A stretch of 64,000 bases of DNA from Galbibacter mesophilus (GTDB taxonomy: Bacteria > Bacteroidota > Bacteroidia > Flavobacteriales > Flavobacteriaceae). The DNA lies in contig NZ_JAMQVC010000003.1 of NCBI RefSeq assembly GCF_023721415.1, forward strand, positions 62,001 to 126,000. The letters run 5' to 3'. Below, one piece after another: positions 1 to 64,000 of the stretch. The position numbers and the translations under genes are program-made. The notes under the pieces were generated by a model. The model did no database searches. It was given only the letters and a program-made list of their open reading frames with translations, and was not told the origin of the DNA. Positions within the stretch are counted from its first letter, which is position 1. The number at the start of each line of letters is the position of its first letter.

Positions 1-62
1 TCAACAAAAAAGGGATTACAGCGGTTTTAAAAGAAGCAAAAGAAAAAGGATTTATTAAGTAA
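1..62 (+). CDS. rpmB: 50S ribosomal protein L28, C-terminal end (partial)
   Basis: The window opens inside this gene. The last 20 codons, in the frame starting at base 3, end in the lysine-rich tail NKKGITAVLKEAKEKGFIK and a TAA stop. This tail and the position directly before L33 and DUF4295 match the usual flavobacterial rpmB-rpmG order. L28 is a component of the large ribosomal subunit. The 5' part is outside the window, so length cannot be judged. Confidence 0.8.
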   Translation, partial: NKKGITAVLKEAKEKGFIK

Positions 63-91
63 TTAATTCATCCGTTAAAACGATATAAAAA

Positions 92-274
92 ATGGCAAAG
101 AAAGGTAATAGAATACAGGTTATTTTAGAATGTACCGAGCACAAAGCTTCTGGTCAGCCAGGAACTTCTCGTTACATTACTACAAAAAACAAGAAGAATA
201 CGCCGGATAGATTAGAGATTAAGAAATTTAATCCTATCCTTAAAAAAATGACTGTTCACAAAGAAATAAAATAA
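92..274 (+). CDS. rpmG: 50S ribosomal protein L33
   Basis: This 60-residue basic protein has the L33 signature, starting [18 protein letters not shown] and continuing with [23 protein letters not shown]33 sits near the E site of the large ribosomal subunit. The Cys pairs of the zinc-binding C+ form are not present (only one Cys, in LECTEH), so this is a C- type L33. It lies 29 bp after rpmB and 6 bp before the DUF4295 gene, so the three genes probably share one transcript that ends at the terminator at 460. Confidence 0.95.
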
Positions 275-280
275 TAAGCC

Positions 281-433
281 ATGGCAAAGAAGACAGTAGC
301 AACTTTACAAACAAGTTCAAAGAGATTAACCAAAGCTATCAAAATGGTTAAGTCTCCAAAGAGTGGAGCGTATACTTTTGTTGAGTCAGTAATGGCTCCA
401 GAAGAAGTAAACGACTGGTTAAACCAAAAATAA
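281..433 (+). CDS. DUF4295 family small basic protein
   Basis: This is a 50-residue ORF, MAKKTVATLQTSSKRLTKAI through EEVNDWLNQK. It matches the Bacteroidota DUF4295 family, which is nearly always encoded between rpmG and ftsY. The protein is Lys-rich and has no membrane segment. Its size, charge and fixed place in a ribosomal-protein operon suggest a ribosome-associated role, but that is inference and the function is not known to me. It starts 6 bp after the rpmG stop and is followed by a strong intrinsic terminator. Confidence 0.88.
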   Translation: MAKKTVATLQTSSKRLTKAIKMVKSPKSGAYTFVESVMAPEEVNDWLNQK

Positions 434-459
434 GAAGTTCACAACTTATTATATATATG

Positions 460-494
460 AAGCTACTTTCTAGGGAAAGTAGCTTTTTGTTTTT
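460..494 (+). terminator. Intrinsic terminator of rpmB-rpmG-DUF4295
   Basis: A perfect 11-bp stem, AAGCTACTTTC paired with GAAAGTAGCTT around a TAGG loop, is followed by a T-rich run. It lies 26 bp after the DUF4295 stop. Confidence 0.85.
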
Positions 495-574
495 ATATAT
501 TTGATGTTGAAAAAGTTTTGGAAGCAAAAAACACTATTTTTTGCTAAAAATGATCAACTAACAACGAACAACGG

Positions 575-1528
575 ATGAGTTTTTTCAAAAAAATATTTTC
601 TTCGGAAAAGAAAGAGACTTTAGACAAGGGACTTGAAAAGTCTAAAACCAGTTTTTTATCGAAGCTGGGTAAAGCGGTTGCCGGAAAATCCAAAGTAGAT
701 GATGAGGTATTGGATAATCTGGAAGAAGTTTTGGTGACCAGTGATGTGGGTGTAAATACTACGCTAAAGGTTATTGAGCGTATCGAAGAGCGTGTTTCTA
801 AAGATAAATATTTAGGCACGGATGAACTCAATCTTATTCTTAGAGAGGAAATTGCAGGACTGCTTTCGGAAACGAACTCTGGCGAAGAAAAAGAGTTTAC
901 AATTCCAGAAGATAAAAAGCCTTACGTGCTCATGGTTGTTGGGGTAAACGGTGTTGGAAAAACAACAACAATTGGAAAGTTGGCTTATCAGTTTAAAAAA
1001 CAAGGAAAAAAAGTTGTTTTAGGTGCTGCAGATACTTTCCGTGCTGCGGCAATAGACCAATTACAGATATGGGCAGACCGTGTTGAGGTTCCAATTGTAA
1101 AACAAAGCATGGGCAGTGACCCAGCGTCGGTTGCTTTTGATACGTTGAAATCAGCGGTTAGCCAGGATGCAGATGTAGTGATTATAGACACCGCTGGAAG
1201 ATTGCACAACAAGGTTAATTTAATGAATGAGCTTACCAAAGTGAAACGTGTAATGCAAAAAGTGGTGGACGATGCGCCTCACGACGTGCTTTTGGTACTC
1301 GATGGTTCTACCGGTCAAAATGCCTTTGAACAAGCCAAACAATTTACAAAAGCTACCGAAGTAACATCCTTGGCGGTGACCAAACTTGACGGAACGGCTA
1401 AAGGTGGAGTGGTTATCGGAATATCAGATGAATTCCAAATTCCCGTAAAATATATTGGCGTAGGTGAGGGGATAGAAGATTTGCAAGTCTTTAATAAATA
1501 CGAATTTGTAGATTCTTTTTTCAAGTAA
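575..1528 (+). CDS. ftsY: Signal recognition particle receptor FtsY
   Basis: FtsY is the SRP receptor GTPase that docks ribosome-nascent chain complexes at the inner membrane. The 317-residue protein has a short amphipathic Lys-rich start (MSFFKKIFSS), an N domain to about residue 105, and a G domain with GVNGVGKTTT (residues 123-132), the DTFRAAA motif, DTAGR (205-209) and TKLDGTAKGG (269-278). It lacks the long acidic A domain of E. coli FtsY, as is usual in Bacteroidota. The gene follows the L33/DUF4295 operon terminator and has its own terminator downstream. Confidence 0.96.
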   Translation: MSFFKKIFSSEKKETLDKGLEKSKTSFLSKLGKAVAGKSKVDDEVLDNLEEVLVTSDVGVNTTLKVIERIEERVSKDKYLGTDELNLILREEIAGLLSETNSGEEKEFTIPEDKKPYVLMVVGVNGVGKTTTIGKLAYQFKKQGKKVVLGAADTFRAAAIDQLQIWADRVEVPIVKQSMGSDPASVAFDTLKSAVSQDADVVIIDTAGRLHNKVNLMNELTKVKRVMQKVVDDAPHDVLLVLDGSTGQNAFEQAKQFTKATEVTSLAVTKLDGTAKGGVVIGISDEFQIPVKYIGVGEGIEDLQVFNKYEFVDSFFK

Positions 1529-1550
1529 CCTTATTTCATGAGTAACATAA

Positions 1551-1588
1551 AAAAGACCTTGTTGATGCATTTCAGCAAGGTTTTTTTG
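1551..1588 (+). terminator. Intrinsic terminator of ftsY
   Basis: ACCTTGTTGA pairs with TTCAGCAAGGT (one G-U pair) and is followed by TTTTTTT. It lies about 25 bp after the ftsY stop. Confidence 0.82.
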
Positions 1589-1627
1589 ATTGAAAGAAAG
1601 GGATTATCTTTAAAGAAAATTGCGTAG

Positions 1628-3283
1628 ATGAAAAAACTCCTATTCCTTCTAATCATAAGTTGTTTTTTTGGGTGTAAATCTGAAAAAGATTCCGAAAAGA
1701 TAGAAGCTGGAAATACGGCTTACAATGAAGCTTCAGAAATTGAAAAACAGCAGGCACATGAAAATGAGCGTATGCGGTTTAAATTAATTCAGTCAAAAGT
1801 AGATCGCGGTGATATGTGGAAACCGTTTCAAAAGGATTTACAAAATTTCGGAGAGGAGGCATACAATACTTTGAAGCCACAAATTATTGAAAAAGATATT
1901 CTTGCCATTCAGCAACAAATAAAAGAGGGAAAACTTACTTATAAAGAGTTGGTTCTTTTTTATCTCTATCGCATACATAAATACGAAAGTAACCCCAATA
2001 TTTCTCTGTACTCAATTATAAGTCTTAACAAAAATGTGGTGGAAGAAGCGGAAGAAAAAGACCGTTTATTTCAGCAGAACAAAAATATACCGAATCAAAT
2101 TTTTGGAATGCCGATATTGCTGAAAGACAATATTGGTACAATTGGAATGCCCACTACGGCGGGTGCAGTTGCGTTACTGGAGAATTACACTGATGATGCT
2201 TTTATTACTAAACGATTAAAAGAAAAAGGTGCGCTAATTTTAGGAAAAGCAAATCTAAGCGAGTGGGCCTATTATTTCTGTGATGGCTGTCCGCTAGGCT
2301 ACTCTGCCATTGGCGGACAAACCTTAAATCCATACGGAAGAAAGATTTTTGAATCAGGTGGTTCCAGTTCGGGAAGTGGCGCCGTAACCGCGGTAAATTA
2401 TGCTGTTGCTGCTGTAGGCACAGAAACTGCAGGATCCATATTATCGCCTTCCAGTCAGAATTCGGTGGTAGGTTTAAAGCCTACCGTAGGTTTGTTAAGT
2501 CGCTCGGGAATTGTGCCCATCTCCAGTACGCTAGATACGCCTGGACCAATGACCAAGAATGTTACGGATAATGCCATACTTCTCGACGCCATGTTGGGAA
2601 AAGATCAGTTGGATGTAGCTTCGGTTGAAATGGATGTTAACTTTTTCAAAGAATTGAAGAATATTTCAGCAGATACTATTAAGCTTGGAGCCTTAAAGAG
2701 TTTGATGGAAGGTGATACAATTTATCTAAAAACGATTCAGAAATTAAAAGAAATCGGATTCCAAATTGTAGAAATCGAAGCGCCAAATGTAGAATTAAAC
2801 GGATTTTTAACGTTGTTGAATATCGATATGAAGAACGACTTACCAGCGTATCTCGATGCCTACGCCAGTAAAGAAGTAACGGTAAAGAATATTCAAGAAA
2901 TAATCGATTTCAATTTAAAGGATTCGGTTATTCGAGAGCCATATAAACAGGCATTGTTTGACGGAATCGTATCCGATACGACTACCATTGAGCAATTGGA
3001 AGTAGTTAAAGACAGTCTTCAGTTCAACGGACGTCAATTTTTTGAACCTACATTTTCAAAATATAAGGTAGATGCTGTTTTGTCTATCAATAACTATCAT
3101 GCTGCCTATGCTGCGGTGGCCAAATATCCAGCTTTGGCAATGCCCATGGGCTATAAAAAATCGGGAGAGCCTATAAGTCTTACTTTTATCGCTTTGCCAT
3201 TTCAGGAACAATTACTTTTGCAATTGGGATATATTTTTGAGCAAGAACTTCCCGTTCGTAAACTACCACAAAATTATGAGTAA
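1628..3283 (+). CDS. Amidase-signature family lipoprotein
   Basis: This 551-residue amidase-signature enzyme hydrolyses an unknown amide. The N terminus MKKLLFLLIISCFFGCKS is a lipoprotein signal with Cys16 as the lipidation site, so the protein is expected in the periplasm or on the outer membrane. The Ser-cisSer-Lys triad is visible: Lys166 in GMPILLKDNIG, the cis-Ser in the Gly/Ser loop GGSSSGSG (residues 244-251), and nucleophile Ser270 in GTETAGSI. Similar secreted amidases are often annotated as glutamyl-tRNA amidotransferase A-like, but no GatB or GatC is adjacent. The gene overlaps the next ORF by 8 bp, suggesting translational coupling. The substrate cannot be read from sequence. Confidence 0.9.
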   Translation: MKKLLFLLIISCFFGCKSEKDSEKIEAGNTAYNEASEIEKQQAHENERMRFKLIQSKVDRGDMWKPFQKDLQNFGEEAYNTLKPQIIEKDILAIQQQIKEGKLTYKELVLFYLYRIHKYESNPNISLYSIISLNKNVVEEAEEKDRLFQQNKNIPNQIFGMPILLKDNIGTIGMPTTAGAVALLENYTDDAFITKRLKEKGALILGKANLSEWAYYFCDGCPLGYSAIGGQTLNPYGRKIFESGGSSSGSGAVTAVNYAVAAVGTETAGSILSPSSQNSVVGLKPTVGLLSRSGIVPISSTLDTPGPMTKNVTDNAILLDAMLGKDQLDVASVEMDVNFFKELKNISADTIKLGALKSLMEGDTIYLKTIQKLKEIGFQIVEIEAPNVELNGFLTLLNIDMKNDLPAYLDAYASKEVTVKNIQEIIDFNLKDSVIREPYKQALFDGIVSDTTTIEQLEVVKDSLQFNGRQFFEPTFSKYKVDAVLSINNYHAAYAAVAKYPALAMPMGYKKSGEPISLTFIALPFQEQLLLQLGYIFEQELPVRKLPQNYE

Positions 3284-3560
3284 CCTACAAGACCGATACC
3301 AAATTACCATCACCAAAATTATTGCCTATTACGGACTGTTTTATGCGGCCGTAAAAGTGTATGCCATTTTTCAAGGGTTGTGGTTTTGGCCCAATCTGTT
3401 GATAGCTGTTTTCTTGGGGATTATGGCGGCTGTTGGATTTTACATAGTGAAAAAAGAAAAGTACAACTGGTATTTTATCGTGGTCTGTATTATCTTGGTT
3501 TCTGCCCTGCGCTATTACGAATCGCAGTTAGTTCCTTATTTACAGCAAGTTTTTCAATAG
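3276..3560 (+). CDS. Small membrane protein of unknown function
   Basis: This 94-residue hydrophobic protein has about three predicted membrane segments: around AYYGLFYAAVKVYAIFQG, WPNLLIAVFLGIMAAVGFYI and YFIVVCIILVSAL. I chose the ATG inside the ATGAGTAA overlap with the amidase stop over an upstream in-frame ATG at 3237, because the longer form would add 13 residues lying wholly inside the amidase gene. I do not recognise a family. The overlap suggests co-translation with the amidase, so it may be its membrane partner, but nothing else supports that. Confidence 0.65.
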   Translation: MSNLQDRYQITITKIIAYYGLFYAAVKVYAIFQGLWFWPNLLIAVFLGIMAAVGFYIVKKEKYNWYFIVVCIILVSALRYYESQLVPYLQQVFQ

Positions 3561-3609
3561 AACTAAAAGATTTAACCTAAATATCTTCGTTTTATACCTT
3601 TTCAAATCG

Positions 3610-3617
3610 TAATTTTG
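3610..3617 (+). promoter_or_regulatory. Candidate -10 box (TAnnTTTG type) for rimO
   Basis: TAATTTTG matches the Bacteroidota -7 consensus TAnnTTTG and lies 70 bp before the rimO start. The expected -33 TTTG is replaced by TTCG about 20 bp upstream, so this is only a tentative promoter. Confidence 0.35.
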
Positions 3618-3686
3618 CCCACTGTTTTAAAATAAGCGCTTTTTTGGTTTTTGAATAAATCATTATTCCGCATAATTATAGGTTGT

Positions 3687-4991
3687 ATGAGAACAAAGTC
3701 TTTAAAGAAGAATAAGATAAATGTAGTTACCCTTGGATGTTCTAAAAATGTGTATGATAGTGAAGTACTCATGGGGCAACTCAAGGCTGGAGGAAAAGAA
3801 GTTGTTCATGAAGAAGAAGGAAATGTCGTGGTAATAAACACTTGTGGTTTTATAAACAACGCCAAGGAAGAAAGTGTAAATACTATTTTGGAGTTTCTGC
3901 AGAAGAAAGAGCAAGGGGAAGTAGATAAGGTTTTTGTAACCGGATGTTTGAGCGAGCGTTACAAGCCAGACTTGGAAAAAGAAATTCCCGATGTTGATCA
4001 ATATTTTGGGACTACAGAATTACCTAGTTTATTAAAGGCCCTTGGTGCCAATTATAAGCATGAATTGATAGGGGAGCGACTTACAACAACACCAAAAAAC
4101 TATGCTTATTTAAAAATTGCTGAAGGATGTGACCGACCTTGTAGCTTTTGTGCCATCCCTTTAATGCGTGGAAAACACAAAAGTACGCCCATTGAAGCGT
4201 TGGTAACGGAAGCTAAAAAATTGGCTGCCAGCGGTGTAAAAGAATTAGTTCTTATAGCGCAAGACCTCACTTATTACGGTTTGGACTTGTACAAAAAACG
4301 TGCTTTAGCCGATTTGCTGAAAGAATTGGTGAAAGTGGAAGGAATAGAATGGATTCGTTTGCATTACGCTTTCCCAACTGGTTTTCCGATGGATGTATTG
4401 GAAGTGATGAAGAACGAGCCTAAGGTTTGTAATTATATAGATATTCCGTTACAGCATATTTCAGATGCTATTTTAAAGTCGATGCGTCGAGGTACAACAC
4501 AGGCAAAAACGACTAAATTACTGAAAGAATTTAGGGAAGCTGTACCAGAAATGGCCATACGTACTACCCTAATTGTAGGTTACCCTGGAGAAACTGAAGA
4601 AGATTTCCAAATTTTGAAAGAGTGGGTTAAAGAAATGCGTTTTGAGCGTTTAGGATGCTTTACCTATAGCCACGAAGAAAATACACATGCCTATAACTTA
4701 GAGGATGATGTTCCTGAAGAAGTAAAACAGCAGCGTGCTTCTGAAATAATGGACATCCAATCGCAGATTTCATGGGAATTGAATCAGGAAAAAGTAGGGA
4801 AAACCTTCCGATGTGTGATTGATAGAAAAGAAGGGAATTATTTTGTGGGAAGAACCGAGTTCGATTCTCCTGATGTTGATAACGAAGTGCTTATCGATGC
4901 TTCTCAATACTACCTAAAAACAGGAGAGTTTGCCAACATCATTGTAGAAGAAGCTGGCGATTTCGATTTATACGGAAAACCCGTAGCTTAA
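3687..4991 (+). CDS. rimO: Ribosomal protein S12 methylthiotransferase RimO
   Basis: RimO is a radical SAM enzyme that methylthiolates the conserved Asp of ribosomal protein S12. The 434-residue product has the N-terminal UPF0004 cluster cysteines Cys18 (TLGCSKN), Cys53 (NTCGF) and Cys87 (TGCLSERY), the radical SAM CxxxCxxC at Cys148, Cys152 and Cys155 (EGCDRPCSFCAIP), and a C-terminal TRAM-like domain. LGCSKN and the CAIP context distinguish RimO from MiaB. The start was set at MRTKSLKKNKINVV, because the longer reading from TTG at 3651 adds 12 non-conserved residues. It sits in the ftsY neighbourhood, as in other Flavobacteriia, with the amidase and small membrane gene inserted between. Confidence 0.93.
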   Translation: MRTKSLKKNKINVVTLGCSKNVYDSEVLMGQLKAGGKEVVHEEEGNVVVINTCGFINNAKEESVNTILEFLQKKEQGEVDKVFVTGCLSERYKPDLEKEIPDVDQYFGTTELPSLLKALGANYKHELIGERLTTTPKNYAYLKIAEGCDRPCSFCAIPLMRGKHKSTPIEALVTEAKKLAASGVKELVLIAQDLTYYGLDLYKKRALADLLKELVKVEGIEWIRLHYAFPTGFPMDVLEVMKNEPKVCNYIDIPLQHISDAILKSMRRGTTQAKTTKLLKEFREAVPEMAIRTTLIVGYPGETEEDFQILKEWVKEMRFERLGCFTYSHEENTHAYNLEDDVPEEVKQQRASEIMDIQSQISWELNQEKVGKTFRCVIDRKEGNYFVGRTEFDSPDVDNEVLIDASQYYLKTGEFANIIVEEAGDFDLYGKPVA

Positions 4992-5003
4992 ATCCAATTT
5001 TAT

Positions 5004-5038
5004 AGGTTTTTTAACCGGGCGAGCGCATTAAAAAACCT
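5004..5038. terminator. Hairpin after rimO
   Basis: AGGTTTTTTAA and TTAAAAAACCT form a perfect 11-bp AT-rich stem with a 13-nt GC-rich loop, 13 bp after the rimO stop. The T run is inside the stem rather than after it, so it is a weak terminator candidate. The following 70 bp up to the Dabb gene hold nothing I recognise. Confidence 0.45.
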
Positions 5039-5132
5039 CGTCGAACACGTCCTATAACGTATCGGGAGACGCTCAAGACCTCGCTGGATATGTTTTTAAT
5101 AGGTTTTACGTATTCTTTTCAGCAAAAGAAAA

Positions 5133-5504
5133 TCAATTCTCGATATAATCAATCTCCATAAATTCCACGACTTCTTTTTTCCAAACATTCTCAACGAAGT
5201 TTACATGGTCGGGGTGGTTATTGTAGGTGTCATAATCTTCCTGATTGGCAAATTGCATGGTGAGTCCCCAATCGAAATTATTTTTTTTGCCTACTTCCTT
5301 CACGGCTTTCATGTTTTTTACGGTAGGGATAGCTTTTAGTGCGGTTGCTTTTTCAATAAAAACCTTTTCAGCATCAGAACCTTTTGGATGCTTCAGTTTA
5401 AAAAAAACGGTATGTGTTATCATTTCAGTTGAAGTATTTTCCTGGCAGCTTATTACGAGTGATAAAAATAAGAGGGTACTTACAAATAATAATTTAGACT
5501 TCAT
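5133..5504 (-). CDS. Dabb-domain (stress-response alpha/beta barrel) lipoprotein
   Basis: This 123-residue lipoprotein has a signal MKSKLLFVSTLLFLSLVISC with Cys20 as the lipidation site, followed by a Dabb domain starting ITHTVFFKLKHPKGS and ending VVEFMEIDYIEN. Dabb proteins are small ferredoxin-like dimers, in most cases without a known substrate. The start was set at the second Met, because the eight residues before it (from 5528) would separate the signal peptide from the N terminus. It is convergent with rimO and probably monocistronic. Confidence 0.82.
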   Translation of the reverse strand: MKSKLLFVSTLLFLSLVISCQENTSTEMITHTVFFKLKHPKGSDAEKVFIEKATALKAIPTVKNMKAVKEVGKKNNFDWGLTMQFANQEDYDTYNNHPDHVNFVENVWKKEVVEFMEIDYIEN

Positions 5505-5627
5505 GGTTGAATGGTTGTTTAAATTCATTTCCGAAGATACTAAAATGGGAATTAATCGCTAAGTCAAGATATTTAAATTTTGGTAAGGTTGTGGCGGAAT
5601 AAAGCTTTGGTTTGTCATAAATATAAC

Positions 5628-5655
5628 AAAGCCGACCTTTTAAGGTCGGCTTTGA
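5628..5655 (-). terminator. Terminator downstream of the DUF6515 gene
   Basis: AAAGCCGACCTTT pairs with TAAGGTCGGCTTT. On the minus strand it is followed by a T-rich run (TTTGTTATATTTAT). It sits 29 bp beyond the DUF6515 stop. Confidence 0.75.
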
Positions 5656-5683
5656 TTGCTAATATTCAATTCGCAGGAAAAAA

Positions 5684-6703
5684 TTATTCTTCTTTTACTT
5701 CTGCAACTTCATACATATTTTTACCATCCACTTGTACTGGTTGATAGTATGTTTCGCCATACTTTACGTATGTCTGGTCTCCAACTCTAACTTCTTCGGC
5801 ACCTTCCGGTAGGTTTTCTACAATAGTTCCCGCTGTGGGAGGCACAACGGTGTAACCATCACCGGTTTTCTCGTAATAAGCACCGCCGTAATAGTAATTA
5901 TTGGTGGTACTTCCCGAGCCACCTTGTTCTACCACTTCATACCCGTCGGGCAATACTTTAATGGTAGCGCCAACCGGTGCTTGAATTACCGTATAACCAT
6001 CTTCCACTTTGTTATAGTAGTTCCCTTGGTCGTAATAGTATTCATTTGCGTCGTTTTCTATACTGACAATAATGGCTGTTGTTGCTAAAGAGGCCACAAA
6101 GAAGCCCCAAGGATGCCAAATAGGTCCCCAATAAAATGGTCTAAATGGATGATAATAATACGGGTGATAGCAATAGAACCCGAATCCGCCGTATCTGTAA
6201 GGCGGTCTTCTATAAGGCCTAGGGTTGGCAACCACAACGGTATGTCTGTTATTAATGTTTATGTTGGTGCGGTTGTTAATATTAATGTTGTTTCTATTAT
6301 TGTTGATGTTCACATTATTCTTTGTGCGTGGCTTGTTAACCACCTTAGAATTGGAAAAATCACGATTGTTGTTATTTTTGATGTTGGCATTACCCCTATC
6401 TATTTTAGGCTTGCTATTGCTTGGGCGCGAAATATCCCTAGTGTTGGTGTTATGCGACGGACGCGTAGCCGGTCTGGCACTCGGCATGTTAGAAGGTCTA
6501 GATGAAGAGAAATTTCGGTTGGGCTGTCTTTGAAAGCCACCGTTAACCGAACGCCCACCGGATGGTCTTGACATATTTTTCCCGCCACGACTGGCTCCAT
6601 GTCCAAATCGTTGAGCTTCTAAAGAACTTAATGGAAAGCTAAGCAGCCCAACCAAGAGCAAAAGCTTAGCATAAGTGATACTATTTTTAGTAAATGAATT
6701 CAT
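5684..6703 (-). CDS. DUF6515 family secreted protein
   Basis: This 339-residue secreted protein has a signal peptide ending near SSLEAQ. It is followed by an Arg/Gly/Ser/Asn low-complexity stretch with Asn runs (residues about 35-155), a Tyr/Pro/His-rich stretch (RPYRRPPYRYGGFGFYCYHP), one hydrophobic segment (FFVASLATTAIIVSI), and two copies of a Tyr-rich unit of the form YY-DGYTV-P-GATI-LP-GYE. That unit is typical of the Bacteroidota DUF6515 family. The function is unknown; the two C-terminal units look like surface or periplasmic binding modules. It lies 32 bp downstream of the DUF2092 gene on the same strand, so the two probably form an operon. Confidence 0.75.
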   Translation of the reverse strand: MNSFTKNSITYAKLLLLVGLLSFPLSSLEAQRFGHGASRGGKNMSRPSGGRSVNGGFQRQPNRNFSSSRPSNMPSARPATRPSHNTNTRDISRPSNSKPKIDRGNANIKNNNNRDFSNSKVVNKPRTKNNVNINNNRNNININNRTNININNRHTVVVANPRPYRRPPYRYGGFGFYCYHPYYYHPFRPFYWGPIWHPWGFFVASLATTAIIVSIENDANEYYYDQGNYYNKVEDGYTVIQAPVGATIKVLPDGYEVVEQGGSGSTTNNYYYGGAYYEKTGDGYTVVPPTAGTIVENLPEGAEEVRVGDQTYVKYGETYYQPVQVDGKNMYEVAEVKEE

Positions 6704-6735
6704 TTTTGAAAATCTTTTAATTGAATAATTAACCG

Positions 6736-7458
6736 TTATTTTTTCGCCATAATATTTATCAATCGGGCATCTTCAGGCGGTAAAAAATTAAAAACTGAAT
6801 CCGCTATTTTTGTGTTTACTTGCCAATTGGTAAAAGTTGCTTCGTAGTGGTCTTGATTTCCGTCTTTATGGATAATAACCAATTTTATAGGTAATGGTTC
6901 TTCTTTGTTTTCAATCCATAATTGCACATTCATTTTATTATTGGATGCTAATATTTGCGAGCATTCCTTTCCATCTATCATGTCTTCCCCTAGGTAGAGA
7001 ATCACGGGGAATTCAGCCAATAAATCGTCTGTTACGCTGGGATAAAAAACATCGGCGGCAGGAAACCGTATGCCAAAATTTTCATGAAGACTGTCAATCA
7101 TTTTTATAATATTATCGGGAGCGGGAAGTACACAAAAGTTATTTTCGCTAGCCGAGTAATAAACAAATCGGGAGCCGTTGTAGTAATAATCTTTATCGTG
7201 GTGTGTGCCCCTGCTTTTTACCATCATTTTATCTGGACCAACCATGCTGATTTCATCTGTGTAAAAATGTTTTTGGAGTCCGTAGAGGTCCATTTCATCA
7301 ATGGAACGCTCTAAGGTGAATTTACAAGATTGGAGCGTACCCATGTATTCTCCCATTTCGTCCAGTTTTTTCACGGCAGCAGAATCTACCACCGAAATTT
7401 CTTGACCGTACCCCAAAAATAGAAAGGGTAAGAACAGTGCTAAAAGGCATTTCTTCAT
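6736..7458 (-). CDS. DUF2092 family periplasmic protein
   Basis: This 240-residue protein has a signal peptide (MKKCLLALFLPFLFLGYGQ) and a DUF2092 domain, recognisable from SCKFTLERSID, the KMMVKSRG strand, YYNGSRFVYYS, and KECSQILASN followed by NVQLWIENKEEPLPIKLVI. The fold is expected to be LolA/LppX-like, an incomplete beta barrel that holds a hydrophobic ligand. This comes from family knowledge and the ligand is unknown. It precedes the DUF6515 gene by 32 bp. Annotated catalytic residues do not apply. Confidence 0.8.
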   Translation of the reverse strand: MKKCLLALFLPFLFLGYGQEISVVDSAAVKKLDEMGEYMGTLQSCKFTLERSIDEMDLYGLQKHFYTDEISMVGPDKMMVKSRGTHHDKDYYYNGSRFVYYSASENNFCVLPAPDNIIKMIDSLHENFGIRFPAADVFYPSVTDDLLAEFPVILYLGEDMIDGKECSQILASNNKMNVQLWIENKEEPLPIKLVIIHKDGNQDHYEATFTNWQVNTKIADSVFNFLPPEDARLINIMAKK

Positions 7459-7579
7459 TTTAGTTTTTTTAATGAATTGAAAAAAGTAATTATGTGGGGG
7501 AATTTGTAATACAAGCCCTGGAAATACTACAAGCTAAGGCTTATTTAAGGATTTAGTGAGTCATTTCAGAAATTGAAAT

Positions 7580-7606
7580 AAAAAAATAAACCCTCATCGA
7601 GGGTTT
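7580..7606 (-). terminator. Terminator downstream of the aquaporin gene
   Basis: AAACCCTC and GAGGGTTT form an 8-bp stem with an ATC loop. On the minus strand it is followed by TATTTTTTTATTTC. The rest of the 281-bp gap before the DUF2092 start holds no gene that I can support. Confidence 0.78.
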
Positions 7607-7739
7607 AAATTACAAAAAAATAATTTACGGTATTATAAATTCACGTACTAAGTGAAATTATTCAAGCTAAAATTTATCGTATAAAAAACGCTTTAGTTGA
7701 GTATTCTTTTAAGTGATTAAGTTGCGTGTTGAAATTTTT

Positions 7740-8450
7740 TTAGGCGGTGGTTTCATCTGTTAAATCGGGTTTGTTTGGACCGAGATAATTATAAACGATT
7801 CCTGCAAGGACCGCGCCAATTATGGGTGCCAACCAAAACAACCAAAGTTGTCCCAACGCCCAATCACTAACAAACAGGGCTTGGCTGGTACTTCTGGCGG
7901 GATTTACCGAGGTGTTTGTTACCGGAATGCTAATGAGGTGAATAAGGGTAAGTCCTAATCCAATGGCTATACCCGCAAACCCAAAAGGAGTATTTTTATG
8001 GGTAGCACCCAAAATGATGATGAGGAACATAAAAGTCATAACCACCTCCGTAATCAATGCGGCGGTCATTCCATAGCCGTCAGGGGAGTGTTCTCCATAG
8101 CCGTTAGCAGCAAAACTACCGATGGATGCTCCCTCTTTTCCGGTAACAATTAAATATAAAATTCCGGCTCCGGCAATACCGCCGAGCACTTGGGATATAA
8201 TGTAAATGGGTAACTCCTTGCCTGGAAATCTTCCGCCGACCCAAAGACCAATGGATACGGCTGGATTTAAATGGCAGCCCGAAATATGACCGATGGCATA
8301 GACCATGGTTAAAACAGTTAATCCAAAGGCGAGGGAAACACCCACAAAGCCAATACCCAAGTCTGGATATCCAGCTGCGAGCACAGCGCTACCGCACCCG
8401 CCAAGCACCAGCCAAAGGGTGCCAATAAACTCTGCAATAAATTTTTTCAT
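7740..8450 (-). CDS. aqpZ: Aquaporin Z-type water channel
   Basis: This 236-residue MIP-family channel has six membrane helices and two half-helices carrying the NPA motifs HLNPAVS (after GHISGC) and SVNPARS. The N terminus [20 protein letters not shown] is the standard AqpZ start. The Cys before the first NPA loop ([12 protein letters not shown]) and the Arg after the second fit a water-selective AqpZ filter rather than GlpF. The longest ORF begins 56 codons upstream, but those residues are not family-like. It likely has its own promoter in the divergent region shared with apt. Confidence 0.93.
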
Positions 8451-8605
8451 AATCGTAATAATTAAGTTAGTTGAAAATAGATTGTAGGAATGGTGAGGTG
8501 GGAAAAAAGGTAATTCAATGCGAAAACGCTCCTTAAATTTAATCTTTTTTTCGTAAATAATTTTAAAAAAGATTTGAGGCTTATCGGAATTCCTGCAATA
8601 GTTTG

Positions 8606-8736
8606 TAATTTTACTCACAAAGTGAGATTTATAAACTAAGGCCGTTAGGCAAGTTGCTCCGACGCTTGTCTGCCCGGCAAAGGCAGAAGGGCCTGCCCGA
8701 AATGCTAAGGCAGGCTTGCACCAAGGTTGTTTACTT
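8606..8736 (+). repeat. Dispersed intergenic repeat, copy 1 (upstream of apt)
   Basis: Most of the 301-bp gap between aqpZ and apt is a repeat-like element. It starts TTTTACTCACAAAGTGAG, passes through GC-rich dyads (CTGCCCGGCAAAGGCAG and GGGCCTGCCC/GGCAGGC), and ends AAGGTTGTTTAC just before apt. A shorter, diverged copy in the opposite orientation lies upstream of bshA at 58580-58663. The shared blocks are the ACTCACnAAGTGAGATTTATAA end, the GGCAAAG core and the GGTTGTTTA end. See findings. Confidence 0.6.
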
Positions 8737-8751
8737 TTTAAAAAGCTACGT

Positions 8752-9264
8752 ATGGATTTAACGAACTACATAAGAGATATAAAAGATTTTCCAAAAGAGG
8801 GAGTTGTTTTTAAAGACATCACACCCTTACTGGCTAATGTAAAAGCGATGGAATATGCAACCAAAGAATTGAGAGCTTTAATAGGCAATCAATCTATTGA
8901 TGTGGTTGTGGGAATTGAAAGTAGGGGCTTTTTCTTCGGGACTCTTTTAGCGAAAGAACTAAATTGTGCTTTTGTGCCTGTTAGAAAGCCAAATAAATTA
9001 CCTGCGGAAACAACTTCGGAAACGTACGCACTGGAATATGGTAAAGATACTTTGGAAATCCATACCGATGCAATTAAAAAAGGGGACAAAGTGATTATCC
9101 ACGACGATGTTTTAGCTACGGGAGGAACAGCGCAGGCAGTCTGTAAATTAGTCGAAAAGCTGGGAGGAAAAGTGGTGCAGTGTAATTTTTTAATGGAATT
9201 GTCCTTTTTGGAAGGACGTAAAAAATTACAGAATAAAGAGGTGAAATCGGTAATTACCTACTAA
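8752..9264 (+). CDS. apt: Adenine phosphoribosyltransferase
   Basis: Apt salvages adenine with PRPP to AMP in the cytoplasm. The 170-residue protein has the type I PRTase PRPP-binding motif [16 protein letters not shown] (near residue 118), the flexible-loop region following [18 protein letters not shown], and the family start [28 protein letters not shown] moved the start 12 codons downstream of the longest ORF to this Met. The 3' end overlaps a convergent 50-codon gene by 4 bp. Confidence 0.95.
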
Positions 9265-9413
9265 TCTAATGCCCGTTTGGTAACATAAGTGCGCCAACCA
9301 ATAATAGCCATTTGAAATTTATTGGCCTTTGCTAAGTTCAATTCCTTTTTGGAATAGGAGGGTAGTATCGCTTTGTTGATTTTGGCTAGCAGTTTAAAAA
9401 ACTTCTTTTTCAT
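9261..9413 (-). CDS. Small conserved basic protein (50 residues)
   Basis: A 50-codon ORF on the minus strand starts MKKKFFKLLAKINKAILPSY and ends [16 protein letters not shown]. It has nine of its first 25 residues as Lys and a complete start and stop, and it ends 4 bp inside the apt stop, tail to tail. The composition and the ILPSYSKKELNLAKA core resemble a short protein I have seen repeatedly next to apt in Flavobacteriia, some of which carry an SsrA-binding label. It is far too short to be SmpB. The function is unknown. The amphipathic basic N terminus suggests nucleic-acid or membrane binding, which is inference. Confidence 0.68.
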   Translation of the reverse strand: MKKKFFKLLAKINKAILPSYSKKELNLAKANKFQMAIIGWRTYVTKRALD

Positions 9414-9514
9414 ATAGTTGCTTTCTGTAAAGTTAATAAAAATGAATTCACTACAAATAGGGAAATTTGGTAATCTAAAAATTGTAATTTTACGGTAATG
9501 AAATTTTTATATTT

Positions 9515-10261
9515 ATGAAGAAGCATATTCCAAATATACTTACCTTATTAAACCTTTTTTGCGGTGTTATCGCTACTATTTTGGCCGTACAAGGGCACTT
9601 AATCTTTGCTGCCTACTTTATGTTTGCGGGAATCTTTTTCGATTTTTTCGACGGACTCGCAGCGCGACTCCTAAAAGTACAAAGCGAATTGGGTTTGCAA
9701 TTGGATTCCTTGGCGGATGTAGTTACCTCCGGTGTTGTTCCAGGCATCGTTATGTTTCAATTGTTTAATATGAGTTCCAGTAATTATTCGTGGGCTGCTC
9801 CAGAAATGGAATCAGGGTTCAACTTTTCTGCACTGTCTTTATTCGGAATAATCATTACGCTGGGTGCCGCCTATCGATTGGCAAAATTTAATATAGACGA
9901 AGACCAATCCGATTCTTTTATCGGACTTCCAACTCCGGCAAATGCACTGCTAATTTTATCATTGCCATTGATTTTGGAATTTCAGGAAAATGCTTTTTTA
10001 AGCAACTTGATTCTTAACAAGTGGTTTTTGATAATTGTTACAATTATAAGTACGTACATGATGAATGCCAGAATAACCTTATTTGCTTTAAAATTTAAAA
10101 CATGGGGTTTTAAAGAGAACAGTATTCGGTATGTGTTTTTAGTTCTTTCAGCTATTTTAATTGGCTTATTGAAATACGCTGCAATACCTGTAATTATATT
10201 TCTGTACGTTTTGTTTTCAATTGTTGTTAGCTACCAAAAGAAAAGTAAACCGGCAGCTTAG
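9515..10261 (+). CDS. pssA: CDP-diacylglycerol-serine O-phosphatidyltransferase
   Basis: PssA makes phosphatidylserine, the precursor of phosphatidylethanolamine, at the inner membrane. The 248-residue polytopic protein carries a complete CDP-alcohol phosphotransferase signature, DFFDGLAAR followed by eight residues, G, three residues, DSLAD (about residues 43-68). Hydrophobic helices cover most of the rest. The start MKKHIPNILTLLNLFCGVIA is the usual one. A TAATTTTAC hexamer-like box lies 30 bp upstream, but no clear -33 element accompanies it. Confidence 0.94.
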   Translation: MKKHIPNILTLLNLFCGVIATILAVQGHLIFAAYFMFAGIFFDFFDGLAARLLKVQSELGLQLDSLADVVTSGVVPGIVMFQLFNMSSSNYSWAAPEMESGFNFSALSLFGIIITLGAAYRLAKFNIDEDQSDSFIGLPTPANALLILSLPLILEFQENAFLSNLILNKWFLIIVTIISTYMMNARITLFALKFKTWGFKENSIRYVFLVLSAILIGLLKYAAIPVIIFLYVLFSIVVSYQKKSKPAA

Positions 10262-10298
10262 TATTTGGGGAAGTTTGCTGGCTAGTCAAAAAATAAAA

Positions 10299-10340
10299 AA
10301 TGTCAGCGTGAGTAAAAGTGCTCAGGCTGACATTCGTGTT
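10299..10340 (+). terminator. Terminator between pssA and the convergent NlpE/META gene
   Basis: AATGTCAGCGTGAG pairs with CTCAGGCTGACATT (one mismatch) and is followed by a T-containing tail (CGTGTTTT). The minus-strand side is flanked by an A run, so it probably serves both convergent genes. Confidence 0.7.
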
Positions 10341-10358
10341 TTAATCTTTAGTTCTGGC

Positions 10359-11174
10359 TTATTTAGCTTCTTCGAAAACGGCTAAAGGTGCCATTTTTCC
10401 TTTTGTAAGGGAAAGTTTTCCGTCTTTGATGGTGTAAGTGTCCACTTTCTCCAAAACTTTCATTAATTGGCCTTCTACTTGCATTTTCATGCACGCTTTC
10501 ATCGTAGTTGCCAGCGGAGAAGTTTCAAAACGGTTTCCTTCTTTAAGCGTGTAACTTCCAGAGAAATTATTGCATCCAGCATTTCCACCAACTCTATTTT
10601 CTTCAGAAGAAAACTCTATAAAAGGTTCTGTGGCAGTTTCTTCAATTTCAGATATTGGTTTACCCATTAGGGTTACAAGCTTCCATTTTTTGTCGGTTAA
10701 AGTAGTGTCTGTTACCATGGATTCTTTTTTCAAAACATATTTTTCAGCTAAATCGCCTTCCACTTTTTTCCCTTCATTATCCAATTTAGTAAGAGTGTTT
10801 TCCCCTACAAAATATTGTTGTTGGGCATCACCTTCTAAAGTAACTTGATTTCCTTCTTGATTCCACTCAAACGTTCCTGTTTTCTCAATAGGGTCATCTT
10901 CTTTTCCTATGTATTTACTTGTTAAAACGTAGGTTTCATCTTTTTTAAGTTCAAGAGAAGTCTCAATACCAGCACAGTCTGCACAGGGCAATGTTCCTTT
11001 GTATTTTCCGTTCCAATCCAATGAATTTTCACTGGTATGTTCGTCGTTGCCGGTTACCTTTTCTTCCGTTAGGGTAGTGGCTTCATCTTCCTGTTTCTTT
11101 GCTTTTTCATTACAGCTTACAAACGAAGCTACGGTAGCCAATGCTACCAAAATGTTGATTGATAATTTTTTCAT
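10359..11174 (-). CDS. NlpE-like plus META domain lipoprotein
   Basis: This 271-residue lipoprotein has Cys21 in its lipobox (ATVASFVSCNEK), an NlpE N-terminal-like domain at about residues 52-130 (YKGTLPCADCAGIETSLELKK with the CxxC pair) and a META/HslJ domain at about residues 155-268 (WKLVTLMGKPI, then GGNAGCNNFSGSY, then a conserved TTMKACMKMQVE). NlpE-type domains sense copper or surface contact in enterobacteria. META domains are found in HslJ-like envelope stress proteins. The fusion is common in Bacteroidota and its exact job is unknown. It lies 12 bp downstream of lptB on the same strand. Confidence 0.88.
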   Translation of the reverse strand: MKKLSINILVALATVASFVSCNEKAKKQEDEATTLTEEKVTGNDEHTSENSLDWNGKYKGTLPCADCAGIETSLELKKDETYVLTSKYIGKEDDPIEKTGTFEWNQEGNQVTLEGDAQQQYFVGENTLTKLDNEGKKVEGDLAEKYVLKKESMVTDTTLTDKKWKLVTLMGKPISEIEETATEPFIEFSSEENRVGGNAGCNNFSGSYTLKEGNRFETSPLATTMKACMKMQVEGQLMKVLEKVDTYTIKDGKLSLTKGKMAPLAVFEEAK

Positions 11175-11186
11175 TTTAAAAATTGT

Positions 11187-11933
11187 TTAAGAATTAAAAT
11201 CTAATTTTTTCTTTCTTAATTCAAAGTTTTGTCCTAGATACACTTTACGTACCATTTCATCGGCAGCCAATTCTTCTGGAATTCCTGCTTTTAAAATACT
11301 TCCTTCAAACATAAGGTACGACCGCTCTGTTATGGCTAGTGTTTCTTGAACATTATGGTCGGTTATTAAAATGCCAATATTTTTATTTTTCAATTGGGCT
11401 ACAATACGTTGAATGTCTTCTACCGCGACGGGGTCAACTCCCGCAAAAGGCTCATCCAAAAGAATAAAACTTGGGTCAGTAGCCAATGCGCGCGCGATTT
11501 CGGTTCTTCTTCTTTCCCCTCCGGAAAGTAAATCGCCGCGGTTTTTTCGAATATGCCCGAGGCTGAATTCATCAATAAGCGCTTCCATTTTCATTTGTTG
11601 CTCTTTTTTAGAGAGTTTTGTTAGCTGAAGCACGCTCATAATATTGTCTTCTATACTTAATTTTCTAAAAACAGAAGCTTCCTGCGCCAAATAGCCGATA
11701 CCATTTTGTGCACGTTTGTACATTGGGTAATTGGTAATTTCTTGGCTATCGAGAAAAATTTTTCCGCCGTTAGGCTTAATCAAACCAACAATCATATAAA
11801 AAGAAGTGGTTTTTCCAGCACCGTTTGGTCCAAGAAGCCCAACAATTTCGCCTTTGTTAACTTCCAAGGAAATACCTTTAACTACTTTTCGCCCTTTGTA
11901 GGACTTCATGATGTTTTCAGCTCTTAGCTTCAT
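11187..11933 (-). CDS. lptB: LPS export ABC transporter ATP-binding protein LptB
   Basis: LptB energises lipopolysaccharide extraction from the inner membrane with LptF/LptG. The 248-residue protein has Walker A GPNGAGKTT (near residue 35), a LptB-type Q-loop region (IGYLAQEASVFRKLS), signature LSGGERRR, Walker B FILLDEPFAGVDP and the H-loop ITDHNV. FAGVDP and AQEASVFR are distinctive for LptB. Gene order kdsD-tatC-ahpD-lptB on one strand is the common flavobacterial arrangement. LptD is encoded at 47.2 kb in this window, so two Lpt components are present, at separate sites. Confidence 0.95.
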   Translation of the reverse strand: MKLRAENIMKSYKGRKVVKGISLEVNKGEIVGLLGPNGAGKTTSFYMIVGLIKPNGGKIFLDSQEITNYPMYKRAQNGIGYLAQEASVFRKLSIEDNIMSVLQLTKLSKKEQQMKMEALIDEFSLGHIRKNRGDLLSGGERRRTEIARALATDPSFILLDEPFAGVDPVAVEDIQRIVAQLKNKNIGILITDHNVQETLAITERSYLMFEGSILKAGIPEELAADEMVRKVYLGQNFELRKKKLDFNS

Positions 11934-12021
11934 AAGTTATATTTTTTGGAGCGCTTATGTTGAAAGTTTATCACCAAAAATAGGTTTTTTCAACACTAAC
12001 CTCGTGGTATTTTGCAAAGGT

Positions 12022-12372
12022 TTAGGATTTTTTCGCTTCTAAGGCATCCCAGAATTCATAGGCTTTTCTAAGATGTGGAACAACAATGGTGCCACCAACT
12101 AAGGTAGCAATACCCAAAGCTTCAACAACTTCTTCTTTTTTGAGTCCTTCTTTGTAACAGGTCTCCAAATGGTATTTTATACAATCGTCGCAACGCAATA
12201 CGGCAGAAGCCACTAAACCAAGAAGTTCTTTGGTTTTTACATCCAAAGCGCCCGCCATGTAAGCATTGGTATCTAAATTGAAAATTCTTTTAATCAACTT
12301 ATTGTTATCTGCTAAAATACGGTCGTTCATTTTAGAACGATAGGCGTTAAAATCGTCTACAATATCAGCCAT
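12022..12372 (-). CDS. Carboxymuconolactone decarboxylase / AhpD-like protein
   Basis: This 116-residue all-helical protein has the CMD/AhpD core KTKELLGLVASAVLRCDDCIKYHLE, where CDDC followed by a His four residues on is the AhpD redox motif. It then shows the KEEVVEALGIATLVGGTIVVPHLRKA helix pair. AhpD-type proteins act as thiol peroxidase partners or disulfide reductases, but no AhpC is nearby. Its start overlaps the tatC stop by 8 bp, implying translational coupling with the Tat translocase gene. The reason for that link is not evident. Confidence 0.88.
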   Translation of the reverse strand: MADIVDDFNAYRSKMNDRILADNNKLIKRIFNLDTNAYMAGALDVKTKELLGLVASAVLRCDDCIKYHLETCYKEGLKKEEVVEALGIATLVGGTIVVPHLRKAYEFWDALEAKKS

Positions 12373-13210
12373 TTTTTGCTTTCTGTTTTTTTAGTTTACG
12401 CTCTTCTCTTTTAATAACGAATTTAGAGATGTAAATACTCACTTCGTATAAAATAACAATCGGGATAGCCACCACAATTTGACTGGCAACATCTGGTGGT
12501 GTAATTACTGCGGAAAGAATAAGCACTACTACAATGGCTATTTTTCGGTATTTTCTTAAAACTTCTGGAGTTACCAAGCCTATTTTTGTAAGGAAATACA
12601 TGATAATTGGCAGTTCGAAAATTAATCCGCAAGAAATTACTGAAGCTCTTATCGTAGAAATGTACGAGGAAAGGTCAATATCATTAAAAACCTCTTGACT
12701 CACATGATAATTTGCCAAAAAGTTGATGGATAGCGGAGAAATAACGTAGTATCCAAAAAGTACACCGGTAAAAAATAAAAAGGAGGCGATTACAATAAAA
12801 CCACGAGAATTATTTCGTTCATTGTCATGTAATCCCGGACTAATAAACCGCCATAATTCCCATAAAATGTAAGGAAATCCGATTATAAAACCAGCCCAAA
12901 TGGATGTCCAGATATGCGCAGAAAACTGTCCTGCCATTTGCCTACTTTGAATTCTAAATTGCGGACCTTCGCAAAAAGATTCATCTAAGCCTAACGCTTT
13001 GGAGATATTACAAAAGAAGCGATACGTAGGGAAATCGGCTTTCTTGGGCCCAAATAAAATGGTATCGAAAATAAAATCTTTAGCAATAAAAGCTACAATT
13101 CCGATAATGATAACACCAAGCGTAGCTCTAATTAAATGCCACCTTAATTCTTCAAGGTGGTCTAGAAAAGACATCTCTTGCTCTTCTCCTGTACCAATTT
13201 GTTTTGTCAT
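12365..13210 (-). CDS. tatC: Sec-independent protein translocase TatC
   Basis: TatC is the membrane receptor for twin-arginine signal peptides. The 281-residue protein starts with the conserved MSFLDHLEELRWHLIRA segment (residues 13-29), which holds the Glu/Leu-rich Tat contact site. It has six membrane helices, the FSAHIWTSIWAGFIIGFPYILWELWRFISPGL stretch and a Lys-rich cytoplasmic tail. The insertion after helix 1 (residues about 55-90, with two Cys) is longer than in E. coli, as is usual for Bacteroidota. Its start overlaps the kdsD stop by one base (TAATG). TatA is not in this window. Confidence 0.95.
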   Translation of the reverse strand: MTKQIGTGEEQEMSFLDHLEELRWHLIRATLGVIIIGIVAFIAKDFIFDTILFGPKKADFPTYRFFCNISKALGLDESFCEGPQFRIQSRQMAGQFSAHIWTSIWAGFIIGFPYILWELWRFISPGLHDNERNNSRGFIVIASFLFFTGVLFGYYVISPLSINFLANYHVSQEVFNDIDLSSYISTIRASVISCGLIFELPIIMYFLTKIGLVTPEVLRKYRKIAIVVVLILSAVITPPDVASQIVVAIPIVILYEVSIYISKFVIKREERKLKKQKAKNG

Positions 13211-14175
13211 TATATAATTCCTTCTTTGATTAAGTCATGAAGATGGATTACTCCAAAGTATTTGTTTTCTTTTTCTACCAATAATTGAGAAATTCCAAAT
13301 TTCTCCATAATGTCTAAGGCGTCTACTGCCAAGACGTCGCAATTAACGGTTTTAGGATTTTCTGACATTATGTCCTTAGCCGTTAAATTGCTAATATTTT
13401 CATATTTACTAAGCATTCTACGAATATCACCATCAGTAACAATTCCTAAAATTTTATTGTTCTCTACTACAGCGGTAACCCCCATTAATTTTTCTGAAAT
13501 CTCCACAATCACCTTTCGTACATCTGTATCTACGGTAACTTGGGGTTTTAGGTTTGCCATGGCAACATCTCTTACCCGAAGATAAAGTTTTTTGCCAAGG
13601 GAGCCACCCGGATGATATTTAGCAAAATCTTGACTGCTAAAACCACGTAATTCCAAAAGACAAATAGCCATTGCATCTCCAATCACCATTTGTGCGGTGG
13701 TACTGGTGGTAGGTGCTAGGTTATGCGGGCAAGCCTCTTTTTCCACGTAAGCATTAATAACAAAATCTGATTGTTGTGCTAAATAAGAATTTTTATTGGA
13801 AGTAATGGCAATTAGTTTGTTGGGACCTTCTTTTATGAAAGGAACCAAAACTTTTATTTCAGCGGTATTCCCACTTTTAGAGATGCAAATTACCACATCA
13901 TCTTTAAGTATGGTCCCCAAGTCGCCATGAATAGCGTCGGCAGCGTGCATAAACACCGCTGGGGTTCCAGTAGAATTTAAAGTAGCTACAATTTTAGTGG
14001 CAATTATGGCACTTTTGCCAACACCAGTAACAATTACCCTACCTTTGGACTCATAGATGAAAGAAACTGCGTCTGCAAATTCGTCATCTATAAAAGAGGC
14101 AAGGTTTTTGATTGCATTACTTTCATTATCAATTGCCTTGATAGCATTGGCTATTATGGCACTTTTAGTATTCAA
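13210..14175 (-). CDS. kdsD: Arabinose-5-phosphate isomerase (KdsD/KpsF family)
   Basis: KdsD converts ribulose 5-phosphate to arabinose 5-phosphate, the first step of Kdo synthesis for lipopolysaccharide. The 321-residue protein has an N-terminal SIS domain (VIVTGVGKSAIIATKIVATL, then the ADAIHGDLG and ISKSGNTAE motifs) and two C-terminal CBS domains (about residues 205-320). The start is TTG at 14175; no ATG lies near the conserved N terminus. The start of tatC follows immediately. The Kdo link matches the neighbouring lptB. Confidence 0.93.
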   Translation of the reverse strand: MNTKSAIIANAIKAIDNESNAIKNLASFIDDEFADAVSFIYESKGRVIVTGVGKSAIIATKIVATLNSTGTPAVFMHAADAIHGDLGTILKDDVVICISKSGNTAEIKVLVPFIKEGPNKLIAITSNKNSYLAQQSDFVINAYVEKEACPHNLAPTTSTTAQMVIGDAMAICLLELRGFSSQDFAKYHPGGSLGKKLYLRVRDVAMANLKPQVTVDTDVRKVIVEISEKLMGVTAVVENNKILGIVTDGDIRRMLSKYENISNLTAKDIMSENPKTVNCDVLAVDALDIMEKFGISQLLVEKENKYFGVIHLHDLIKEGII

Positions 14176-14261
14176 ATTTTAATTTTTTTAGAATTTGTTA
14201 TAACTAAAGATTAATAGTATCTTTAGTAGTGCAAATGTATATAAAATAGTAAAACGAAAGG

Positions 14262-16454
14262 ATGAGTTCAGCTGAAATTGACTTACAAGGAGCACTTAAA
14301 CAGTATTTTGGTTTTAGTCAGTTTAAAGGTTTGCAGGAGGCGGTTATAGGTAATATAATTAATGACCGCAATACGTTTGTAATAATGCCTACGGGTGGAG
14401 GTAAATCCCTCTGCTATCAATTGCCAGCCTTGGTAAAAGAAGGCACAGCTATTGTAATTTCCCCCTTAATTGCTTTAATGAAAAATCAAGTGGATGCCAT
14501 TCGTGGAATTTCTTCCAACAAAGGGATTGCCCACGTTTTAAATTCTTCGCTCAATAAGACGGAAGTTCGACAGGTAAAAGATGATATTACAAACGGGGTT
14601 ACCAAACTTCTTTATGTGGCCCCAGAATCTTTAACGAAAGAAGAATACATAGAATTTTTTAGAACTGTAAAAATTTCTTTTGTAGCCGTAGATGAGGCAC
14701 ACTGTATTTCTGAATGGGGGCATGACTTTAGGCCCGAATACCGAAATATACGTACCATTATTCAACGTTTGGGAGACGATATTCCAATTATCGGACTTAC
14801 AGCGACTGCGACGCCCAAAGTACAGGAAGATATTCTTAAAAATTTGGGAATGAGCAATGCGGAGGTGTTTAAAGCTTCATTCAACAGACCAAATTTATAT
14901 TATGAAGTTCGCCCGAAAACAAAAAATGTAGATGCAGATATAATTCGGTTTGTAAAACAAAACGATGGCAAATCGGGAATTATTTATTGTTTGAGCAGAA
15001 AACGGGTAGAAGAACTTGCGCAAACCCTTCAAGTAAATGGTGTAAAGGCGGTGCCTTACCATGCCGGATTGGACGCTAAAACGAGAGCAAAACATCAGGA
15101 TATGTTCCTTATGGAAGATGTAGATGTTGTTGTTGCTACCATAGCTTTTGGGATGGGAATCGATAAACCCGATGTGCGCTTTGTAATCCATCATGATATT
15201 CCAAAAAGTATAGAAAGTTACTATCAAGAAACCGGTCGTGATGGTGGTGAAGGTCATTGCCTCGCTTTCTATTCATATAAAGACATCGAAAAATTGGAGA
15301 AATTCATGAGCGGTAAGCCTGTTGCTGAACAGGAAATAGGTCATGCTTTGTTGCAGGATATGGTGGCTTATGCAGAAACTTCCATGTCTCGAAGAAAATA
15401 CATCCTTCACTATTTCGGAGAAGAATTTGATGAAGTAAATGGCGAAGGTGCCGATATGGATGATAACATTCGTCATCCTAAAAAGAAGCATGAAGCTAAG
15501 GACGATGTTGTTAAACTGCTGAAAGTAATAAAAGATACAAAGGAAAAATACAAAGCCAAAGAGGTTGTTAATACACTAGTCGGGAAAGTAAATGCCCTGA
15601 TTAAGTCGCATAAAACAGATGAGCGCTCTTTCTTCGGAATTGGAAATGAAAAGGAAGCAGCTTATTGGATGGCGCTAATACGTCAAGTTTTGGTGAGTGG
15701 CTTAATACATAAGGAAATTGAGCAGTACGGTGTTTTGCATTTAACCAATAATGGAAAGGATTATCTTAAGAATTCAGTTTCCTTTATGATGACAGAAGAC
15801 CACACCTATGAAGATGCAAACGATGATAATATTGTTACCGTAGGAAAAAGTGGCGGGGCCGTGGCAGATGAACAACTGCTAAAAATGCTGAAGGATTTAC
15901 GAAAACAGCAATCTAAAAAATTAGAAGTGCCACCATTCGTTATCTTTCAAGACCCTTCTTTAGAAGATATGGCACTTAAGTATCCTCTGAGTTTAGAGGA
16001 AATGTCTAACATTCACGGAGTAGGAGACGGGAAAGCGAAGAAATATGGAAAACCTTTCGTTGCTTTCATCAAGAAATATGTGGATGAAAACGACATTGTT
16101 CGTCCGGATGATATGGTGGTTAAATCTACCGGAGCTAATTCTGCCTTGAAACTGTATGTTATTCAAAACGTCGACAGAAAATTGCCGTTGGATGATATCG
16201 CTGCAGCTAAAGGACTTTCCATGGACGACCTCATTAAAGAAATGGAACAGATTGTTTACATGGGTACGAAGTTGAACTTGGACTATTGGTTGGATGAGAT
16301 TTTAGATGAAGACCAACAAGAAGAGCTTCATGATTATTTTTTGGAAGCCGATACCGACAAAATATCTAATGCCATGGAAGAATTTGACGGCGATTACGAA
16401 GATGACGAAATCCGTTTGTACCGTATAAAATTCATTAGTGACGTTGCTAATTAA
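14262..16454 (+). CDS. recQ: ATP-dependent DNA helicase RecQ
   Basis: RecQ is a 3'-5' SF2 helicase acting in recombination and fork repair. The 730-residue protein has Walker A MPTGGGKSLC (residues 42-51), the DEAH box at 144-147 followed by CISEWGHDFRPEYR, motif VI QETGRDGG, a winged-helix RQC region and a C-terminal HRDC-like helical domain (after about residue 535), plus an extra acidic tail. The zinc-binding Cys4 motif of the RQC region is missing: where CRR and the downstream Cys cluster should be, it reads SRRKYILHYFGE and a Cys-free segment. The gene is divergent from kdsD. Confidence 0.94.
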   Translation: MSSAEIDLQGALKQYFGFSQFKGLQEAVIGNIINDRNTFVIMPTGGGKSLCYQLPALVKEGTAIVISPLIALMKNQVDAIRGISSNKGIAHVLNSSLNKTEVRQVKDDITNGVTKLLYVAPESLTKEEYIEFFRTVKISFVAVDEAHCISEWGHDFRPEYRNIRTIIQRLGDDIPIIGLTATATPKVQEDILKNLGMSNAEVFKASFNRPNLYYEVRPKTKNVDADIIRFVKQNDGKSGIIYCLSRKRVEELAQTLQVNGVKAVPYHAGLDAKTRAKHQDMFLMEDVDVVVATIAFGMGIDKPDVRFVIHHDIPKSIESYYQETGRDGGEGHCLAFYSYKDIEKLEKFMSGKPVAEQEIGHALLQDMVAYAETSMSRRKYILHYFGEEFDEVNGEGADMDDNIRHPKKKHEAKDDVVKLLKVIKDTKEKYKAKEVVNTLVGKVNALIKSHKTDERSFFGIGNEKEAAYWMALIRQVLVSGLIHKEIEQYGVLHLTNNGKDYLKNSVSFMMTEDHTYEDANDDNIVTVGKSGGAVADEQLLKMLKDLRKQQSKKLEVPPFVIFQDPSLEDMALKYPLSLEEMSNIHGVGDGKAKKYGKPFVAFIKKYVDENDIVRPDDMVVKSTGANSALKLYVIQNVDRKLPLDDIAAAKGLSMDDLIKEMEQIVYMGTKLNLDYWLDEILDEDQQEELHDYFLEADTDKISNAMEEFDGDYEDDEIRLYRIKFISDVAN

Positions 16455-16482
16455 AATAACCATTCAATAAAAAATATCAAGA

Positions 16483-16514
16483 GTAGGCCTTTATTTTATG
16501 AAAGGCCTTTTTTT
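16483..16514 (+). terminator. Intrinsic terminator of recQ
   Basis: AGGCCTT pairs with AAGGCCT around an AT-rich loop, followed by TTTTTTT, 29 bp after the recQ stop. Confidence 0.8.
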
Positions 16515-16558
16515 ACGCTCCAGTTTGGAATAGCTTTGAAATCATAATTTTTTAAACT

Positions 16559-16722
16559 CCTTATCCTCAGAATAGTAATCAAAAGCTCCGAGGGCAGGAG
16601 TGTAGGTACGAAGCGACGCGGAGTTTTGATTTCGGTTTTTCGACTTCATGGTCGAAAAAATTCCTTGGATAAGGCGCCGTTTTCTTTGTTTCGTTTCTTT
16701 TGGGCGAGCAAAAGAAATGAAA
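16559..16722 (+). repeat. 164-bp dispersed repeat, copy 1
   Basis: This element starts CCTTATCCTCAGAATAGT and ends AGCAAAAGAAATGAAA. An inverted copy lies at 21972-22135, and by eye the two agree at about nine bases in ten. Inside are a long dyad (AATCAAAAGCTCCG with CGGAGTTTTGATT) and a hairpin (TTTTTCGAC with GTCGAAAAA). There is no ORF. It occupies most of the 410-bp gap between recQ and the serine hydrolase gene; the remaining 142 bp hold a small CCTG/CAGG hairpin and no gene. Confidence 0.85.
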
Positions 16723-16864
16723 GGATAATATTTAATGTGATAAATGCAAAATTTATAAACGCAAGCCTAAACTTAAACTTTTTCACCCTGTTTTTACAGG
16801 CTCATAAAGGGCTACAGGTTGTCATTTATTTACTAAATTGCAGACTCAATGCTAATTTTTATTG

Positions 16865-18658
16865 ATGAAGTCCTTACTCCAACTTACAATTTTTCTTTTT
16901 GTTTCTTTTTTATTCTCACAGTCATCGGCAACAAACTGCATTTTGCTAAAAAACACGAATGAAGTACTGCCCGTAAAAGATTTAGTGAATACCAAAATTG
17001 CGAGTGTAAATCTTGGTGAAGAGGCATCTCAGGAAACGTTCAATACAACTCTTACTAAGTATACTTCGGTAGATGTTTTTAACGGATTGTCTTCAGAAGA
17101 AACGGTTGATAAATTACAAGCGTACGATTTGGTGATTTTTTCAATAGCAAGTAATCAAATCAATTGGGATGTGCTTTATCGGATTACGGAATTACTTCCG
17201 AAGACCAAAACAATCGGTGTTTCATTTATACCATTAAAAGGTCTAAAGTTCAACAATTATCTCTTTAATGCCGACGCACTTCTTCAATTGGAAAATCGAC
17301 ATGAAAAGTGGCAAATGCATGCCGCTTCTCTAATTTTTGGGGGAACCAGTTGTACAGGAAAGCTTTTGGAAGATGTTGAGGGTCGATTTAGAAAAGGGAC
17401 TGGAATTTCAGTAACAAATCAGATAAGAATGGGCTACGGAAGCCCAGCTGAGGTAGGTTTGGACAGTTTGTTCATTGCTGAAAAAATTGATTCCATTATG
17501 ACGGCGGGAATTACTGAGAAAGCTTTTCCTGGAGCACAATTATTGGTGGCAAAAAATAATTCAGTGATTTTTCACGAAGCTTTTGGCTATCATACTTTTG
17601 ATAGTTTGGTTCCCGTTGGTAAAAACGATTTATACGACTTGGCGTCCGTAACAAAAATTACGGGTCCGCTGCCCGCATTGATGCAATTGGTGGATGAAGG
17701 TAAATTGGATTTGGATATGCCTTTTAGTGAATACTGGAAGCCCTGGAAGCGCAGAAAGGATAAAAAAGATTTAACCCTTCGTGAAATTTTGGCACATCAG
17801 GCTGGACTGGAACCCTATTATGTTTTTCTTCAAGAAATTATGAAAGATGGTGAATTCCGAAGAAAATACGTAAGAAATGAGCCCAGCAAACGGTTTCCTG
17901 TGAAAATTTATGAAGGTTTATACCTCAATAAAAAATTTATAATAAAGGTATATCGGATTATCAATAGAAGCGAAGTTTCTTCAGAAAAAAAATATAAATA
18001 TTCGGGTTTGAGTTTTCTTATCTACCCCGAGCTTATAGAGCAATTAACGGGCATTCCTTACGAGGATTATGTGCGTGATAGCATTTACAAACCATTGGGA
18101 GCCAATACGCTGATGTTCAATCCGTCTGGGAAATATCCCGATAGTTTAATTGTACCTACCGAAATGGATGAGATTTACCGAAAAAATATGGTAAAGGGCT
18201 GGGTGCATGATGAAAATGCAAGTCTTCTGGGCGGCGTATCTGGTAATGCCGGCTTGTTTGGCACGGCCAATGATGTGGCAAAGTTGATGAAAATGTACCA
18301 AAATATGGGTGAATATGGCGGAAAAAGGTATATTTCCGAAGCTACTTTACAGGAATTTACAAAAGTTCAATATCCCGAGAACGGAAATAAAAGGGGATTG
18401 GGTTTTGATAAGCCATTATTGAACAATGCGTCCTTGGATTTGGCACATGCCTCCCCAGCGCCAGAGGTAAGTCCAAAAAGTTTTGGACATGGAGGCTTTA
18501 CTGGAACATATGTTTGGGCAGATCCAATAAATGATTTACTATTCATATTTTTGTCGAATAGGGTGTACCCTACTCGCGAACACCGTAATTTGTATCGGTT
18601 GAATATAAGACCTTCCTTACAGCAGGTTTTTTATTTGGCTGAAAAAGAAAGAAAATAA
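16865..18658 (+). CDS. Beta-lactamase-family serine hydrolase, AmiE-like, with a remnant GH3 C-terminal region
   Basis: This 597-residue secreted protein has a signal peptide (MKSLLQLTIFLFVSFLFSQ), a region at about residues 22-180 resembling the C-terminal domain of GH3 enzymes, and a class C beta-lactamase-fold domain with SxxK at Ser261-Val-Thr-Lys264, a Tyr motif YKYSGLSF and a third motif HGGFTGTYVW. The last 400 residues parallel the protein at 55602-58526, including SLLGGVSGNAGLFGTANDVAKLM and the C-terminal SNRVYPTREH. B. subtilis AmiE (YbbE), a MurNAc-L-Ala amidase, belongs to this family, so muropeptide cleavage is a reasonable inference. The GH3 catalytic domain is absent. ATG at 16865 is preferred over the TTG one codon upstream. 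Confidence 0.85.
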   Translation: MKSLLQLTIFLFVSFLFSQSSATNCILLKNTNEVLPVKDLVNTKIASVNLGEEASQETFNTTLTKYTSVDVFNGLSSEETVDKLQAYDLVIFSIASNQINWDVLYRITELLPKTKTIGVSFIPLKGLKFNNYLFNADALLQLENRHEKWQMHAASLIFGGTSCTGKLLEDVEGRFRKGTGISVTNQIRMGYGSPAEVGLDSLFIAEKIDSIMTAGITEKAFPGAQLLVAKNNSVIFHEAFGYHTFDSLVPVGKNDLYDLASVTKITGPLPALMQLVDEGKLDLDMPFSEYWKPWKRRKDKKDLTLREILAHQAGLEPYYVFLQEIMKDGEFRRKYVRNEPSKRFPVKIYEGLYLNKKFIIKVYRIINRSEVSSEKKYKYSGLSFLIYPELIEQLTGIPYEDYVRDSIYKPLGANTLMFNPSGKYPDSLIVPTEMDEIYRKNMVKGWVHDENASLLGGVSGNAGLFGTANDVAKLMKMYQNMGEYGGKRYISEATLQEFTKVQYPENGNKRGLGFDKPLLNNASLDLAHASPAPEVSPKSFGHGGFTGTYVWADPINDLLFIFLSNRVYPTREHRNLYRLNIRPSLQQVFYLAEKERK

Positions 18659-18669
18659 AATTGAATATT

Positions 18670-18793
18670 CGTAATCCATACACATAAAGGATATGTTTGT
18701 CTGGTCGAGCGCAGTCGAGACCTTATTTAAAGCTGCTAAGCCAAATGATTTCTCGACTGCGCTCGAGGTGACATAACGTTATGAGAGATTACG
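18670..18793. repeat. Inverted-repeat element with CGAGCGCAG arms
   Basis: TCGAGCGCAGTCGAGA (18705-18720) is the exact reverse complement of TCTCGACTGCGCTCGA (18751-18766), and outer arms CGTAATC and GATTACG close a 124-bp dyad. It fills the gap between the serine hydrolase and amidohydrolase genes. Similar strings recur between genes in many Flavobacteriia; that is recollection, not a search. Confidence 0.65.
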
Positions 18794-18830
18794 GACAATC
18801 ATAAATAAAAATAATTAAATCCGTGAACTA

Positions 18831-20468
18831 ATGATAGATATCAAGAATATAAAGCATTTATTTATAGTATGGCTTGCTATGAGCCTCTTTTCTTGCGATA
18901 AGAAAGAAACGGTTGATTTGCTCATCGTAAATGCTAATGTTTACACAGTAGATTCAACCATGTCCAAAGCAACTGCTTTTGCTATCAAGGATGAAAAGTT
19001 TGTTGCCGTGGGCTCTTCCGAAGAAATAAGAGAACAATATGAAGCAACAAAAGTTCTAGATTTAGAAGGGAAACCTATTTATCCGGGGTTTATTGATGCG
19101 CATTGCCATTTCTATCAATTAGGCTTGCAGGAGCAAAATGTAGATTTGGTGGGAACCAAAAGCTATGAAGAAGTATTGGAACGCGTAACGGCATTTCAAA
19201 GAGAAAGAAAATCAAACTTTATTATTGGTCGTGGCTGGGACCAAAACGATTGGGAAGAAAAAGAGTTCCCTACCAAGGATGCGCTGGATTCTTTGTTCCC
19301 CGAAACGCCTGTTGTGCTAACAAGAATAGACGGACACGCATATTTGGTGAACCAAAAGGCATTGGATTTAGCTGGAATTACTGAAGAAACTAATGTGGAC
19401 GGAGGCGAAATTGTAAAGGAAAACGGAAAGATTACAGGCGTTTTAATTGATAATCCTATGGGATTGGTGGATAAAATATTTCCTGAAATTACTTCGGAAG
19501 TGGCTGCCAAAGCGCTAAGAGATGCAGAGCGTATTTGTTTTGATTATGGTTTAACCACGGTGAATGATGCCGGATTGGACAAGGATATTATTTTATTGAT
19601 TGATAGCTTGCAACAAGCAGAAAAACTGGATATGCGCATCTATGCCATGGTGAGCAATACCCCGAGCAATTTGGATTACTTTTTAGAGCGTGGTGTCTTA
19701 AAAACCGATAAACTCGATGTTCGCTCCGTAAAAGTTTATGGTGACGGCGCATTGGGTTCTCGTGGCGCTGTTTTAAAAGAACCTTATAGTGACAAACATC
19801 ATCATTTTGGGGCGATGGTAACCCCTGTGGATGAAATCTATAAAATTGCCGAAAGAATAGCCGCAACCGATTACCAATTAAACACTCACGCTATTGGTGA
19901 TTCTGCCAATGTAGTGGTTTTAAAAGCCTATAAAAAAGCACTGGAAGGAAAGAAGGATAGACGTTGGAAGGTGGAACACGCACAGATTGTGGCTCCACAG
20001 GATTTCGATTATTTTTCAAGCAACATTACCCCATCGGTACAGCCAACGCATGCCACCAGCGATATGTATTGGGCAGAAGATAGGGTAGGAGCAGAACGTA
20101 TTAAAGGAGCTTATGCCTACAAAACCTTGTTGGACAAGGCTGGAATCGTGGCATTGGGAACGGATTTCCCAGTAGAGCAGGTATCACCTTTTCTAACCTT
20201 TTATGCGGCAGTGGCGAGAAAAGATACTGCTGGGTATCCAGAAGGCGGATTTCAGAAGAAAGATGCACTGAGCAGGGAAGAAGCGTTAAAAGGAATGACC
20301 ATCTGGGCTGCACATTCTAATTTTGAAGAAAAGGAAAAAGGAAGTATTGAAGTAGGGAAATGGGCCGATTTTATCGTTTTGGATAAAGATATTATGACGG
20401 TTCCTGAAAATGAAATCCCACAGCTAAATGTTGAAAAGACATTCTTGGGCGGGAAACAAGTGAGATAA
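18831..20468 (+). CDS. Amidohydrolase family lipoprotein (YtcJ-like, amidohydrolase 3)
   Basis: This 545-residue metal-dependent hydrolase is predicted to be a lipoprotein (IVWLAMSLFSCDKKE). Metal-binding motifs are visible: HCH in GFIDAHCHFYQ, a His in the EHAQIV strand, a His in NTHAIGDSA, and the Asp in LGTDFPVE. The N-terminal IVNANVYTVDSTMSKATAFAI is the typical small beta-sandwich start of the amidohydrolase 3 / YtcJ group. No substrate is known for most members; N-acyl or cyclic amide bonds are usual. It lies in the same-strand block with cell-wall hydrolases and 6 bp before the next lipoprotein gene. Confidence 0.9.
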   Translation: MIDIKNIKHLFIVWLAMSLFSCDKKETVDLLIVNANVYTVDSTMSKATAFAIKDEKFVAVGSSEEIREQYEATKVLDLEGKPIYPGFIDAHCHFYQLGLQEQNVDLVGTKSYEEVLERVTAFQRERKSNFIIGRGWDQNDWEEKEFPTKDALDSLFPETPVVLTRIDGHAYLVNQKALDLAGITEETNVDGGEIVKENGKITGVLIDNPMGLVDKIFPEITSEVAAKALRDAERICFDYGLTTVNDAGLDKDIILLIDSLQQAEKLDMRIYAMVSNTPSNLDYFLERGVLKTDKLDVRSVKVYGDGALGSRGAVLKEPYSDKHHHFGAMVTPVDEIYKIAERIAATDYQLNTHAIGDSANVVVLKAYKKALEGKKDRRWKVEHAQIVAPQDFDYFSSNITPSVQPTHATSDMYWAEDRVGAERIKGAYAYKTLLDKAGIVALGTDFPVEQVSPFLTFYAAVARKDTAGYPEGGFQKKDALSREEALKGMTIWAAHSNFEEKEKGSIEVGKWADFIVLDKDIMTVPENEIPQLNVEKTFLGGKQVR

Positions 20469-20474
20469 AAACCT

Positions 20475-21080
20475 ATGAAGTATCTAATTATTCTGTGTTT
20501 GACTATTATTTTTAGTTCTTGCCATTCCGCTAAATATACCTCCAATTCAGGTTCAAAAGGTGTTTTGGATTTTACCGAGGGGAAGTGGATTTTAAATAAT
20601 GCAGTTTGTGAAAACTGTGATAAAACCAGTTTGGAAGCAAAGATGTTTGACTTCTTTAAAGAATGTATAAAAGATTCTTTGGTGCTTTTGGATGAAGAGC
20701 GAAAGATGAGTTTAATTAAAGATGTAATTCCCTTCGAGCCTTCCAAATCAGAATTAAAAGCGATGGCAGAGGGAACCAATGCCGCCTATTTAATTACCCT
20801 AAAAGGAGAAGTAATTAAGGATGAGTTTGCTGCTTTTGGTTATGAGCCTGACCAAGACAATGCAGATTATGAAAATATTTCAGCAAGCTCAATCGCTTTT
20901 TACGATTTAAAAACACAAACACAAATTCACTTTGTCAACACGCGGGGAACCCTGTCGGTTTCCAAAAGCATGGATGATGATGATGGTGATTTTGTATTTG
21001 GACCTTCTTCTGTCAATATTCTAAACAAAGCAACAAAGAAGAATATTAAAATTTTAAAGAAGAATTGCATTTGTAAATAG
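20475..21080 (+). CDS. Lipoprotein of unknown function
   Basis: This 201-residue protein starts MKYLIILCLTIIFSSCHSAK, with a lipobox at Cys16. The mature part holds three further clustered Cys (CENCDK near residue 50 and CICK at the C terminus), which could form disulfides. I do not recognise the family. It is 6 bp after the amidohydrolase stop and 34 bp before the VanX-like gene, so it is almost certainly in the same transcript. Confidence 0.72.
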   Translation: MKYLIILCLTIIFSSCHSAKYTSNSGSKGVLDFTEGKWILNNAVCENCDKTSLEAKMFDFFKECIKDSLVLLDEERKMSLIKDVIPFEPSKSELKAMAEGTNAAYLITLKGEVIKDEFAAFGYEPDQDNADYENISASSIAFYDLKTQTQIHFVNTRGTLSVSKSMDDDDGDFVFGPSSVNILNKATKKNIKILKKNCICK

Positions 21081-21114
21081 CTGAATGATTTTTATTGAAT
21101 TCAAATAACTGGTT

Positions 21115-21849
21115 ATGAGATTTTTTTGCGCATTACTATTAATATTTATTATCGCTTGCAAACAAGGAACCCAAGCAGGGGAAAAAACTGAAAATAGAAA
21201 TATTGCTAAGTCGGAAGATACGTTGGTTGCTGAAGAAAAGGTTGATTCTGTAAAAACGACTGAAGTTAAAAAAAAGGATGTCGTTCCTTTAGATGAAATC
21301 CCTGATACTACTTTTGTGCGCTTGGCAGATTATAGTGATGATTTTGTATATGATATGAAATATGCCACGGAAGACAACTTCTTAAAAGCGCAAGTTTATG
21401 AATGTGCCGAATGCTATGTTCGTGCAGTGACGGCAAGAGGATTGCTAAAAGCAAATGCAGCTTTTATGGAAAAAGGCTACCGTATTAAGTTTTTTGATTG
21501 TTATCGGCCGCACGACGTACAGAAAAAAATGTGGAAAATCGTTCCTAATCCCACCTATGTTGCCAATCCAGCGAAGGGGTCTATTCATAATAAAGGAGGC
21601 GCTGTAGATATAACGTTGACCACTTTGGAAGGAGAAGAATTGGATATGGGTACCGGTTTTGATTTCTTCGGAAGAAAAGCAAGACATGCCTATCAAGATT
21701 TACCGAATCAGGTGTTGGAGAATCGAAAATTATTAAAAACCACCATGGAATCATTCGGGTTTGGAGCGATTACCTCTGAGTGGTGGCATTATAATTACAA
21801 ACCAACTTTAAATTATTCTGTAGCCAATTTTACTTGGGATTGTAAATAG
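21115..21849 (+). CDS. D-alanyl-D-alanine dipeptidase (M15D, VanX/DdpX-like) lipoprotein
   Basis: This 244-residue M15 family metallopeptidase cleaves D-Ala-D-Ala. Zinc and catalytic residues are visible: His158 and Asp165 in SIHNKGGAVDITL, Glu222 and His225 in SEWWHY, and Arg131 in the DCYRPHDVQ motif equivalent to the substrate-binding Arg of VanX. The N terminus is a lipoprotein signal (LLIFIIACKQ) followed by an about 50-residue charged linker, so it acts in the periplasm, in contrast to cytoplasmic VanX. Together with the AmiE-like gene this supports a peptidoglycan-turnover operon. Nothing suggests vancomycin resistance here: no VanH or VanA is nearby. Confidence 0.88.
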   Translation: MRFFCALLLIFIIACKQGTQAGEKTENRNIAKSEDTLVAEEKVDSVKTTEVKKKDVVPLDEIPDTTFVRLADYSDDFVYDMKYATEDNFLKAQVYECAECYVRAVTARGLLKANAAFMEKGYRIKFFDCYRPHDVQKKMWKIVPNPTYVANPAKGSIHNKGGAVDITLTTLEGEELDMGTGFDFFGRKARHAYQDLPNQVLENRKLLKTTMESFGFGAITSEWWHYNYKPTLNYSVANFTWDCK

Positions 21850-21971
21850 CTTTTTTTTATGTAAGGATTTTGACTTTTCGGACAACCTAAAGGTTATTAT
21901 TTCTTACCGCAAAACCTTTATCTATTATGTTCTGTTGGTAAATATTGTATTTGTCGATTCTAATAATACTT

Positions 21972-22135
21972 TTTCATTTCTTTTGCTCGCTCAAAAGAAA
22001 CGAAACAAAGAAAAAGGCGCCTTATCCAAGGAATTTTTTCGACTATAAAGTCGAAAAACCGTAATCAAAACTCCGCGTCGCTCCGTGCCTACGCTCCTGT
22101 TCTCGGAGCTTTTAATCACTATTCTGAGGATAAGG
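21972..22135 (-). repeat. 164-bp dispersed repeat, copy 2 (inverted)
   Basis: This is the reverse complement of the element at 16559-16722, including the TTTTTCGAC/GTCGAAAAA hairpin and the GGATAAGGCGCC segment. It occupies half of the 323-bp gap between the dipeptidase gene and rsmE; the flanks hold no gene. The two copies bracket the four-gene block from 16865 to 21849. Confidence 0.85.
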
Positions 22136-22172
22136 GATTTTCTTCAGATCGACAAATTTAACAGGATGGTAA

Positions 22173-22877
22173 CTAAGAATTCATAAGCGAAACAATATGA
22201 CAGGCAACAATTGCGGCGGTCTCTGTTCGTAGGCGATTATCACTTAAAGAAACGGGGAAATACCCATTTTCTTCTGCTATTTTTATTTCGTTTAGCGAGA
22301 AATCACCTTCGGGACCAATTAAAATAACCACTTCGTTATCGGCCATTATTTTTCGTTTTAAGTCGTATTTCTCCTGATTTTCACAATGCGCAATAAATAA
22401 CTGTCCTTCTTGCTTTTCTTTCATAAAGTCGGCATAGTTAATAGCCTCGTTTAGTTTTGGGAGATAGCATGTAAGCGATTGTTTCATTGCCGCCTGAAGA
22501 ATCTTCTCGTAGCGTTCCGGTTTTATTTTTTTACGTTCAGAATGATCACAAATAATGGGGGTAATTTCATCTATACCAATTTCCGTAGCCTTTTCTAGAA
22601 ACCATTCATAGCGGTCGTTCATTTTTGTTGGAGCTACAGCCATGTGTAATCGGTATTGTTTTCTGCGTTTCTGCTGTGCTTTTTTAATAGATACCACACA
22701 ATTTTTAATGTCGGCATTGGTGATTTCGGCATCAAACAACCATCCTTTTCCATTGGTAATGTAAAGTGTGTCGCCTTCTTTCTTGCGGAGTACTTTGCTT
22801 ATGTGCCTGCTTTCTTCTTTATCAAAAGTATATTCAGCAGCATCATTTGCCAATTCAGGAGCGTAAAATAGTTGCAT
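22173..22877 (-). CDS. rsmE: 16S rRNA (uracil-1498-N3)-methyltransferase RsmE
   Basis: RsmE methylates U1498 of 16S rRNA. The 234-residue SPOUT enzyme has an N-terminal PUA-like domain (HISKVLRKKEGDTLYITNGKG) and a C-terminal trefoil-knot domain with the SAM-binding LIGPEGDFSLNEI and SDNRLRTETAAIVACHIV motifs. The Met start MQLFYAPELAND is the usual one in Bacteroidota. It is transcribed away from the repeat copy at 21972-22135 only in the sense that its 3' end faces it, 37 bp away. Confidence 0.93.
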   Translation of the reverse strand: MQLFYAPELANDAAEYTFDKEESRHISKVLRKKEGDTLYITNGKGWLFDAEITNADIKNCVVSIKKAQQKRRKQYRLHMAVAPTKMNDRYEWFLEKATEIGIDEITPIICDHSERKKIKPERYEKILQAAMKQSLTCYLPKLNEAINYADFMKEKQEGQLFIAHCENQEKYDLKRKIMADNEVVILIGPEGDFSLNEIKIAEENGYFPVSLSDNRLRTETAAIVACHIVSLMNS

Positions 22878-23097
22878 GTTTTACTACAAGTTTAGTTTTC
22901 TATGATTTTAATATTTAGAAAGTGCGCTTGAGTAAAGTTAATTTATTTTACTGGGCTTTTTGGTAAGGAAATGTTAAGGTAGGTCGATTCTTTAATGTAA
23001 AGTGTGTTTTATTGTAAAGAACAAGCGGTTAAACAAAAATCTACGCGTTCGTAATTGGGGTATTGGTTTTTATAGGCAGATTATTGCACGCAGAATT

Positions 23098-23682
23098 TTA
23101 TCCTACCTTTATTTTCATTCCATAATAGGCATTTATGAAATATAGCACATTGATTAAAGGTCCAACCATCAATGCTTGTTTCCAATCAATAATTCCGATA
23201 TAGGTAATTAAGAAGGTGAAAAAAGTAATTCCTGATAGCATCACTGCTGTCCATTTCAACCATTTTTTTAAATAGTTATCTGATAAGTATAATTTTAGTA
23301 GTCCACCTAGAAAAATTAAGTTTCCAAATACAAAAACTACTGTTGCAATTTGATTTGCCATTTGGGACAACGCAAAAGATGTATTTTCATATCCGCCAAG
23401 CATTATCGGATAAGTCGAAAGTAGAATCAACTGTCCAACAGTAATTATAGTCCAGCTTATTTTCTTAAGGTTAAAAGCAAAATATAATGCGCCAATTGCT
23501 ATGAAAGTCATAAATAGAAATTCCACCTTCCAATGCATACCATATATATCCCAGTTTTCATTCACATAATTATGCCTTTCAATTGGATTGAGTGGGGCTT
23601 TACTTGATAAATAGATATATATTCCTATGGTTATATTTATCAATATAGAGCCAGACGTCCACAACAATTTTCCAAGTTTCAT
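23098..23682 (-). CDS. Multi-pass membrane protein of unknown function
   Basis: This 194-residue protein has about six predicted membrane segments: GSILINITIGIYIYLSS, FLFMTFIAIGALYFAF, SWTIITVGQLILLSTYPIML, QIATVVFVFGNLIFLGGLLK, WTAVMLSGITFFTFLITYIG and MVGPLINVLYFINAYY. The short basic N terminus MKLGKLLW suggests an inside orientation. No family or motif is recognised. The upstream region contains the 21-bp tandem array at 23824-24053. Confidence 0.72.
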   Translation of the reverse strand: MKLGKLLWTSGSILINITIGIYIYLSSKAPLNPIERHNYVNENWDIYGMHWKVEFLFMTFIAIGALYFAFNLKKISWTIITVGQLILLSTYPIMLGGYENTSFALSQMANQIATVVFVFGNLIFLGGLLKLYLSDNYLKKWLKWTAVMLSGITFFTFLITYIGIIDWKQALMVGPLINVLYFINAYYGMKIKVG

Positions 23683-23823
23683 AATATTTTGTTTAAAATG
23701 AATGCCAACTACTATATGTTTTAAATGTATGTATTTTATTTTCAGTATGTTATGTAAGATTACGCAATGTTATCTACTACAAAAATAACCCCCAGTTTAA
23801 ATACAATATTAATCGATAAACGT

Positions 23824-24053
23824 ATAGCATAGACTGCTTTTGGTAAAGCATGCTCCGGTTTAAATGGAACATCGAGCGCTGTATGTGTAGCATGGACCAC
23901 TGTGTGTGTAGCAATACCCATTTAACGCGCAGCATGACCCATTTAGGCTAAAGCAATGTCCGCTTGTTGTTTAGCAATGCCTACTTTTTGTGTAGCATGA
24001 GCCACTTCGGGTAAAGCTATGCCCCTTACTCTATAGCATAAACTGTTAAATTT
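23824..24053. repeat. 21-bp imperfect tandem-repeat array, about 11 units
   Basis: Starting at 23824 the sequence repeats every 21 bases for nine units in perfect phase, then one 20-base unit, then a final unit that resembles the first (both begin ATAGCATA). AGCA at unit positions 3-6 is present in nearly every unit, followed by a CC pair at positions 11-12 and a TT around 15-16. Other positions vary. All reading frames contain stops. It lies in the 571-bp gap between the DUF2490 gene and the membrane protein gene, about 140 bp upstream of the latter. The rest of that gap holds a terminator at 24142 and nothing else recognised. Confidence 0.85.
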
Positions 24054-24141
24054 TTCATCAAAACACGTTTTGCATTGGTTTTAGAGTTTACTACTGTGAA
24101 TAGGTGTTTTAGGGATTTCAATTAGGAATTAACATAAACAA

Positions 24142-24180
24142 AACAACACTAATTAAAATGCAATTAGTGTTGTTTTTATT
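24142..24180. terminator. Bidirectional terminator after the DUF2490 gene
   Basis: AACAACACTAATT and AATTAGTGTTGTT form a perfect 13-bp stem with a 7-nt loop, followed on the plus strand by TTTATT and on the minus strand by TTGTTTATG. It lies 74 bp beyond the DUF2490 stop. Confidence 0.8.
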
Positions 24181-24253
24181 ATGATTTACGTACCGATAGA
24201 AGAACTTTAGATCCGCTTCTTCCGAAGGGTTAGTTGTTAGACGACAACTTCAT

Positions 24254-24949
24254 TTAGAAACTGTGATGCATGCTAAATTGTAGTTGGCCCTTTCCCCAGT
24301 TGTTGGTAATTTGTTTCATCCAACCCAATTGAAAACGTATGGAATCGCTTATTGCAAATCCTGCGCCTAAATAGGTTCGGTTTCTATCAAAATATTCCAC
24401 AGTTCTACCATCGCCAATATCCCTTTCTCCATTAATAAACAATTCATTGTAAAAAGCGAGATAATACGTGTTTTTAACCAATGCTGTATTGTTTATAGGG
24501 ATATTCATAAAGATGTTATAGCGGTATCGAGTTCTAAAATCCTGTGATTCCACAAAACGTTGCTCATATCGAAAGCGATGGGTAAGAAGCACCCTTGTCC
24601 ATAAAGTATTTGAAAACAGTGCTTCTTGATAAATCCTGTTTTCTAAAATGGGGTCGTCCATTTCACCGAATTGTCCCGTAGAAATATTGGCATATCCTAA
24701 AGTGAATTTCACTCCGGAATTTTCTGGAGTATAGGTAAGTCCCGAACGAAGTAACAATTGCTCTCGGTCTCCTAATCCGCGCCAATCCCGATATTGGAAA
24801 TCCCCCTGAATTCCCCAATTGGAATTTTTAAAATTGGTGTTGTAAAAATACATATACCAAGCGCCAAGTTGATCTTCATCTGGGGCCTGAGCGTTTATAC
24901 CGCTAAAAATCAACAAACTAAAAATTGCGATTAAAATATAATTTTTCAT
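24254..24949 (-). CDS. DUF2490 family outer-membrane-like protein
   Basis: This 231-residue protein has a signal peptide (MKNYILIAIFSLLIFSGINAQ) and alternating amphipathic beta strands such as NWGIQGDFQYRDW, EQLLLRSGLTYT, VLLTHRFRYEQRF and RYRYNIFMNIP. It ends in FSMHHSF, an aromatic C-terminal strand compatible with insertion by BAM. The pattern matches DUF2490, a Bacteroidota and proteobacterial family predicted to be small beta barrels. The function is unknown. A terminator follows it at 24142, and it is about 115 bp downstream of an independently terminated gene. Confidence 0.82.
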   Translation of the reverse strand: MKNYILIAIFSLLIFSGINAQAPDEDQLGAWYMYFYNTNFKNSNWGIQGDFQYRDWRGLGDREQLLLRSGLTYTPENSGVKFTLGYANISTGQFGEMDDPILENRIYQEALFSNTLWTRVLLTHRFRYEQRFVESQDFRTRYRYNIFMNIPINNTALVKNTYYLAFYNELFINGERDIGDGRTVEYFDRNRTYLGAGFAISDSIRFQLGWMKQITNNWGKGQLQFSMHHSF

Positions 24950-24967
24950 AAGGTTAATTTCAAAAAA

Positions 24968-25002
24968 TTAAAAAACCCAACTCAACAGATGAAGTTGGGT
25001 TT
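24968..25002 (-). terminator. Terminator of the NTF2-like lipoprotein gene
   Basis: AAACCCAACT pairs with AGTTGGGTTT around a 10-nt loop. On the minus strand it is followed by TTTAATTTTTTG. It lies about 60 bp beyond the stop at 25064. Confidence 0.82.
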
Positions 25003-25063
25003 GTAGTATTGTCTTTCTTACTGCCATTTATACATTAGACGGGCAGCAGTTTACATTTTCAAA

Positions 25064-25699
25064 TTATTGGGCTGGAGTGTACGGTAAAGACGACTGATGA
25101 GTTACAATTCTCAATTTCCCAGTTTTATCTTTAACATAAGCAAAAGTATATTCCACTTTTGTCTCGCTACCGTCAGTTCCGGTGAAGTAATAGTTACCCA
25201 TTGCCACGGCCATTCTACAGCTGTTATTTATAATACCCGTGTTGTCAAAAGTTACTTTTGTGTAAGGCTTTATTGCAAACCCTTTGTCCTCAGGATACGC
25301 TTCATTGCCACCCACGAAGTAAGATAATGCTGCATCGAAGCTTGATCTAAATTGATCATCAGATGCCAATGTTGGCTTAAAAAGAACGCTACTTAAATCG
25401 TAACCGTACATATCTTGAATAAAATCGGCTGCCTCTTTGGAGTAGTCCCCACCTTCCGTGAATACATTTCCAATTCTTACAATTCCGTCACCCCATAATT
25501 TTTGGGCATCCACAACTTCCCGTTCCGTTATACACTCATCGGAATACAATAGAGGAGCGTGATTGGCATCTTCGCTAACCTCGGTGGCTTTCATCTCAGA
25601 TGAGGTGTTGGTCGACTGGTTTTCGTTAGGGTTGCAAGCTGTAAAAAGCAATGCTGCTACCCCTAAAAATAAAGATTGAAATAAAAATGACTTTCTCAT
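25064..25699 (-). CDS. NTF2-like (SnoaL/CaMKII-association type) lipoprotein
   Basis: This 211-residue lipoprotein has Cys22 in GVAALLFTACNP, then a Ser/Thr/Glu-rich linker, then a domain starting LWGDGIVRIGNVFTEGGDYSK. That domain includes YGYDLSSVLFKPTLASDDQF, YPEDKGFAIKPYTKVTFDN and ends KLRIVTHQSSLPY. This arrangement is characteristic of bacterial NTF2-like proteins related to the CaMKII association domain. These sometimes carry an incorrect phosphoribosyl-AMP cyclohydrolase name; no HisI motif is present. Ligand and function are unknown. It is probably monocistronic. Confidence 0.75.
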   Translation of the reverse strand: MRKSFLFQSLFLGVAALLFTACNPNENQSTNTSSEMKATEVSEDANHAPLLYSDECITEREVVDAQKLWGDGIVRIGNVFTEGGDYSKEAADFIQDMYGYDLSSVLFKPTLASDDQFRSSFDAALSYFVGGNEAYPEDKGFAIKPYTKVTFDNTGIINNSCRMAVAMGNYYFTGTDGSETKVEYTFAYVKDKTGKLRIVTHQSSLPYTPAQ

Positions 25700-26002
25700 A
25701 ACTGTTTAACATTTTTTAAAATTGTTTAAACAAACATAAATATTTAAAGCATACAGCCATAGATAATTAACAAATAATTAATAGTATTACTATCAATAGT
25801 AATAGTATTACTTTGTGTTGGAATATATCTAAAAAAGCTTGGTGAAAAAAGGATTAATAAATAGGAGAAGAATAGAAGCTGTCCGTACGAATTAGAAAAG
25901 AAAATTATAGGGATGAACTGTTTTGATGCACCAATACATTTTTTGAAAACAGAGTAGTTAAAAAAATATATAACTTTAGGTCTTGGATTAAAATAATAGG
26001 TT
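25700..26002. other. AT-rich intergenic region without a supported gene
   Basis: The 303-bp gap holds a 9-bp perfect AT hairpin (TATTACTAT and ATAGTAATA at 25785-25804) near the lipoprotein start. No convincing ORF, RNA or repeat was seen. A 119-codon minus-strand ORF here extends into the next gene and has no coding-like composition. Confidence 0.5.
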
Positions 26003-26545
26003 ATGGGAAAAAAAATGACCAAAATCTCCTCAAGGATAAAGACTTTTATTGAGGCACAAAAAGTTTTCTTTGTGGGTACAGCTGCTGCTGAAGGTCGTAT
26101 CAACGTATCTCCGAAAGGAACCGATTCTTTCCGAGTGATTGATGAAAATAAAATCGTTTGGTTGAACCTAACAGGAAGCGGTAATGAAACCGCTGCTCAT
26201 TTATTGAAAAATAATAGAATGACCATCATGTTTTGTGCTTTTGAAGGGAATCCGCTAATTCTAAGATTGTACGGTAATGCTAGCATTTATCATCCAAGGG
26301 ATGATGAATTTCAAAAGTATGAATCGCTGTTTCCACCGAATATCGGTACAAGACAAATAATAGAAATGGAAGTGGACTTAGTACAAACATCTTGCGGTTT
26401 TGGAGTGCCACTAATGGACTTTAAAGAGGAACGTTCTACGCTAACCACTTGGGCAGAAGAGAAAGGAAAAGAGGGAATTGAAGACTATTGGAAAGCTAAA
26501 AATACAGAAAGCTTGGACGGATTTGAAACTAAAATTCTGGATTAA
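26003..26545 (+). CDS. Pyridoxamine 5'-phosphate oxidase-family protein
   Basis: This 180-residue protein has the split-barrel FMN-binding fold. The N-terminal helix IKTFIEAQKVFFVGTAAAEGRINVSPKGTD is followed by IVWLNLTGSGNETAAHLLKNNRMTIMFCAFEG and a strand LILRLYGNASIY, the usual order for PNPOx-like flavoproteins. The substrate is unknown. ATG at 26003 gives MGKKMTK; the second Met at 26015 is an equally possible start. It is not part of an evident operon. Confidence 0.85.
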   Translation: MGKKMTKISSRIKTFIEAQKVFFVGTAAAEGRINVSPKGTDSFRVIDENKIVWLNLTGSGNETAAHLLKNNRMTIMFCAFEGNPLILRLYGNASIYHPRDDEFQKYESLFPPNIGTRQIIEMEVDLVQTSCGFGVPLMDFKEERSTLTTWAEEKGKEGIEDYWKAKNTESLDGFETKILD

Positions 26546-26747
26546 CTGCAGTAGGCAATGTTGAGTTGTCAGTCATCTCGACCGAAGGGAGAGATTTAAT
26601 CAGCGAGCTCTAATCTTTAACTGTTTGAATCCTTGACTCTTTCAATTTTTAAATCTTTAAATCAAAATAAACCAGTATTCAGCAGGCAACGTTCAATGTG
26701 CTCTTCACTGGAATAATAAAACAAGGGGAAGATGGAATTGCACCAAG

Positions 26748-27311
26748 TTATTTTGTTTTTATAATACGGTTATAGGATTCGTTGGCGTTTACCTCAAAAA
26801 CAAATACTTCTTGAAATCCCACAGGAATTTTAAAAATATTATTTAATGGGATTTTTAATAAATAAGACCAAAGACAGCGAATAACTCCAGCGTGCGTTAC
26901 TAGCAAAACCCTTTTATGGTCTTGTTTTTTTAAATTTTCCATAAACTGAGTCACACGTTCGTACATTTCTATAAGAGACTCCCCATTTTCGGGTTTTTGG
27001 TTTACGAAGTCATTCATCCATTTATCCAGTTGTTGTTTATCGATATCGTTCCATTTCTTTCCTTCCCAATCGCCGAAGTCAATTTCCAATAATCGATTAT
27101 CGTTCAATATTTGTTGTAAACTTAGCTTTTCTGCCAAAGACATACATCGTTCAGAAGGACTACTAAAAACGGCATCAAAAGTATCAGGAAGCTTTTTTTT
27201 GTAGTATTTGGCATCCTCTTGAAAACTTTCGGATAGCGACACGTTTAGCCTTCCGTAGCAAACATCCTTTTCAATATTTAATTTTGTGTGGCGAATTACA
27301 TAAACTTCCAT
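26748..27311 (-). CDS. cobC: Alpha-ribazole phosphatase CobC (histidine phosphatase family)
   Basis: CobC dephosphorylates alpha-ribazole 5'-phosphate, or adenosylcobalamin 5'-phosphate, in the nucleotide-loop branch of B12 synthesis. The 187-residue protein starts MEVYVIRHTKLN, with the phosphohistidine in RHT, and has the second catalytic His in LLVTHAGVIRCL. DFGDWEGKKW is the acidic-loop motif. The start at 27311 replaces a longer reading frame whose extra 28 residues overlap cobS and are not family-like. It overlaps the cobS 3' end by 16 bp. Its function is assigned mainly from that context; the family is broad. Confidence 0.85.
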   Translation of the reverse strand: MEVYVIRHTKLNIEKDVCYGRLNVSLSESFQEDAKYYKKKLPDTFDAVFSSPSERCMSLAEKLSLQQILNDNRLLEIDFGDWEGKKWNDIDKQQLDKWMNDFVNQKPENGESLIEMYERVTQFMENLKKQDHKRVLLVTHAGVIRCLWSYLLKIPLNNIFKIPVGFQEVFVFEVNANESYNRIIKTK

Positions 27312-28078
27312 AGTGCTAAAAAACTTAAAATGGTAACACACTCTGCTATTTGCTCGACGGCGCCCAAGCAATCCCCTGTATATCCATGAATCCACTTTTC
27401 AAAATAACGTTTAGAAAAATAGAAAACAGCAAGTAAGGGAAGTAGTACGGCAATTAACTTCAAACTAATAAAACAAAGCGCAGCAATTGGAAGTAGTCCA
27501 AAAAAATAAGCGCCCGCGATTTCTATTTTTCCATGAGTTTTAGCAATGGGCTTGGCCTTGCTCGTTTCATCATCACGGGAATACTGCGATGCGAAAACAA
27601 TATTTATGGCTGTACCTCTGGCCAAAGAATGATAGGAGATAAATAGGACGGCAATTATAAACGGACTTTTTACCAAAGTTAGAAGTTCTTTTAAGGCTAA
27701 AAACTTCAGTAGAAAAAGAAAGATTAAAGCGATGACGCCGTATGCGCCCACTCGGCTGTCCTTCATTATATCCAATATTTTTTCTTTTGTCCAGCCACCG
27801 CCAAAACCATCAACAACATCTGCTAAGCCGTCTTCGTGAAAAGCTCCAGTAGTTAAAACTCCAGCTATCAAAGAAAAAACAACACTTATGGAATCACTAA
27901 AAACCAATGAACTAATCCAATATGCGGCAAAAGAAATACCGCCCACAATCCAGCCAATTAGTGGGAAATAGCGTGTTGCTTTGTTAATATTATCGGGATG
28001 ATGGTCTATGTTTTTGGGACATGGAATGCGTGTGTAGAACATTAATGCGGTGAAAAATATCCTTATTTCGTTTTTCAT
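27296..28078 (-). CDS. cobS: Adenosylcobinamide-GDP ribazoletransferase CobS
   Basis: CobS joins adenosylcobinamide-GDP and alpha-ribazole to make adenosylcobalamin at the inner membrane. The 260-residue polytopic protein has the conserved FHEDGLADVVDGFGGG motif followed by ILDIMKDSRVGAYG, and several hydrophobic helices. It starts inside the ATGA overlap with the cobT stop, so translation is coupled. No cobU or cobP gene was found nearby, so that step must be encoded elsewhere. Confidence 0.95.
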   Translation of the reverse strand: MKNEIRIFFTALMFYTRIPCPKNIDHHPDNINKATRYFPLIGWIVGGISFAAYWISSLVFSDSISVVFSLIAGVLTTGAFHEDGLADVVDGFGGGWTKEKILDIMKDSRVGAYGVIALIFLFLLKFLALKELLTLVKSPFIIAVLFISYHSLARGTAINIVFASQYSRDDETSKAKPIAKTHGKIEIAGAYFFGLLPIAALCFISLKLIAVLLPLLAVFYFSKRYFEKWIHGYTGDCLGAVEQIAECVTILSFLALWKFM

Positions 28079-29097
28079 GATGCTTCCGTTTGGGATTTTT
28101 CACTAACCGAAGCACTTTCAAAACTTGCCATTTCGTTTAGAAACGCTACGGCACTTTTTATTAAAGGATATGCAAGCGCACAGCCGGTTCCTTCCCCTAG
28201 GCGCATATTCAATTTAAGTATTGGTTCTGCATTTAAGTAATTTAGCAGCCGTAAATGACCACTTTCATCACTCAAATGGCAGAAAATAGCATTTTTTTGA
28301 ATAGAAGGATTGGTTTTATAAGCCGCTAAAAATACAGTTGAGGCAATAAAACCGTCCACCAAGATAATCATCCCCTGTCGTTGGGCTTCTAGCATGGCGC
28401 CGTACATTTGAACCATTTCAAAGCCGCCAAATGTTGTTAAAACTTCTTCGGGGCTCGTTATAGTGCCGTGAAAATCTTTTGTTTTTTTTAATATGTTTAT
28501 TTTATTGGAAAGTTGGTCGCCCTCAACACCAGTCCCTTTACCAACGCAATCTTCTATTGGTATGTTGCAGAGGTAACTCATAATAATGGCTGAAGACGAG
28601 GTATTGCCAATTCCCATTTCTCCAAAGCCTATAATATTCGTACCCGATTGCGCAATTTCTTTAACGATGGAAGCACCTTTTTCAATGCTATCTTGAAATT
28701 GTGCGGCGGTCATTGCTTTTTCTTCTAAAAAACTCTGAGTGCCGTTGGCAATTTTTGCTGAAATAAGTGTGTCGTTTGAAGGAAAATCGAAGTTCACTCC
28801 AGCATCCACAATCTTTAATTCAATATCATGTTGCTTGCTAAAAACATTGATGGCGGCACCTCCGTTTAAGAAATTGAGCACCATTTGATGGGTGACTTCC
28901 TGTGGGTAGGCACTTACGCCATGATTCGCAATGCCATGATCGCCTGCAAAAACAATCATTGTAGGAGCCGTTAATTTTGGCGATAGGGAGCTTTGTATTG
29001 TTCCAATTTTAAACGCCAGTTTTTCCAGCATTCCCAACGCTCCAATTGGTTTGGTTTTTGTATCAATTTTTTGTTGAAGTTGGTTTTCAATATTCAT
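28075..29097 (-). CDS. cobT: Nicotinate-nucleotide-dimethylbenzimidazole phosphoribosyltransferase CobT
   Basis: CobT transfers phosphoribose to the lower-ligand base to make alpha-ribazole phosphate. The 340-residue protein has the KPIGALGMLEKLA start, the GDHGIANHGVSAYPQEVTHQM segment, the GFGEMGIGNTSSSA loop and the catalytic-Glu motif LGEGTGCALAYPLI. These all match CobT. It follows tsaD by 61 bp on the same strand and overlaps cobS by 4 bp. The 61-bp spacer is too short for a cobalamin riboswitch. Confidence 0.95.
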   Translation of the reverse strand: MNIENQLQQKIDTKTKPIGALGMLEKLAFKIGTIQSSLSPKLTAPTMIVFAGDHGIANHGVSAYPQEVTHQMVLNFLNGGAAINVFSKQHDIELKIVDAGVNFDFPSNDTLISAKIANGTQSFLEEKAMTAAQFQDSIEKGASIVKEIAQSGTNIIGFGEMGIGNTSSSAIIMSYLCNIPIEDCVGKGTGVEGDQLSNKINILKKTKDFHGTITSPEEVLTTFGGFEMVQMYGAMLEAQRQGMIILVDGFIASTVFLAAYKTNPSIQKNAIFCHLSDESGHLRLLNYLNAEPILKLNMRLGEGTGCALAYPLIKSAVAFLNEMASFESASVSEKSQTEAS

Positions 29098-29158
29098 TTT
29101 AGTCAGCTGAAATGGATTGGGGTAAGTATTAAACGTGTTTTTTTAAGGGCTAATTCTT

Positions 29159-30181
29159 TTAAATAGCAAATCTCGCTTTTGCGGTAATGCGTTCGTTAGT
29201 GAAATCTTGATTCAAAAATTTATAATATCCCACAATGCCAATCATAGCTGCGTTATCGGTAGTATATTCAAATTTAGGAATATAGGTAGTCCAACCGAAG
29301 CGCTTTTCAGCATCTTTTAAAGTAGTTCGAATACCAGAATTCGCCGAAACACCTCCACCAATAGCAATTTGTTTAATTCCAGTTTCCTTGGTAGCCTTTT
29401 TCAGTTTAGCCATTAAAATATTGATAATTCCTTGTTGAATGGACGCACAAATATCGTTTCTGTTTTCGGTTATAAAATTCGGATTATCTTTTGTTTCCTT
29501 CTGAATAAAATACAGCACAGCTGTTTTAAATCCGCTAAAACTGAAATTGAGTCCGTCTACTTTTGGCTTTGGAAAAGAAAAGGCTTTTGGATTTCCTTCT
29601 TTTGCATATTTATCAATTAGCGGACCGCCAGGATAAGGGAAGCCTAGGATTTTCGCTGATTTGTCAAAAGCTTCACCCACAGCATCATCTATGGTTTCAC
29701 CAATGACTTCCATTTTAAAATAATCAGAAACTTTAACAATTTGTGTATGCCCGCCACTTATGGTCAATGCCAGAAATGGAAAACTCGGCATTGGGGTATC
29801 AGGTTCTTTAATAAAATGCGCTAGAATGTGCGCTTGCATATGGTTAACTTCAATTAAAGGAATATTCAAACCGATTGCCAAAGACTTGGCAAAAGACGTT
29901 CCTACCAACAAAGAACCCATCAATCCAGGGCCGCGGGTAAAAGCTATGGCAGATAACTGTTTTTTATCGATATTTGCCCTGCTCAATGCTTGGTTAACTA
30001 CGGGAACAATATTTTGTTGATGTGCCCTAGAAGCAAGTTCGGGCACCACACCTCCATATTCTTCATGGATTTTTTGGCTGGCTACAACATTGCTAAGCAC
30101 TTTGTCGTTGTGTAGTACAGCGGCCGAAGTATCATCGCACGAAGATTCTATGGCGAGGATGTAAACATCTTGGGTATTCAT
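29159..30181 (-). CDS. tsaD: tRNA N6-adenosine threonylcarbamoyltransferase TsaD
   Basis: TsaD transfers the threonylcarbamoyl group to A37 of ANN-decoding tRNAs. The 340-residue ASKHA-fold protein starts MNTQDVYILAIESSCDDTSA, has the metal-binding HMQAHILAHF segment, the GGHTQIV strand and GGGVSANSGIR. The chosen ATG at 30181 leaves an 85-bp spacer to the divergent tamB. The ORF as a whole runs 56 codons further upstream, but those residues cover the promoter region and are not conserved. The tsaD-tamB divergent pair is common in Flavobacteriia. Confidence 0.95.
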   Translation of the reverse strand: MNTQDVYILAIESSCDDTSAAVLHNDKVLSNVVASQKIHEEYGGVVPELASRAHQQNIVPVVNQALSRANIDKKQLSAIAFTRGPGLMGSLLVGTSFAKSLAIGLNIPLIEVNHMQAHILAHFIKEPDTPMPSFPFLALTISGGHTQIVKVSDYFKMEVIGETIDDAVGEAFDKSAKILGFPYPGGPLIDKYAKEGNPKAFSFPKPKVDGLNFSFSGFKTAVLYFIQKETKDNPNFITENRNDICASIQQGIINILMAKLKKATKETGIKQIAIGGGVSANSGIRTTLKDAEKRFGWTTYIPKFEYTTDNAAMIGIVGYYKFLNQDFTNERITAKARFAI

Positions 30182-30266
30182 ACTATCTTTGGACTGAAAT
30201 TTGTAGCACAAAGGTATAACATTAAAGACTATCAAAAAACTAAGAAAAATATTAACAAGAATCCTT

Positions 30267-33200
30267 TTGGTATTGGTGCTATTAATAGTGCTGACTAGTA
30301 TTTTTCTTTCTTTACCATTTGTGCAAACCAACATTGCCAAGCGCGCCACTAACTACCTAAACGAAACATTTAATACCCATATTTTTATAGATGAAGTTCA
30401 CTTTATGCCGCTTTTGGGAGATGTTAGCATAAAAGGGGTGTATATTGAAGATTACAAGCAAGATACGCTTGCTTATATAAATAAGTTGAATACTTCGTTG
30501 CTTAGTTTGCGAAATGTAATTAAAGGCGATTTGGAATTTGGGGAAATTCGCGCCGATGAATTATTGCTGAACCTAAAAATACATAAAGGGGAAGATAATA
30601 CAAACTTGAATGTATTTGTAGATAAATTAGACAAAGGCGAAGGCGACCCCAATAATCCGTTTTTAATGACGGCTTCTCAAATATCCGTTAACAAAAGTGA
30701 GTTTAGGCTTGTAGATGAAAACAAAGAAACCCCATTAATTTTAGGGTTGGAAGAACTTCATATTGAAGCCGATTACTTTAAAATTCTTGGTCCGAAAGTC
30801 GATGTAGGGGTAGATGAACTGGATTTTACTTCGAAAAAAGGGGTGGTGGTAAACAGACTGCAAACAGATTTTTCATACACTAAAACCCAAATGCGACTGG
30901 ATAGTCTTTCCATAGAGACTCCAGAATCTTTTATTAAAGGAGCCATTATTTTTGATTATGAAGTGGAAGATTTCAAGGACTTTTTGAATAAGGTAAAAGT
31001 CAGCGGAAATTTTAAAGAATCTACCGTAGCCTTAGATGAGATTAACCTCTATTTTAATGAATTTGGGCAAGGCAGAAAAGTTGAATTGTCTTCCGATTTT
31101 GAAGGTGTTCTCAATGAGCTAAATACAGATAATCTTAAAATGAATTCGCAGTATACTTCAATAGACGGCGATTTTGTTTTTAATAATATGTTTGAAAAGG
31201 ACAAACCTTTCAGTATAGACGCCCACCTTCGCAACGTTTCTTCAAATTACTATCAATTAACGGGTTTACTGCCTGGAATTTTAGGTAACGCACTGCCTTC
31301 TGCTTTTAACAAATTAGGGCAACTTTCTGTTTTCGGAAATATGCGAATTACGGAAAAATCGGTGTACGCCAAGGTGAATTTAATTTCTGATATAGGAAAA
31401 GGTTTTTCCGACCTTACCCTAACGGATATTGATAACATTGATAACGCAAACTATCAAGGGGTACTTTCCTTACAGGATTTTAATATTGGAACTTTTCTGG
31501 AAGACGAAACGCTTGGTCAAACCAGTCTTGATTTAAATGTAGACGGACAGGGTTTCAAGCAGGAATCACTTAATACAGAAATTATAGGTGAGATTTTTAG
31601 TGTTAATTATAATGGTTACGAGTATAAAAATCTAAAAGTATCAGGGATTCTTAAAGACCAGCTTTTTGACGGTTCTGTAACTTCCAAAGATGAAAATTTT
31701 GATGTTACCTTTAAAGGGCTGGCGGACCTTTCAGGAGATACAAACACCTTTAAATTTGTTGCTTCCGTGAATAAAATCGACCTAAACAGGTTGAATTTTG
31801 TAGAACGGGATAGTATTTCGGTTTTTAAGGGGAATATTGTGGCCGATATGTCGGGGAACTCCCTTTATGATTTGGAAGGGGATGTAAGTTTTTACAAAAC
31901 CAATTACGTAAACCAAAACGACAGTTATTATTTCGATGATTTTAATATCACTTCTGAATTTAAAGACGAAGACCGTATTATAACGGTCAATTCACCCGAT
32001 ATTATAACAGGGTCGCTGGAAGGGAAATACAAGCTTCAGGAGTTGCCCAAATTAGTTAAAAATTCCGTAGGAAGCATTTACACCAATTATCAACCGGAAG
32101 AAATAACACCTGGTCAAAACGTTGATTTCAATTTTAAGATATACAATAAGATTGTTGAGGTATTTTATCCGAAGATAGAATTTGGTAGCAATACCAGCAT
32201 AAGGGGAAGCATTGTTGCCGATGAAGGCGACTTTAAATTGGCATTTAATTCTCCTAAAATAAATGCCAACGGTAATATTTTTGATAACATTCAAATACAA
32301 ATCGATAATAAGAATCCGCTTTACAATACTTATGTTGAAGTTAAAAACATAGAATCCAAGATATACGATGTTAACGATTTCAGCTTAATAAACACTAAAA
32401 TAAACGATACACTTTTCTTTAGAACGGAATTTAAAGGAGGAAAAGAGTTTAATGACGTTTACAACCTGAATTTCTATCACACTTTCAACAATGCACAAGA
32501 ATCTGTAATTGGTTTAAAACGTTCGCAGTTTGGTTTTAAGGGAAGGGATTGGGTAATAAATGAAGCCAATAACGCCAATAATAAGGTTAGTTTCAGCAAG
32601 ACCCTCGATACCATAAACATCAGTCAAGTGGTTATGAATTACAACGAGGAGCAGATACGCTTGGAAGGAACGTTGATTGATAGCACGTACAAAGATGTTG
32701 ACTTGGAGTTTGAAAAAGTTACACTCAACAAAATATTACCGCATATTGATAGTTTACAGTTAGACGGAAAAGTGGATGGATACCTTAATATTCTTCAGCG
32801 GAATAGCAATTACACACCTTCCTCAAATGTTAAAATCTCCAACTTTACCGTGAATGACCTTCCGTTAGGAAATTTATTCCTTTCCATTTTGGGGAATGAT
32901 AATCTTACCCAATTTGGGGTGAATGCTAAAATTGTAAACAACGATGTAGAGTCGTTAAATATTCTAGGAAATATTAATGCCGCGGAAGAAGAGGCTAAAC
33001 TAGACCTAAGGGCTACATTGGAGAATTTAAATCTCTCGGCTTTAAGTCCGCTCGGGGGCGACGTGATTTCCAACATGCGAGGCTATGCTTCAGGAGGTTT
33101 CAAGATTACTGGGAATGCCGATAATCCGGAAATGGCCGGAAATTTACAAATTACTGATGGCGGATTGAAAATTCCTTATTTGAATATTGATGTGGCTTTT

Positions 33201-34700
33201 GATAAAATAGCAGATGTAACGCTAGAAGGACGCTCGTTTAAATTCAATGAAATAGGACTTACAGATACCAGTTTTAAAACCAGGGCAAACCTAAATGGTT
33301 CCATTACCTATGACCATTTTGAAGATTGGTACTTGGATTTATATTTAGATACCAAAGGAGAAAAGTTTTTGGTGCTCAACACAAAAGGAGAAGAGGAGTC
33401 TTTGTATTATGGTACGGGATTCATTAGCGGGCAGGCTCAAATTTACGGCCTTACCAACGAGATGATAAACATAGATGTGGATGCCAAGACAGAAAAAGGA
33501 ACCAATTTTGTAATACCCGTAAGTGATATTACCGAAGTAGGCGACATTTCCTTTATTAATTTCATTGATAAAAATGAGTCGGAAGAAGATATAGCTCGCA
33601 AAGAGCTGGCTGAGGTAAAAGGTGTGGAGATGCAATTTGACCTCGATGTAACTCCCGATGCGCAAATTGAGATTGTGGTGGACCAAAAGACGCGTAGTAC
33701 GCTGCGTGGGACTGGAGCAGGAAACCTTCTTATTGAGATTAATACCAATGGGAAATTTAAAATGTATGGTGACTTTATCACATACACTGGGGAATACCTA
33801 TTTAAATATGGTGGTTTTATAAACAAGCGATTTGTAGTGGAACCCGGTGGAACCATTGTTTGGGAAGGAGACCCCCTTGAAGATGTGGATATGAACATCG
33901 CCGCGAAATACTCGCTTTATGCTAATCCGGCTGTTCTTTTGGATAATGCACAGCTTACCAGAAAAATAGAAACCGATGTAATTATAACCTTGCAAGGTCA
34001 GTTGTTAAAACCTTCTTTGGAGTATGAGATAAAGTTCCCGTCTGCCAATGCGGTAATAAATCAAGAATTGCAATATCACCTAGATGATAATGCAAAAAGG
34101 GAATTGCAGGCCTTTTCTTTGCTTTCTCAAGGAGTGTTCTTAAATCAGTTAAGTATTAGTCAAACCGCGGTTACTGGGAATTTGGCGCAGACAGCTTCCA
34201 GTTTGTTCAATCAAGTGTTAAATGCGGGAGATGGTAAGTTTGATGTGGGAGTATCTTATGAAATTGGGGAACGAAACCCCGATTTGGATTTTATCACGGA
34301 AGACCGCTTAGGGGTTACCGTTTCAACCCAAATTAGCGACCGTATTCTTATAAATGGTAAAGTTGGGGTGCCGGTAGGTGGGGTCTCAGAAACGGTAGTT
34401 GCTGGAGATGTGGAAATTCAAGTTTTGCTAAATGAAGAAGGGAGTTTAACCGCAAGGATTTTTAATCGGGAAAACGAAATACAACAATTCTTTGCGCAAC
34501 AACAGGGTTATACACAAGGAGTGGGAATTTCCTATCAAGTAGAATTTGATACCTTCAGGGAATTGATGAAAAAAATTATAGAAGGCGACCCTAATAAAGA
34601 AACGAATAAAATACCAACAGATACCGATGCGGAAGATGATGATTCCATGGGTAATGGTTTGGTGAATTTTAAAACCGTAAAACGTAAGGAATCCAGTTAG
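30267..34700 (+). CDS. tamB: Translocation and assembly module protein TamB
   Basis: This 1477-residue inner-membrane-anchored protein has one N-terminal hydrophobic segment (VLVLLIVLTSIFLSLPFVQ), then long AsmA-like beta-helical repeats. The DUF490/TamB domain lies at the C terminus, with VGVSYEIGERNPDLDFITEDRLGVTVSTQI as a typical end. TamB-type proteins bridge the periplasm for lipid transport and outer-membrane protein assembly. The start shown is TTG at 30267. The frame stays open upstream to 30207 and encodes a basic stretch (KKLRKILTRIL) that usually precedes this membrane helix, but contains no ATG, GTG or TTG, so the true start may be a rarer codon. Confidence 0.93.
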   Translation: MVLVLLIVLTSIFLSLPFVQTNIAKRATNYLNETFNTHIFIDEVHFMPLLGDVSIKGVYIEDYKQDTLAYINKLNTSLLSLRNVIKGDLEFGEIRADELLLNLKIHKGEDNTNLNVFVDKLDKGEGDPNNPFLMTASQISVNKSEFRLVDENKETPLILGLEELHIEADYFKILGPKVDVGVDELDFTSKKGVVVNRLQTDFSYTKTQMRLDSLSIETPESFIKGAIIFDYEVEDFKDFLNKVKVSGNFKESTVALDEINLYFNEFGQGRKVELSSDFEGVLNELNTDNLKMNSQYTSIDGDFVFNNMFEKDKPFSIDAHLRNVSSNYYQLTGLLPGILGNALPSAFNKLGQLSVFGNMRITEKSVYAKVNLISDIGKGFSDLTLTDIDNIDNANYQGVLSLQDFNIGTFLEDETLGQTSLDLNVDGQGFKQESLNTEIIGEIFSVNYNGYEYKNLKVSGILKDQLFDGSVTSKDENFDVTFKGLADLSGDTNTFKFVASVNKIDLNRLNFVERDSISVFKGNIVADMSGNSLYDLEGDVSFYKTNYVNQNDSYYFDDFNITSEFKDEDRIITVNSPDIITGSLEGKYKLQELPKLVKNSVGSIYTNYQPEEITPGQNVDFNFKIYNKIVEVFYPKIEFGSNTSIRGSIVADEGDFKLAFNSPKINANGNIFDNIQIQIDNKNPLYNTYVEVKNIESKIYDVNDFSLINTKINDTLFFRTEFKGGKEFNDVYNLNFYHTFNNAQESVIGLKRSQFGFKGRDWVINEANNANNKVSFSKTLDTINISQVVMNYNEEQIRLEGTLIDSTYKDVDLEFEKVTLNKILPHIDSLQLDGKVDGYLNILQRNSNYTPSSNVKISNFTVNDLPLGNLFLSILGNDNLTQFGVNAKIVNNDVESLNILGNINAAEEEAKLDLRATLENLNLSALSPLGGDVISNMRGYASGGFKITGNADNPEMAGNLQITDGGLKIPYLNIDVAFDKIADVTLEGRSFKFNEIGLTDTSFKTRANLNGSITYDHFEDWYLDLYLDTKGEKFLVLNTKGEEESLYYGTGFISGQAQIYGLTNEMINIDVDAKTEKGTNFVIPVSDITEVGDISFINFIDKNESEEDIARKELAEVKGVEMQFDLDVTPDAQIEIVVDQKTRSTLRGTGAGNLLIEINTNGKFKMYGDFITYTGEYLFKYGGFINKRFVVEPGGTIVWEGDPLEDVDMNIAAKYSLYANPAVLLDNAQLTRKIETDVIITLQGQLLKPSLEYEIKFPSANAVINQELQYHLDDNAKRELQAFSLLSQGVFLNQLSISQTAVTGNLAQTASSLFNQVLNAGDGKFDVGVSYEIGERNPDLDFITEDRLGVTVSTQISDRILINGKVGVPVGGVSETVVAGDVEIQVLLNEEGSLTARIFNRENEIQQFFAQQQGYTQGVGISYQVEFDTFRELMKKIIEGDPNKETNKIPTDTDAEDDDSMGNGLVNFKTVKRKESS

Positions 34701-34979
34701 ATTTCGACATAAATTCTGTATTGCGATTTTCGTAAAATCTTATTTTTCGATTGAATCAATTTTTACTTTCGGAATAATCTTACAATAAACTATCATATTA
34801 GCGTCTTTTTACGTGGGATTTTGCCTATTTCGGAAGCGAACCCGTAAAATAAAATAACGCTTTTGTTAAGAATTTATCAACGAAAACGATTGAAACTTCC
34901 ATTATTATATTTTTAATGAAAACAATATGAAGAAATTGAAAATTCTTTGGTAGTTTTACGTTCCAAATATTAAAACTAA
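34701..34979. other. Intergenic region upstream of pfkA
   Basis: The 279-bp gap contains no gene. A bulged hairpin (TTTTACG-GGG at 34807-34817 with CCCGTAAAA at 34841-34849) may be a regulatory or termination structure. TAGTTTTACG at 34951, 29 bp before pfkA, resembles a Bacteroidota -7 box, but its -33 partner is not clear. Confidence 0.4.
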
Positions 34980-35966
34980 ATGTCTACGAATATCAGAAAA
35001 ATTGGAGTTTTGACGTCTGGAGGAGATGCTCCGGGAATGAACGCTGCCATTCGTGCAGTAGTAAGAACATGTGCTTATCATAATATAGAATGTGTTGGTA
35101 TTTACAGAGGTTACCAAGGCCTAATTGAAGGGGAAATGGAACTTTTGGATGCTAGGAGTGTAAGAAACATCATTAACAGGGGAGGTACTGTGCTGAAATC
35201 TGCTCGTTCCATGGAGTTTAAAACAAAGGAAGGTAGAAAGAAGGCACACCAACGACTTGTAGATAACGAAATAGACGCTTTAGTGCTTATCGGTGGAGAT
35301 GGAACCTTTACCGGAGGAGTTATTTTCAATGAAGAATTTGGCTATCCAGTAATTGGTATTCCAGGAACGATTGATAATGATATCGATGGAACTACTTTTA
35401 CTTTGGGTTACGATACCGCTTTAAACACAGTTGTAGATGCCATTGATAGAATTCGAGATACCGCAAGTTCACACGACCGTTTATTTTTTATTGAAGTCAT
35501 GGGACGTGATTGCGGACAATTAGCATTGAATTCCGGAGTAGGTGCAGGAGCGGAAGAAATCTTGATTCCAGAAGCGAATTTAGGTCTTGAGCGCTTATTG
35601 CATTCATTGGAAAGAAGTAGAAAAAGTGGTAAGACTTCCAGCATTGTTGTTGTTGCTGAAGGGGATAAAACAGGGAAAAATGTTTTTGAACTAGCAGAAT
35701 ATGTGGAAGAAAACTTACCAAATTATGATATACGTGTGTCTGTACTTGGGCACATGCAGCGAGGTGGTTCACCATCTTGTTTCGACCGTGTATTGGCAAG
35801 CCGAATGGGAGTGCGTGCGGTAGAATCCCTTATGGAAGGAAAATCGAATTTAATGGTGGGTATTATAAAAGACGAAATTGTTTTAACGCCTATTGAAGAC
35901 GCCATTAAAGGAAAATCCAGTATCGACGCCGAACTTATGAGGGTTTGCGAAATAATGTCAACATAA
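34980..35966 (+). CDS. pfkA: ATP-dependent 6-phosphofructokinase
   Basis: PfkA phosphorylates fructose 6-phosphate in glycolysis. The 328-residue protein has the standard bacterial ATP-PFK motifs: SGGDAPGMNAAIRA near residue 14, GGDGTFTGG, PGTIDNDIDGTTFTLGYDTALNT with the catalytic Asp, and GHMQRGGSPSCFDR. The GGDGT motif (Gly rather than Asp at the ATP/PPi determinant) fits an ATP-dependent enzyme. It is followed by a terminator-like hairpin and gapA, so the glycolytic genes are adjacent but may be separately transcribed. Confidence 0.96.
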   Translation: MSTNIRKIGVLTSGGDAPGMNAAIRAVVRTCAYHNIECVGIYRGYQGLIEGEMELLDARSVRNIINRGGTVLKSARSMEFKTKEGRKKAHQRLVDNEIDALVLIGGDGTFTGGVIFNEEFGYPVIGIPGTIDNDIDGTTFTLGYDTALNTVVDAIDRIRDTASSHDRLFFIEVMGRDCGQLALNSGVGAGAEEILIPEANLGLERLLHSLERSRKSGKTSSIVVVAEGDKTGKNVFELAEYVEENLPNYDIRVSVLGHMQRGGSPSCFDRVLASRMGVRAVESLMEGKSNLMVGIIKDEIVLTPIEDAIKGKSSIDAELMRVCEIMST

Positions 35967-35984
35967 AAAATCATTACATCAACC

Positions 35985-36009
35985 TTTCGGTGTAAAACCG
36001 AAATTTTAT
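35985..36009 (+). terminator. Terminator of pfkA
   Basis: TTTCGGT pairs with ACCGAAA around GTAAA, followed by TTTTAT, 18 bp after the pfkA stop. A second small dyad (CCACTAAGTGG, 36012-36022) follows. Confidence 0.65.
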
Positions 36010-36052
36010 AGCCACTAAGTGGAATAAACTTTTATTAATTATTAAAAATTAG

Positions 36053-37060
<1,008 letters not shown>

Positions 37061-37144
37061 TAAATTACAGCTTCTGAAAAATAACACCCTTACTGGGGTG
37101 GCAAAGAGCTGCTAATCAAACTAACTAAACTCAAAATTATTTTG

Positions 37145-37172
37145 CAGGTACAGGTTTTTATGCCTGTATCTG
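37145..37172 (+). terminator. Hairpin after gapA
   Basis: CAGGTACAGG pairs with CCTGTATCTG (one G-U) around an 8-nt T-rich loop, 85 bp after the gapA stop. There is no T run after it, so it is only a candidate. Confidence 0.4.
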
Positions 37173-37234
37173 TTCAATAATTTAGCCAAGCAGTCTTACT
37201 TTTTTTCAATAGACTATTAACTTAAACGGAAAGC

Positions 37235-38092
37235 ATGATTTTAATTGTAGATAGTGGTGCAACAAAAGCTGATTGGATTGCATTGGATGAAGAAGGCAAC
37301 AAATTGTTTGTAACAAAAACCTTGGGTCTGAGCCCAGAGGTATTAACTAGTGAAATAATAAACGAACGCTTAACAAACAATTTTGAGCTGTATAAACATC
37401 GAAAAGAAGTTACCCAACTTTATTTTTATGGAGCGGGGTGCGGTACCGAGAGAATGCGTAAATTTTTAAAAGGTATTTTCAAGGAGTATTTTCAAAATGC
37501 AAAAATATCAGTTAAAGAAGATACATACGCAGCTATCTATGCAACTGTAGAACCAGAACAACATGCTATTGTGTGTATTTTGGGAACCGGTTCAAACTGT
37601 AGTTATTGGGATGGGAAGGAACTATTCCAAAAAGTCACCTCTTTGGGCTATATATTAATGGACGATTGTAGTGGTAATTACTTCGGAAGACAGTTGTTGA
37701 GGGATTATTATTATCATAAAATTCCTGAAAAACTAGCTGTTAAGTTTGCTAGCGAATACGACTTGGAAGAAGACAGTATAAAAAACCATTTGTACAAACA
37801 ACCCAATCCAAATACCTATTTGGCAACCTTTGCACGTTTCTTAATTCAAAATAAGGATGAAGCGTATTGTCAAGCGTTGATTAAAAAAGGAATGGGACTT
37901 TTCATTGAAAATTCCATCAATCAATTTGAGCAAGCTAAGGAAGTGCCAATTCATTTTATAGGAAGTATCGCTTACTACTTACAAGACGAATTAAACCAAC
38001 AGCTTAAAGAAAATGGTCTTACTCTTGGCAAAGTGCTTAGAAGGCCAATCGACGGCTTGGTTGACTATCATAAATCCATTATTTTCGGATAA
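37235..38092 (+). CDS. BadF/BadG-family sugar kinase (N-acetylglucosamine/MurNAc kinase-like)
   Basis: This 285-residue ASKHA-fold kinase starts MILIVDSGATKADWIALDEEG, the phosphate-1 loop typical of BadF/NagK-type kinases. It has phosphate-2 motif ILGTGSNCSYWDG at about residues 115-127 and a C-terminal IGSIAYYLQDEL. Members of this family phosphorylate GlcNAc, and the clostridial MurK acts on both MurNAc and GlcNAc. The substrate here is not determined by the sequence. It follows gapA on the same strand and precedes the SusC/SusD locus on the other strand, which makes amino-sugar salvage a plausible role. Confidence 0.86.
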   Translation: MILIVDSGATKADWIALDEEGNKLFVTKTLGLSPEVLTSEIINERLTNNFELYKHRKEVTQLYFYGAGCGTERMRKFLKGIFKEYFQNAKISVKEDTYAAIYATVEPEQHAIVCILGTGSNCSYWDGKELFQKVTSLGYILMDDCSGNYFGRQLLRDYYYHKIPEKLAVKFASEYDLEEDSIKNHLYKQPNPNTYLATFARFLIQNKDEAYCQALIKKGMGLFIENSINQFEQAKEVPIHFIGSIAYYLQDELNQQLKENGLTLGKVLRRPIDGLVDYHKSIIFG

Positions 38093-38114
38093 GAATTTTT
38101 ATACAAAATAATAG

Positions 38115-38150
38115 AAAAGGTTGTTCTGAAAAGGACAACCTTTTTTGTTT
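38115..38150 (+). terminator. Terminator of the BadF kinase gene
   Basis: AAGGTTGTTC pairs with GGACAACCTT (one G-U pair), followed by TTTTGTTTT, 23 bp after the stop. Confidence 0.82.
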
Positions 38151-38180
38151 TACCCATAATTTAAAATGTGAAAAATGGTA

Positions 38181-39188
38181 TTACATTGAACTTACAAATT
38201 CTTCTATCTGCTGGAGGTTACAATTGCGTCCGATTATAATTCCTTTCCCGTCAATCATAATGTTCGAAGGGGTAGTTTGTATTCCATAAGTTTTGAAGCC
38301 TTCTTTTTTTGATCCTTTCAGATTGTCACCAAGTTGCGGCCAATTTAATTTATCATTATTAATTGCATTAAGCCAAATTTCTTTGCTTTTATCAGAGGAA
38401 ACTCCAATAATTTCAAATCCATTGGAATGATAATTTTCATAAACCTCCTTGAGTTCTTGATTCATTTTTTTACTGAAGTCGCAACTGGAAGTCCAAAAAA
38501 GGATTAATGTTAGTTTTTCCCTCAATGAAGAAACCTTCACTAAATCACCTTCTTTATTGATTCCAGTGAAATCGATATATTTTTCTCCTATTTCTGGAAT
38601 ATCCTTGCTTATTATTTCATTTTGAATCTTTTGTCCCAGCGACGAAGACTGAACCGTAACACTTAATTTTGAAAACATCGCTTTTGTTTCCTGGGGCGAC
38701 CATAGGTGATTTCCGTACAAGACATAAAGACTAACCAATGAATTGTGGTGGTTCAGAACAAAGTTTTTCTCTCTTTTTTTAACAAAAGAGTCGTTACCGC
38801 TAATTTCATCTGAATAAACTTTGGTTTTAAGGCTATCAAATAAAACTTGATTTTTTGATCCAGTTATAACTGCCTTCTTAAAGCTAGATTGAGAAGCATC
38901 AAAAATCATGGCCGTATCTTCCAGCCATAATTCAGTAAATTCTTTTTTGTCTTCGCTGAACAACATTGTAAATAAGGCAGGTTCGGGAAGTTCCGTTTTA
39001 AATTCGAAGCGATTATTAGTTACAATCGCCGAATCAAGATTCACTCCGTTGGTTAAATCTCTAATATAAAGCTTAGTTCCATTTTTGATGTTATTGGTTT
39101 TTCCACGTAACGAAAAATGATTATTGTTACTATTACAGGAAAGTAATACTAATAGAAAAAGAGTTTGAAAATACTTTATTACGTGCAA
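38181..39188 (-). CDS. TlpA/AhpC-like thioredoxin-fold lipoprotein with a degenerate active site
   Basis: This 335-residue lipoprotein has Cys18 in FLLVLLSCNS, an N-terminal DUF4369-like beta domain (residues about 25-115) and a C-terminal thioredoxin-like domain starting near residue 200. The redox motif that should read WCxxC is WTSSC (Trp232-Thr233-Ser-Ser-Cys236), so the nucleophilic Cys is replaced by Thr while the second Cys remains. The cis-Pro loop TTPSNIMID is intact. It may be a non-oxidoreductase binding protein or a one-Cys enzyme. Start is TTG at 39188, directly giving the signal peptide. It lies 28 bp after the GHL10 gene on the same strand, in the Sus locus. Confidence 0.85.
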   Translation of the reverse strand: MHVIKYFQTLFLLVLLSCNSNNNHFSLRGKTNNIKNGTKLYIRDLTNGVNLDSAIVTNNRFEFKTELPEPALFTMLFSEDKKEFTELWLEDTAMIFDASQSSFKKAVITGSKNQVLFDSLKTKVYSDEISGNDSFVKKREKNFVLNHHNSLVSLYVLYGNHLWSPQETKAMFSKLSVTVQSSSLGQKIQNEIISKDIPEIGEKYIDFTGINKEGDLVKVSSLREKLTLILFWTSSCDFSKKMNQELKEVYENYHSNGFEIIGVSSDKSKEIWLNAINNDKLNWPQLGDNLKGSKKEGFKTYGIQTTPSNIMIDGKGIIIGRNCNLQQIEEFVSSM

Positions 39189-39216
39189 TTATTTCGGATT
39201 AAGAAACGTATTAAAG

Positions 39217-40761
39217 TTACATAATTTTTTTCTCCTTAAAAAGACTTTGATTGCCGGTTCTGTCAACAGCTGTTACACCAATTTTTTCTAAACGGACTCC
39301 CTTTTCGGTTAACAATGGAAGGGTAGAAGAAACTTCATCTCTACTGAAAATCTTATAATTCCATTTGCCATTAGCGTATTTGTAATACAATACGAATTTA
39401 AAAGCGTCTTTCTTACCAGAATGACTCCAGATAATGTTTACCGTATTATCTTTTGTTTTGAGGTTTACAAGCGGTTGAACAGGGGGTTGGTTATCTAGCC
39501 ACGGACTAGCAGGAACTAACGATTTCTTTGCATAGGGTTGCTCTAAAAGTGCCTTGGAAAGGGTGTCGTATTTAACTACCGGACCAATACTCCAATGAAC
39601 GGTTCCTTTGCTGTTGGGTAACATTCCGCGGGTAATCATTATTTGATTAATAACTTCATCGACATTTTGTTTATCTCCACCGTGGTCCATTTTTATGCCG
39701 GGCCACAAATGTCTTTTTTGAGTGTTTTCACGTTCCCACCAACCTAAAAGCTCAGGAAAGCTTTGACCTTCTTTGTTTATCTTCCAATACAGTTGCGGAG
39801 TGAAATAGTCAATCCAGCCTTTGTTAAGCCAAAGTTTTGCATCAGCAAATAATTTGTCGTACTGATCGTAGCCAACTACAGAGGCGGGATAGCCAGGTCG
39901 CCAAATTCCAAACGGACTCAATCCAAATTTCACATAAGGCTTTTCTTCTTTGATAGTTTGATAAACTCTTTTTATAAAATCGTTTACATGGTCCCTTCTC
40001 CAGTCGTTTCGACTTAATTTACCGCCATTTTTAAGATAAGCTCCCCAGCTTTTTTCATCAGGGAAATCTTTGCCGTTGTTATAGGAATCGTACGGGTAGA
40101 AATAATCATCAAAGTGAACTCCGTCGATGTCATAGCGCGAAACAATATCTTTAACCACTGCCAATGAATGCTTTTTAGTTCCTTCCATAGCAGGATCCAT
40201 CCAATACATTCCGTTTTCTAATTTCACAACGAGTTCGGGATGTGTTTTTACAATCGATTTTTCCGAGATTTCTTTGCCTTGTGTATGGTGCGCACGGTAA
40301 GGATTTAACCAGACGTGCAATTCCAATCCTCTTTTATGGGCTTCTTCCACCCAAAATTCAAGCGGATCGTAATATGGCATTGGAGCGTCTCCTTGCTTTC
40401 CTGTTAAGTAATACGACCATGGTTCCAAGTCACTTTTATAAAGGGCGTCTGCTTGTGGTCTCACTTGAAAAATAGCAGCGTTATAATTATGTTTTTCAAG
40501 GAAATCCAGTAAAGCAATGGCTTCCTTTTTTTGCTCTACGGAAGATAGCTCCGGTTTGCTTGGCCAGTTGATATTGGCCACCGTAGCAATCCATGCCGCT
40601 CTAAATTCTTCTATGTATAGCGGGGTTTTTGGGTTCCATTTGTTTTTTTTAAGGGAATTTATTCCGTTTTTTTTATTGAAATAAGTAGCTTCTGCTGTTC
40701 CACAAGAGTGCAAAACAAACAATAATAGAAAAAGAGAAAGTAATGATCTTAATTGTTTCAT
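39217..40761 (-). CDS. GHL10 (DUF187/DigH-like) glycoside hydrolase lipoprotein
   Basis: This 514-residue lipoprotein (LFVLHSCGTA) has a GHL10 TIM-barrel domain at about residues 50-400, recognisable from IEEFRAAWIATVANINWPSKP, YNAAIFQVRPQADALY, LELHVWLNPYRAH, YDIDGVHFDDYFYPYDSY and KFGLSPFGIWR. A C-terminal fibronectin III-like domain follows (from about residue 425). E. coli DigH (YddW), of the same family, cleaves peptide-free peptidoglycan glycans, so this enzyme may act on cell-wall glycan; that is a family-based inference. It is encoded 84 bp downstream of susD and probably shares its transcript. It is not a GH10 xylanase. Confidence 0.88.
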   Translation of the reverse strand: MKQLRSLLSLFLLLFVLHSCGTAEATYFNKKNGINSLKKNKWNPKTPLYIEEFRAAWIATVANINWPSKPELSSVEQKKEAIALLDFLEKHNYNAAIFQVRPQADALYKSDLEPWSYYLTGKQGDAPMPYYDPLEFWVEEAHKRGLELHVWLNPYRAHHTQGKEISEKSIVKTHPELVVKLENGMYWMDPAMEGTKKHSLAVVKDIVSRYDIDGVHFDDYFYPYDSYNNGKDFPDEKSWGAYLKNGGKLSRNDWRRDHVNDFIKRVYQTIKEEKPYVKFGLSPFGIWRPGYPASVVGYDQYDKLFADAKLWLNKGWIDYFTPQLYWKINKEGQSFPELLGWWERENTQKRHLWPGIKMDHGGDKQNVDEVINQIMITRGMLPNSKGTVHWSIGPVVKYDTLSKALLEQPYAKKSLVPASPWLDNQPPVQPLVNLKTKDNTVNIIWSHSGKKDAFKFVLYYKYANGKWNYKIFSRDEVSSTLPLLTEKGVRLEKIGVTAVDRTGNQSLFKEKKIM

Positions 40762-40845
40762 TGTTATAGTTGTCTAAGATTTTAAAGTAAAAAGTTCCTC
40801 AACATAAAGTCAAGGAACTTTTTTAGAGACCAAAATTCAAATATA

Positions 40846-42558
40846 TTACCATCCAGGGTTTTGTTCAAGCGTTACGCCTTGATCACTGTATAATTTTATT
40901 TGATCCAATGGAATCGGACTCAAATAAACTCTTGGGTTGTCAAATGTTCGAGCAGATTCAGAAGCTGAAGCTGGGATAAGATACCCTTGATCTCCTTCAG
41001 TTAAGGCCAAGCTGCTTAAATCACTATCGGGATAATCGGATTTAACAACCCATGCGCCACGATTTATATCTTCATTGTCCAGCATATCAGTGTATTCCAG
41101 TTTTTTCCAACGTCTTAAATCGTCCAGTCTGAAACCCTCCATCATTAATTCCGTGCGTCGCTCCCTGCGTATCTCCCAAATTATGGAAGGTACACTTGGG
41201 TCTCTATTCGGATCGTCGTATGCAGTGCCATTTACGGAAACGGAAGAACCGGAAACTTCTAAATGAGGAAGCATAACTCCAGGGCGGTCACGCAATACGT
41301 TTATAGACTTATCAATATCCTGTTGAGATAAAGAAGGTCCGCCGACTGTTGCCAATTCCGCTGCGGCTTCAGCATAATTAATTAATACCTCACCATATCG
41401 TATAATAGGTGCGTCTGTTGGGTTTAAGTTTGAACTTCCCTCTGGGTCATCTTTGATTTCTTCATTTAGGAATTTATGTACTGCATAACCAGTTGTAGAG
41501 AAGTTGAAATTTATTCCGTTAATGCGTAGGGTGTCTGGCACGAAAGTTTCGTACATACGAGGATCTCTATTTGCCATAACGTTTTCTACGCCTTTGTCTC
41601 CCTGATAGTTTGGAGACAATTCTATTGGGAGTCCGTCGCTAGCTAAATAGGTCTCAATAGCGTCTTTGGAAGCTCCAGTTTGAGGTTCTTTATTATTGTA
41701 ACTATTTAAGGAATGGGTTACCTGACCAGCAGCATATTCCCTAAAAAGTATAACTTCAGGATTTCCTCCTAAATCTAGCGAATTAAATACACTTCTATAG
41801 TTTCCTAAAGAGTAGTTTCCTCCATCAATAATTTGTTCCGCTGCCCATTTTGCTGCTTCTAAATACTGGGCGGCTTTAGAGCTGTTGCCTTCATGGTATT
41901 TTTGCCATGTACCTTCAAATAGAAAAATACGAGACATATATGCTAGTACAACGTCTCGGTTTACTTCTTGTCCGGGATTTTCTACTTCACTTCTCACAAC
42001 GGAAGCTGCAAACTGAAAATCTTCCAATACCTTATCCATTACAAAGGTGCGGTCGTCCCTTTCCTTGTACAGTAACTCTGTATCTTCTTCAGAGAGTTCT
42101 TGGTCATAATAAGGTACATCTCCAAATCTGCTTACAAGATCGTGGTATTCCAAAGCTCTAAAAAATCGTCCAATACCTGTCCAATGATCAATGGCTTCTT
42201 GTTCCATAGGGACAGTTTGTACGCGATCAATAAAAATATTAGCCTTACGAACATAACCAAAAGACCAGCCTCCTCCAGAAGGCGGTACCTGTTGTTGAAA
42301 TTGTGGCGGGTTTGAAGGGGCGAAATCATCATTTAATGATTGCCCTGTAAAATAGCTCCCAAAGCTGAACCCAGAACCATAACCTCTAAAATATGGAGTA
42401 TAGAAACCAAATGCGAACGTTCTTACATTACCTTCATTGGTCCAATAGGTCTCGTCTGTAAGTTGATCTTGCGGTGGTTGGTCTAAGTATTCTTCGCACC
42501 CTACAAGACTTATAATACAGATAAATAATATTGTTTTTATATATTGTTTTTTCATCAT
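40846..42558 (-). CDS. SusD/RagB-family nutrient-binding outer-membrane lipoprotein
   Basis: This 570-residue surface lipoprotein captures ligand on top of the SusC channel. The lipobox is SLVGCEEYLDQ (Cys21 counting from the first Met), followed by the typical SusD opening PPQDQLTDETYWTNEGN. The C-terminal RagB region holds INYAEAAAELATVGG, ELMMEGFRLDDLRRWKKLEY and PIPLDQIKL. The start could be either of two adjacent ATGs. It lies 15 bp after susC, so the pair is co-transcribed. The bound ligand cannot be deduced from the sequence; neighbours point to a glycan. Confidence 0.94.
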   Translation of the reverse strand: MMKKQYIKTILFICIISLVGCEEYLDQPPQDQLTDETYWTNEGNVRTFAFGFYTPYFRGYGSGFSFGSYFTGQSLNDDFAPSNPPQFQQQVPPSGGGWSFGYVRKANIFIDRVQTVPMEQEAIDHWTGIGRFFRALEYHDLVSRFGDVPYYDQELSEEDTELLYKERDDRTFVMDKVLEDFQFAASVVRSEVENPGQEVNRDVVLAYMSRIFLFEGTWQKYHEGNSSKAAQYLEAAKWAAEQIIDGGNYSLGNYRSVFNSLDLGGNPEVILFREYAAGQVTHSLNSYNNKEPQTGASKDAIETYLASDGLPIELSPNYQGDKGVENVMANRDPRMYETFVPDTLRINGINFNFSTTGYAVHKFLNEEIKDDPEGSSNLNPTDAPIIRYGEVLINYAEAAAELATVGGPSLSQQDIDKSINVLRDRPGVMLPHLEVSGSSVSVNGTAYDDPNRDPSVPSIIWEIRRERRTELMMEGFRLDDLRRWKKLEYTDMLDNEDINRGAWVVKSDYPDSDLSSLALTEGDQGYLIPASASESARTFDNPRVYLSPIPLDQIKLYSDQGVTLEQNPGW

Positions 42559-42573
42559 TTTTCGTCTTTTAAA

Positions 42574-45500
42574 TTAGAATGTTAGTTGAAGTCCGAATGA
42601 TAACGATCTTCGGTAGGGGTAAACCCTTCCGTAAGTAGAAGTGTCATTTATACCAGTATCTGTGTAGTCTACTTCAGGATCTACTGGGATTTGTGCTCCA
42701 GTGAATTCAAATAGATTTTCTCCACTAAAATAAGCTCTAAACCTTTCAAGACCAATTTTAGAAGACCATGTTTGAGGCAAGGTGTAACCAAATGTTAGGT
42801 TTTTCATTCTTAAATATGACAAATCCAATAAATATTTGGTCTGTGGCAAAAAGTTCATAGAACCATTTGATTGTTGTTGGTCATTAGGTCTTGGATAATA
42901 GGCGTTTGGATTTTCAGGCGTCCAATAATCCAATTGGTGTTCGTACCAAGCTTCGCCGTAACGATATCCTGGGATAAAAACAGGTCCGTTTGCCCAAAAA
43001 TCGCGTTTTCCGACCCCTTGCATGAAAAAGCTAAGGTCGAATCCTTTCCAGTCAGCTCCAAATTGAAAACCGTACTGGTAGCGAGGCGTGGAGTTACCAA
43101 TAACTTTCATGTCGCCGCTGTCACCTACCGTAGCAGAACCGAAGTCAATAACACCATCTCCATTTAAATCTTTATATTTTATATCTCCTGGGCCATATTG
43201 AAACCAGCCATTGGTTTCATATCGTTCTTGACTTGGAACGCCATCTGCATAACTTCCGTCAGCATTAAAATCGGCTTCTGTAAAAAATCTGTCGGTTTCA
43301 TAACCCCATATTTCTCCAAGTTGTTTGCCTTCATAGTTGGTATAGATTCCTTGAGTAGTATTAGCATACCTAGTGATTTCTTCTTTAAAATCACTTACAG
43401 TAGCCGTAGCATTAATACTTAAACCATTTCTGAATTGATGTCTGAAATTTATTGCGAGTTCCCATCCAGTTGTTTTCATTTCTCCATAATTTCTAGTGGG
43501 TGAAAAGGTTCCAAAGGTGTTTGGTAGTGTAACCCCAGGGCTGTGCATATCGGTTACTTTTCGCTCATACCAGTCGAATATAATTCCTAGTTTATCATTA
43601 AACAATTTGGCATCAAAACCGAAATCCAAGGTCGTAACCGTTTCCCAAGTTAAGGAGGATGGAATCGAGCCTGGAGTGCCCACAGCTACTTGGTTTTGTT
43701 CGCCAATGAGCCATCCTGAATTGTAAGAAGACATAATTCGGTATATGTTAGAAAGATAGGTGTTTTGATTACCAACAGAACCGTATGAACCTCTAAATTT
43801 AAAGAAGGATAAAGTAGGCTTTAGGCTTTCCATGAATTTTTCTTCTGTAATTACGTATCCAGCAGAAAACGATGGAAAATACCCCCACTTTTTGTCGCTA
43901 GAGAGTCGTGAAGAACCATCATATCGTGCATTCACCTCAAGTAAAATTTTGTTTTTATAGCTATAGTTCGCTCTGGCAAAGAAACCTAGTGTTGTCCATT
44001 TATCTCGATCTCCTGCCACAAATTGATCTCCTGTTGCCAAATTAAGTTCTCCTTGATCCGGATTTAAGAGTCCTCTTCTTTGCGAAGCGTGAAACCAATC
44101 TTCATATTCTTCCAAATCTCCTCCAGCGGTGAAATTGAATTCATGCACTTCATTAAAGGAAGTTTTGTAGTTAGCAAAGAGTTTCGCCGTGTTTCTTCGG
44201 CTCCACTCGGAATTATACTGAGCGCGGTCGAAGGCGGGGCTGCTGTAGGGTACGTACGAAAAATCGGCTCCCTGCGCCCAGAAATTGTAGGCGTACAACG
44301 TACCTCCCGTCTGATGTTCATGTTCTTCTTCTCTATCGTGAGTATAATTAAAATTGATAGATAAATCTTTTGCGGGTTTAATTACGGTTCCAACATTGAA
44401 ACGAGATAGTGAATAAGTGTTTTCATTCATTTTAGCCTGCTCTACTTCGGAAATATGATTTCTAAAAGGCTTTCCGTCCACAGTTCCATAAGGGTAATAG
44501 GCAGGCCATCTAGTGGTATAATACCAGGCATCGTAAGTGGAGGAACCAAAATTAAAAGGTTCAGTAGTTAAAGAATTTGTATTTAAAACCTTGGCATTTA
44601 TGTCCATCCAATCGGTAACGCTGGTGTTGATACTCAGGTTGATGTTGTAGCGTTCGTATTTGTCAGGATTGGTTTTGTAAACTCCACCCTGGTTTAAGTA
44701 TCCAAGACCTAAATAGTAATTGGTGTGCTCACTTCCTCCAGATACATTGATATCGTGTTTCTGCTGTAAAGCCCACTCCTTAACAAATAATTCTTGAGGG
44801 TCCCAAGGTCTATAAAAAAACAATCGTCCATCCCTTATTTCATAATCTCGTCCTTCTACCATTTCCATTCCTAAATCCTGACCACTATATAGATTTTCCC
44901 ATTCTCTCATTTTTTGAATGGCTTCTTGATCTATGTACATTCCTACTAAACCAAAGGCATCAAGAGAAGGGATCCTTCTGTTAACAGCTGCGAAAGCCAT
45001 CTCGGCTCCATCTGCAGCAGGTGCAACCGTGGGTGTATTTGTTGGTGTGGCCCATGAGAAGTTATTGGAGTAGCTTATTGTCGGAGCTCTTTCACGATTA
45101 CCGTTTTTAGTGGTTATTAAAATCACACCCCAAGCTCCTCTAGCTCCGTAGATTGAGGTAGAAGCTGCATCTTTTAATACTGAAATATCTTTTACGTCCT
45201 CTGGATTTACAGCTTGTAGGCTTGGTACTTCCACATTATCTACCAAAATAAGTGGTTGAGCACCACCGCCGGTGCCGAGTGAACCTACTGAACCTCTCAA
45301 TCTAATTACAGGATCTTGTCCGATCTGACCACTGGGAGTTGTAATGGTTAAACCAGGTGATATACCTTGAAGTCCTCGAGCGACATCCGTTATTGGGCGG
45401 GAGTCCAGCACTTCACTGTCTATAGTTGCAACGGCCCCAGTAAGATTTTTCTTTTTCTGGGTTCCATAACCTACTACTACGACTTCGTCTAATCCAGTTA

Positions 45501-45801
45501 CGTCTAGTTTTAACTCTACGCTAATAACGGTCTGGTTTTTTACGGGCATTTCATTCGTAACGTATCCAATAGATGAAAATACGAGCACTGGATTATTATC
45601 CGTAGACAGTTGTATCGTATAATTACCATCAAAATCAGTACTTACCCCGTTTTGAGTGCCTTTTTCCACAACACTTACACCAGGAATAGGAACACCGTCA
45701 GGATCATAAACAGTACCTGTTATTTCTTTGCTTTGTCCCCACAGCGCTAGGGTGGAGATGAAAGCAGAAAACAGTAATAAGTTTTTCAGTTTTTTACTCA
45801 T
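42574..45801 (-). CDS. SusC/RagA-family TonB-linked outer-membrane protein
   Basis: This 1075-residue TonB-dependent transporter imports ligand captured by SusD. In order it has a signal peptide (to about residue 22), a carboxypeptidase-regulatory-like beta-sandwich (EITGTVYDPDGVPIPGVSVVEKGT to about residue 100), a TonB-box region followed by DEVVVVGYGTQKKKNLTGAVATI, a plug domain with PLILVDNVEVPSLQAVNPEDVKDISVLKDAASTSIYGARGAWGVILI, and a 22-strand barrel ending SFGLQLTF with the terminal Phe. It heads the locus susC-susD-GHL10-tlpA. No anti-sigma or sigma factor is present; a DeoR regulator is divergent instead. Confidence 0.95.
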   Translation of the reverse strand: MSKKLKNLLLFSAFISTLALWGQSKEITGTVYDPDGVPIPGVSVVEKGTQNGVSTDFDGNYTIQLSTDNNPVLVFSSIGYVTNEMPVKNQTVISVELKLDVTGLDEVVVVGYGTQKKKNLTGAVATIDSEVLDSRPITDVARGLQGISPGLTITTPSGQIGQDPVIRLRGSVGSLGTGGGAQPLILVDNVEVPSLQAVNPEDVKDISVLKDAASTSIYGARGAWGVILITTKNGNRERAPTISYSNNFSWATPTNTPTVAPAADGAEMAFAAVNRRIPSLDAFGLVGMYIDQEAIQKMREWENLYSGQDLGMEMVEGRDYEIRDGRLFFYRPWDPQELFVKEWALQQKHDINVSGGSEHTNYYLGLGYLNQGGVYKTNPDKYERYNINLSINTSVTDWMDINAKVLNTNSLTTEPFNFGSSTYDAWYYTTRWPAYYPYGTVDGKPFRNHISEVEQAKMNENTYSLSRFNVGTVIKPAKDLSINFNYTHDREEEHEHQTGGTLYAYNFWAQGADFSYVPYSSPAFDRAQYNSEWSRRNTAKLFANYKTSFNEVHEFNFTAGGDLEEYEDWFHASQRRGLLNPDQGELNLATGDQFVAGDRDKWTTLGFFARANYSYKNKILLEVNARYDGSSRLSSDKKWGYFPSFSAGYVITEEKFMESLKPTLSFFKFRGSYGSVGNQNTYLSNIYRIMSSYNSGWLIGEQNQVAVGTPGSIPSSLTWETVTTLDFGFDAKLFNDKLGIIFDWYERKVTDMHSPGVTLPNTFGTFSPTRNYGEMKTTGWELAINFRHQFRNGLSINATATVSDFKEEITRYANTTQGIYTNYEGKQLGEIWGYETDRFFTEADFNADGSYADGVPSQERYETNGWFQYGPGDIKYKDLNGDGVIDFGSATVGDSGDMKVIGNSTPRYQYGFQFGADWKGFDLSFFMQGVGKRDFWANGPVFIPGYRYGEAWYEHQLDYWTPENPNAYYPRPNDQQQSNGSMNFLPQTKYLLDLSYLRMKNLTFGYTLPQTWSSKIGLERFRAYFSGENLFEFTGAQIPVDPEVDYTDTGINDTSTYGRVYPYRRSLSFGLQLTF

Positions 45802-45853
45802 AGTTGGAATGCTTTTAAGTTAGTTTAACACTTATTCATTTTGCATTTAAATG

Positions 45854-45876
45854 TTAGAATCAAGTTAAGATTCTAA
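45854..45876. promoter_or_regulatory. Candidate operator upstream of susC (perfect 8-bp dyad)
   Basis: TTAGAATC, a 7-bp spacer and GATTCTAA form a perfect inverted repeat 53 bp before the susC start, in the 233-bp region shared with the divergent DeoR-type gene. Placement and symmetry fit a repressor site. Binding by that regulator is inferred. Confidence 0.45.
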
Positions 45877-46034
45877 TTAAATTGAATTTAAAGGTGCTAT
45901 AAATGTAAGCATAAAAAATAAAAAACTGCAATATTTTGCTGTTTTAGTCTTTTTATTGCTGTTTTTTGTGATTAAACTTGCAGGATTGGTAGATAAATAC
46001 CATATTTATTGTTTTTGTAATTTTTATTAAGGAT

Positions 46035-46784
46035 ATGTTAAAAGCGGAGCGAAAACAGATTATTTTAAATGAAGTTCGAATTCACAACAGAATTTTGTTA
46101 ACTGATATAGCAGAGATTTTAAAGGTCTCTATTGATACTGTAAGAAGGGATGTCACGGAACTTCATAAAGAGAACAAATTGAAAAAGGTTCACGGAGGTG
46201 CTATTTCGCTTGGTTTTGATAATTATAGTATCAAGAGAGATGATATCTATTCTTTGGAACAAAAATCCCATATAGCGCAAAAAGCACTTAGTTTAGTGAA
46301 AAACGGTCAAGTAATTTTACTTACAGGGGGTACAACAAATATGGAGTTGGCTAGGCTTTTGCCTCCTGAGTTGAACATCACTTGTTTTACACCAAGTTTG
46401 CCAGTGGCCAATTTATTGCTTAATAAACATAATGTTGAAATCATTTTCATCGGTGGTAAAATCTCCAAAAGTTCTCAAATAACAACAGGAGGAGAGGCCT
46501 TAAATCTTTTAGCAGATATTAAGGCTGATATTTGTTTCCTTGGAACCAATTCAATAGACCCAGATGATGGTTTGACTGAATTTGATTGGGATATTGTTCA
46601 ACTGAAAAAAGCCATGATAAAAGCTTCCAAAAAGGTGGTAGCTCCAGTTATTTCTGAAAAATTAAATACGGTTCAACGTTACAAAATATGCCAAATGGAA
46701 GAGGTAGATATTTTAATAACCGAATTATCTCCTAACAATAGTAAACTGCTAGCTTTTCAAGAAAAGAGCATTTTAATTTTATGA
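46035..46784 (+). CDS. DeoR/GlpR-family transcriptional regulator
   Basis: This 249-residue regulator has an N-terminal DeoR HTH (ERKQIILNEVRIHNRILLTDIAEILKVSIDTVRRDVTEL, residues 4-42), the KVHGGAI linker and a C-terminal sensor domain (GGTTNMELARLLPPELNITCFTPSLPVANLL, then IIFIGGKISKSSQITTGGEA). DeoR sensors bind phosphorylated sugars. Given the divergent susC, it likely represses the SusC/SusD operon and responds to a sugar phosphate made from its substrate. The nearby BadF kinase could supply such a ligand. It is convergent with ridA, with only 30 bp between the stops. Confidence 0.92.
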   Translation: MLKAERKQIILNEVRIHNRILLTDIAEILKVSIDTVRRDVTELHKENKLKKVHGGAISLGFDNYSIKRDDIYSLEQKSHIAQKALSLVKNGQVILLTGGTTNMELARLLPPELNITCFTPSLPVANLLLNKHNVEIIFIGGKISKSSQITTGGEALNLLADIKADICFLGTNSIDPDDGLTEFDWDIVQLKKAMIKASKKVVAPVISEKLNTVQRYKICQMEEVDILITELSPNNSKLLAFQEKSILIL

Positions 46785-46814
46785 TTATAGTGTAAGAAGG
46801 ATGATTTTTTTTAC

Positions 46815-47195
46815 CTACCCCACTGCAATCATAGATATCTCTACGTTTACGTTTTTTGGAAGTGTTTTTACAGCAACGGTTTCTCTTGCTGGGGCGGTTT
46901 CTTCATTGAAATGTGCGCCGTAGATAGTATTGATTTTAGCAAAATTATCCATGTCGCTTAGAAAAATTGAGCTTTTTACCACATTTTCGAAAGTGAAACC
47001 AGCTGCTTTTAGAACAGCTTCTAGGTTTTTCATTACTTGTTTGGCCTCGTCTTCTACGCCAGAAGTGATTAATTCATTGGTGGTTGGATCTATGGCGATT
47101 TGCCCTGAAATATATAAAGTGCCATTAGCTAAAACAGCTTGATTATATGGGCCTAAAGGTGCTGGTGCGTCGTTGGTGTTGATAATTTTTTTCAT
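46815..47195 (-). CDS. ridA: RidA family enamine/imine deaminase
   Basis: RidA hydrolyses reactive enamines and imines such as 2-aminoacrylate. The 126-residue protein starts MKKIINTNDAPAPLGPYNQAVLANGTLYISGQIAIDP and carries ARETVAVKTLPKNVNVEISMIAVG, with the substrate-binding Arg in PARETV. It is 21 bp downstream of lptD on the same strand and therefore probably co-transcribed with it. The association is common in Flavobacteriia without a known reason. Confidence 0.95.
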   Translation of the reverse strand: MKKIINTNDAPAPLGPYNQAVLANGTLYISGQIAIDPTTNELITSGVEDEAKQVMKNLEAVLKAAGFTFENVVKSSIFLSDMDNFAKINTIYGAHFNEETAPARETVAVKTLPKNVNVEISMIAVG

Positions 47196-47216
47196 GATAA
47201 AAAAGTTGGTTTTAAA

Positions 47217-49922
47217 TTAAAGTTGTCTGTCCGGTTCACTTCTTTTCTCCCATTTAAGATCGCTCAACATAGAAGATTTAATTCCGATAAAGAAAAACCA
47301 AGAAGCGCGACTGCTAAAAGGTACCCAGTTAAAATTAAGCCTAAAACTTTTTAGGTCCCTCGCAAAACGTAACTGAGTATAGGTGAATCCTCTTTGTTTA
47401 AAATCGTATCCCGAAGATACACCTACTTTCCATTGGGGTGTTAAATCGATGTTTCCAGAAAACATAACCGAATTATTGGTGATCTCATTTTGCCTATTGG
47501 AGTTGGAGTAGGTCAGAGAATATGCCAATCGTAAATCCCATGGTAGCTTAGCGCGATAGGCTTCCGTAGGGGTGTCCTCTTTTGGCTCGTTGTCATCATT
47601 GGCGAAAGTCCGGCTGTCACTAAAGTCCTGTGATCGCCCGAATAAATCATCATCCCGGCCACCACTTTGGGTGTTGTCGGTTTGCCCTTTGTCATCTTCG
47701 CCTTCAAAAAACTTACTATTAATGGAGTAACTCACGTTCATGTTGGCACTGGTCATTCTAAACAAACTTCCGCCATTTTCGTAATTGAAGACATCTATCC
47801 TCGTTCCGCTGTTGTCAATTGCGTAAGGATCTAAAGTAGCGCCAAAGTTAACGTTCATTTTATTTTCAAAGAACTGTGTTCCTCCACTTATTCTCACCGG
47901 ACTCCAAGGCAATGAGTCGGCCACAATGTTATAGGAAGTACTGAAGTTTAAGTTGTTCAGCAGCATTATTTTTTTGGGTTCTGTGGCTGTAGTGTCTTTG
48001 TCCCTCACTTTGGCCTCTACAACGTTACTAAGCGACATCCCAATATTATTGGAATTGTTCAAGCTTGGTGTCCCGTAAAGACCATTTTCAAATGGGGTGT
48101 AATTTTGCATTTCACCGTTCTCATCGAGGTATTGGTCATAATACTGATCAAAAGCGGGGGTGTAGCCATAACTTACCGAAGGCCTAACCGTATGTCGTAT
48201 CGCTTGTATTTTTTTATCTTGGCCAAAATTAAAAGTACCGTATACGGTAGTACCAATACTAGCGTTAAAATTGTATGTTCCGAAGCGATCAAAGCCGCTA
48301 AGCGTATCTATCGGAGTGTCATCCAGAATAGGGTCGTAGTCGTTATAGCGTAATGTTTTCAACTGCCAAACCTCATTGTAGTTGGCTCCTACAGAAGTAC
48401 TAAAGAATTTAAAAATTTTAAAGTTGGTGCTGATCGGGATAGTGTGTTGGAATCCGACCCTAGCATCATCAAACATCTCCGATTTAAAAAGAAGGGTGTC
48501 AATGGTTCGAATTTGATTCTCGGCCCTAAAATTATATTGAAAGTTTATATTCTGAATAATCCCACGTTTTGCGCCATCTTTGGATGCAAACGGAAAAATA
48601 CGCTCCATACTGGCCTGCAATGTTGGAAGCGTCATATTTACTGATTGGTCCCTTGTATTTTGCTGAATGGAAGTCGTGGCATTTAGGTTAACCATCGGTG
48701 AACCTGGAAAGGTTTTGTTATACGAAACCGATGATTGTAAAGTGTTATTAAGAAAGTTGGGTGTGTTTAACTGATTAAACGAGTCCTGGTAATACTGACT
48801 ACTACCAAAGTTCACAGACGCAGAAAGTCTGGAATTCGGACTCGCCTTTGCGTCTTGACTATGGTTCCATTGGATGTTGTAAATCGTGCTACGGGAATAA
48901 TCGGGGAAACCACGTTGACTGTTAATATTGTTCTCATATCGAAAACGCAAAGCGCCCCTAAATTTATATCTTTTTGCGTAATTGGTTTCCGTTCTAAATC
49001 CGTAACTACCATTGGTGTAATAATCTCCTAGCAAAGCAAGATCGAAATAATCACTAATGGCAAAATAGTACCCCCCGTTTTGCAACGAATACCCTCTTTG
49101 ATTGGTTTGCCCGGGCGTAGGCATTATAATTCCTGAATTCCGACTTTCCCGAGACATTGGAAAATAAGCAAACGGTATAGCGATGGGCGTGGGTACATCA
49201 GCAATGTACATGTTACTAAACCCGGCAATGATTTTCTTGTTAGGTACAAATTTCCCTTTTCGCACACGGATGTAGTAATCGGGATCGTCTATGTCGTCAG
49301 AAGTGGTTAGTTTTCCTTCCTTCAAGAAATAAACAGAATCGTTTTCTTTTTTTACAATTTCAGCAAAAACATTCATGGATTCTCCCATGGATTGTTCTGT
49401 ACGGGAATTGAAAATCAATGCTTTTTTGGTGTCAAAATTAAAGCGGATGGAATCAGGTTCAATAACGCTATTTCCTTGTTTGAAATAGGGGGGCTGAATA
49501 AGTGCTCCGGTAGAGTCCTTGATCCTACCGGCATATACTTCGTTGGTGGTATAATCAATAACTATAATCCCCGATTTTAACTCATAATCCTGGTAATATA
49601 CTTCGGCTTCATTGTAGAGGTAGATTTTCTTTTCCCTACGACTCATCTTCATATAATCTTTTGCCTTGTATTTTATTTTTCCTTTTAGAAAACCTTGTTG
49701 TTTGGTAGTATCTTGAGCGATGGAATCCGTTGCGGTGGTGTCAATTTCAGCAGTGTTGGTTAAAATATCCATTGCCGAAATATTAAGCGTATCTTGAATT
49801 GGAACCTCTTCGGTAGCGGGAATGTTTATCGTTTCAACTTTGGGTCTTTCTTGGGCATAAAAAAGCCCACTGATAAACAGGGAAAACAGCGTTAAAAGTA
49901 TGTGTTGTTTCTTTGCTTGCAA
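47217..49922 (-). CDS. lptD: LPS-assembly protein LptD (putative)
   Basis: This large outer-membrane barrel receives lipopolysaccharide from the Lpt bridge. The protein has an N-terminal OstA/LptA-like periplasmic domain (KIKYKAKDYMKMSRREKKIYLYNEAEVYYQDYELKSGIIVID) and a long beta-barrel region with repeated amphipathic strands, including the SRESRNSGIIMPTPGQTNQRGYSLQNGGYYFAISDYFDLALLGDYYT segment typical of Bacteroidota LptD. I placed the start at TTG 49922, which gives the signal MQAKKQHILLTLFSLFISG. The ORF runs upstream to TTG 50015, but that leaves only 42 bp for two divergent promoters and puts the signal peptide 31 residues inside. LptB is encoded at 11.2 kb. Confidence 0.88.
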   Translation of the reverse strand: MQAKKQHILLTLFSLFISGLFYAQERPKVETINIPATEEVPIQDTLNISAMDILTNTAEIDTTATDSIAQDTTKQQGFLKGKIKYKAKDYMKMSRREKKIYLYNEAEVYYQDYELKSGIIVIDYTTNEVYAGRIKDSTGALIQPPYFKQGNSVIEPDSIRFNFDTKKALIFNSRTEQSMGESMNVFAEIVKKENDSVYFLKEGKLTTSDDIDDPDYYIRVRKGKFVPNKKIIAGFSNMYIADVPTPIAIPFAYFPMSRESRNSGIIMPTPGQTNQRGYSLQNGGYYFAISDYFDLALLGDYYTNGSYGFRTETNYAKRYKFRGALRFRYENNINSQRGFPDYSRSTIYNIQWNHSQDAKASPNSRLSASVNFGSSQYYQDSFNQLNTPNFLNNTLQSSVSYNKTFPGSPMVNLNATTSIQQNTRDQSVNMTLPTLQASMERIFPFASKDGAKRGIIQNINFQYNFRAENQIRTIDTLLFKSEMFDDARVGFQHTIPISTNFKIFKFFSTSVGANYNEVWQLKTLRYNDYDPILDDTPIDTLSGFDRFGTYNFNASIGTTVYGTFNFGQDKKIQAIRHTVRPSVSYGYTPAFDQYYDQYLDENGEMQNYTPFENGLYGTPSLNNSNNIGMSLSNVVEAKVRDKDTTATEPKKIMLLNNLNFSTSYNIVADSLPWSPVRISGGTQFFENKMNVNFGATLDPYAIDNSGTRIDVFNYENGGSLFRMTSANMNVSYSINSKFFEGEDDKGQTDNTQSGGRDDDLFGRSQDFSDSRTFANDDNEPKEDTPTEAYRAKLPWDLRLAYSLTYSNSNRQNEITNNSVMFSGNIDLTPQWKVGVSSGYDFKQRGFTYTQLRFARDLKSFRLNFNWVPFSSRASWFFFIGIKSSMLSDLKWEKRSEPDRQL

Positions 49923-50057
49923 AGCTTTTAATCCTATTTTTGTAAAAAGAATGGCTCGGTTTTTGACGTGCCAAACATACGTATATTTTTTGGTCTGTTT
50001 GTTATAGAATATCAAATTTTAACCAAATAAATAACAGCTATAAACCGTTATTATTTT

Positions 50058-51185
50058 ATGAATAGATTTTTTAGTGCATTTATTTTATTGGTTAGCCTGG
50101 GGGCAACGCACTGTGTGTTTTCGTTCCACAAAGATCAGTCCAAAAATGATAAGTTTACGGTTGTTTTGGATGCTGGTCATGGTGGGCACGATCCCGGAAA
50201 CATGGGTAATGGATATAAAGAGAAGGACATAGCACTTCAAATAGTGCTCCAAGTCGGCCGGATATTAGAAAAAAATTCAGACATCAATGTAATCTATACT
50301 AGAAAGGACGATAGTTTTGTAGATCTTTATGTTCGGGGAAAAATAGCAAACGAAGCAAAAGCAGACCTGTTTGTTTCCGTGCATTGTAATTCACATAGTT
50401 CCAGTGCTCATGGAACAGAGACGTTTGTTTTAGGGCTGCATGCTAACGAGCGTAATTTTGATGTAGCCAAAAAAGAGAACTCCGTAATTTATTTAGAAGA
50501 TGATTACGAAGTGAATTATGCCGGGTACGATATCAATTCTCCAGAATCTTTTATTGGGTTGACTATCATGCAGGAGGAGTTTTTAGATCAAAGTATTTCA
50601 TTGGCAAAATCCATCCAAGATCAATTTACTGGACAATTAAAAAGAGTGAATCGAGGGGTAAAGCAAGCTGGATTTATCGTTTTGCACCAAACTTTTATGC
50701 CTAGTGTGCTTGTGGAAACGGGGTTTCTAACATACAAGCCAGAGGGAGCCTATTTAAATTCAAGCAAGGGAAAATCAGATATGGCAACATCTATCGCTAG
50801 TGCAATCTTAAAGTATAAGGCGCAGGTTGATGAGAATGTGGGCGGCGATTTTTCTTATGAAGTAAAAGATCATTCGTTGCCTTCAACTGCAAATGAAAAT
50901 TCTTCCGTTGAAACTTCAGCAGGGGTTACTTTTAGAGTGCAGATAGCTGCAGGATCCAATGCGATTGAAACTAAATCATATAATTTTAAAGGGCTTTCGC
51001 CAATCAGTAGAGAAAAAGAGGGTGCTGTTTATAGATATTACTATGGAGAAACTTCCAGTTACGAAGCAGTGAAAGAGATGCAGAAAAAGGCCATCGCCAA
51101 GGGGTATTCAAGCAGTTTCGTTGTAGCCTTTAAAAATGGTGAAAAAGTAAAAGTGAGTTCAGTAGTCAATTCCGCGTCAAATTAG
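50058..51185 (+). CDS. N-acetylmuramoyl-L-alanine amidase (Amidase_3) with SPOR-like C terminus
   Basis: This 375-residue periplasmic amidase cleaves between MurNAc and L-Ala. The signal peptide is MNRFFSAFILLVSLGATHCV. The Amidase_3 domain (about residues 32-255) has zinc and catalytic residues in VVLDAGHGGHDPGNMG, the Glu in YKEKD, His in SVHCNSH and the catalytic Glu in SVLVETGFLT. After a Ser-rich linker, residues about 295-375 form a SPOR-like domain (FRVQIAAGSNAIETKSYNFKG, then YYYGETSSYEAVKEMQKKAIAKGYSSSFVVAF). SPOR domains bind denuded septal peptidoglycan, so a division role is likely. It is divergent from lptD and upstream of the MlaD-like gene. Confidence 0.92.
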   Translation: MNRFFSAFILLVSLGATHCVFSFHKDQSKNDKFTVVLDAGHGGHDPGNMGNGYKEKDIALQIVLQVGRILEKNSDINVIYTRKDDSFVDLYVRGKIANEAKADLFVSVHCNSHSSSAHGTETFVLGLHANERNFDVAKKENSVIYLEDDYEVNYAGYDINSPESFIGLTIMQEEFLDQSISLAKSIQDQFTGQLKRVNRGVKQAGFIVLHQTFMPSVLVETGFLTYKPEGAYLNSSKGKSDMATSIASAILKYKAQVDENVGGDFSYEVKDHSLPSTANENSSVETSAGVTFRVQIAAGSNAIETKSYNFKGLSPISREKEGAVYRYYYGETSSYEAVKEMQKKAIAKGYSSSFVVAFKNGEKVKVSSVVNSASN

Positions 51186-51208
51186 AACCAATCTTAAGAA
51201 ATTATTTC

Positions 51209-51216
51209 TAATTTTG
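51209..51216 (+). promoter_or_regulatory. Candidate -10 box (TAnnTTTG) for the MlaD-like gene
   Basis: TAATTTTG, an exact match to the Bacteroidota -7 consensus, lies 24 bp before the TTG start at 51240. No clear -33 TTG at the expected spacing was found. Confidence 0.35.
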
Positions 51217-51239
51217 TTGCTTACCAAAACACAGAACAT

Positions 51240-52202
51240 TTGAAATTATCCAAAGAACTTAAAACAGGAATCATTGTAATAGGCGGTATTGTCTTGTTTA
51301 TTCTGGGCTTTACTTTTCTAAAGGGAAACGACCTTTTCAATGAAAGCCGTACCTACTATGCAGTGTACGATAGTGTAGACGGAATTTCTACTGGAACTGG
51401 TGTGAGCATCAATGGTTTGCAGGTAGGTAATGTTAACGATATTCAATTTATAAATGGCAAGGGTAATTTGCTCATTACTTTTACGGTAGATAGTGAGTTT
51501 CAGTTCTCTAAAAATAGCGTAGCTGAAATATTTGATACTGGAATTATCGGTGGAAAGAGTTTACGGGTAGTTCCTGTTTATGATGGAAGTCCGCAATCCC
51601 AATCTGGCGATACACTAAGGAGCCATGTTGAACCTGGTTTGACCGATTTGGTTACAGAAAAACTAAATCCGCTGCAAAAAGGAATAGATAACCTTCTGAA
51701 GAATGCCGATTCGGTGATGGTGGGGGTAGATGATATTTTAGACGATGAAAGCCGAAAAAATATCAAGTCCAGTATAGAGAATTTGGATAAAGTAATTGCA
51801 AATTTCGCAGGAGCTTCGGGAACGCTTAAGGAGCTTCTTCAAGATAATCAGGAGAAACTAGATAGGTCATTTACAAATATCGATAATTTATCAGCTAACT
51901 TATCCAACGTTAGTGATAGCTTGGCAAAAGCCGATATTGGCGCTGCATTGGCAGATTTGCAAAGTAGTATGGCGAAGCTTGATAATATTATGACCAAGAT
52001 TGAATCTGGAGATGGTTCTGTAGGGAAATTGCTTAATGATGAGGAATTATACGCCAATTTAACGCAGTCATCCTTGGAACTGGAATTACTTTTGGAAGAT
52101 TTAAGATTGAATCCCAAACGGTATGTGCATTTTTCCCTTTTCGGAAAAAAGGCAAAACCTTATGAGGCTCCCGAAGAAGAAACAGAAGAAACGAACGAAT
52201 AG
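51240..52202 (+). CDS. MlaD/MCE-family lipid transport protein
   Basis: This 320-residue protein has one N-terminal membrane anchor (GIIVIGGIVLFILGFTFLKG), an MCE domain (about residues 36-115: TYYAVYDSVDGISTGTGVSINGLQVGNVNDI), and a long helical coiled-coil tail (residues about 135-290). MCE proteins form hexameric rings that carry phospholipids between membranes. The MlaE and MlaF partners are not in this window. The start is TTG at 51240, giving MKLSKELKTG. It lies 54 bp after the amidase and 2 bp before the Fe-S gene, so it may be the first gene of a transcript that runs into the Fe-S cluster. Confidence 0.9.
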   Translation: MKLSKELKTGIIVIGGIVLFILGFTFLKGNDLFNESRTYYAVYDSVDGISTGTGVSINGLQVGNVNDIQFINGKGNLLITFTVDSEFQFSKNSVAEIFDTGIIGGKSLRVVPVYDGSPQSQSGDTLRSHVEPGLTDLVTEKLNPLQKGIDNLLKNADSVMVGVDDILDDESRKNIKSSIENLDKVIANFAGASGTLKELLQDNQEKLDRSFTNIDNLSANLSNVSDSLAKADIGAALADLQSSMAKLDNIMTKIESGDGSVGKLLNDEELYANLTQSSLELELLLEDLRLNPKRYVHFSLFGKKAKPYEAPEEETEETNE

Positions 52203-52204
52203 CA

Positions 52205-53536
52205 ATGAATTATATACCTCAAATACTTTTTGCGATAGTCCTACTACTGGGGATTGGTTATTTCGCAAAAAACATCAATAAACTTGTCCGTAATATTAAA
52301 CTTGGGAAAAAAGTAGACCGTACCGATAAAAAGGGAGAACGATGGGCAAATATGGCGCGCATTGCTTTAGGTCAGCAAAAAATGGTGGTAAGGCCTATCG
52401 CCGGTTTCCTGCACATCATAGTTTATGTTGGGTTTATTATTATCAATATTGAAGTATTGGAAATAATAATAGACGGTCTTTTTGGTACGCACCGCGTTTT
52501 TGCAACGCTAGGTCTTGGTGCTGCTTACGATATTTTAATCGGTTCATTCGAAATTTTAGCATTTTTAGTGCTGGTTTCAGTAATTGTATTTTGGTTACGT
52601 AGAAATATTATTAAGCTGAAGCGCTTTTTCTATCCTGAAATGAAAGGATGGCCAAAAAATGATGGTAACATTATCCTTTACTTCGAAATGGTATTGATGA
52701 TTTTGTTTTTAACCATGAACGGTGCCGATTTTACGTTGCAACAAATGGGAGCAGACCACTATGTACAAGCTGGAGCTTTTCCTGTAAGCCAGTTCTTGGT
52801 GCCATTGTTTGAAGGATTAAACGAAGGAACACTTATAATTATCGAGCGAACAGCTTGGTGGCTTCATATTATCGGAATTTTAGTGTTTTTGAATTATTTA
52901 TATTTTTCCAAGCACCTTCATATTTTATTGGCTTTCCCAAATACTTGGTTTGCCAATTTGGAACCAAAAGGACAGTTTGAAAATTTAGAATCGGTAACGA
53001 AAGAAGTTAAATTGATGATGGATCCCGATGCCGATCCTTTTGCCGCTCCTGCGGAAGGGGAAATGGAAGAAGAACCAGAGAAATTTGGTGCTTCTGATGT
53101 AATGGATCTAAATCAAGTTCAGTTATTGAATGCATACACTTGTACCGAATGTGGCCGTTGCACCAGTGAGTGTCCCGCTAGCCAGACTGGTAAAAAGCTT
53201 TCTCCGCGTAAAATTATGATGGATACCAGAGATCGTTTGGAGGAAGTAGGTAAAAACATTGATAAAAACGGGAAATTCGAAGACGACGGTAAGCAATTGC
53301 TAGACGATTATATCACCCGAGAAGAGCTTTGGGCGTGTACTACCTGTAACGCCTGTGTAGAAGCTTGTCCAGTAAGTATCAATCCATTGTCCATAATCAT
53401 GGATATGCGCCGTTATTTAGTGATGGAACAATCGGCAGCACCAACGGAGCTTAATAATATGATGGGGAATGTAGAGAATAATGGAGCACCTTGGCCATAC
53501 AATCAAATGGATCGATTAAACTGGAAGAACGAATAA
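52205..53536 (+). CDS. Membrane-bound [4Fe-4S] oxidoreductase (HdrC/HdrE-like fusion)
   Basis: This 443-residue protein has about five N-terminal membrane segments (residues 1-245), resembling a cytochrome b-like quinone-interacting part. A ferredoxin-like domain follows with two [4Fe-4S] motifs, CTECGRCTSECP and CTTCNACVEACP. The arrangement matches heterodisulfide-reductase-type electron-transfer proteins. Its start is 2 bp after the MlaD-like stop. The CCG-domain protein encoded at 54115 is the expected partner, with a HAD phosphatase gene between them. Electron donor and acceptor are unknown; methanogen-type chemistry is not implied. Confidence 0.87.
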   Translation: MNYIPQILFAIVLLLGIGYFAKNINKLVRNIKLGKKVDRTDKKGERWANMARIALGQQKMVVRPIAGFLHIIVYVGFIIINIEVLEIIIDGLFGTHRVFATLGLGAAYDILIGSFEILAFLVLVSVIVFWLRRNIIKLKRFFYPEMKGWPKNDGNIILYFEMVLMILFLTMNGADFTLQQMGADHYVQAGAFPVSQFLVPLFEGLNEGTLIIIERTAWWLHIIGILVFLNYLYFSKHLHILLAFPNTWFANLEPKGQFENLESVTKEVKLMMDPDADPFAAPAEGEMEEEPEKFGASDVMDLNQVQLLNAYTCTECGRCTSECPASQTGKKLSPRKIMMDTRDRLEEVGKNIDKNGKFEDDGKQLLDDYITREELWACTTCNACVEACPVSINPLSIIMDMRRYLVMEQSAAPTELNNMMGNVENNGAPWPYNQMDRLNWKNE

Positions 53537-53562
53537 TTTAATCCAACAAATAATACTTTAAA

Positions 53563-54009
53563 ATGAACAAAGAAGAAGTAGAGAAATTACTTAATGAGAA
53601 ATTACAGGACGGAGAACATATTAGTCCGGTACTGCCAAAAGGAATAAAAAATTATTTAATAGATATCGACGGGACTATTTGTGATGATATTCCAAATGAA
53701 GAGCCAGAGCGTATGGCGACGGCACAAGTATATCCAGATGCTTTAAAAACCTTAAATAAGTGGTTCGACCAAGGCCATATAATTTATTTCTTTACTTCTA
53801 GAACAGAAGAGCATAGAAAAACAACCGAGGATTGGTTAGATCGTCATGGGTTTAAATACCATGGTATGGTGATGGGGAAACCAAGAGGAGGAAACTATCA
53901 CTGGATAGACAATCACTTAGTGAAAGCAACAAGATACAACGGGAAATTCACAGACTTAATTGATAAGCAAGTGAAAATCCAAGTGTTTGATGACGGAAAA
54001 CACGATTAA
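53563..54009 (+). CDS. Small HAD-superfamily phosphatase
   Basis: This 148-residue protein has HAD motif I DIDGTICDD (around residue 34), motif II Thr/Ser in IYFFTSRTEEH, and a C-terminal acidic site with VFDDGKHD. Similar short proteins have been called phosphoheptose isomerase or capsule phosphatase in annotations, but the fold is HAD. It lies 26 bp after the Fe-S gene, so it is probably in the same operon. The substrate is unknown. Confidence 0.82.
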   Translation: MNKEEVEKLLNEKLQDGEHISPVLPKGIKNYLIDIDGTICDDIPNEEPERMATAQVYPDALKTLNKWFDQGHIIYFFTSRTEEHRKTTEDWLDRHGFKYHGMVMGKPRGGNYHWIDNHLVKATRYNGKFTDLIDKQVKIQVFDDGKHD

Positions 54010-54030
54010 ATAAAAGATCGTATAAATTTA

Positions 54031-54067
54031 GAGTGCCACTTCAATATTAATTTGAAGTGGCTCTTTT
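54031..54067 (+). terminator. Terminator after the HAD phosphatase gene
   Basis: GCCACTTCAA pairs with TTGAAGTGGC within a longer stem and is followed by TCTTTTA, 22 bp after the stop. It separates this transcript from the second Fe-S gene, at least partly. Confidence 0.75.
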
Positions 54068-54114
54068 ACCAACTTTATGGGTTTGGTAAGTTATATTAGC
54101 AAAAATCAGATAGC

Positions 54115-54906
54115 ATGAGCGAGACAATACAAGTACCTACAATGGCAGAAATGATGGCAGCTGGAAAAGCCCCCGAAGTTTTATTTTGGGTGGGTTGCTC
54201 CGGAAGTTTTGATGACAGAGCCAAAAAAATCACCAAAGCTTTTGTGAAATTATTGAACAAAGCAAAAGTAGATTTTGCAGTATTGGGTACTGAAGAAAGC
54301 TGTACTGGCGATCCTGCCAAACGTGCAGGAAACGAAATGTTGTTTCAGATGCAGGCTATGACCAATATTGAAGTATTGAATGGCTATGAAATTAAAAAAA
54401 TAGTTACTGCTTGTCCGCATTGCTTTAATACTATCAAAAATGAATATCCTTCTTTGGGTGGAACTTATGAAGTGGTTCATCACACCCAGTTTTTAAAATC
54501 GCTATTGGAAGATGGTCGATTAACGGTTGAAGGAGGGAAATTTAAAGGAAAGCGTATAACTTTTCACGATCCATGCTACCTAGGTCGAGCTAACGATGTT
54601 TATGAAGCCCCCCGGGAGCTTATCCAAAAGCTGGATGCCGAATTGGTAGAAATGAAAAGTTGTAAAAAAAGAGGTTTGTGTTGTGGCGCTGGTGGTGCGC
54701 AAATGTTTAAAGAGCCCGAAAAAGGAAACAAAGACGTAAACATTGAACGTACAGAGCAAGCTATCGAAACCAAACCGGAAATTATTGCAGCAGGATGTCC
54801 GTTCTGTAACACCATGCTTACAGATGGTGTGAAAGGGAAAGATAAAGAAGGAGTGATAGAAGTAATGGATGTAGCAGAGCTTATAGCCAATGCTGAAGAT
54901 TTATAA
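54115..54906 (+). CDS. CCG-domain (HdrB/GlcF-like) iron-sulfur protein
   Basis: This 263-residue cytoplasmic protein has two Cys-rich CCG domains. The first has VGCSGSFDDR, ESCTGDPAKR and ACPHCFNT. The second has HDPCYLGR, LCCGAGGAQMF and GCPFCNTML. These hold non-cubane or [4Fe-4S] clusters in heterodisulfide reductase subunit B and glycolate oxidase GlcF. It is the probable partner of the membrane Fe-S protein at 52205. Downstream, 36 bp away, is a small protein gene on the same strand. Confidence 0.9.
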   Translation: MSETIQVPTMAEMMAAGKAPEVLFWVGCSGSFDDRAKKITKAFVKLLNKAKVDFAVLGTEESCTGDPAKRAGNEMLFQMQAMTNIEVLNGYEIKKIVTACPHCFNTIKNEYPSLGGTYEVVHHTQFLKSLLEDGRLTVEGGKFKGKRITFHDPCYLGRANDVYEAPRELIQKLDAELVEMKSCKKRGLCCGAGGAQMFKEPEKGNKDVNIERTEQAIETKPEIIAAGCPFCNTMLTDGVKGKDKEGVIEVMDVAELIANAEDL

Positions 54907-54942
54907 TTAAGGAGTAGAAGGAATCTTTTAAACCAAAAGAAA

Positions 54943-55428
54943 ATGTTTGTAGCGTTCAATAATTTATCAGAAACTGCAAGAGTTTGGATTTACCAGGCTA
55001 ATAGAAGTTTTACAGAAGAAGAAATTACCGAGTTGAATACCAAAATTGAAGACTTCCTTCAACAATGGACAGCGCATGGAGCCAATCTCAAGGCTTCTTT
55101 TGAGATTCGTTATAAAAGGTTTATCATTATAGCTTTAGATCAAGAATTTAATGCCGCAAGCGGTTGTTCTATAGATGCATCGGTGCGTTTTATTCAGCAG
55201 TTGGAAAAGGACTATAATGTTGATCTTCTTGATAAAATGAATGTTTCTTACCGCCAGGGGGATTTTATAGCTTATAAACCCTTAATGGATTTCAAGAAAA
55301 TGGCAAAGCAAAGAGCCGTTTCCCAAAATACCATAGTTTTTAATAACTTGGTAACCAACAAAGAAGAATATGAAAATTATTGGGAAGTTCCAGCTAGGGA
55401 TAGTTGGCACGCCCGATTTATGAATTAA
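54943..55428 (+). CDS. Conserved Bacteroidota protein of unknown function
   Basis: This 161-residue protein starts MFVAFNNLSETARVWIYQAN and contains SFEIRYKRFIIIALDQEFNAASGCSIDASVRFIQQLEKDY. It is conserved next to the Fe-S genes in Flavobacteriia, sometimes labelled as an ABC transporter ATPase. No Walker A, signature or Walker B motif is present, so that label is wrong. There is no signal peptide or membrane segment. The context suggests a role tied to the CCG Fe-S protein. Confidence 0.78.
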   Translation: MFVAFNNLSETARVWIYQANRSFTEEEITELNTKIEDFLQQWTAHGANLKASFEIRYKRFIIIALDQEFNAASGCSIDASVRFIQQLEKDYNVDLLDKMNVSYRQGDFIAYKPLMDFKKMAKQRAVSQNTIVFNNLVTNKEEYENYWEVPARDSWHARFMN

Positions 55429-55601
55429 AATTCTATAGATCCACTATAAATTTTAACGTTTATTTCTTACTTTTTTAAGTAAAAAGCCTCGTTTTTTACC
55501 GCAATTTAACTTTCTTTTGTAAAAGTGATTTAAGTTTTTCTGAACCCAGAAAGACTCTAATTGCTTCATAGTATTGTTTTCCTTTTTAATAAAACTTATT
55601 C

Positions 55602-58526
55602 ATGATTATAAAAAGAAATGTTTTTTTGTTGGTGGTTTGTTTTGCAATTTTCAAAATGAATGGTCAGCAGGTAGACCCGTTGCTATCGCCGGATGCTGAG
55701 CAACAAAAAGCTTGGGTCGATAGCATTTACAATTCACTTTCACTAAAAGAAAAAATAGGACAACTTTTTATGATAAGGGCATTTTCCGGTCAAGGAAAAT
55801 CGCATACGGATGAGGTAAAAAGGTTGGTGCAAGAAAATCAAGTTGGAGGAATTATTTTTTCTACCGGTGGGCCATATCGGCACGCCAAACTAAATAATGA
55901 ACTACAGGAACTTTCTAAAGTAAAAATGCTTACTTCCATGGACGCAGAATGGGGACTTTCCATGCGGTTGGACTCTACTTTTGCTTTTCCGTATAATATG
56001 GTTTTGGGAGCGGTAAAAGACGATGATTTAATACGTCGCGTTGGAAAGCATATCGGTGAGCATACCAAGCGTTTGGGAATGCACATTAATTTCGCTCCCG
56101 ATGTAGATATCAATACGAATCCGCAAAACCCCATTATAGGGAACCGTTCTTTCGGGGAAAATAGAGATAAAGTAACTGCAAAAGCGTTGGCTTTTATGGA
56201 AGGAATGCAATCGGCGGGGGTGTTGGCAAACGCGAAGCACTTTCCGGGGCATGGAGATACTTCGCAAGATTCCCATAAAACCTTACCAACCGTAGATTTT
56301 GATAAAGAAAGAATAGATACGGTAGAACTTTATCCGTATAAAAAATTATTTCCAAAAGGGCTCGCCAGTGTTATGGTGGCGCATTTAAACGTTCCTAGTT
56401 TGGAGTCGCGGGAAGGATTTCCTTCGTCTTTATCAAAAGGAATTGTTACTGATTTGCTAAAAGAGAAGCTTCAGTTTAACGGACTCATATTCACGGATGC
56501 GCTGGAGATGAAGGGTGTGGCGAATTATGCTGATTCCGGAAACGTGGATTTGTCAGCTTTTTTGGCGGGTAATGATATGTTACTGATTTCCGATGATACC
56601 GAAAAAGGAATACAAAAACTGGCTGAAGCCTATGAAAGCGGTGTGATTTCCGAAGAGAGATTGGCTTATTCAGTAAAAAAAGTACTTAAGGCAAAGTATA
56701 AAGTCGGGTTGCACAATTACCAACCGGTGGATACCACCAATCTATACCAAGATTTAAACCGTATTGAAGACAAGGTGTTGTTTGAAGAGGTGATGGAAAA
56801 TGCCATTACCGTTGCTAAAAACGACGAACAATTAATCCCTATTCGAAATTTAGAAGATAAAAAAATAGCCTACGTAAGTTTAGGCGATGGAGAACACCAA
56901 AGTTTTTTGAAGACACTTCAGAAATATGGAAATGTGGACCATATTCAAAATGATAATTTAGGCGATTTAATCAAATCCTTAGAGCCTTATAATTTGGTAA
57001 TTATCGGTCATCACCGTTCTACGGAAACGCCATGGAAGGACGCCACAATATCAGACGAAGAGAAAGTGAAGATTTATGAAATCGCAAGAAAACATAAAGT
57101 CATTCTTGATGTTTTTGTAAAACCTTATACTTTGCTTGATCTTCAAAGTATCGACAATATTGAATCTATTGTGGTGAGTTATTTAAATGACCCGATCTCG
57201 CAAGAAAGTTCAGCAGAAATAATTTTTGGAGCGATTGCTTCAAAGGGTAACTTGCCTGTAATGGCACACGCCAAACTTCCCGAAAATAGAGGTTTTGTTA
57301 CCAATTCACTGTTCCGTTTGGGATATAGTATTCCTGAAAGTGTCGGTATGAACAGCAACACACTTAAGAAAGTAGATTCCGTTATGAAAACGGCTATCCG
57401 TTCTGGGGTTACACCGGGCGGACAAATTCTTATTGCCAGAAGGGGGAAGGTAATTTATAACAAAAACTTTGGAAGGTTCGCTTACGATGCCGAAGCTGAA
57501 AAAGTACATAGCAATAACCTTTACGACGTTGCCTCCCTCACTAAAATAATGGCTACGCTTCCCAATATCATGCAGTTAGTAGAAAAAGGGGAACTCGATT
57601 TTAATACTACCCTTGGGGAAATGTTGCCCGAACTTAAAGGTAGCAACAAAGCCGACTTAAAATTGTTGGAAGTGCTTTCCCATTACGCACGCTTAAAGCC
57701 ATGGATACCTTTTTATGTGAACACTTTGGATGAGGGTACTAAAAAACCTTTGGATAAGTACTACAAAGAGGAACCGACCAGGAAATTTAAAACACAAGTA
57801 GCCGATCATCTTTACATACGGGATGATTACCGTGATTCTATACTTCAGCAAATCAAGGAGAGTGATTTATTACGGAGGTTGGAATACAAATACAGCGATT
57901 TACCATTTTTATTGTTACAGCGCTATTTGGAAGACCACTATAAAAAACCTTTGGATGAAATTGCACAGGAGCGTTTTTACAAACCTTTGGGCATGAATTA
58001 TACCACTTATAATCCTTTGGAAAAGTTTGGGAAAGCAGAAATAGTTCCTACCGAAGTAGATGATTATTTTAGGTATCAAACCATTCAAGGATATGTGCAC
58101 GATATGGGTGCCGCTATGTTGGGAGGTGTTGGTGGCCATGCAGGTTTGTTTAGTACCTCCAACGATTTGGCTAAAATGATGCAGATGTATTTGCAGAAAG
58201 GATATTATGGCGGGAAACGTTTTTTTAGCGAAGAAACCTTGGATAAATTCAACACCTGTTATTACTGCGATAACGATAATAGACGAGGAGTTGGTTTTGA
58301 TAAACCTCAGTTGGGGGAATCCGGTCCCACTTGCGGCTGTGTTTCCATGACCAGTTTTGGGCACAGCGGATTTACAGGCACCTATGCTTGGGCAGACCCA
58401 GCAGACGGATTGGTATATATTTTTCTATCCAACAGAACGTACCCTACCATGCTGAACAGAAAATTAATTACAGAAGGTACCCGTACTGTGATTCAGGAGA
58501 TTATCTACGAATCTATTGAAAGATGA
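55602..58526 (+). CDS. NagZ-AmiE fusion: GH3 N-acetylglucosaminidase plus serine hydrolase
   Basis: This 974-residue secreted protein combines two muropeptide-processing activities. Residues about 35-370 are a GH3 domain with the NagZ His-Asp motif KHFPGHGDTSQDSH (212-225) and the nucleophile Asp299 in FTDALEMKGV. Residues about 395-570 are a GH3 C-terminal-like domain. Residues 580-974 are a class C beta-lactamase-fold domain with SxxK at Ser645-Leu-Thr-Lys648, YKYSDLPF and FGHSGFTGTY. In B. subtilis the separate NagZ and AmiE act in sequence in muropeptide rescue. A signal peptide (to about GQQ22) places this one in the periplasm. A shorter paralogue lies at 16865. It is followed by bshA on the same strand. 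Confidence 0.92.
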   Translation: MIIKRNVFLLVVCFAIFKMNGQQVDPLLSPDAEQQKAWVDSIYNSLSLKEKIGQLFMIRAFSGQGKSHTDEVKRLVQENQVGGIIFSTGGPYRHAKLNNELQELSKVKMLTSMDAEWGLSMRLDSTFAFPYNMVLGAVKDDDLIRRVGKHIGEHTKRLGMHINFAPDVDINTNPQNPIIGNRSFGENRDKVTAKALAFMEGMQSAGVLANAKHFPGHGDTSQDSHKTLPTVDFDKERIDTVELYPYKKLFPKGLASVMVAHLNVPSLESREGFPSSLSKGIVTDLLKEKLQFNGLIFTDALEMKGVANYADSGNVDLSAFLAGNDMLLISDDTEKGIQKLAEAYESGVISEERLAYSVKKVLKAKYKVGLHNYQPVDTTNLYQDLNRIEDKVLFEEVMENAITVAKNDEQLIPIRNLEDKKIAYVSLGDGEHQSFLKTLQKYGNVDHIQNDNLGDLIKSLEPYNLVIIGHHRSTETPWKDATISDEEKVKIYEIARKHKVILDVFVKPYTLLDLQSIDNIESIVVSYLNDPISQESSAEIIFGAIASKGNLPVMAHAKLPENRGFVTNSLFRLGYSIPESVGMNSNTLKKVDSVMKTAIRSGVTPGGQILIARRGKVIYNKNFGRFAYDAEAEKVHSNNLYDVASLTKIMATLPNIMQLVEKGELDFNTTLGEMLPELKGSNKADLKLLEVLSHYARLKPWIPFYVNTLDEGTKKPLDKYYKEEPTRKFKTQVADHLYIRDDYRDSILQQIKESDLLRRLEYKYSDLPFLLLQRYLEDHYKKPLDEIAQERFYKPLGMNYTTYNPLEKFGKAEIVPTEVDDYFRYQTIQGYVHDMGAAMLGGVGGHAGLFSTSNDLAKMMQMYLQKGYYGGKRFFSEETLDKFNTCYYCDNDNRRGVGFDKPQLGESGPTCGCVSMTSFGHSGFTGTYAWADPADGLVYIFLSNRTYPTMLNRKLITEGTRTVIQEIIYESIER

Positions 58527-58579
58527 TAAAAAGTTACAGCTCAACTGTAAATTGAGAGGAATAATACCGACTCAGGTTG

Positions 58580-58663
58580 AAGAATAAACAACCTCGATTA
58601 AGGCCTGTCTTTGCCAGTCAGGCTGGCACGAGGGATTATAAATCTCACTTAGTGAGTAAATTG
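58580..58663 (-). repeat. Dispersed intergenic repeat, copy 2 (upstream of bshA)
   Basis: Read on the minus strand this matches, with gaps, the element at 8606-8736: TTTACTCACTAAGTGAG, a GCC/GGCAAAG dyad and AGGTTGTTTA. It fills most of the 147-bp gap between the NagZ-AmiE gene and bshA. Confidence 0.6.
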
Positions 58664-58673
58664 AGATAAAACT

Positions 58674-59816
58674 ATGCGCATAGGGATTGTATGTTACCCA
58701 ACCTTTGGAGGAAGCGGTGTTGTTGCCACCGAACTTGGTATGGCATTGGCAAGTAGAGGTCACGAAATTCATTTTATAACCTATAAGCAGCCCGTTCGTT
58801 TGGCACTTCTTAAAGGAAAGATTCACTTTCATGAAGTAAATGTTCCGGAATATCCCTTATTTCACTATCAACCGTATGAGCTTGCCCTGTCGAGCAAATT
58901 GGTAGATATGGTGAAGTTGCATAAAATAGAAGTACTTCACGTGCATTACGCCATTCCACATGCCTATGCGGCGTATATGGCCAAAAAGATGCTAAAGACA
59001 CAAGGCATTAAAATACCCATTGTAACCACACTTCACGGTACCGATATCACGTTGGTAGGAAACCATCCATTTTACAAACCTGCCGTGACGTTCAGTATTA
59101 ATAAATCGGATGTGGTGACTTCGGTTTCCAAGAGTTTGCAGGAGGATACCAAGCGCTTGTTTGATATTAAAAGGAAGATTCATGTAATTCCTAATTTTAT
59201 TGATGTTTCCAAATACCAATATTCGTTTACCGATTGCCAACGGGGAATGATGGCGGAAGAAAACGAGCGTATTATTACGCATATCAGTAATTTCCGAAAG
59301 GTAAAACGTATTCCCGATGTAATCAACATTTTCCATGGTATTCAAAAAGAAGTACCGGCTAAACTGATTATGGTAGGGGAAGGCCCAGAGAGGGAAGAGG
59401 CCGAAGCCTTGGCAGACAGTCTCGGTATTGGTAAAAAGGTTGTCTTTTTGGGGAATAGCAATGAGGTGGATAAGATTTTATGCTTTTCAGACTTATTTCT
59501 TTTGCCTTCGCAAACAGAAAGTTTTGGTTTGGCAGCTTTGGAAGCTATGGTAAATGAAGTTCCGGTAATTTCCAGTAATACAGGTGGAATACCAGAGGTT
59601 AACAAAGATGGTTTTAGTGGTTACCTAAGTGAAGTAGGGGATGTAGAATCTATGACCGCCAATGCTATTAAAATACTAAAAGACGATTCTACCTTAAACA
59701 CTTACAAAAAACAAGCTCGCGAGCAAGCAACAAAGTTCGATATAAATAATGTTGTTCCCCAATACGAGGAAATTTACGAGAAAGCATTTGCTAAAGCCTT
59801 TGGTAAAGCTTTGTAG
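58674..59816 (+). CDS. bshA: N-acetyl-alpha-D-glucosaminyl L-malate synthase BshA
   Basis: BshA is a GT4 glycosyltransferase that links GlcNAc to L-malate in the first step of bacillithiol synthesis. The 380-residue protein has the family start MRIGIVCYPTFGGSGVVATELG, the HVHYAIPHAYAA segment, LHGTDITLVG, and the sugar-nucleotide motif TESFGLAALEAMVNEVPVI with the two Glu residues of the EX7E motif. The adjacent NagZ-AmiE gene and bshA both involve GlcNAc, but no functional link is shown. BshB and BshC are not in this window. Confidence 0.94.
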   Translation: MRIGIVCYPTFGGSGVVATELGMALASRGHEIHFITYKQPVRLALLKGKIHFHEVNVPEYPLFHYQPYELALSSKLVDMVKLHKIEVLHVHYAIPHAYAAYMAKKMLKTQGIKIPIVTTLHGTDITLVGNHPFYKPAVTFSINKSDVVTSVSKSLQEDTKRLFDIKRKIHVIPNFIDVSKYQYSFTDCQRGMMAEENERIITHISNFRKVKRIPDVINIFHGIQKEVPAKLIMVGEGPEREEAEALADSLGIGKKVVFLGNSNEVDKILCFSDLFLLPSQTESFGLAALEAMVNEVPVISSNTGGIPEVNKDGFSGYLSEVGDVESMTANAIKILKDDSTLNTYKKQAREQATKFDINNVVPQYEEIYEKAFAKAFGKAL

Positions 59817-59849
59817 TGGAGTGCTTTAGAATAGCATTTTTGTTTTTTC

Positions 59850-59985
59850 GCCTAACGGTCTCGGTTATGAGTAGTTACATGGTTTAGTACGGACTTTTGC
59901 AAGTACACAATAAACTGAACATCCGCGAGGACTTTCAGATGTAGGCGAGAACTAGAAATAAACTATATACGATGTCGGCATTCTG
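59850..59985. repeat. Structured intergenic element A (cassette-boundary-like)
   Basis: This 136-bp element starts GCCTAACGGTCTCGG and ends ACTATATACGATGTCGGC with a short AT tail. It shares both ends and its length with element B at 61377-61510: AACGGTCT on the left and ATATACG(A/T)TGT on the right. Inner arms TAGTT (59872-59876) and AACTA (59950-59954) can pair. It lies between bshA and the exonuclease gene. Confidence 0.55.
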
Positions 59986-59989
59986 TTTT

Positions 59990-61291
59990 TTAAATTTTTT
60001 TGAGTTTCCTTAATTCCCAAAAACATTTTGTCAACGCTTCAACATCATTTTCCGCATTATGAGCACCATAAAAATCATCTTTAAACAACTTATAATACAA
60101 ATCTGATAATTTTGGCCATTTATATCCTTTTGAACCATTATTTATAGCACAGAGATTTGTTGTTTTTTTCATAGTGCATATTTTATGTTTTTTGGGTATT
60201 GGGTTATAAATTTTATTTCTTAATAATTCGGCTCCTAAAATTTTTTCATCAAAGTCAAAATTATGTGAGATAAGAAAATCGGCTTTTTCAATTATAGAAC
60301 AGAATATATTAAGCGCTTTGGAAATATCATATCCATTTTTTATTGCACTTTCATTTGAAATACCATGAATATTTGTAGATGATATAGGAATTGAATAATC
60401 TTTTGGTTTTATGAGAAAATTTCCGGTAGAAATTTTATTACCCCGATTATCAGTTAGTATATAAGCCAATTGGACCATTCTAGGCCAATTGTCTAAATCT
60501 GTAATAGGTGCATTGAAATTGTTCGGAAGTCCAGTCGTTTCTGTGTCAAAAAAAAGATAAGTTTCATTTTTGTTTCTATTATTATCAAAATTATTCTTTC
60601 TAGTTTCAGATTTAAAAAGATTATAGTCCGATTCGGTTAATTTATTCTTGATAATAATGTCCTTAGGTTTGTCCTCAACAAATTGAATTCTTGTATACCT
60701 ATAAATTTTATCTCCAGAACTCCTATCTAATATGTACTCATCTGAATGTTCAGTTTTTAAAAAATTAATATTTTTTGAAAAATGATATTCTTTAATTATT
60801 TCATTAACATCATCATGTTCAGGTAGTTCATTTGTCCAATACTCAAAGTCTTGTATTTGAGATTCACAAAATTCAGTAACGGAAATCGTAGGTGTTAAAA
60901 TTTTGTTTTTTTTTGTATAAATTTTTTTAATGGGATGAATATGACAGGCAACTGTATCGTGCGTATTATCAACATCATCATTATACCAATCCTTAATGAG
61001 ATCCATTAATTGAGATGAATCTATTGTCAACTCTGGAAAAGTTGGTAATAATTCATTAGGCTCAATAAATAAGTAGTTGAATAATAAAACTTCATCACTC
61101 GAATTGTTATCATCTATTATATTACTTCCAACCAAAGTGCGATGACCCAAAAACTTTTTTTGGGCTAACTCTATTTCTAGTAAATCTCGTGACAAGACCC
61201 TAAAACTAGTGATAAATAATGTGTTGGATTTTAAAATTTTTAATCTTTTAAGCAAGGCTTTATGCAATGTTTTTCTTCTAATTAATTTCAT
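59990..61291 (-). CDS. DEDDh 3'-5' exonuclease-domain protein with a novel N-terminal region
   Basis: This 433-residue protein has an exonuclease domain at about residues 245-430, with ExoI/ExoII/ExoIII motifs FFDTETTGLP, SHNFDFDEKIL and HNAENDVEAL (the last His-x4-Asp). This is the DEDDh type seen in DnaQ. The first 240 residues, beginning MKLIRRKTLHKALLKRLKIL, match no family I recognise and are Asn/Asp/Lys/Ile-rich. Codon use is much more AT-rich than in upstream housekeeping genes. It is bracketed by elements A and B. It may be part of the neighbouring defence region or an independent cassette; the sequence does not decide. Confidence 0.78.
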   Translation of the reverse strand: MKLIRRKTLHKALLKRLKILKSNTLFITSFRVLSRDLLEIELAQKKFLGHRTLVGSNIIDDNNSSDEVLLFNYLFIEPNELLPTFPELTIDSSQLMDLIKDWYNDDVDNTHDTVACHIHPIKKIYTKKNKILTPTISVTEFCESQIQDFEYWTNELPEHDDVNEIIKEYHFSKNINFLKTEHSDEYILDRSSGDKIYRYTRIQFVEDKPKDIIIKNKLTESDYNLFKSETRKNNFDNNRNKNETYLFFDTETTGLPNNFNAPITDLDNWPRMVQLAYILTDNRGNKISTGNFLIKPKDYSIPISSTNIHGISNESAIKNGYDISKALNIFCSIIEKADFLISHNFDFDEKILGAELLRNKIYNPIPKKHKICTMKKTTNLCAINNGSKGYKWPKLSDLYYKLFKDDFYGAHNAENDVEALTKCFWELRKLKKI

Positions 61292-61376
61292 AAAAAAAAT
61301 TAGTATTTATAACAATTCTGATTTTCCTAAAATCTCTGCTATTTTTTAATTTCTAAATATTCTCCGATAATGAATG

Positions 61377-61510
61377 CCAACGGTCTGGAATAAGCATAGT
61401 AGCGGATTTTACACACTAACTTTTCAGTTAAACAAAGACCTATGATTTATTAATTTTCTTTAGTTTAAGCACTTAACCCGCTATTTTTTATATACGTTGT
61501 TGTAAACTGT
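61377..61510. repeat. Structured intergenic element B (cassette-boundary-like)
   Basis: This 134-bp element starts GCCAACGGTCTGGAATAAGC and ends TTTATATACGTTGTTGTA. Outer CAACG/CGTTG and inner TAGCGG (61401-61406)/CCGCTA (61479-61484) arms can pair. It shares ends and length with element A. It lies between the exonuclease gene and the helicase gene. Confidence 0.55.
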
Positions 61511-61513
61511 GCT

Positions 61514-62536
61514 TTATTCCAATAGTTTTTCACTTGCTAAATAGCAGTTTCCTCTTGTCCTAGATAGAGCAACATACAGTTTATTTTTTGTTCTGCTTGC
61601 TAATTCTTCCAATTTTCCTTTTTTGTAGAGCTTATATGTCGTTTGATTTAGTAATATGCAAGTATCTATAAAGTCATCTTCTCCTTTACATTCTCCCCAA
61701 TTTTTTGCTTTGAACTTTCTTTTGCTAGCATTGCTATAAACCAATTTAATTGTGGCATCATCATTTAGTTTTTCCACGAGCATTTCCTTGTCTTCAATTA
61801 ATTCAATTTTAGTTTCATCAGTTCTATGAGAGCCAATTTGAATTTTTAGATTATCAGTAATGTAATTACATATTGTAGGACTACATCTCCAGCTATTACT
61901 TAAAGTCTCTAAATCAATTGCAATATTATAATCTTGATATTTTTTTAGATACTTGTTATAGTCCTTGTGCAGATTTGCATTAACATTTCTGTCAAAACTA
62001 GTTACATACGTGTGTTGGTAAAAATCTCCAACAAACAAAAAATTAAGTTTAGATTTTGACAATTCCATAATAAAATTAAAATCGTGGCTTCCCAAATCTT
62101 GTACTTCATCATAATAAAAATGGTCACAGAACTTTTCCAATCTTAATCTAACATCTTCTATTAAATTTTCAAACTCAATCAATTTAGCTAATCTATTATG
62201 GTAAGCATATCCACTTTTGCTTATATATTTTCTTATATCTGAATTTTTCAAGTAATTTGTCTGTTCTGGCGAATTCTCAAGATAAATCCCTTTGAGGTTG
62301 TATTTATAAAACAAGAAAGGTTTGATACAAAAACTATATAGGAAATTGAAATATGTAAAAACTTGAATGTTGTTTGGTAAATAGCCGAATTTTTTAATGA
62401 TGCGCTTACGTATTAAACTTGTATTTGTAATCGTGTATGTAACTAAATAGAATCTTTCTTCAAGATTTAGGCTGTCAATCAGATTGGTTGTTTTTCCTGA
62501 GCCTGCAACAGCTAAGATTAATTTTTTATCAACCAT
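61514..62536 (-). CDS. Compact UvrD-like SF1 helicase, GajB-like
   Basis: This 340-residue SF1 protein has the full set of UvrD motifs: Walker A LAVAGSGKTTN (residues 8-18), Ia (YLVTYTITN), Walker B and II YYDEVQDLGSH, III FVGDFYQHTY, IV/V region SNSWRCSPTIC, and VI LYVALSRTRGN near the C terminus. It is much shorter than PcrA/UvrD (about 700) and shorter than typical GajB (about 490), so 1B/2B inserts are reduced. Its start overlaps the 3' end of the OLD/TOPRIM gene by 19 bp, implying translational coupling. OLD class 2 nucleases paired with UvrD-like helicases define Gabija-type systems. Confidence 0.85.
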   Translation of the reverse strand: MVDKKLILAVAGSGKTTNLIDSLNLEERFYLVTYTITNTSLIRKRIIKKFGYLPNNIQVFTYFNFLYSFCIKPFLFYKYNLKGIYLENSPEQTNYLKNSDIRKYISKSGYAYHNRLAKLIEFENLIEDVRLRLEKFCDHFYYDEVQDLGSHDFNFIMELSKSKLNFLFVGDFYQHTYVTSFDRNVNANLHKDYNKYLKKYQDYNIAIDLETLSNSWRCSPTICNYITDNLKIQIGSHRTDETKIELIEDKEMLVEKLNDDATIKLVYSNASKRKFKAKNWGECKGEDDFIDTCILLNQTTYKLYKKGKLEELASRTKNKLYVALSRTRGNCYLASEKLLE

Positions 62537-64000
62537 TCTATAGCATCTTTTATATAATCAGGAACAATTATTTCGGCACTTTTTTTGTCTAAGATTTCGA
62601 ATGCACATTCAGCTTTTTCATCGAGCATAAATTGCTGAACACTTCTCGTTTTTCTTCCTGGTAAAAATAAATCATTGCAAATTTTTGTATTTGAATTAAA
62701 CATTGAAATCTCGAATGTTGAGATAGAATTATCAGTCTCAGAGAAAACTTGAATATTTGGTGTTATGTATTTAGCATATCTGTCTATGCAGTTCTTTTGA
62801 TAATCTGAATCGTTATCTCTGATAACTGCTGTTTTGATATTTAATAGTTTAGAAATCTCTAAATATCTTTTAAAACTTGTACCATCCACCGAAATTATGT
62901 GAGAATCTAGTTCGTTTGGATTTTTACCTGTTACTATTTCAAAAAATCTTTCTAGCAAAATAAATTCCGCATCTCCTTCTACAAGAATTACTTTTTTAGA
63001 TAAAATGAATTCCAAAATATTGTTATCTGGGGCTTTCATAAAGAAGTTTGCAGTAGAATCTTCTAAATGGGTTAGGTTAATAGATATTGAACTATTACTG
63101 TTCAACAAAATGGTATTTCTTAAATCTAGCCTTGAACTAATTAAATTACTATGAGTAGCAATGAAAATTTGTTTGTTTTTGGAATCATTTATTCTTGAAA
63201 TGAGGTTTTTCATATTCAAATGACTTAAATGATTCTCGGGTTCTTCTAGTAAAACAAAATCTAATTCATTTTGATTTTTTTGTAAAGCAAACTCCGTTTT
63301 TATGAAACATTGACGACCTTTTCCCTTGTTTTGAATATCAATATTTTCCTCGGTTATAGTTAGGTCTGTTACCAAGTTTGATTTCTTGTCATTTTTGATT
63401 CCAAATTGATAATCTCCTGTCTTTTTATTGACGTCAGCTAAAATTTTTTCGCGATAATCATTCTTGTATTTACGATATTCATTTAAGTGTTTGTTTTTTT
63501 CTGAAAGAGAAACGTTGCTATCGTATAAGGTCTTTATATATTGATTTGTAGCATATTCATTATTTATAAGAGTATTATCTAATAGAATATGCTTGAAGTC
63601 TTTTTTGAAACTTAGGTATGGCTGTCCGGAAAATTTGTGAAAAGCAATTGAATAATATTCGAACGGAAAGTTCTGTTTCCCTTCCGCTAAAATTTCAGAA
63701 ATATCCTTGCTTAATTCGTCACGCGGTTCACAAATCAGTGAAAATCCGAATTGGTCAGTTCCAAGAGTATTATTCCTACCGTAATAATCGTCTTTATCTC
63801 CTAGATTATCAAAATACAATTCAACTTTTAGTTTAGGTAGGGTTTCATATGTATTAGTCAGGAAGAAATTTTCAACAGCTTTAGAATTGAATAGTAGATC
63901 TAGTCCTTCGGTTTCAACTCGATTTCTGCTGCCTCTAAAAGCCAAGTCAATAGCTAGTAGTATTGAACTTTTTCCAGATTCATTATCACCAATTAGAACA
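62518..64000 (-). CDS. OLD-family ATPase/TOPRIM nuclease, GajA-like (5' partial)
   Basis: At least 493 residues are visible; the first ones lie beyond the window. The Walker A motif IGDNESGKSS (minus strand, about 63993-63964) shows the frame continues to the window edge, so the TTG-initiated reading at 63945 is not the true start. Further motifs are Walker B FVLLEEPENHLS, the H-loop IFIATHSNLIS, and a C-terminal TOPRIM domain with VILVEGDAEFILLERF and RDNDSDYQ (the DxD motif). This order is that of class 2 OLD nucleases such as GajA, which use ATP or nucleotide sensing to control DNA cleavage. It overlaps the helicase gene by 19 bp. Confidence 0.87.
   Translation of the reverse strand, partial: VLIGDNESGKSSILLAIDLAFRGSRNRVETEGLDLLFNSKAVENFFLTNTYETLPKLKVELYFDNLGDKDDYYGRNNTLGTDQFGFSLICEPRDELSKDISEILAEGKQNFPFEYYSIAFHKFSGQPYLSFKKDFKHILLDNTLINNEYATNQYIKTLYDSNVSLSEKNKHLNEYRKYKNDYREKILADVNKKTGDYQFGIKNDKKSNLVTDLTITEENIDIQNKGKGRQCFIKTEFALQKNQNELDFVLLEEPENHLSHLNMKNLISRINDSKNKQIFIATHSNLISSRLDLRNTILLNSNSSISINLTHLEDSTANFFMKAPDNNILEFILSKKVILVEGDAEFILLERFFEIVTGKNPNELDSHIISVDGTSFKRYLEISKLLNIKTAVIRDNDSDYQKNCIDRYAKYITPNIQVFSETDNSISTFEISMFNSNTKICNDLFLPGRKTRSVQQFMLDEKAECAFEILDKKSAEIIVPDYIKDAIEWLIKN

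Follow-up and report, generated by a model that had tools for sequence, protein, structure and literature searches.

What is the pair of genes that ends this stretch of the Galbibacter mesophilus genome, and how did it come to lie there? By the window we mean the whole stretch of DNA that was analysed, 64,000 nucleotides corresponding to C3:62001-126000 of a 3.77 Mb assembly in 8 contigs. From sequence comparisons, we think it very probable that this compact Gabija-like defence pair is a single cassette belonging to an integron-like system found in Bacteroidota. A preliminary description of the window had noticed the pair and missed its place in an integron-like array; the pair as a defence-profile match stands. 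The two genes are:

62518..63999, minus strand: GajA-like OLD/TOPRIM ATPase-nuclease, 493 of its 519 codons inside the window and open at the window edge
61514..62536, minus strand: compact GajB-like SF1 (UvrD-like) helicase, 340 aa, ATG start, no 2B subdomain by motif spacing

The existence of the pair is confirmed: an OLD/TOPRIM nuclease gene overlaps the gene of a 340-aa helicase. The open reading frames agree with the preliminary description, which had the two genes overlapping by 19 bp on one strand (62518-62536, both on the minus strand), and the gajA-then-gajB order that it gave recurs in relatives. The AT-rich setting that it mentioned is also there, with a GC content of about 0.37-0.42 giving way to 0.27-0.30 near position 60000 of the window. 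When the contig was extended past 64000, the nuclease gene was intact, at 519 aa, with its ATG at window-equivalent position 64077. The description had allowed for a longer helicase broken by a sequencing error. We consider this unlikely because helicases of 340 aa are encoded at five other loci, with 82-91% identity. Named loci with the helicase number five, at 81-91% identity and with one copy partial, and L055, from genome G121, is a further one.

The helicase was matched by two PADLOC GajB models, at 4.7e-47 (369 positions) and 4.6e-40 (365 positions). With models of that length, and with relatives on 1,810 of 72,556 plasmid records by tblastn (all below 60% identity, and with helicase coverage of 80% or more in 1,741), the description of the protein as unusually compact is not supported. 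We take its motifs to be I at residues 11-16, II at 143-147 (DEVQD), III at 170-174, IV at 217-223, V at 279-285 and VI at 321-326, the named residues coming from invariant positions of the alignment. Walker A and DExQD, as expected of a Gabija GajB, were invariant in 9 of 9 sequences. Because motifs IV and V are only 55 residues apart, the 2B insert appears to be gone; in the solved VD045 GajB, according to a passage of PMC10681800, 2B takes up 103 residues (314-416). Judged by spacing, then, the 2B subdomain is absent and the set of four found in solved GajB (1A, 1B, 2A, 2B) is not complete here. For the 1B region we count by eye about 65 residues where solved GajB has 83 (same source), which makes it shortened and not mostly lost. 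The earlier statement that the protein lacks most of the 1B/2B inserts thus holds for 2B and does not hold for 1B.

Published accounts of Gabija suggest what such a protein might do. In the solved complex the contact between GajA and GajB is made by 1B, as a passage of PMC10781630 has it, and for VD045 GajB no unwinding was observed, as stated in part of PMC10681800. Taken together, these would fit a GajB without 2B as a sensor or regulator, and classical helicase action of the UvrD unwinding type seems unlikely for the compact protein. By homology, GajB would dock through its 1B region and act as an ATP-driven sensor or regulator, and GajA, with its ABC ATPase and TOPRIM parts, would cut the invading DNA. 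With a natural GajB that lacks 2B, one could test directly whether GajB needs to unwind DNA.

The nuclease matched the PADLOC GajA model (532 positions) at 1.3e-96 and Pfam OLD-like_TOPRIM at 3e-19. Visual inspection showed a Walker A, a Walker B and an H-loop motif. A TOPRIM site of E367, D421 and D423 was invariant in 13 of 13 aligned sequences, so the protein has the OLD-type ABC ATPase and the TOPRIM domain with glutamate and DxD that define GajA; the site of solved GajA is given as E379, D432 and D434 in a passage of PMC10781630.

Is the pair Gabija? Gene order, both protein types and the PADLOC search, a check that the preliminary description had proposed and in which GajA and GajB models match both proteins, all support this reading of it. 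What did not follow is a match to solved GajB: the helicase sequence had 0 matches among solved structures at E up to 1 with VD045 GajB in the database, and its profile had 31, none named GajB. As a control, a long flavobacterial GajB found solved VD045 GajB at 1e-9. For the nuclease profile, none was named GajA among 60 of 64 matches listed. Since there is no match to solved GajB and no listed nuclease match named GajA, we regard the pair as a separate compact lineage by sequence, and call it compact Gabija-like. At 1e-10 the GajB model had matches in 12 of 299 same-family genomes, three of which, including our genome, exceeded 150 bits over nearly the whole compact model. In the phylum sample it matched in 19 of 395 genomes, four of them above 150 bits, again including our genome.

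It could be argued that we are dealing with a class 2 OLD nuclease-helicase unit that has a repair or anti-plasmid role, and not with an anti-phage Gabija system. The missing match to solved GajB and the missing 2B are consistent with this, as are the common plasmid relatives, since 1,135 of the 1,810 plasmids are predicted conjugative and the unit could serve competition between elements. We nevertheless consider it unlikely, although it deserves weight, as PADLOC GajA and GajB are the best matches of the two proteins and similar cassettes carry restriction-modification, SIR2 and HerA models. We therefore continue with the compact Gabija-like reading, and turn to the surroundings of the pair, where the following features were found.

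61499..64000 in the window, 61499 to 64112 on the contig, minus strand: gajAB cassette, 2,614 nt, 112 nt of it beyond the window
61368..61506, minus strand: att-like site, the 3' end of the gajAB cassette and the 5' start of the exonuclease cassette (model R2, E 9e-11; found by R1 too)
59990..61291, minus strand: exonuclease cassette protein, 433 aa, with a DEDDh 3'-5' exonuclease domain, separate from the gajAB pair
59843..59981, minus strand: att-like site, the 3' end of the exonuclease cassette (R2, E 4.4e-10, end 59980; R1, end 59981)

In gene direction, the gajAB cassette starts at its 5' end with TTGTAAACAATGC and finishes at its 3' end with GTTTACAAC. The distance from core to core is 2,614 nt in five loci (L004, L020, L021, L022 and L055); L019 was left out of this count because its 5' core, near the contig start, was not found. 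When loci were aligned, DNA identity of about 80-82% started 26 to 65 nt before gajA (L019, L020, L021, L022) and ended 17 to 33 nt past the gajB stop (L007, L019, L020, L022). L007 and L009 begin inside gajA, and L009 is another view of the L019 contig. In L021 the identity continues through the site after gajB. Beyond the edges of the units there are short similar pieces only. The gajAB units have varying neighbours and exact ends, although the flanking sites differ.

The exonuclease was considered as a third Gabija gene and rejected. A different gene follows gajB in L019, L020, L022 and L055 (L021, which finishes soon after gajB, was excluded from this comparison), and the exonuclease has cassette ends of its own.

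The sequence between neighbouring cassette genes is a common imperfect palindrome of about 140 nt with AAC...GTT cores. A simple stem scan recovered few of these sites together with some false ones, so covariance models were used instead. Model R1 was made from 14 aligned sites, and model R2 from ten sites, none of them from our genome, to avoid circularity. In the 64-kb window R2 found 61368-61506 and 59843-59980, and nothing else at E up to 0.01. Over the 14 sites and 15 pairs, 95.7% of the cells are paired, and in seven of the 15 pairs both sides have changed; pairing, the number of such pairs and the covariation score each beat 500 of 500 shuffles. For another measure of covariation, the count of additional pair types, 35 of the 500 shuffles equalled or exceeded the observed value. 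The aligned sites are thus imperfect palindromes with paired AAC/GTT ends, as attC sites of integrons are. As single strands, the two window sites had no folding advantage over shuffles, whichever strand was taken (z +1.3, +0.5, -0.5, +0.2). When the strands were compared, the bottom one folded better than the top in three sites taken from other arrays, and of the pair of sites in the window only the one beside gajB departed from this. Rfam had no match at the gathering score, and an E-value search of 7 kb gave five weak matches, all on another repeat (L004 10271-10465).

The folding result for the window sites leads to another possibility, which is that this is an ordinary defence hotspot: the stem-loops would be REP-like repeats or terminators, and the pair would have arrived by ordinary horizontal transfer with no site-specific recombinase. 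This would fit with two further observations. On the extended contig there is no integrase beside the gajAB copy. In six same-genus genomes, only the gene preceding the region was found, and the sequence after that gene differs in all six. A search of these six genomes for an empty site showed none, and no att-like sites in about 10 kb after the preceding gene, a comparison that says little either way. We consider a hotspot of this kind very improbable; equal unit length in five genomes is not expected of it, and neither are the properties of the arrays that follow.

Arrays of such sites were found at most of the loci studied. R1 gave 116 matches in 15 of 17 loci, of which 113 were used, and the 108 with cores delimited 91 cassettes of 0.1-3 kb. 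All 113 of the sites used agree in strand within their locus, and the largest open reading frame runs with the array direction in 69 of 73 cassettes. In integrons, the 5' core of a cassette is complementary to its own 3' core, and this is what we found in most cassettes. The own 5' core agrees with the complement of the own 3' core at 5.98 of 8 positions on average over the 91 cassettes, versus 2.47 for other pairings, and the highest of 10,000 permutations was 3.03. Counting repeated core pairs once left 63 cassettes with 6.0 versus 2.43 (highest permutation 3.17), and removing the loci that had supplied model sites left 53 cassettes, again with 5.98. Agreement at five or more of the eight positions was seen in 79 of the 91 cassettes, and in 55 of the 63 after removal of repeats. 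Of the 12 below five, six are copies of one repeat of about 426 nt in G014. Our core rule took the last GTT near the site end, so some cores are misplaced; a 2,079-nt cassette of L019 scores 1 of 8 on account of a second GTT after the first, and was kept in the counts. The cores begin with GTTR in 77 of 79, while the canonical integron core GTTRRRY is present in seven of 79. Core position 11 is A in 79 of 79 5' cores and G in 69 of 79 3' cores. Complementary own ends are not expected of REP-like repeats or terminators at a hotspot, nor are arrays on one strand.

We scanned 72 cassette proteins for their cargo functions, 71 of a set of 83 plus one more. Among the PADLOC matches listed (25 of 126 families) are SIR2, HerA, a type II methyltransferase and a restriction enzyme, and among the Pfam matches listed (25 of 71 families) are BsuBI/PstI and EcoO109I endonucleases, a HigB-like toxin, immunity proteins and nSTAND3. 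Nearly every listed family matched one cassette protein each.

At the head of most arrays stands a tyrosine recombinase. In our genome this protein of 376 aa is encoded at C4:262497-263618, and the gene is followed by same-strand sites that continue almost to the end of the contig; the reading frame before it, here and in G256, looks to us like leuB. From the matches listed, 14 placements of this recombinase were picked, and in 12 of them every site considered within 20 kb lies downstream on the same strand. The other two are a broken recombinase gene with its sites placed otherwise and a recombinase without sites. Arrays in one direction next to an integrase, as in integrons, were therefore found in relatives and on C4, and not beside the window copy. 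Arrays on one strand that are headed by one recombinase family are a further feature that would not be expected of a hotspot. In L052 and L054, read by eye, the first cassette core comes soon after the integrase stop, where an attI would be.

The recombinase is related to IntI and differs from it in its parts. TIGR02249 (IntI) scored above cut-off in three of 10 genomes (G365, G537 and G573), which are distant carriers of compact GajB. In our genome and near relatives, recombinases of 374-388 aa scored 184-212 bits to that model, whose cut-off is 265 bits. These proteins keep the catalytic residues of tyrosine recombinases. TIGR02249 positions of about 181-237, the region of the additional domain, were unmatched in the recombinases, and the additional-domain insert that marks integron integrases is absent in four recombinases aligned beside IntI. 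The recombinases of our genome and near relatives also have about 90 extra N-terminal residues. No Pfam family explains this N-terminal part, which may, as far as we can judge, have a likeness to the HARP domain. In a tree of 29 sequences, 14 of these recombinases fall on the side of IntI, away from Xer (99/98); support for the new group as such is weak (76/88), and the tree was made without archaeal XerA. With the recombinase profile against solved structures, XerC-like and XerA entries scored highest and archaeal XerA scored above IntI4. A passage of PMC9668308 calls the additional domain necessary for integron recombination, which counts against our reading. A passage of PMC8138268 has the insertion as not fully conserved in its integron-like subgroup.

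Recombinase and sites occur together well beyond our genome. Of 60 relatives, 38 had the recombinase (E up to 1e-60), and 36 of these had at least three sites, as did two of the 22 that lacked it. We then counted, in 296 genomes of the phylum, recombinase matches at E up to 1e-70 and sites that passed strict filters; 92 genomes had the recombinase, 80 had sites and 50 had both. Sites were thus present in 50 of 92 genomes with the recombinase versus 30 of 204 without (p 5e-12), and outside the own family p was 1.6e-7, neither value being corrected for relatedness. The recombinase was without sites in 42 of the 296. The best match reached the N-terminal part in 36 of the 92 genomes and did not in 56; sites were present in 22 of the 36, in 28 of the 56 and, as above, in 30 of the 204.

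Some cassettes look to have moved recently. In G256 a 609-nt cassette has four copies that are 100% identical, and a 679-nt and a 377-nt cassette have two copies each. In G014 a 585-nt cassette occurs twice with 100% identity, and the same genome holds the six copies of the 426-nt repeat, which lack complementary ends as scored. Both genomes with identical cassettes are complete. Identical repeated cassettes point to recent movement, and they are indirect support for excision and insertion driven by an integrase. Identical cassettes cut from core to core are also not what the hotspot explanation would lead one to expect.

A different objection is that homologous recombination at look-alike sites, or XerCD, moves the cassettes and that the linked recombinase is a passenger. 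Several of the sites are alike enough to allow homologous exchange, the genomes with arrays also encode XerC/D-like proteins, and 30 of the 296 genomes have sites without a recombinase match. We consider this explanation improbable as well. The recombinase heads arrays on the same strand in 12 of the 14 placements picked from the matches listed, it groups with IntI and it co-occurs with the sites, and the gajAB ends are exact despite differing flanking sites. Returning to the integron-like reading, the recombinase would excise cassettes and insert them at the att-like sites, gajAB among them. The gajAB copy of our genome lies within an array fragment and may be fixed in place, because there is no integrase beside it and the core upstream of gajA is mutated (CATT for CGTT); model R1 did not find the site upstream of gajA in our genome.

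We believe it likely that Bacteroidota own a widespread class of integron, with an IntI-related integrase that lacks the additional domain and often has a new N-terminal domain, with attC-like sites whose long core is cassette-specific, and with circulating defence genes, and that this class escapes present finders. Integrons themselves are on record for the phylum. Passages of the review PMC8618304 and of the research paper PMC9668308 place Bacteroidota among the phyla with integrons, and part of PMC2426708 lists intI in the Bacteroidetes/Chlorobi group. For IntegronFinder 2.0, PMC9024848 gives, in Bacteroidetes proper, elements that have an integrase only, plus a single complete integron, that of Salinibacter ruber. 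In PMC8352920, the main text does not contain the word Bacteroid- and the listed taxon models include none. Searches of an open-access library, judged by titles, abstract beginnings and the passages cited here, listed no description of such arrays. Arrays of this kind point to an overlooked gene-capture system. If this is true, a large phylum has a gene-capture platform that is probably missed by finders using the IntI additional domain and GTTRRRY, a small defence module moving between distant bacteria as an exact unit is accounted for, and there is an integrase that may be able to do without a domain which has been reported to be necessary.

The pair and its array can be compared with several known systems. 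Like Gabija of B. cereus VD045, the pair consists of a nuclease with OLD ABC-ATPase and TOPRIM parts and, after it, a UvrD-like helicase that has Walker A and DExQD, but GajB is 494 aa there and 340 aa without 2B here. Compact class 2 OLD and UvrD pairs on enterobacterial plasmids, annotated as 'AAA family ATPase' and 'helicase UvrD', resemble it too, with proteins of 521 aa and 340 aa, overlapping genes, and a helicase about 41% identical to compact GajB over its full length. For the E. coli plasmid pair (521 aa and 340 aa), each protein had the same two best PADLOC models as its counterpart in our pair. Unlike ours, the enterobacterial pair that we examined sits on a plasmid of IncF type, with vapBC-type genes on one side and an IS1 element on the other. 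The recombinase has a catalytic domain like that of XerA, XerC and XerD, but it is linked to cassette arrays and has an extra N-terminal part, and it is separate in the tree from the XerC/D-like proteins of the phylum. Compared with integrons, including sedentary chromosomal integrons and CALINs, the integrase here is without IntI's additional domain and is longer by about 90 N-terminal residues in near relatives, and the core is GTTR followed by a cassette-specific stretch and not GTTRRRY. What is shared with integrons is the one-strand arrays, attC-like palindromes with AAC/GTT cores, complementary cassette ends, an IntI-related integrase at the head, and a cargo of defence and toxin-antitoxin genes.

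One cassette array is in a relative's genome, G014, which is a single contig. Its att-like imperfect palindromes, as found, number 57 over about 66 kb (L103-L106, contig 1, positions 2725001-2800000), and every site found lies on one strand, with the IntI-related recombinase at the head of the array. We also saw a further cluster of sites in G014 near 2215000-2261000. A repeat of about 426 nt occurs in six copies between sites of the array (L103, L105 and L106). As scored, its copies do not have the complementary ends of a cassette, and it may be a separate element residing in the array.

Cassettes can also recur within one array. In another relative, G256, one array holds four copies of a 609-nt cassette at 100% identity (L107, contig 1, positions 2930001-2950000), and this duplication is not limited to the one cassette, as further cassettes are duplicated.

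In G. mesophilus itself, four contig ends (the end of contig 2, the end of contig 3, and the start and end of contig 4) have att-like sites no more than about 5 kb away, so its arrays were probably split by assembly breaks. One gene of the window occupies its own cassette:

59990-61291, protein of 433 aa whose C-terminal domain is a DEDDh exonuclease; its N-terminal part is long and has no assigned domain

An intergenic block of partly inverted repeats (CCTAAA/TTTAGG) at 21-nt spacing was seen at 10277-10519 of a fetched locus, L004, with similar blocks in another, L006. These blocks bear no relation to the att-like sites.

In the same phylum, three distant genomes (G365, G537 and G573) have a full-length match to the compact GajB and an integron integrase above the curated cut-off, with the integrase on a different contig from the helicase in each. 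Among enterobacterial plasmids, the compact pair of OLD nuclease and helicase is common. On the E. coli plasmid NZ_CP102697.1 (L161) it adjoins a vapBC-type pair and is annotated only as an AAA family ATPase and a helicase UvrD.
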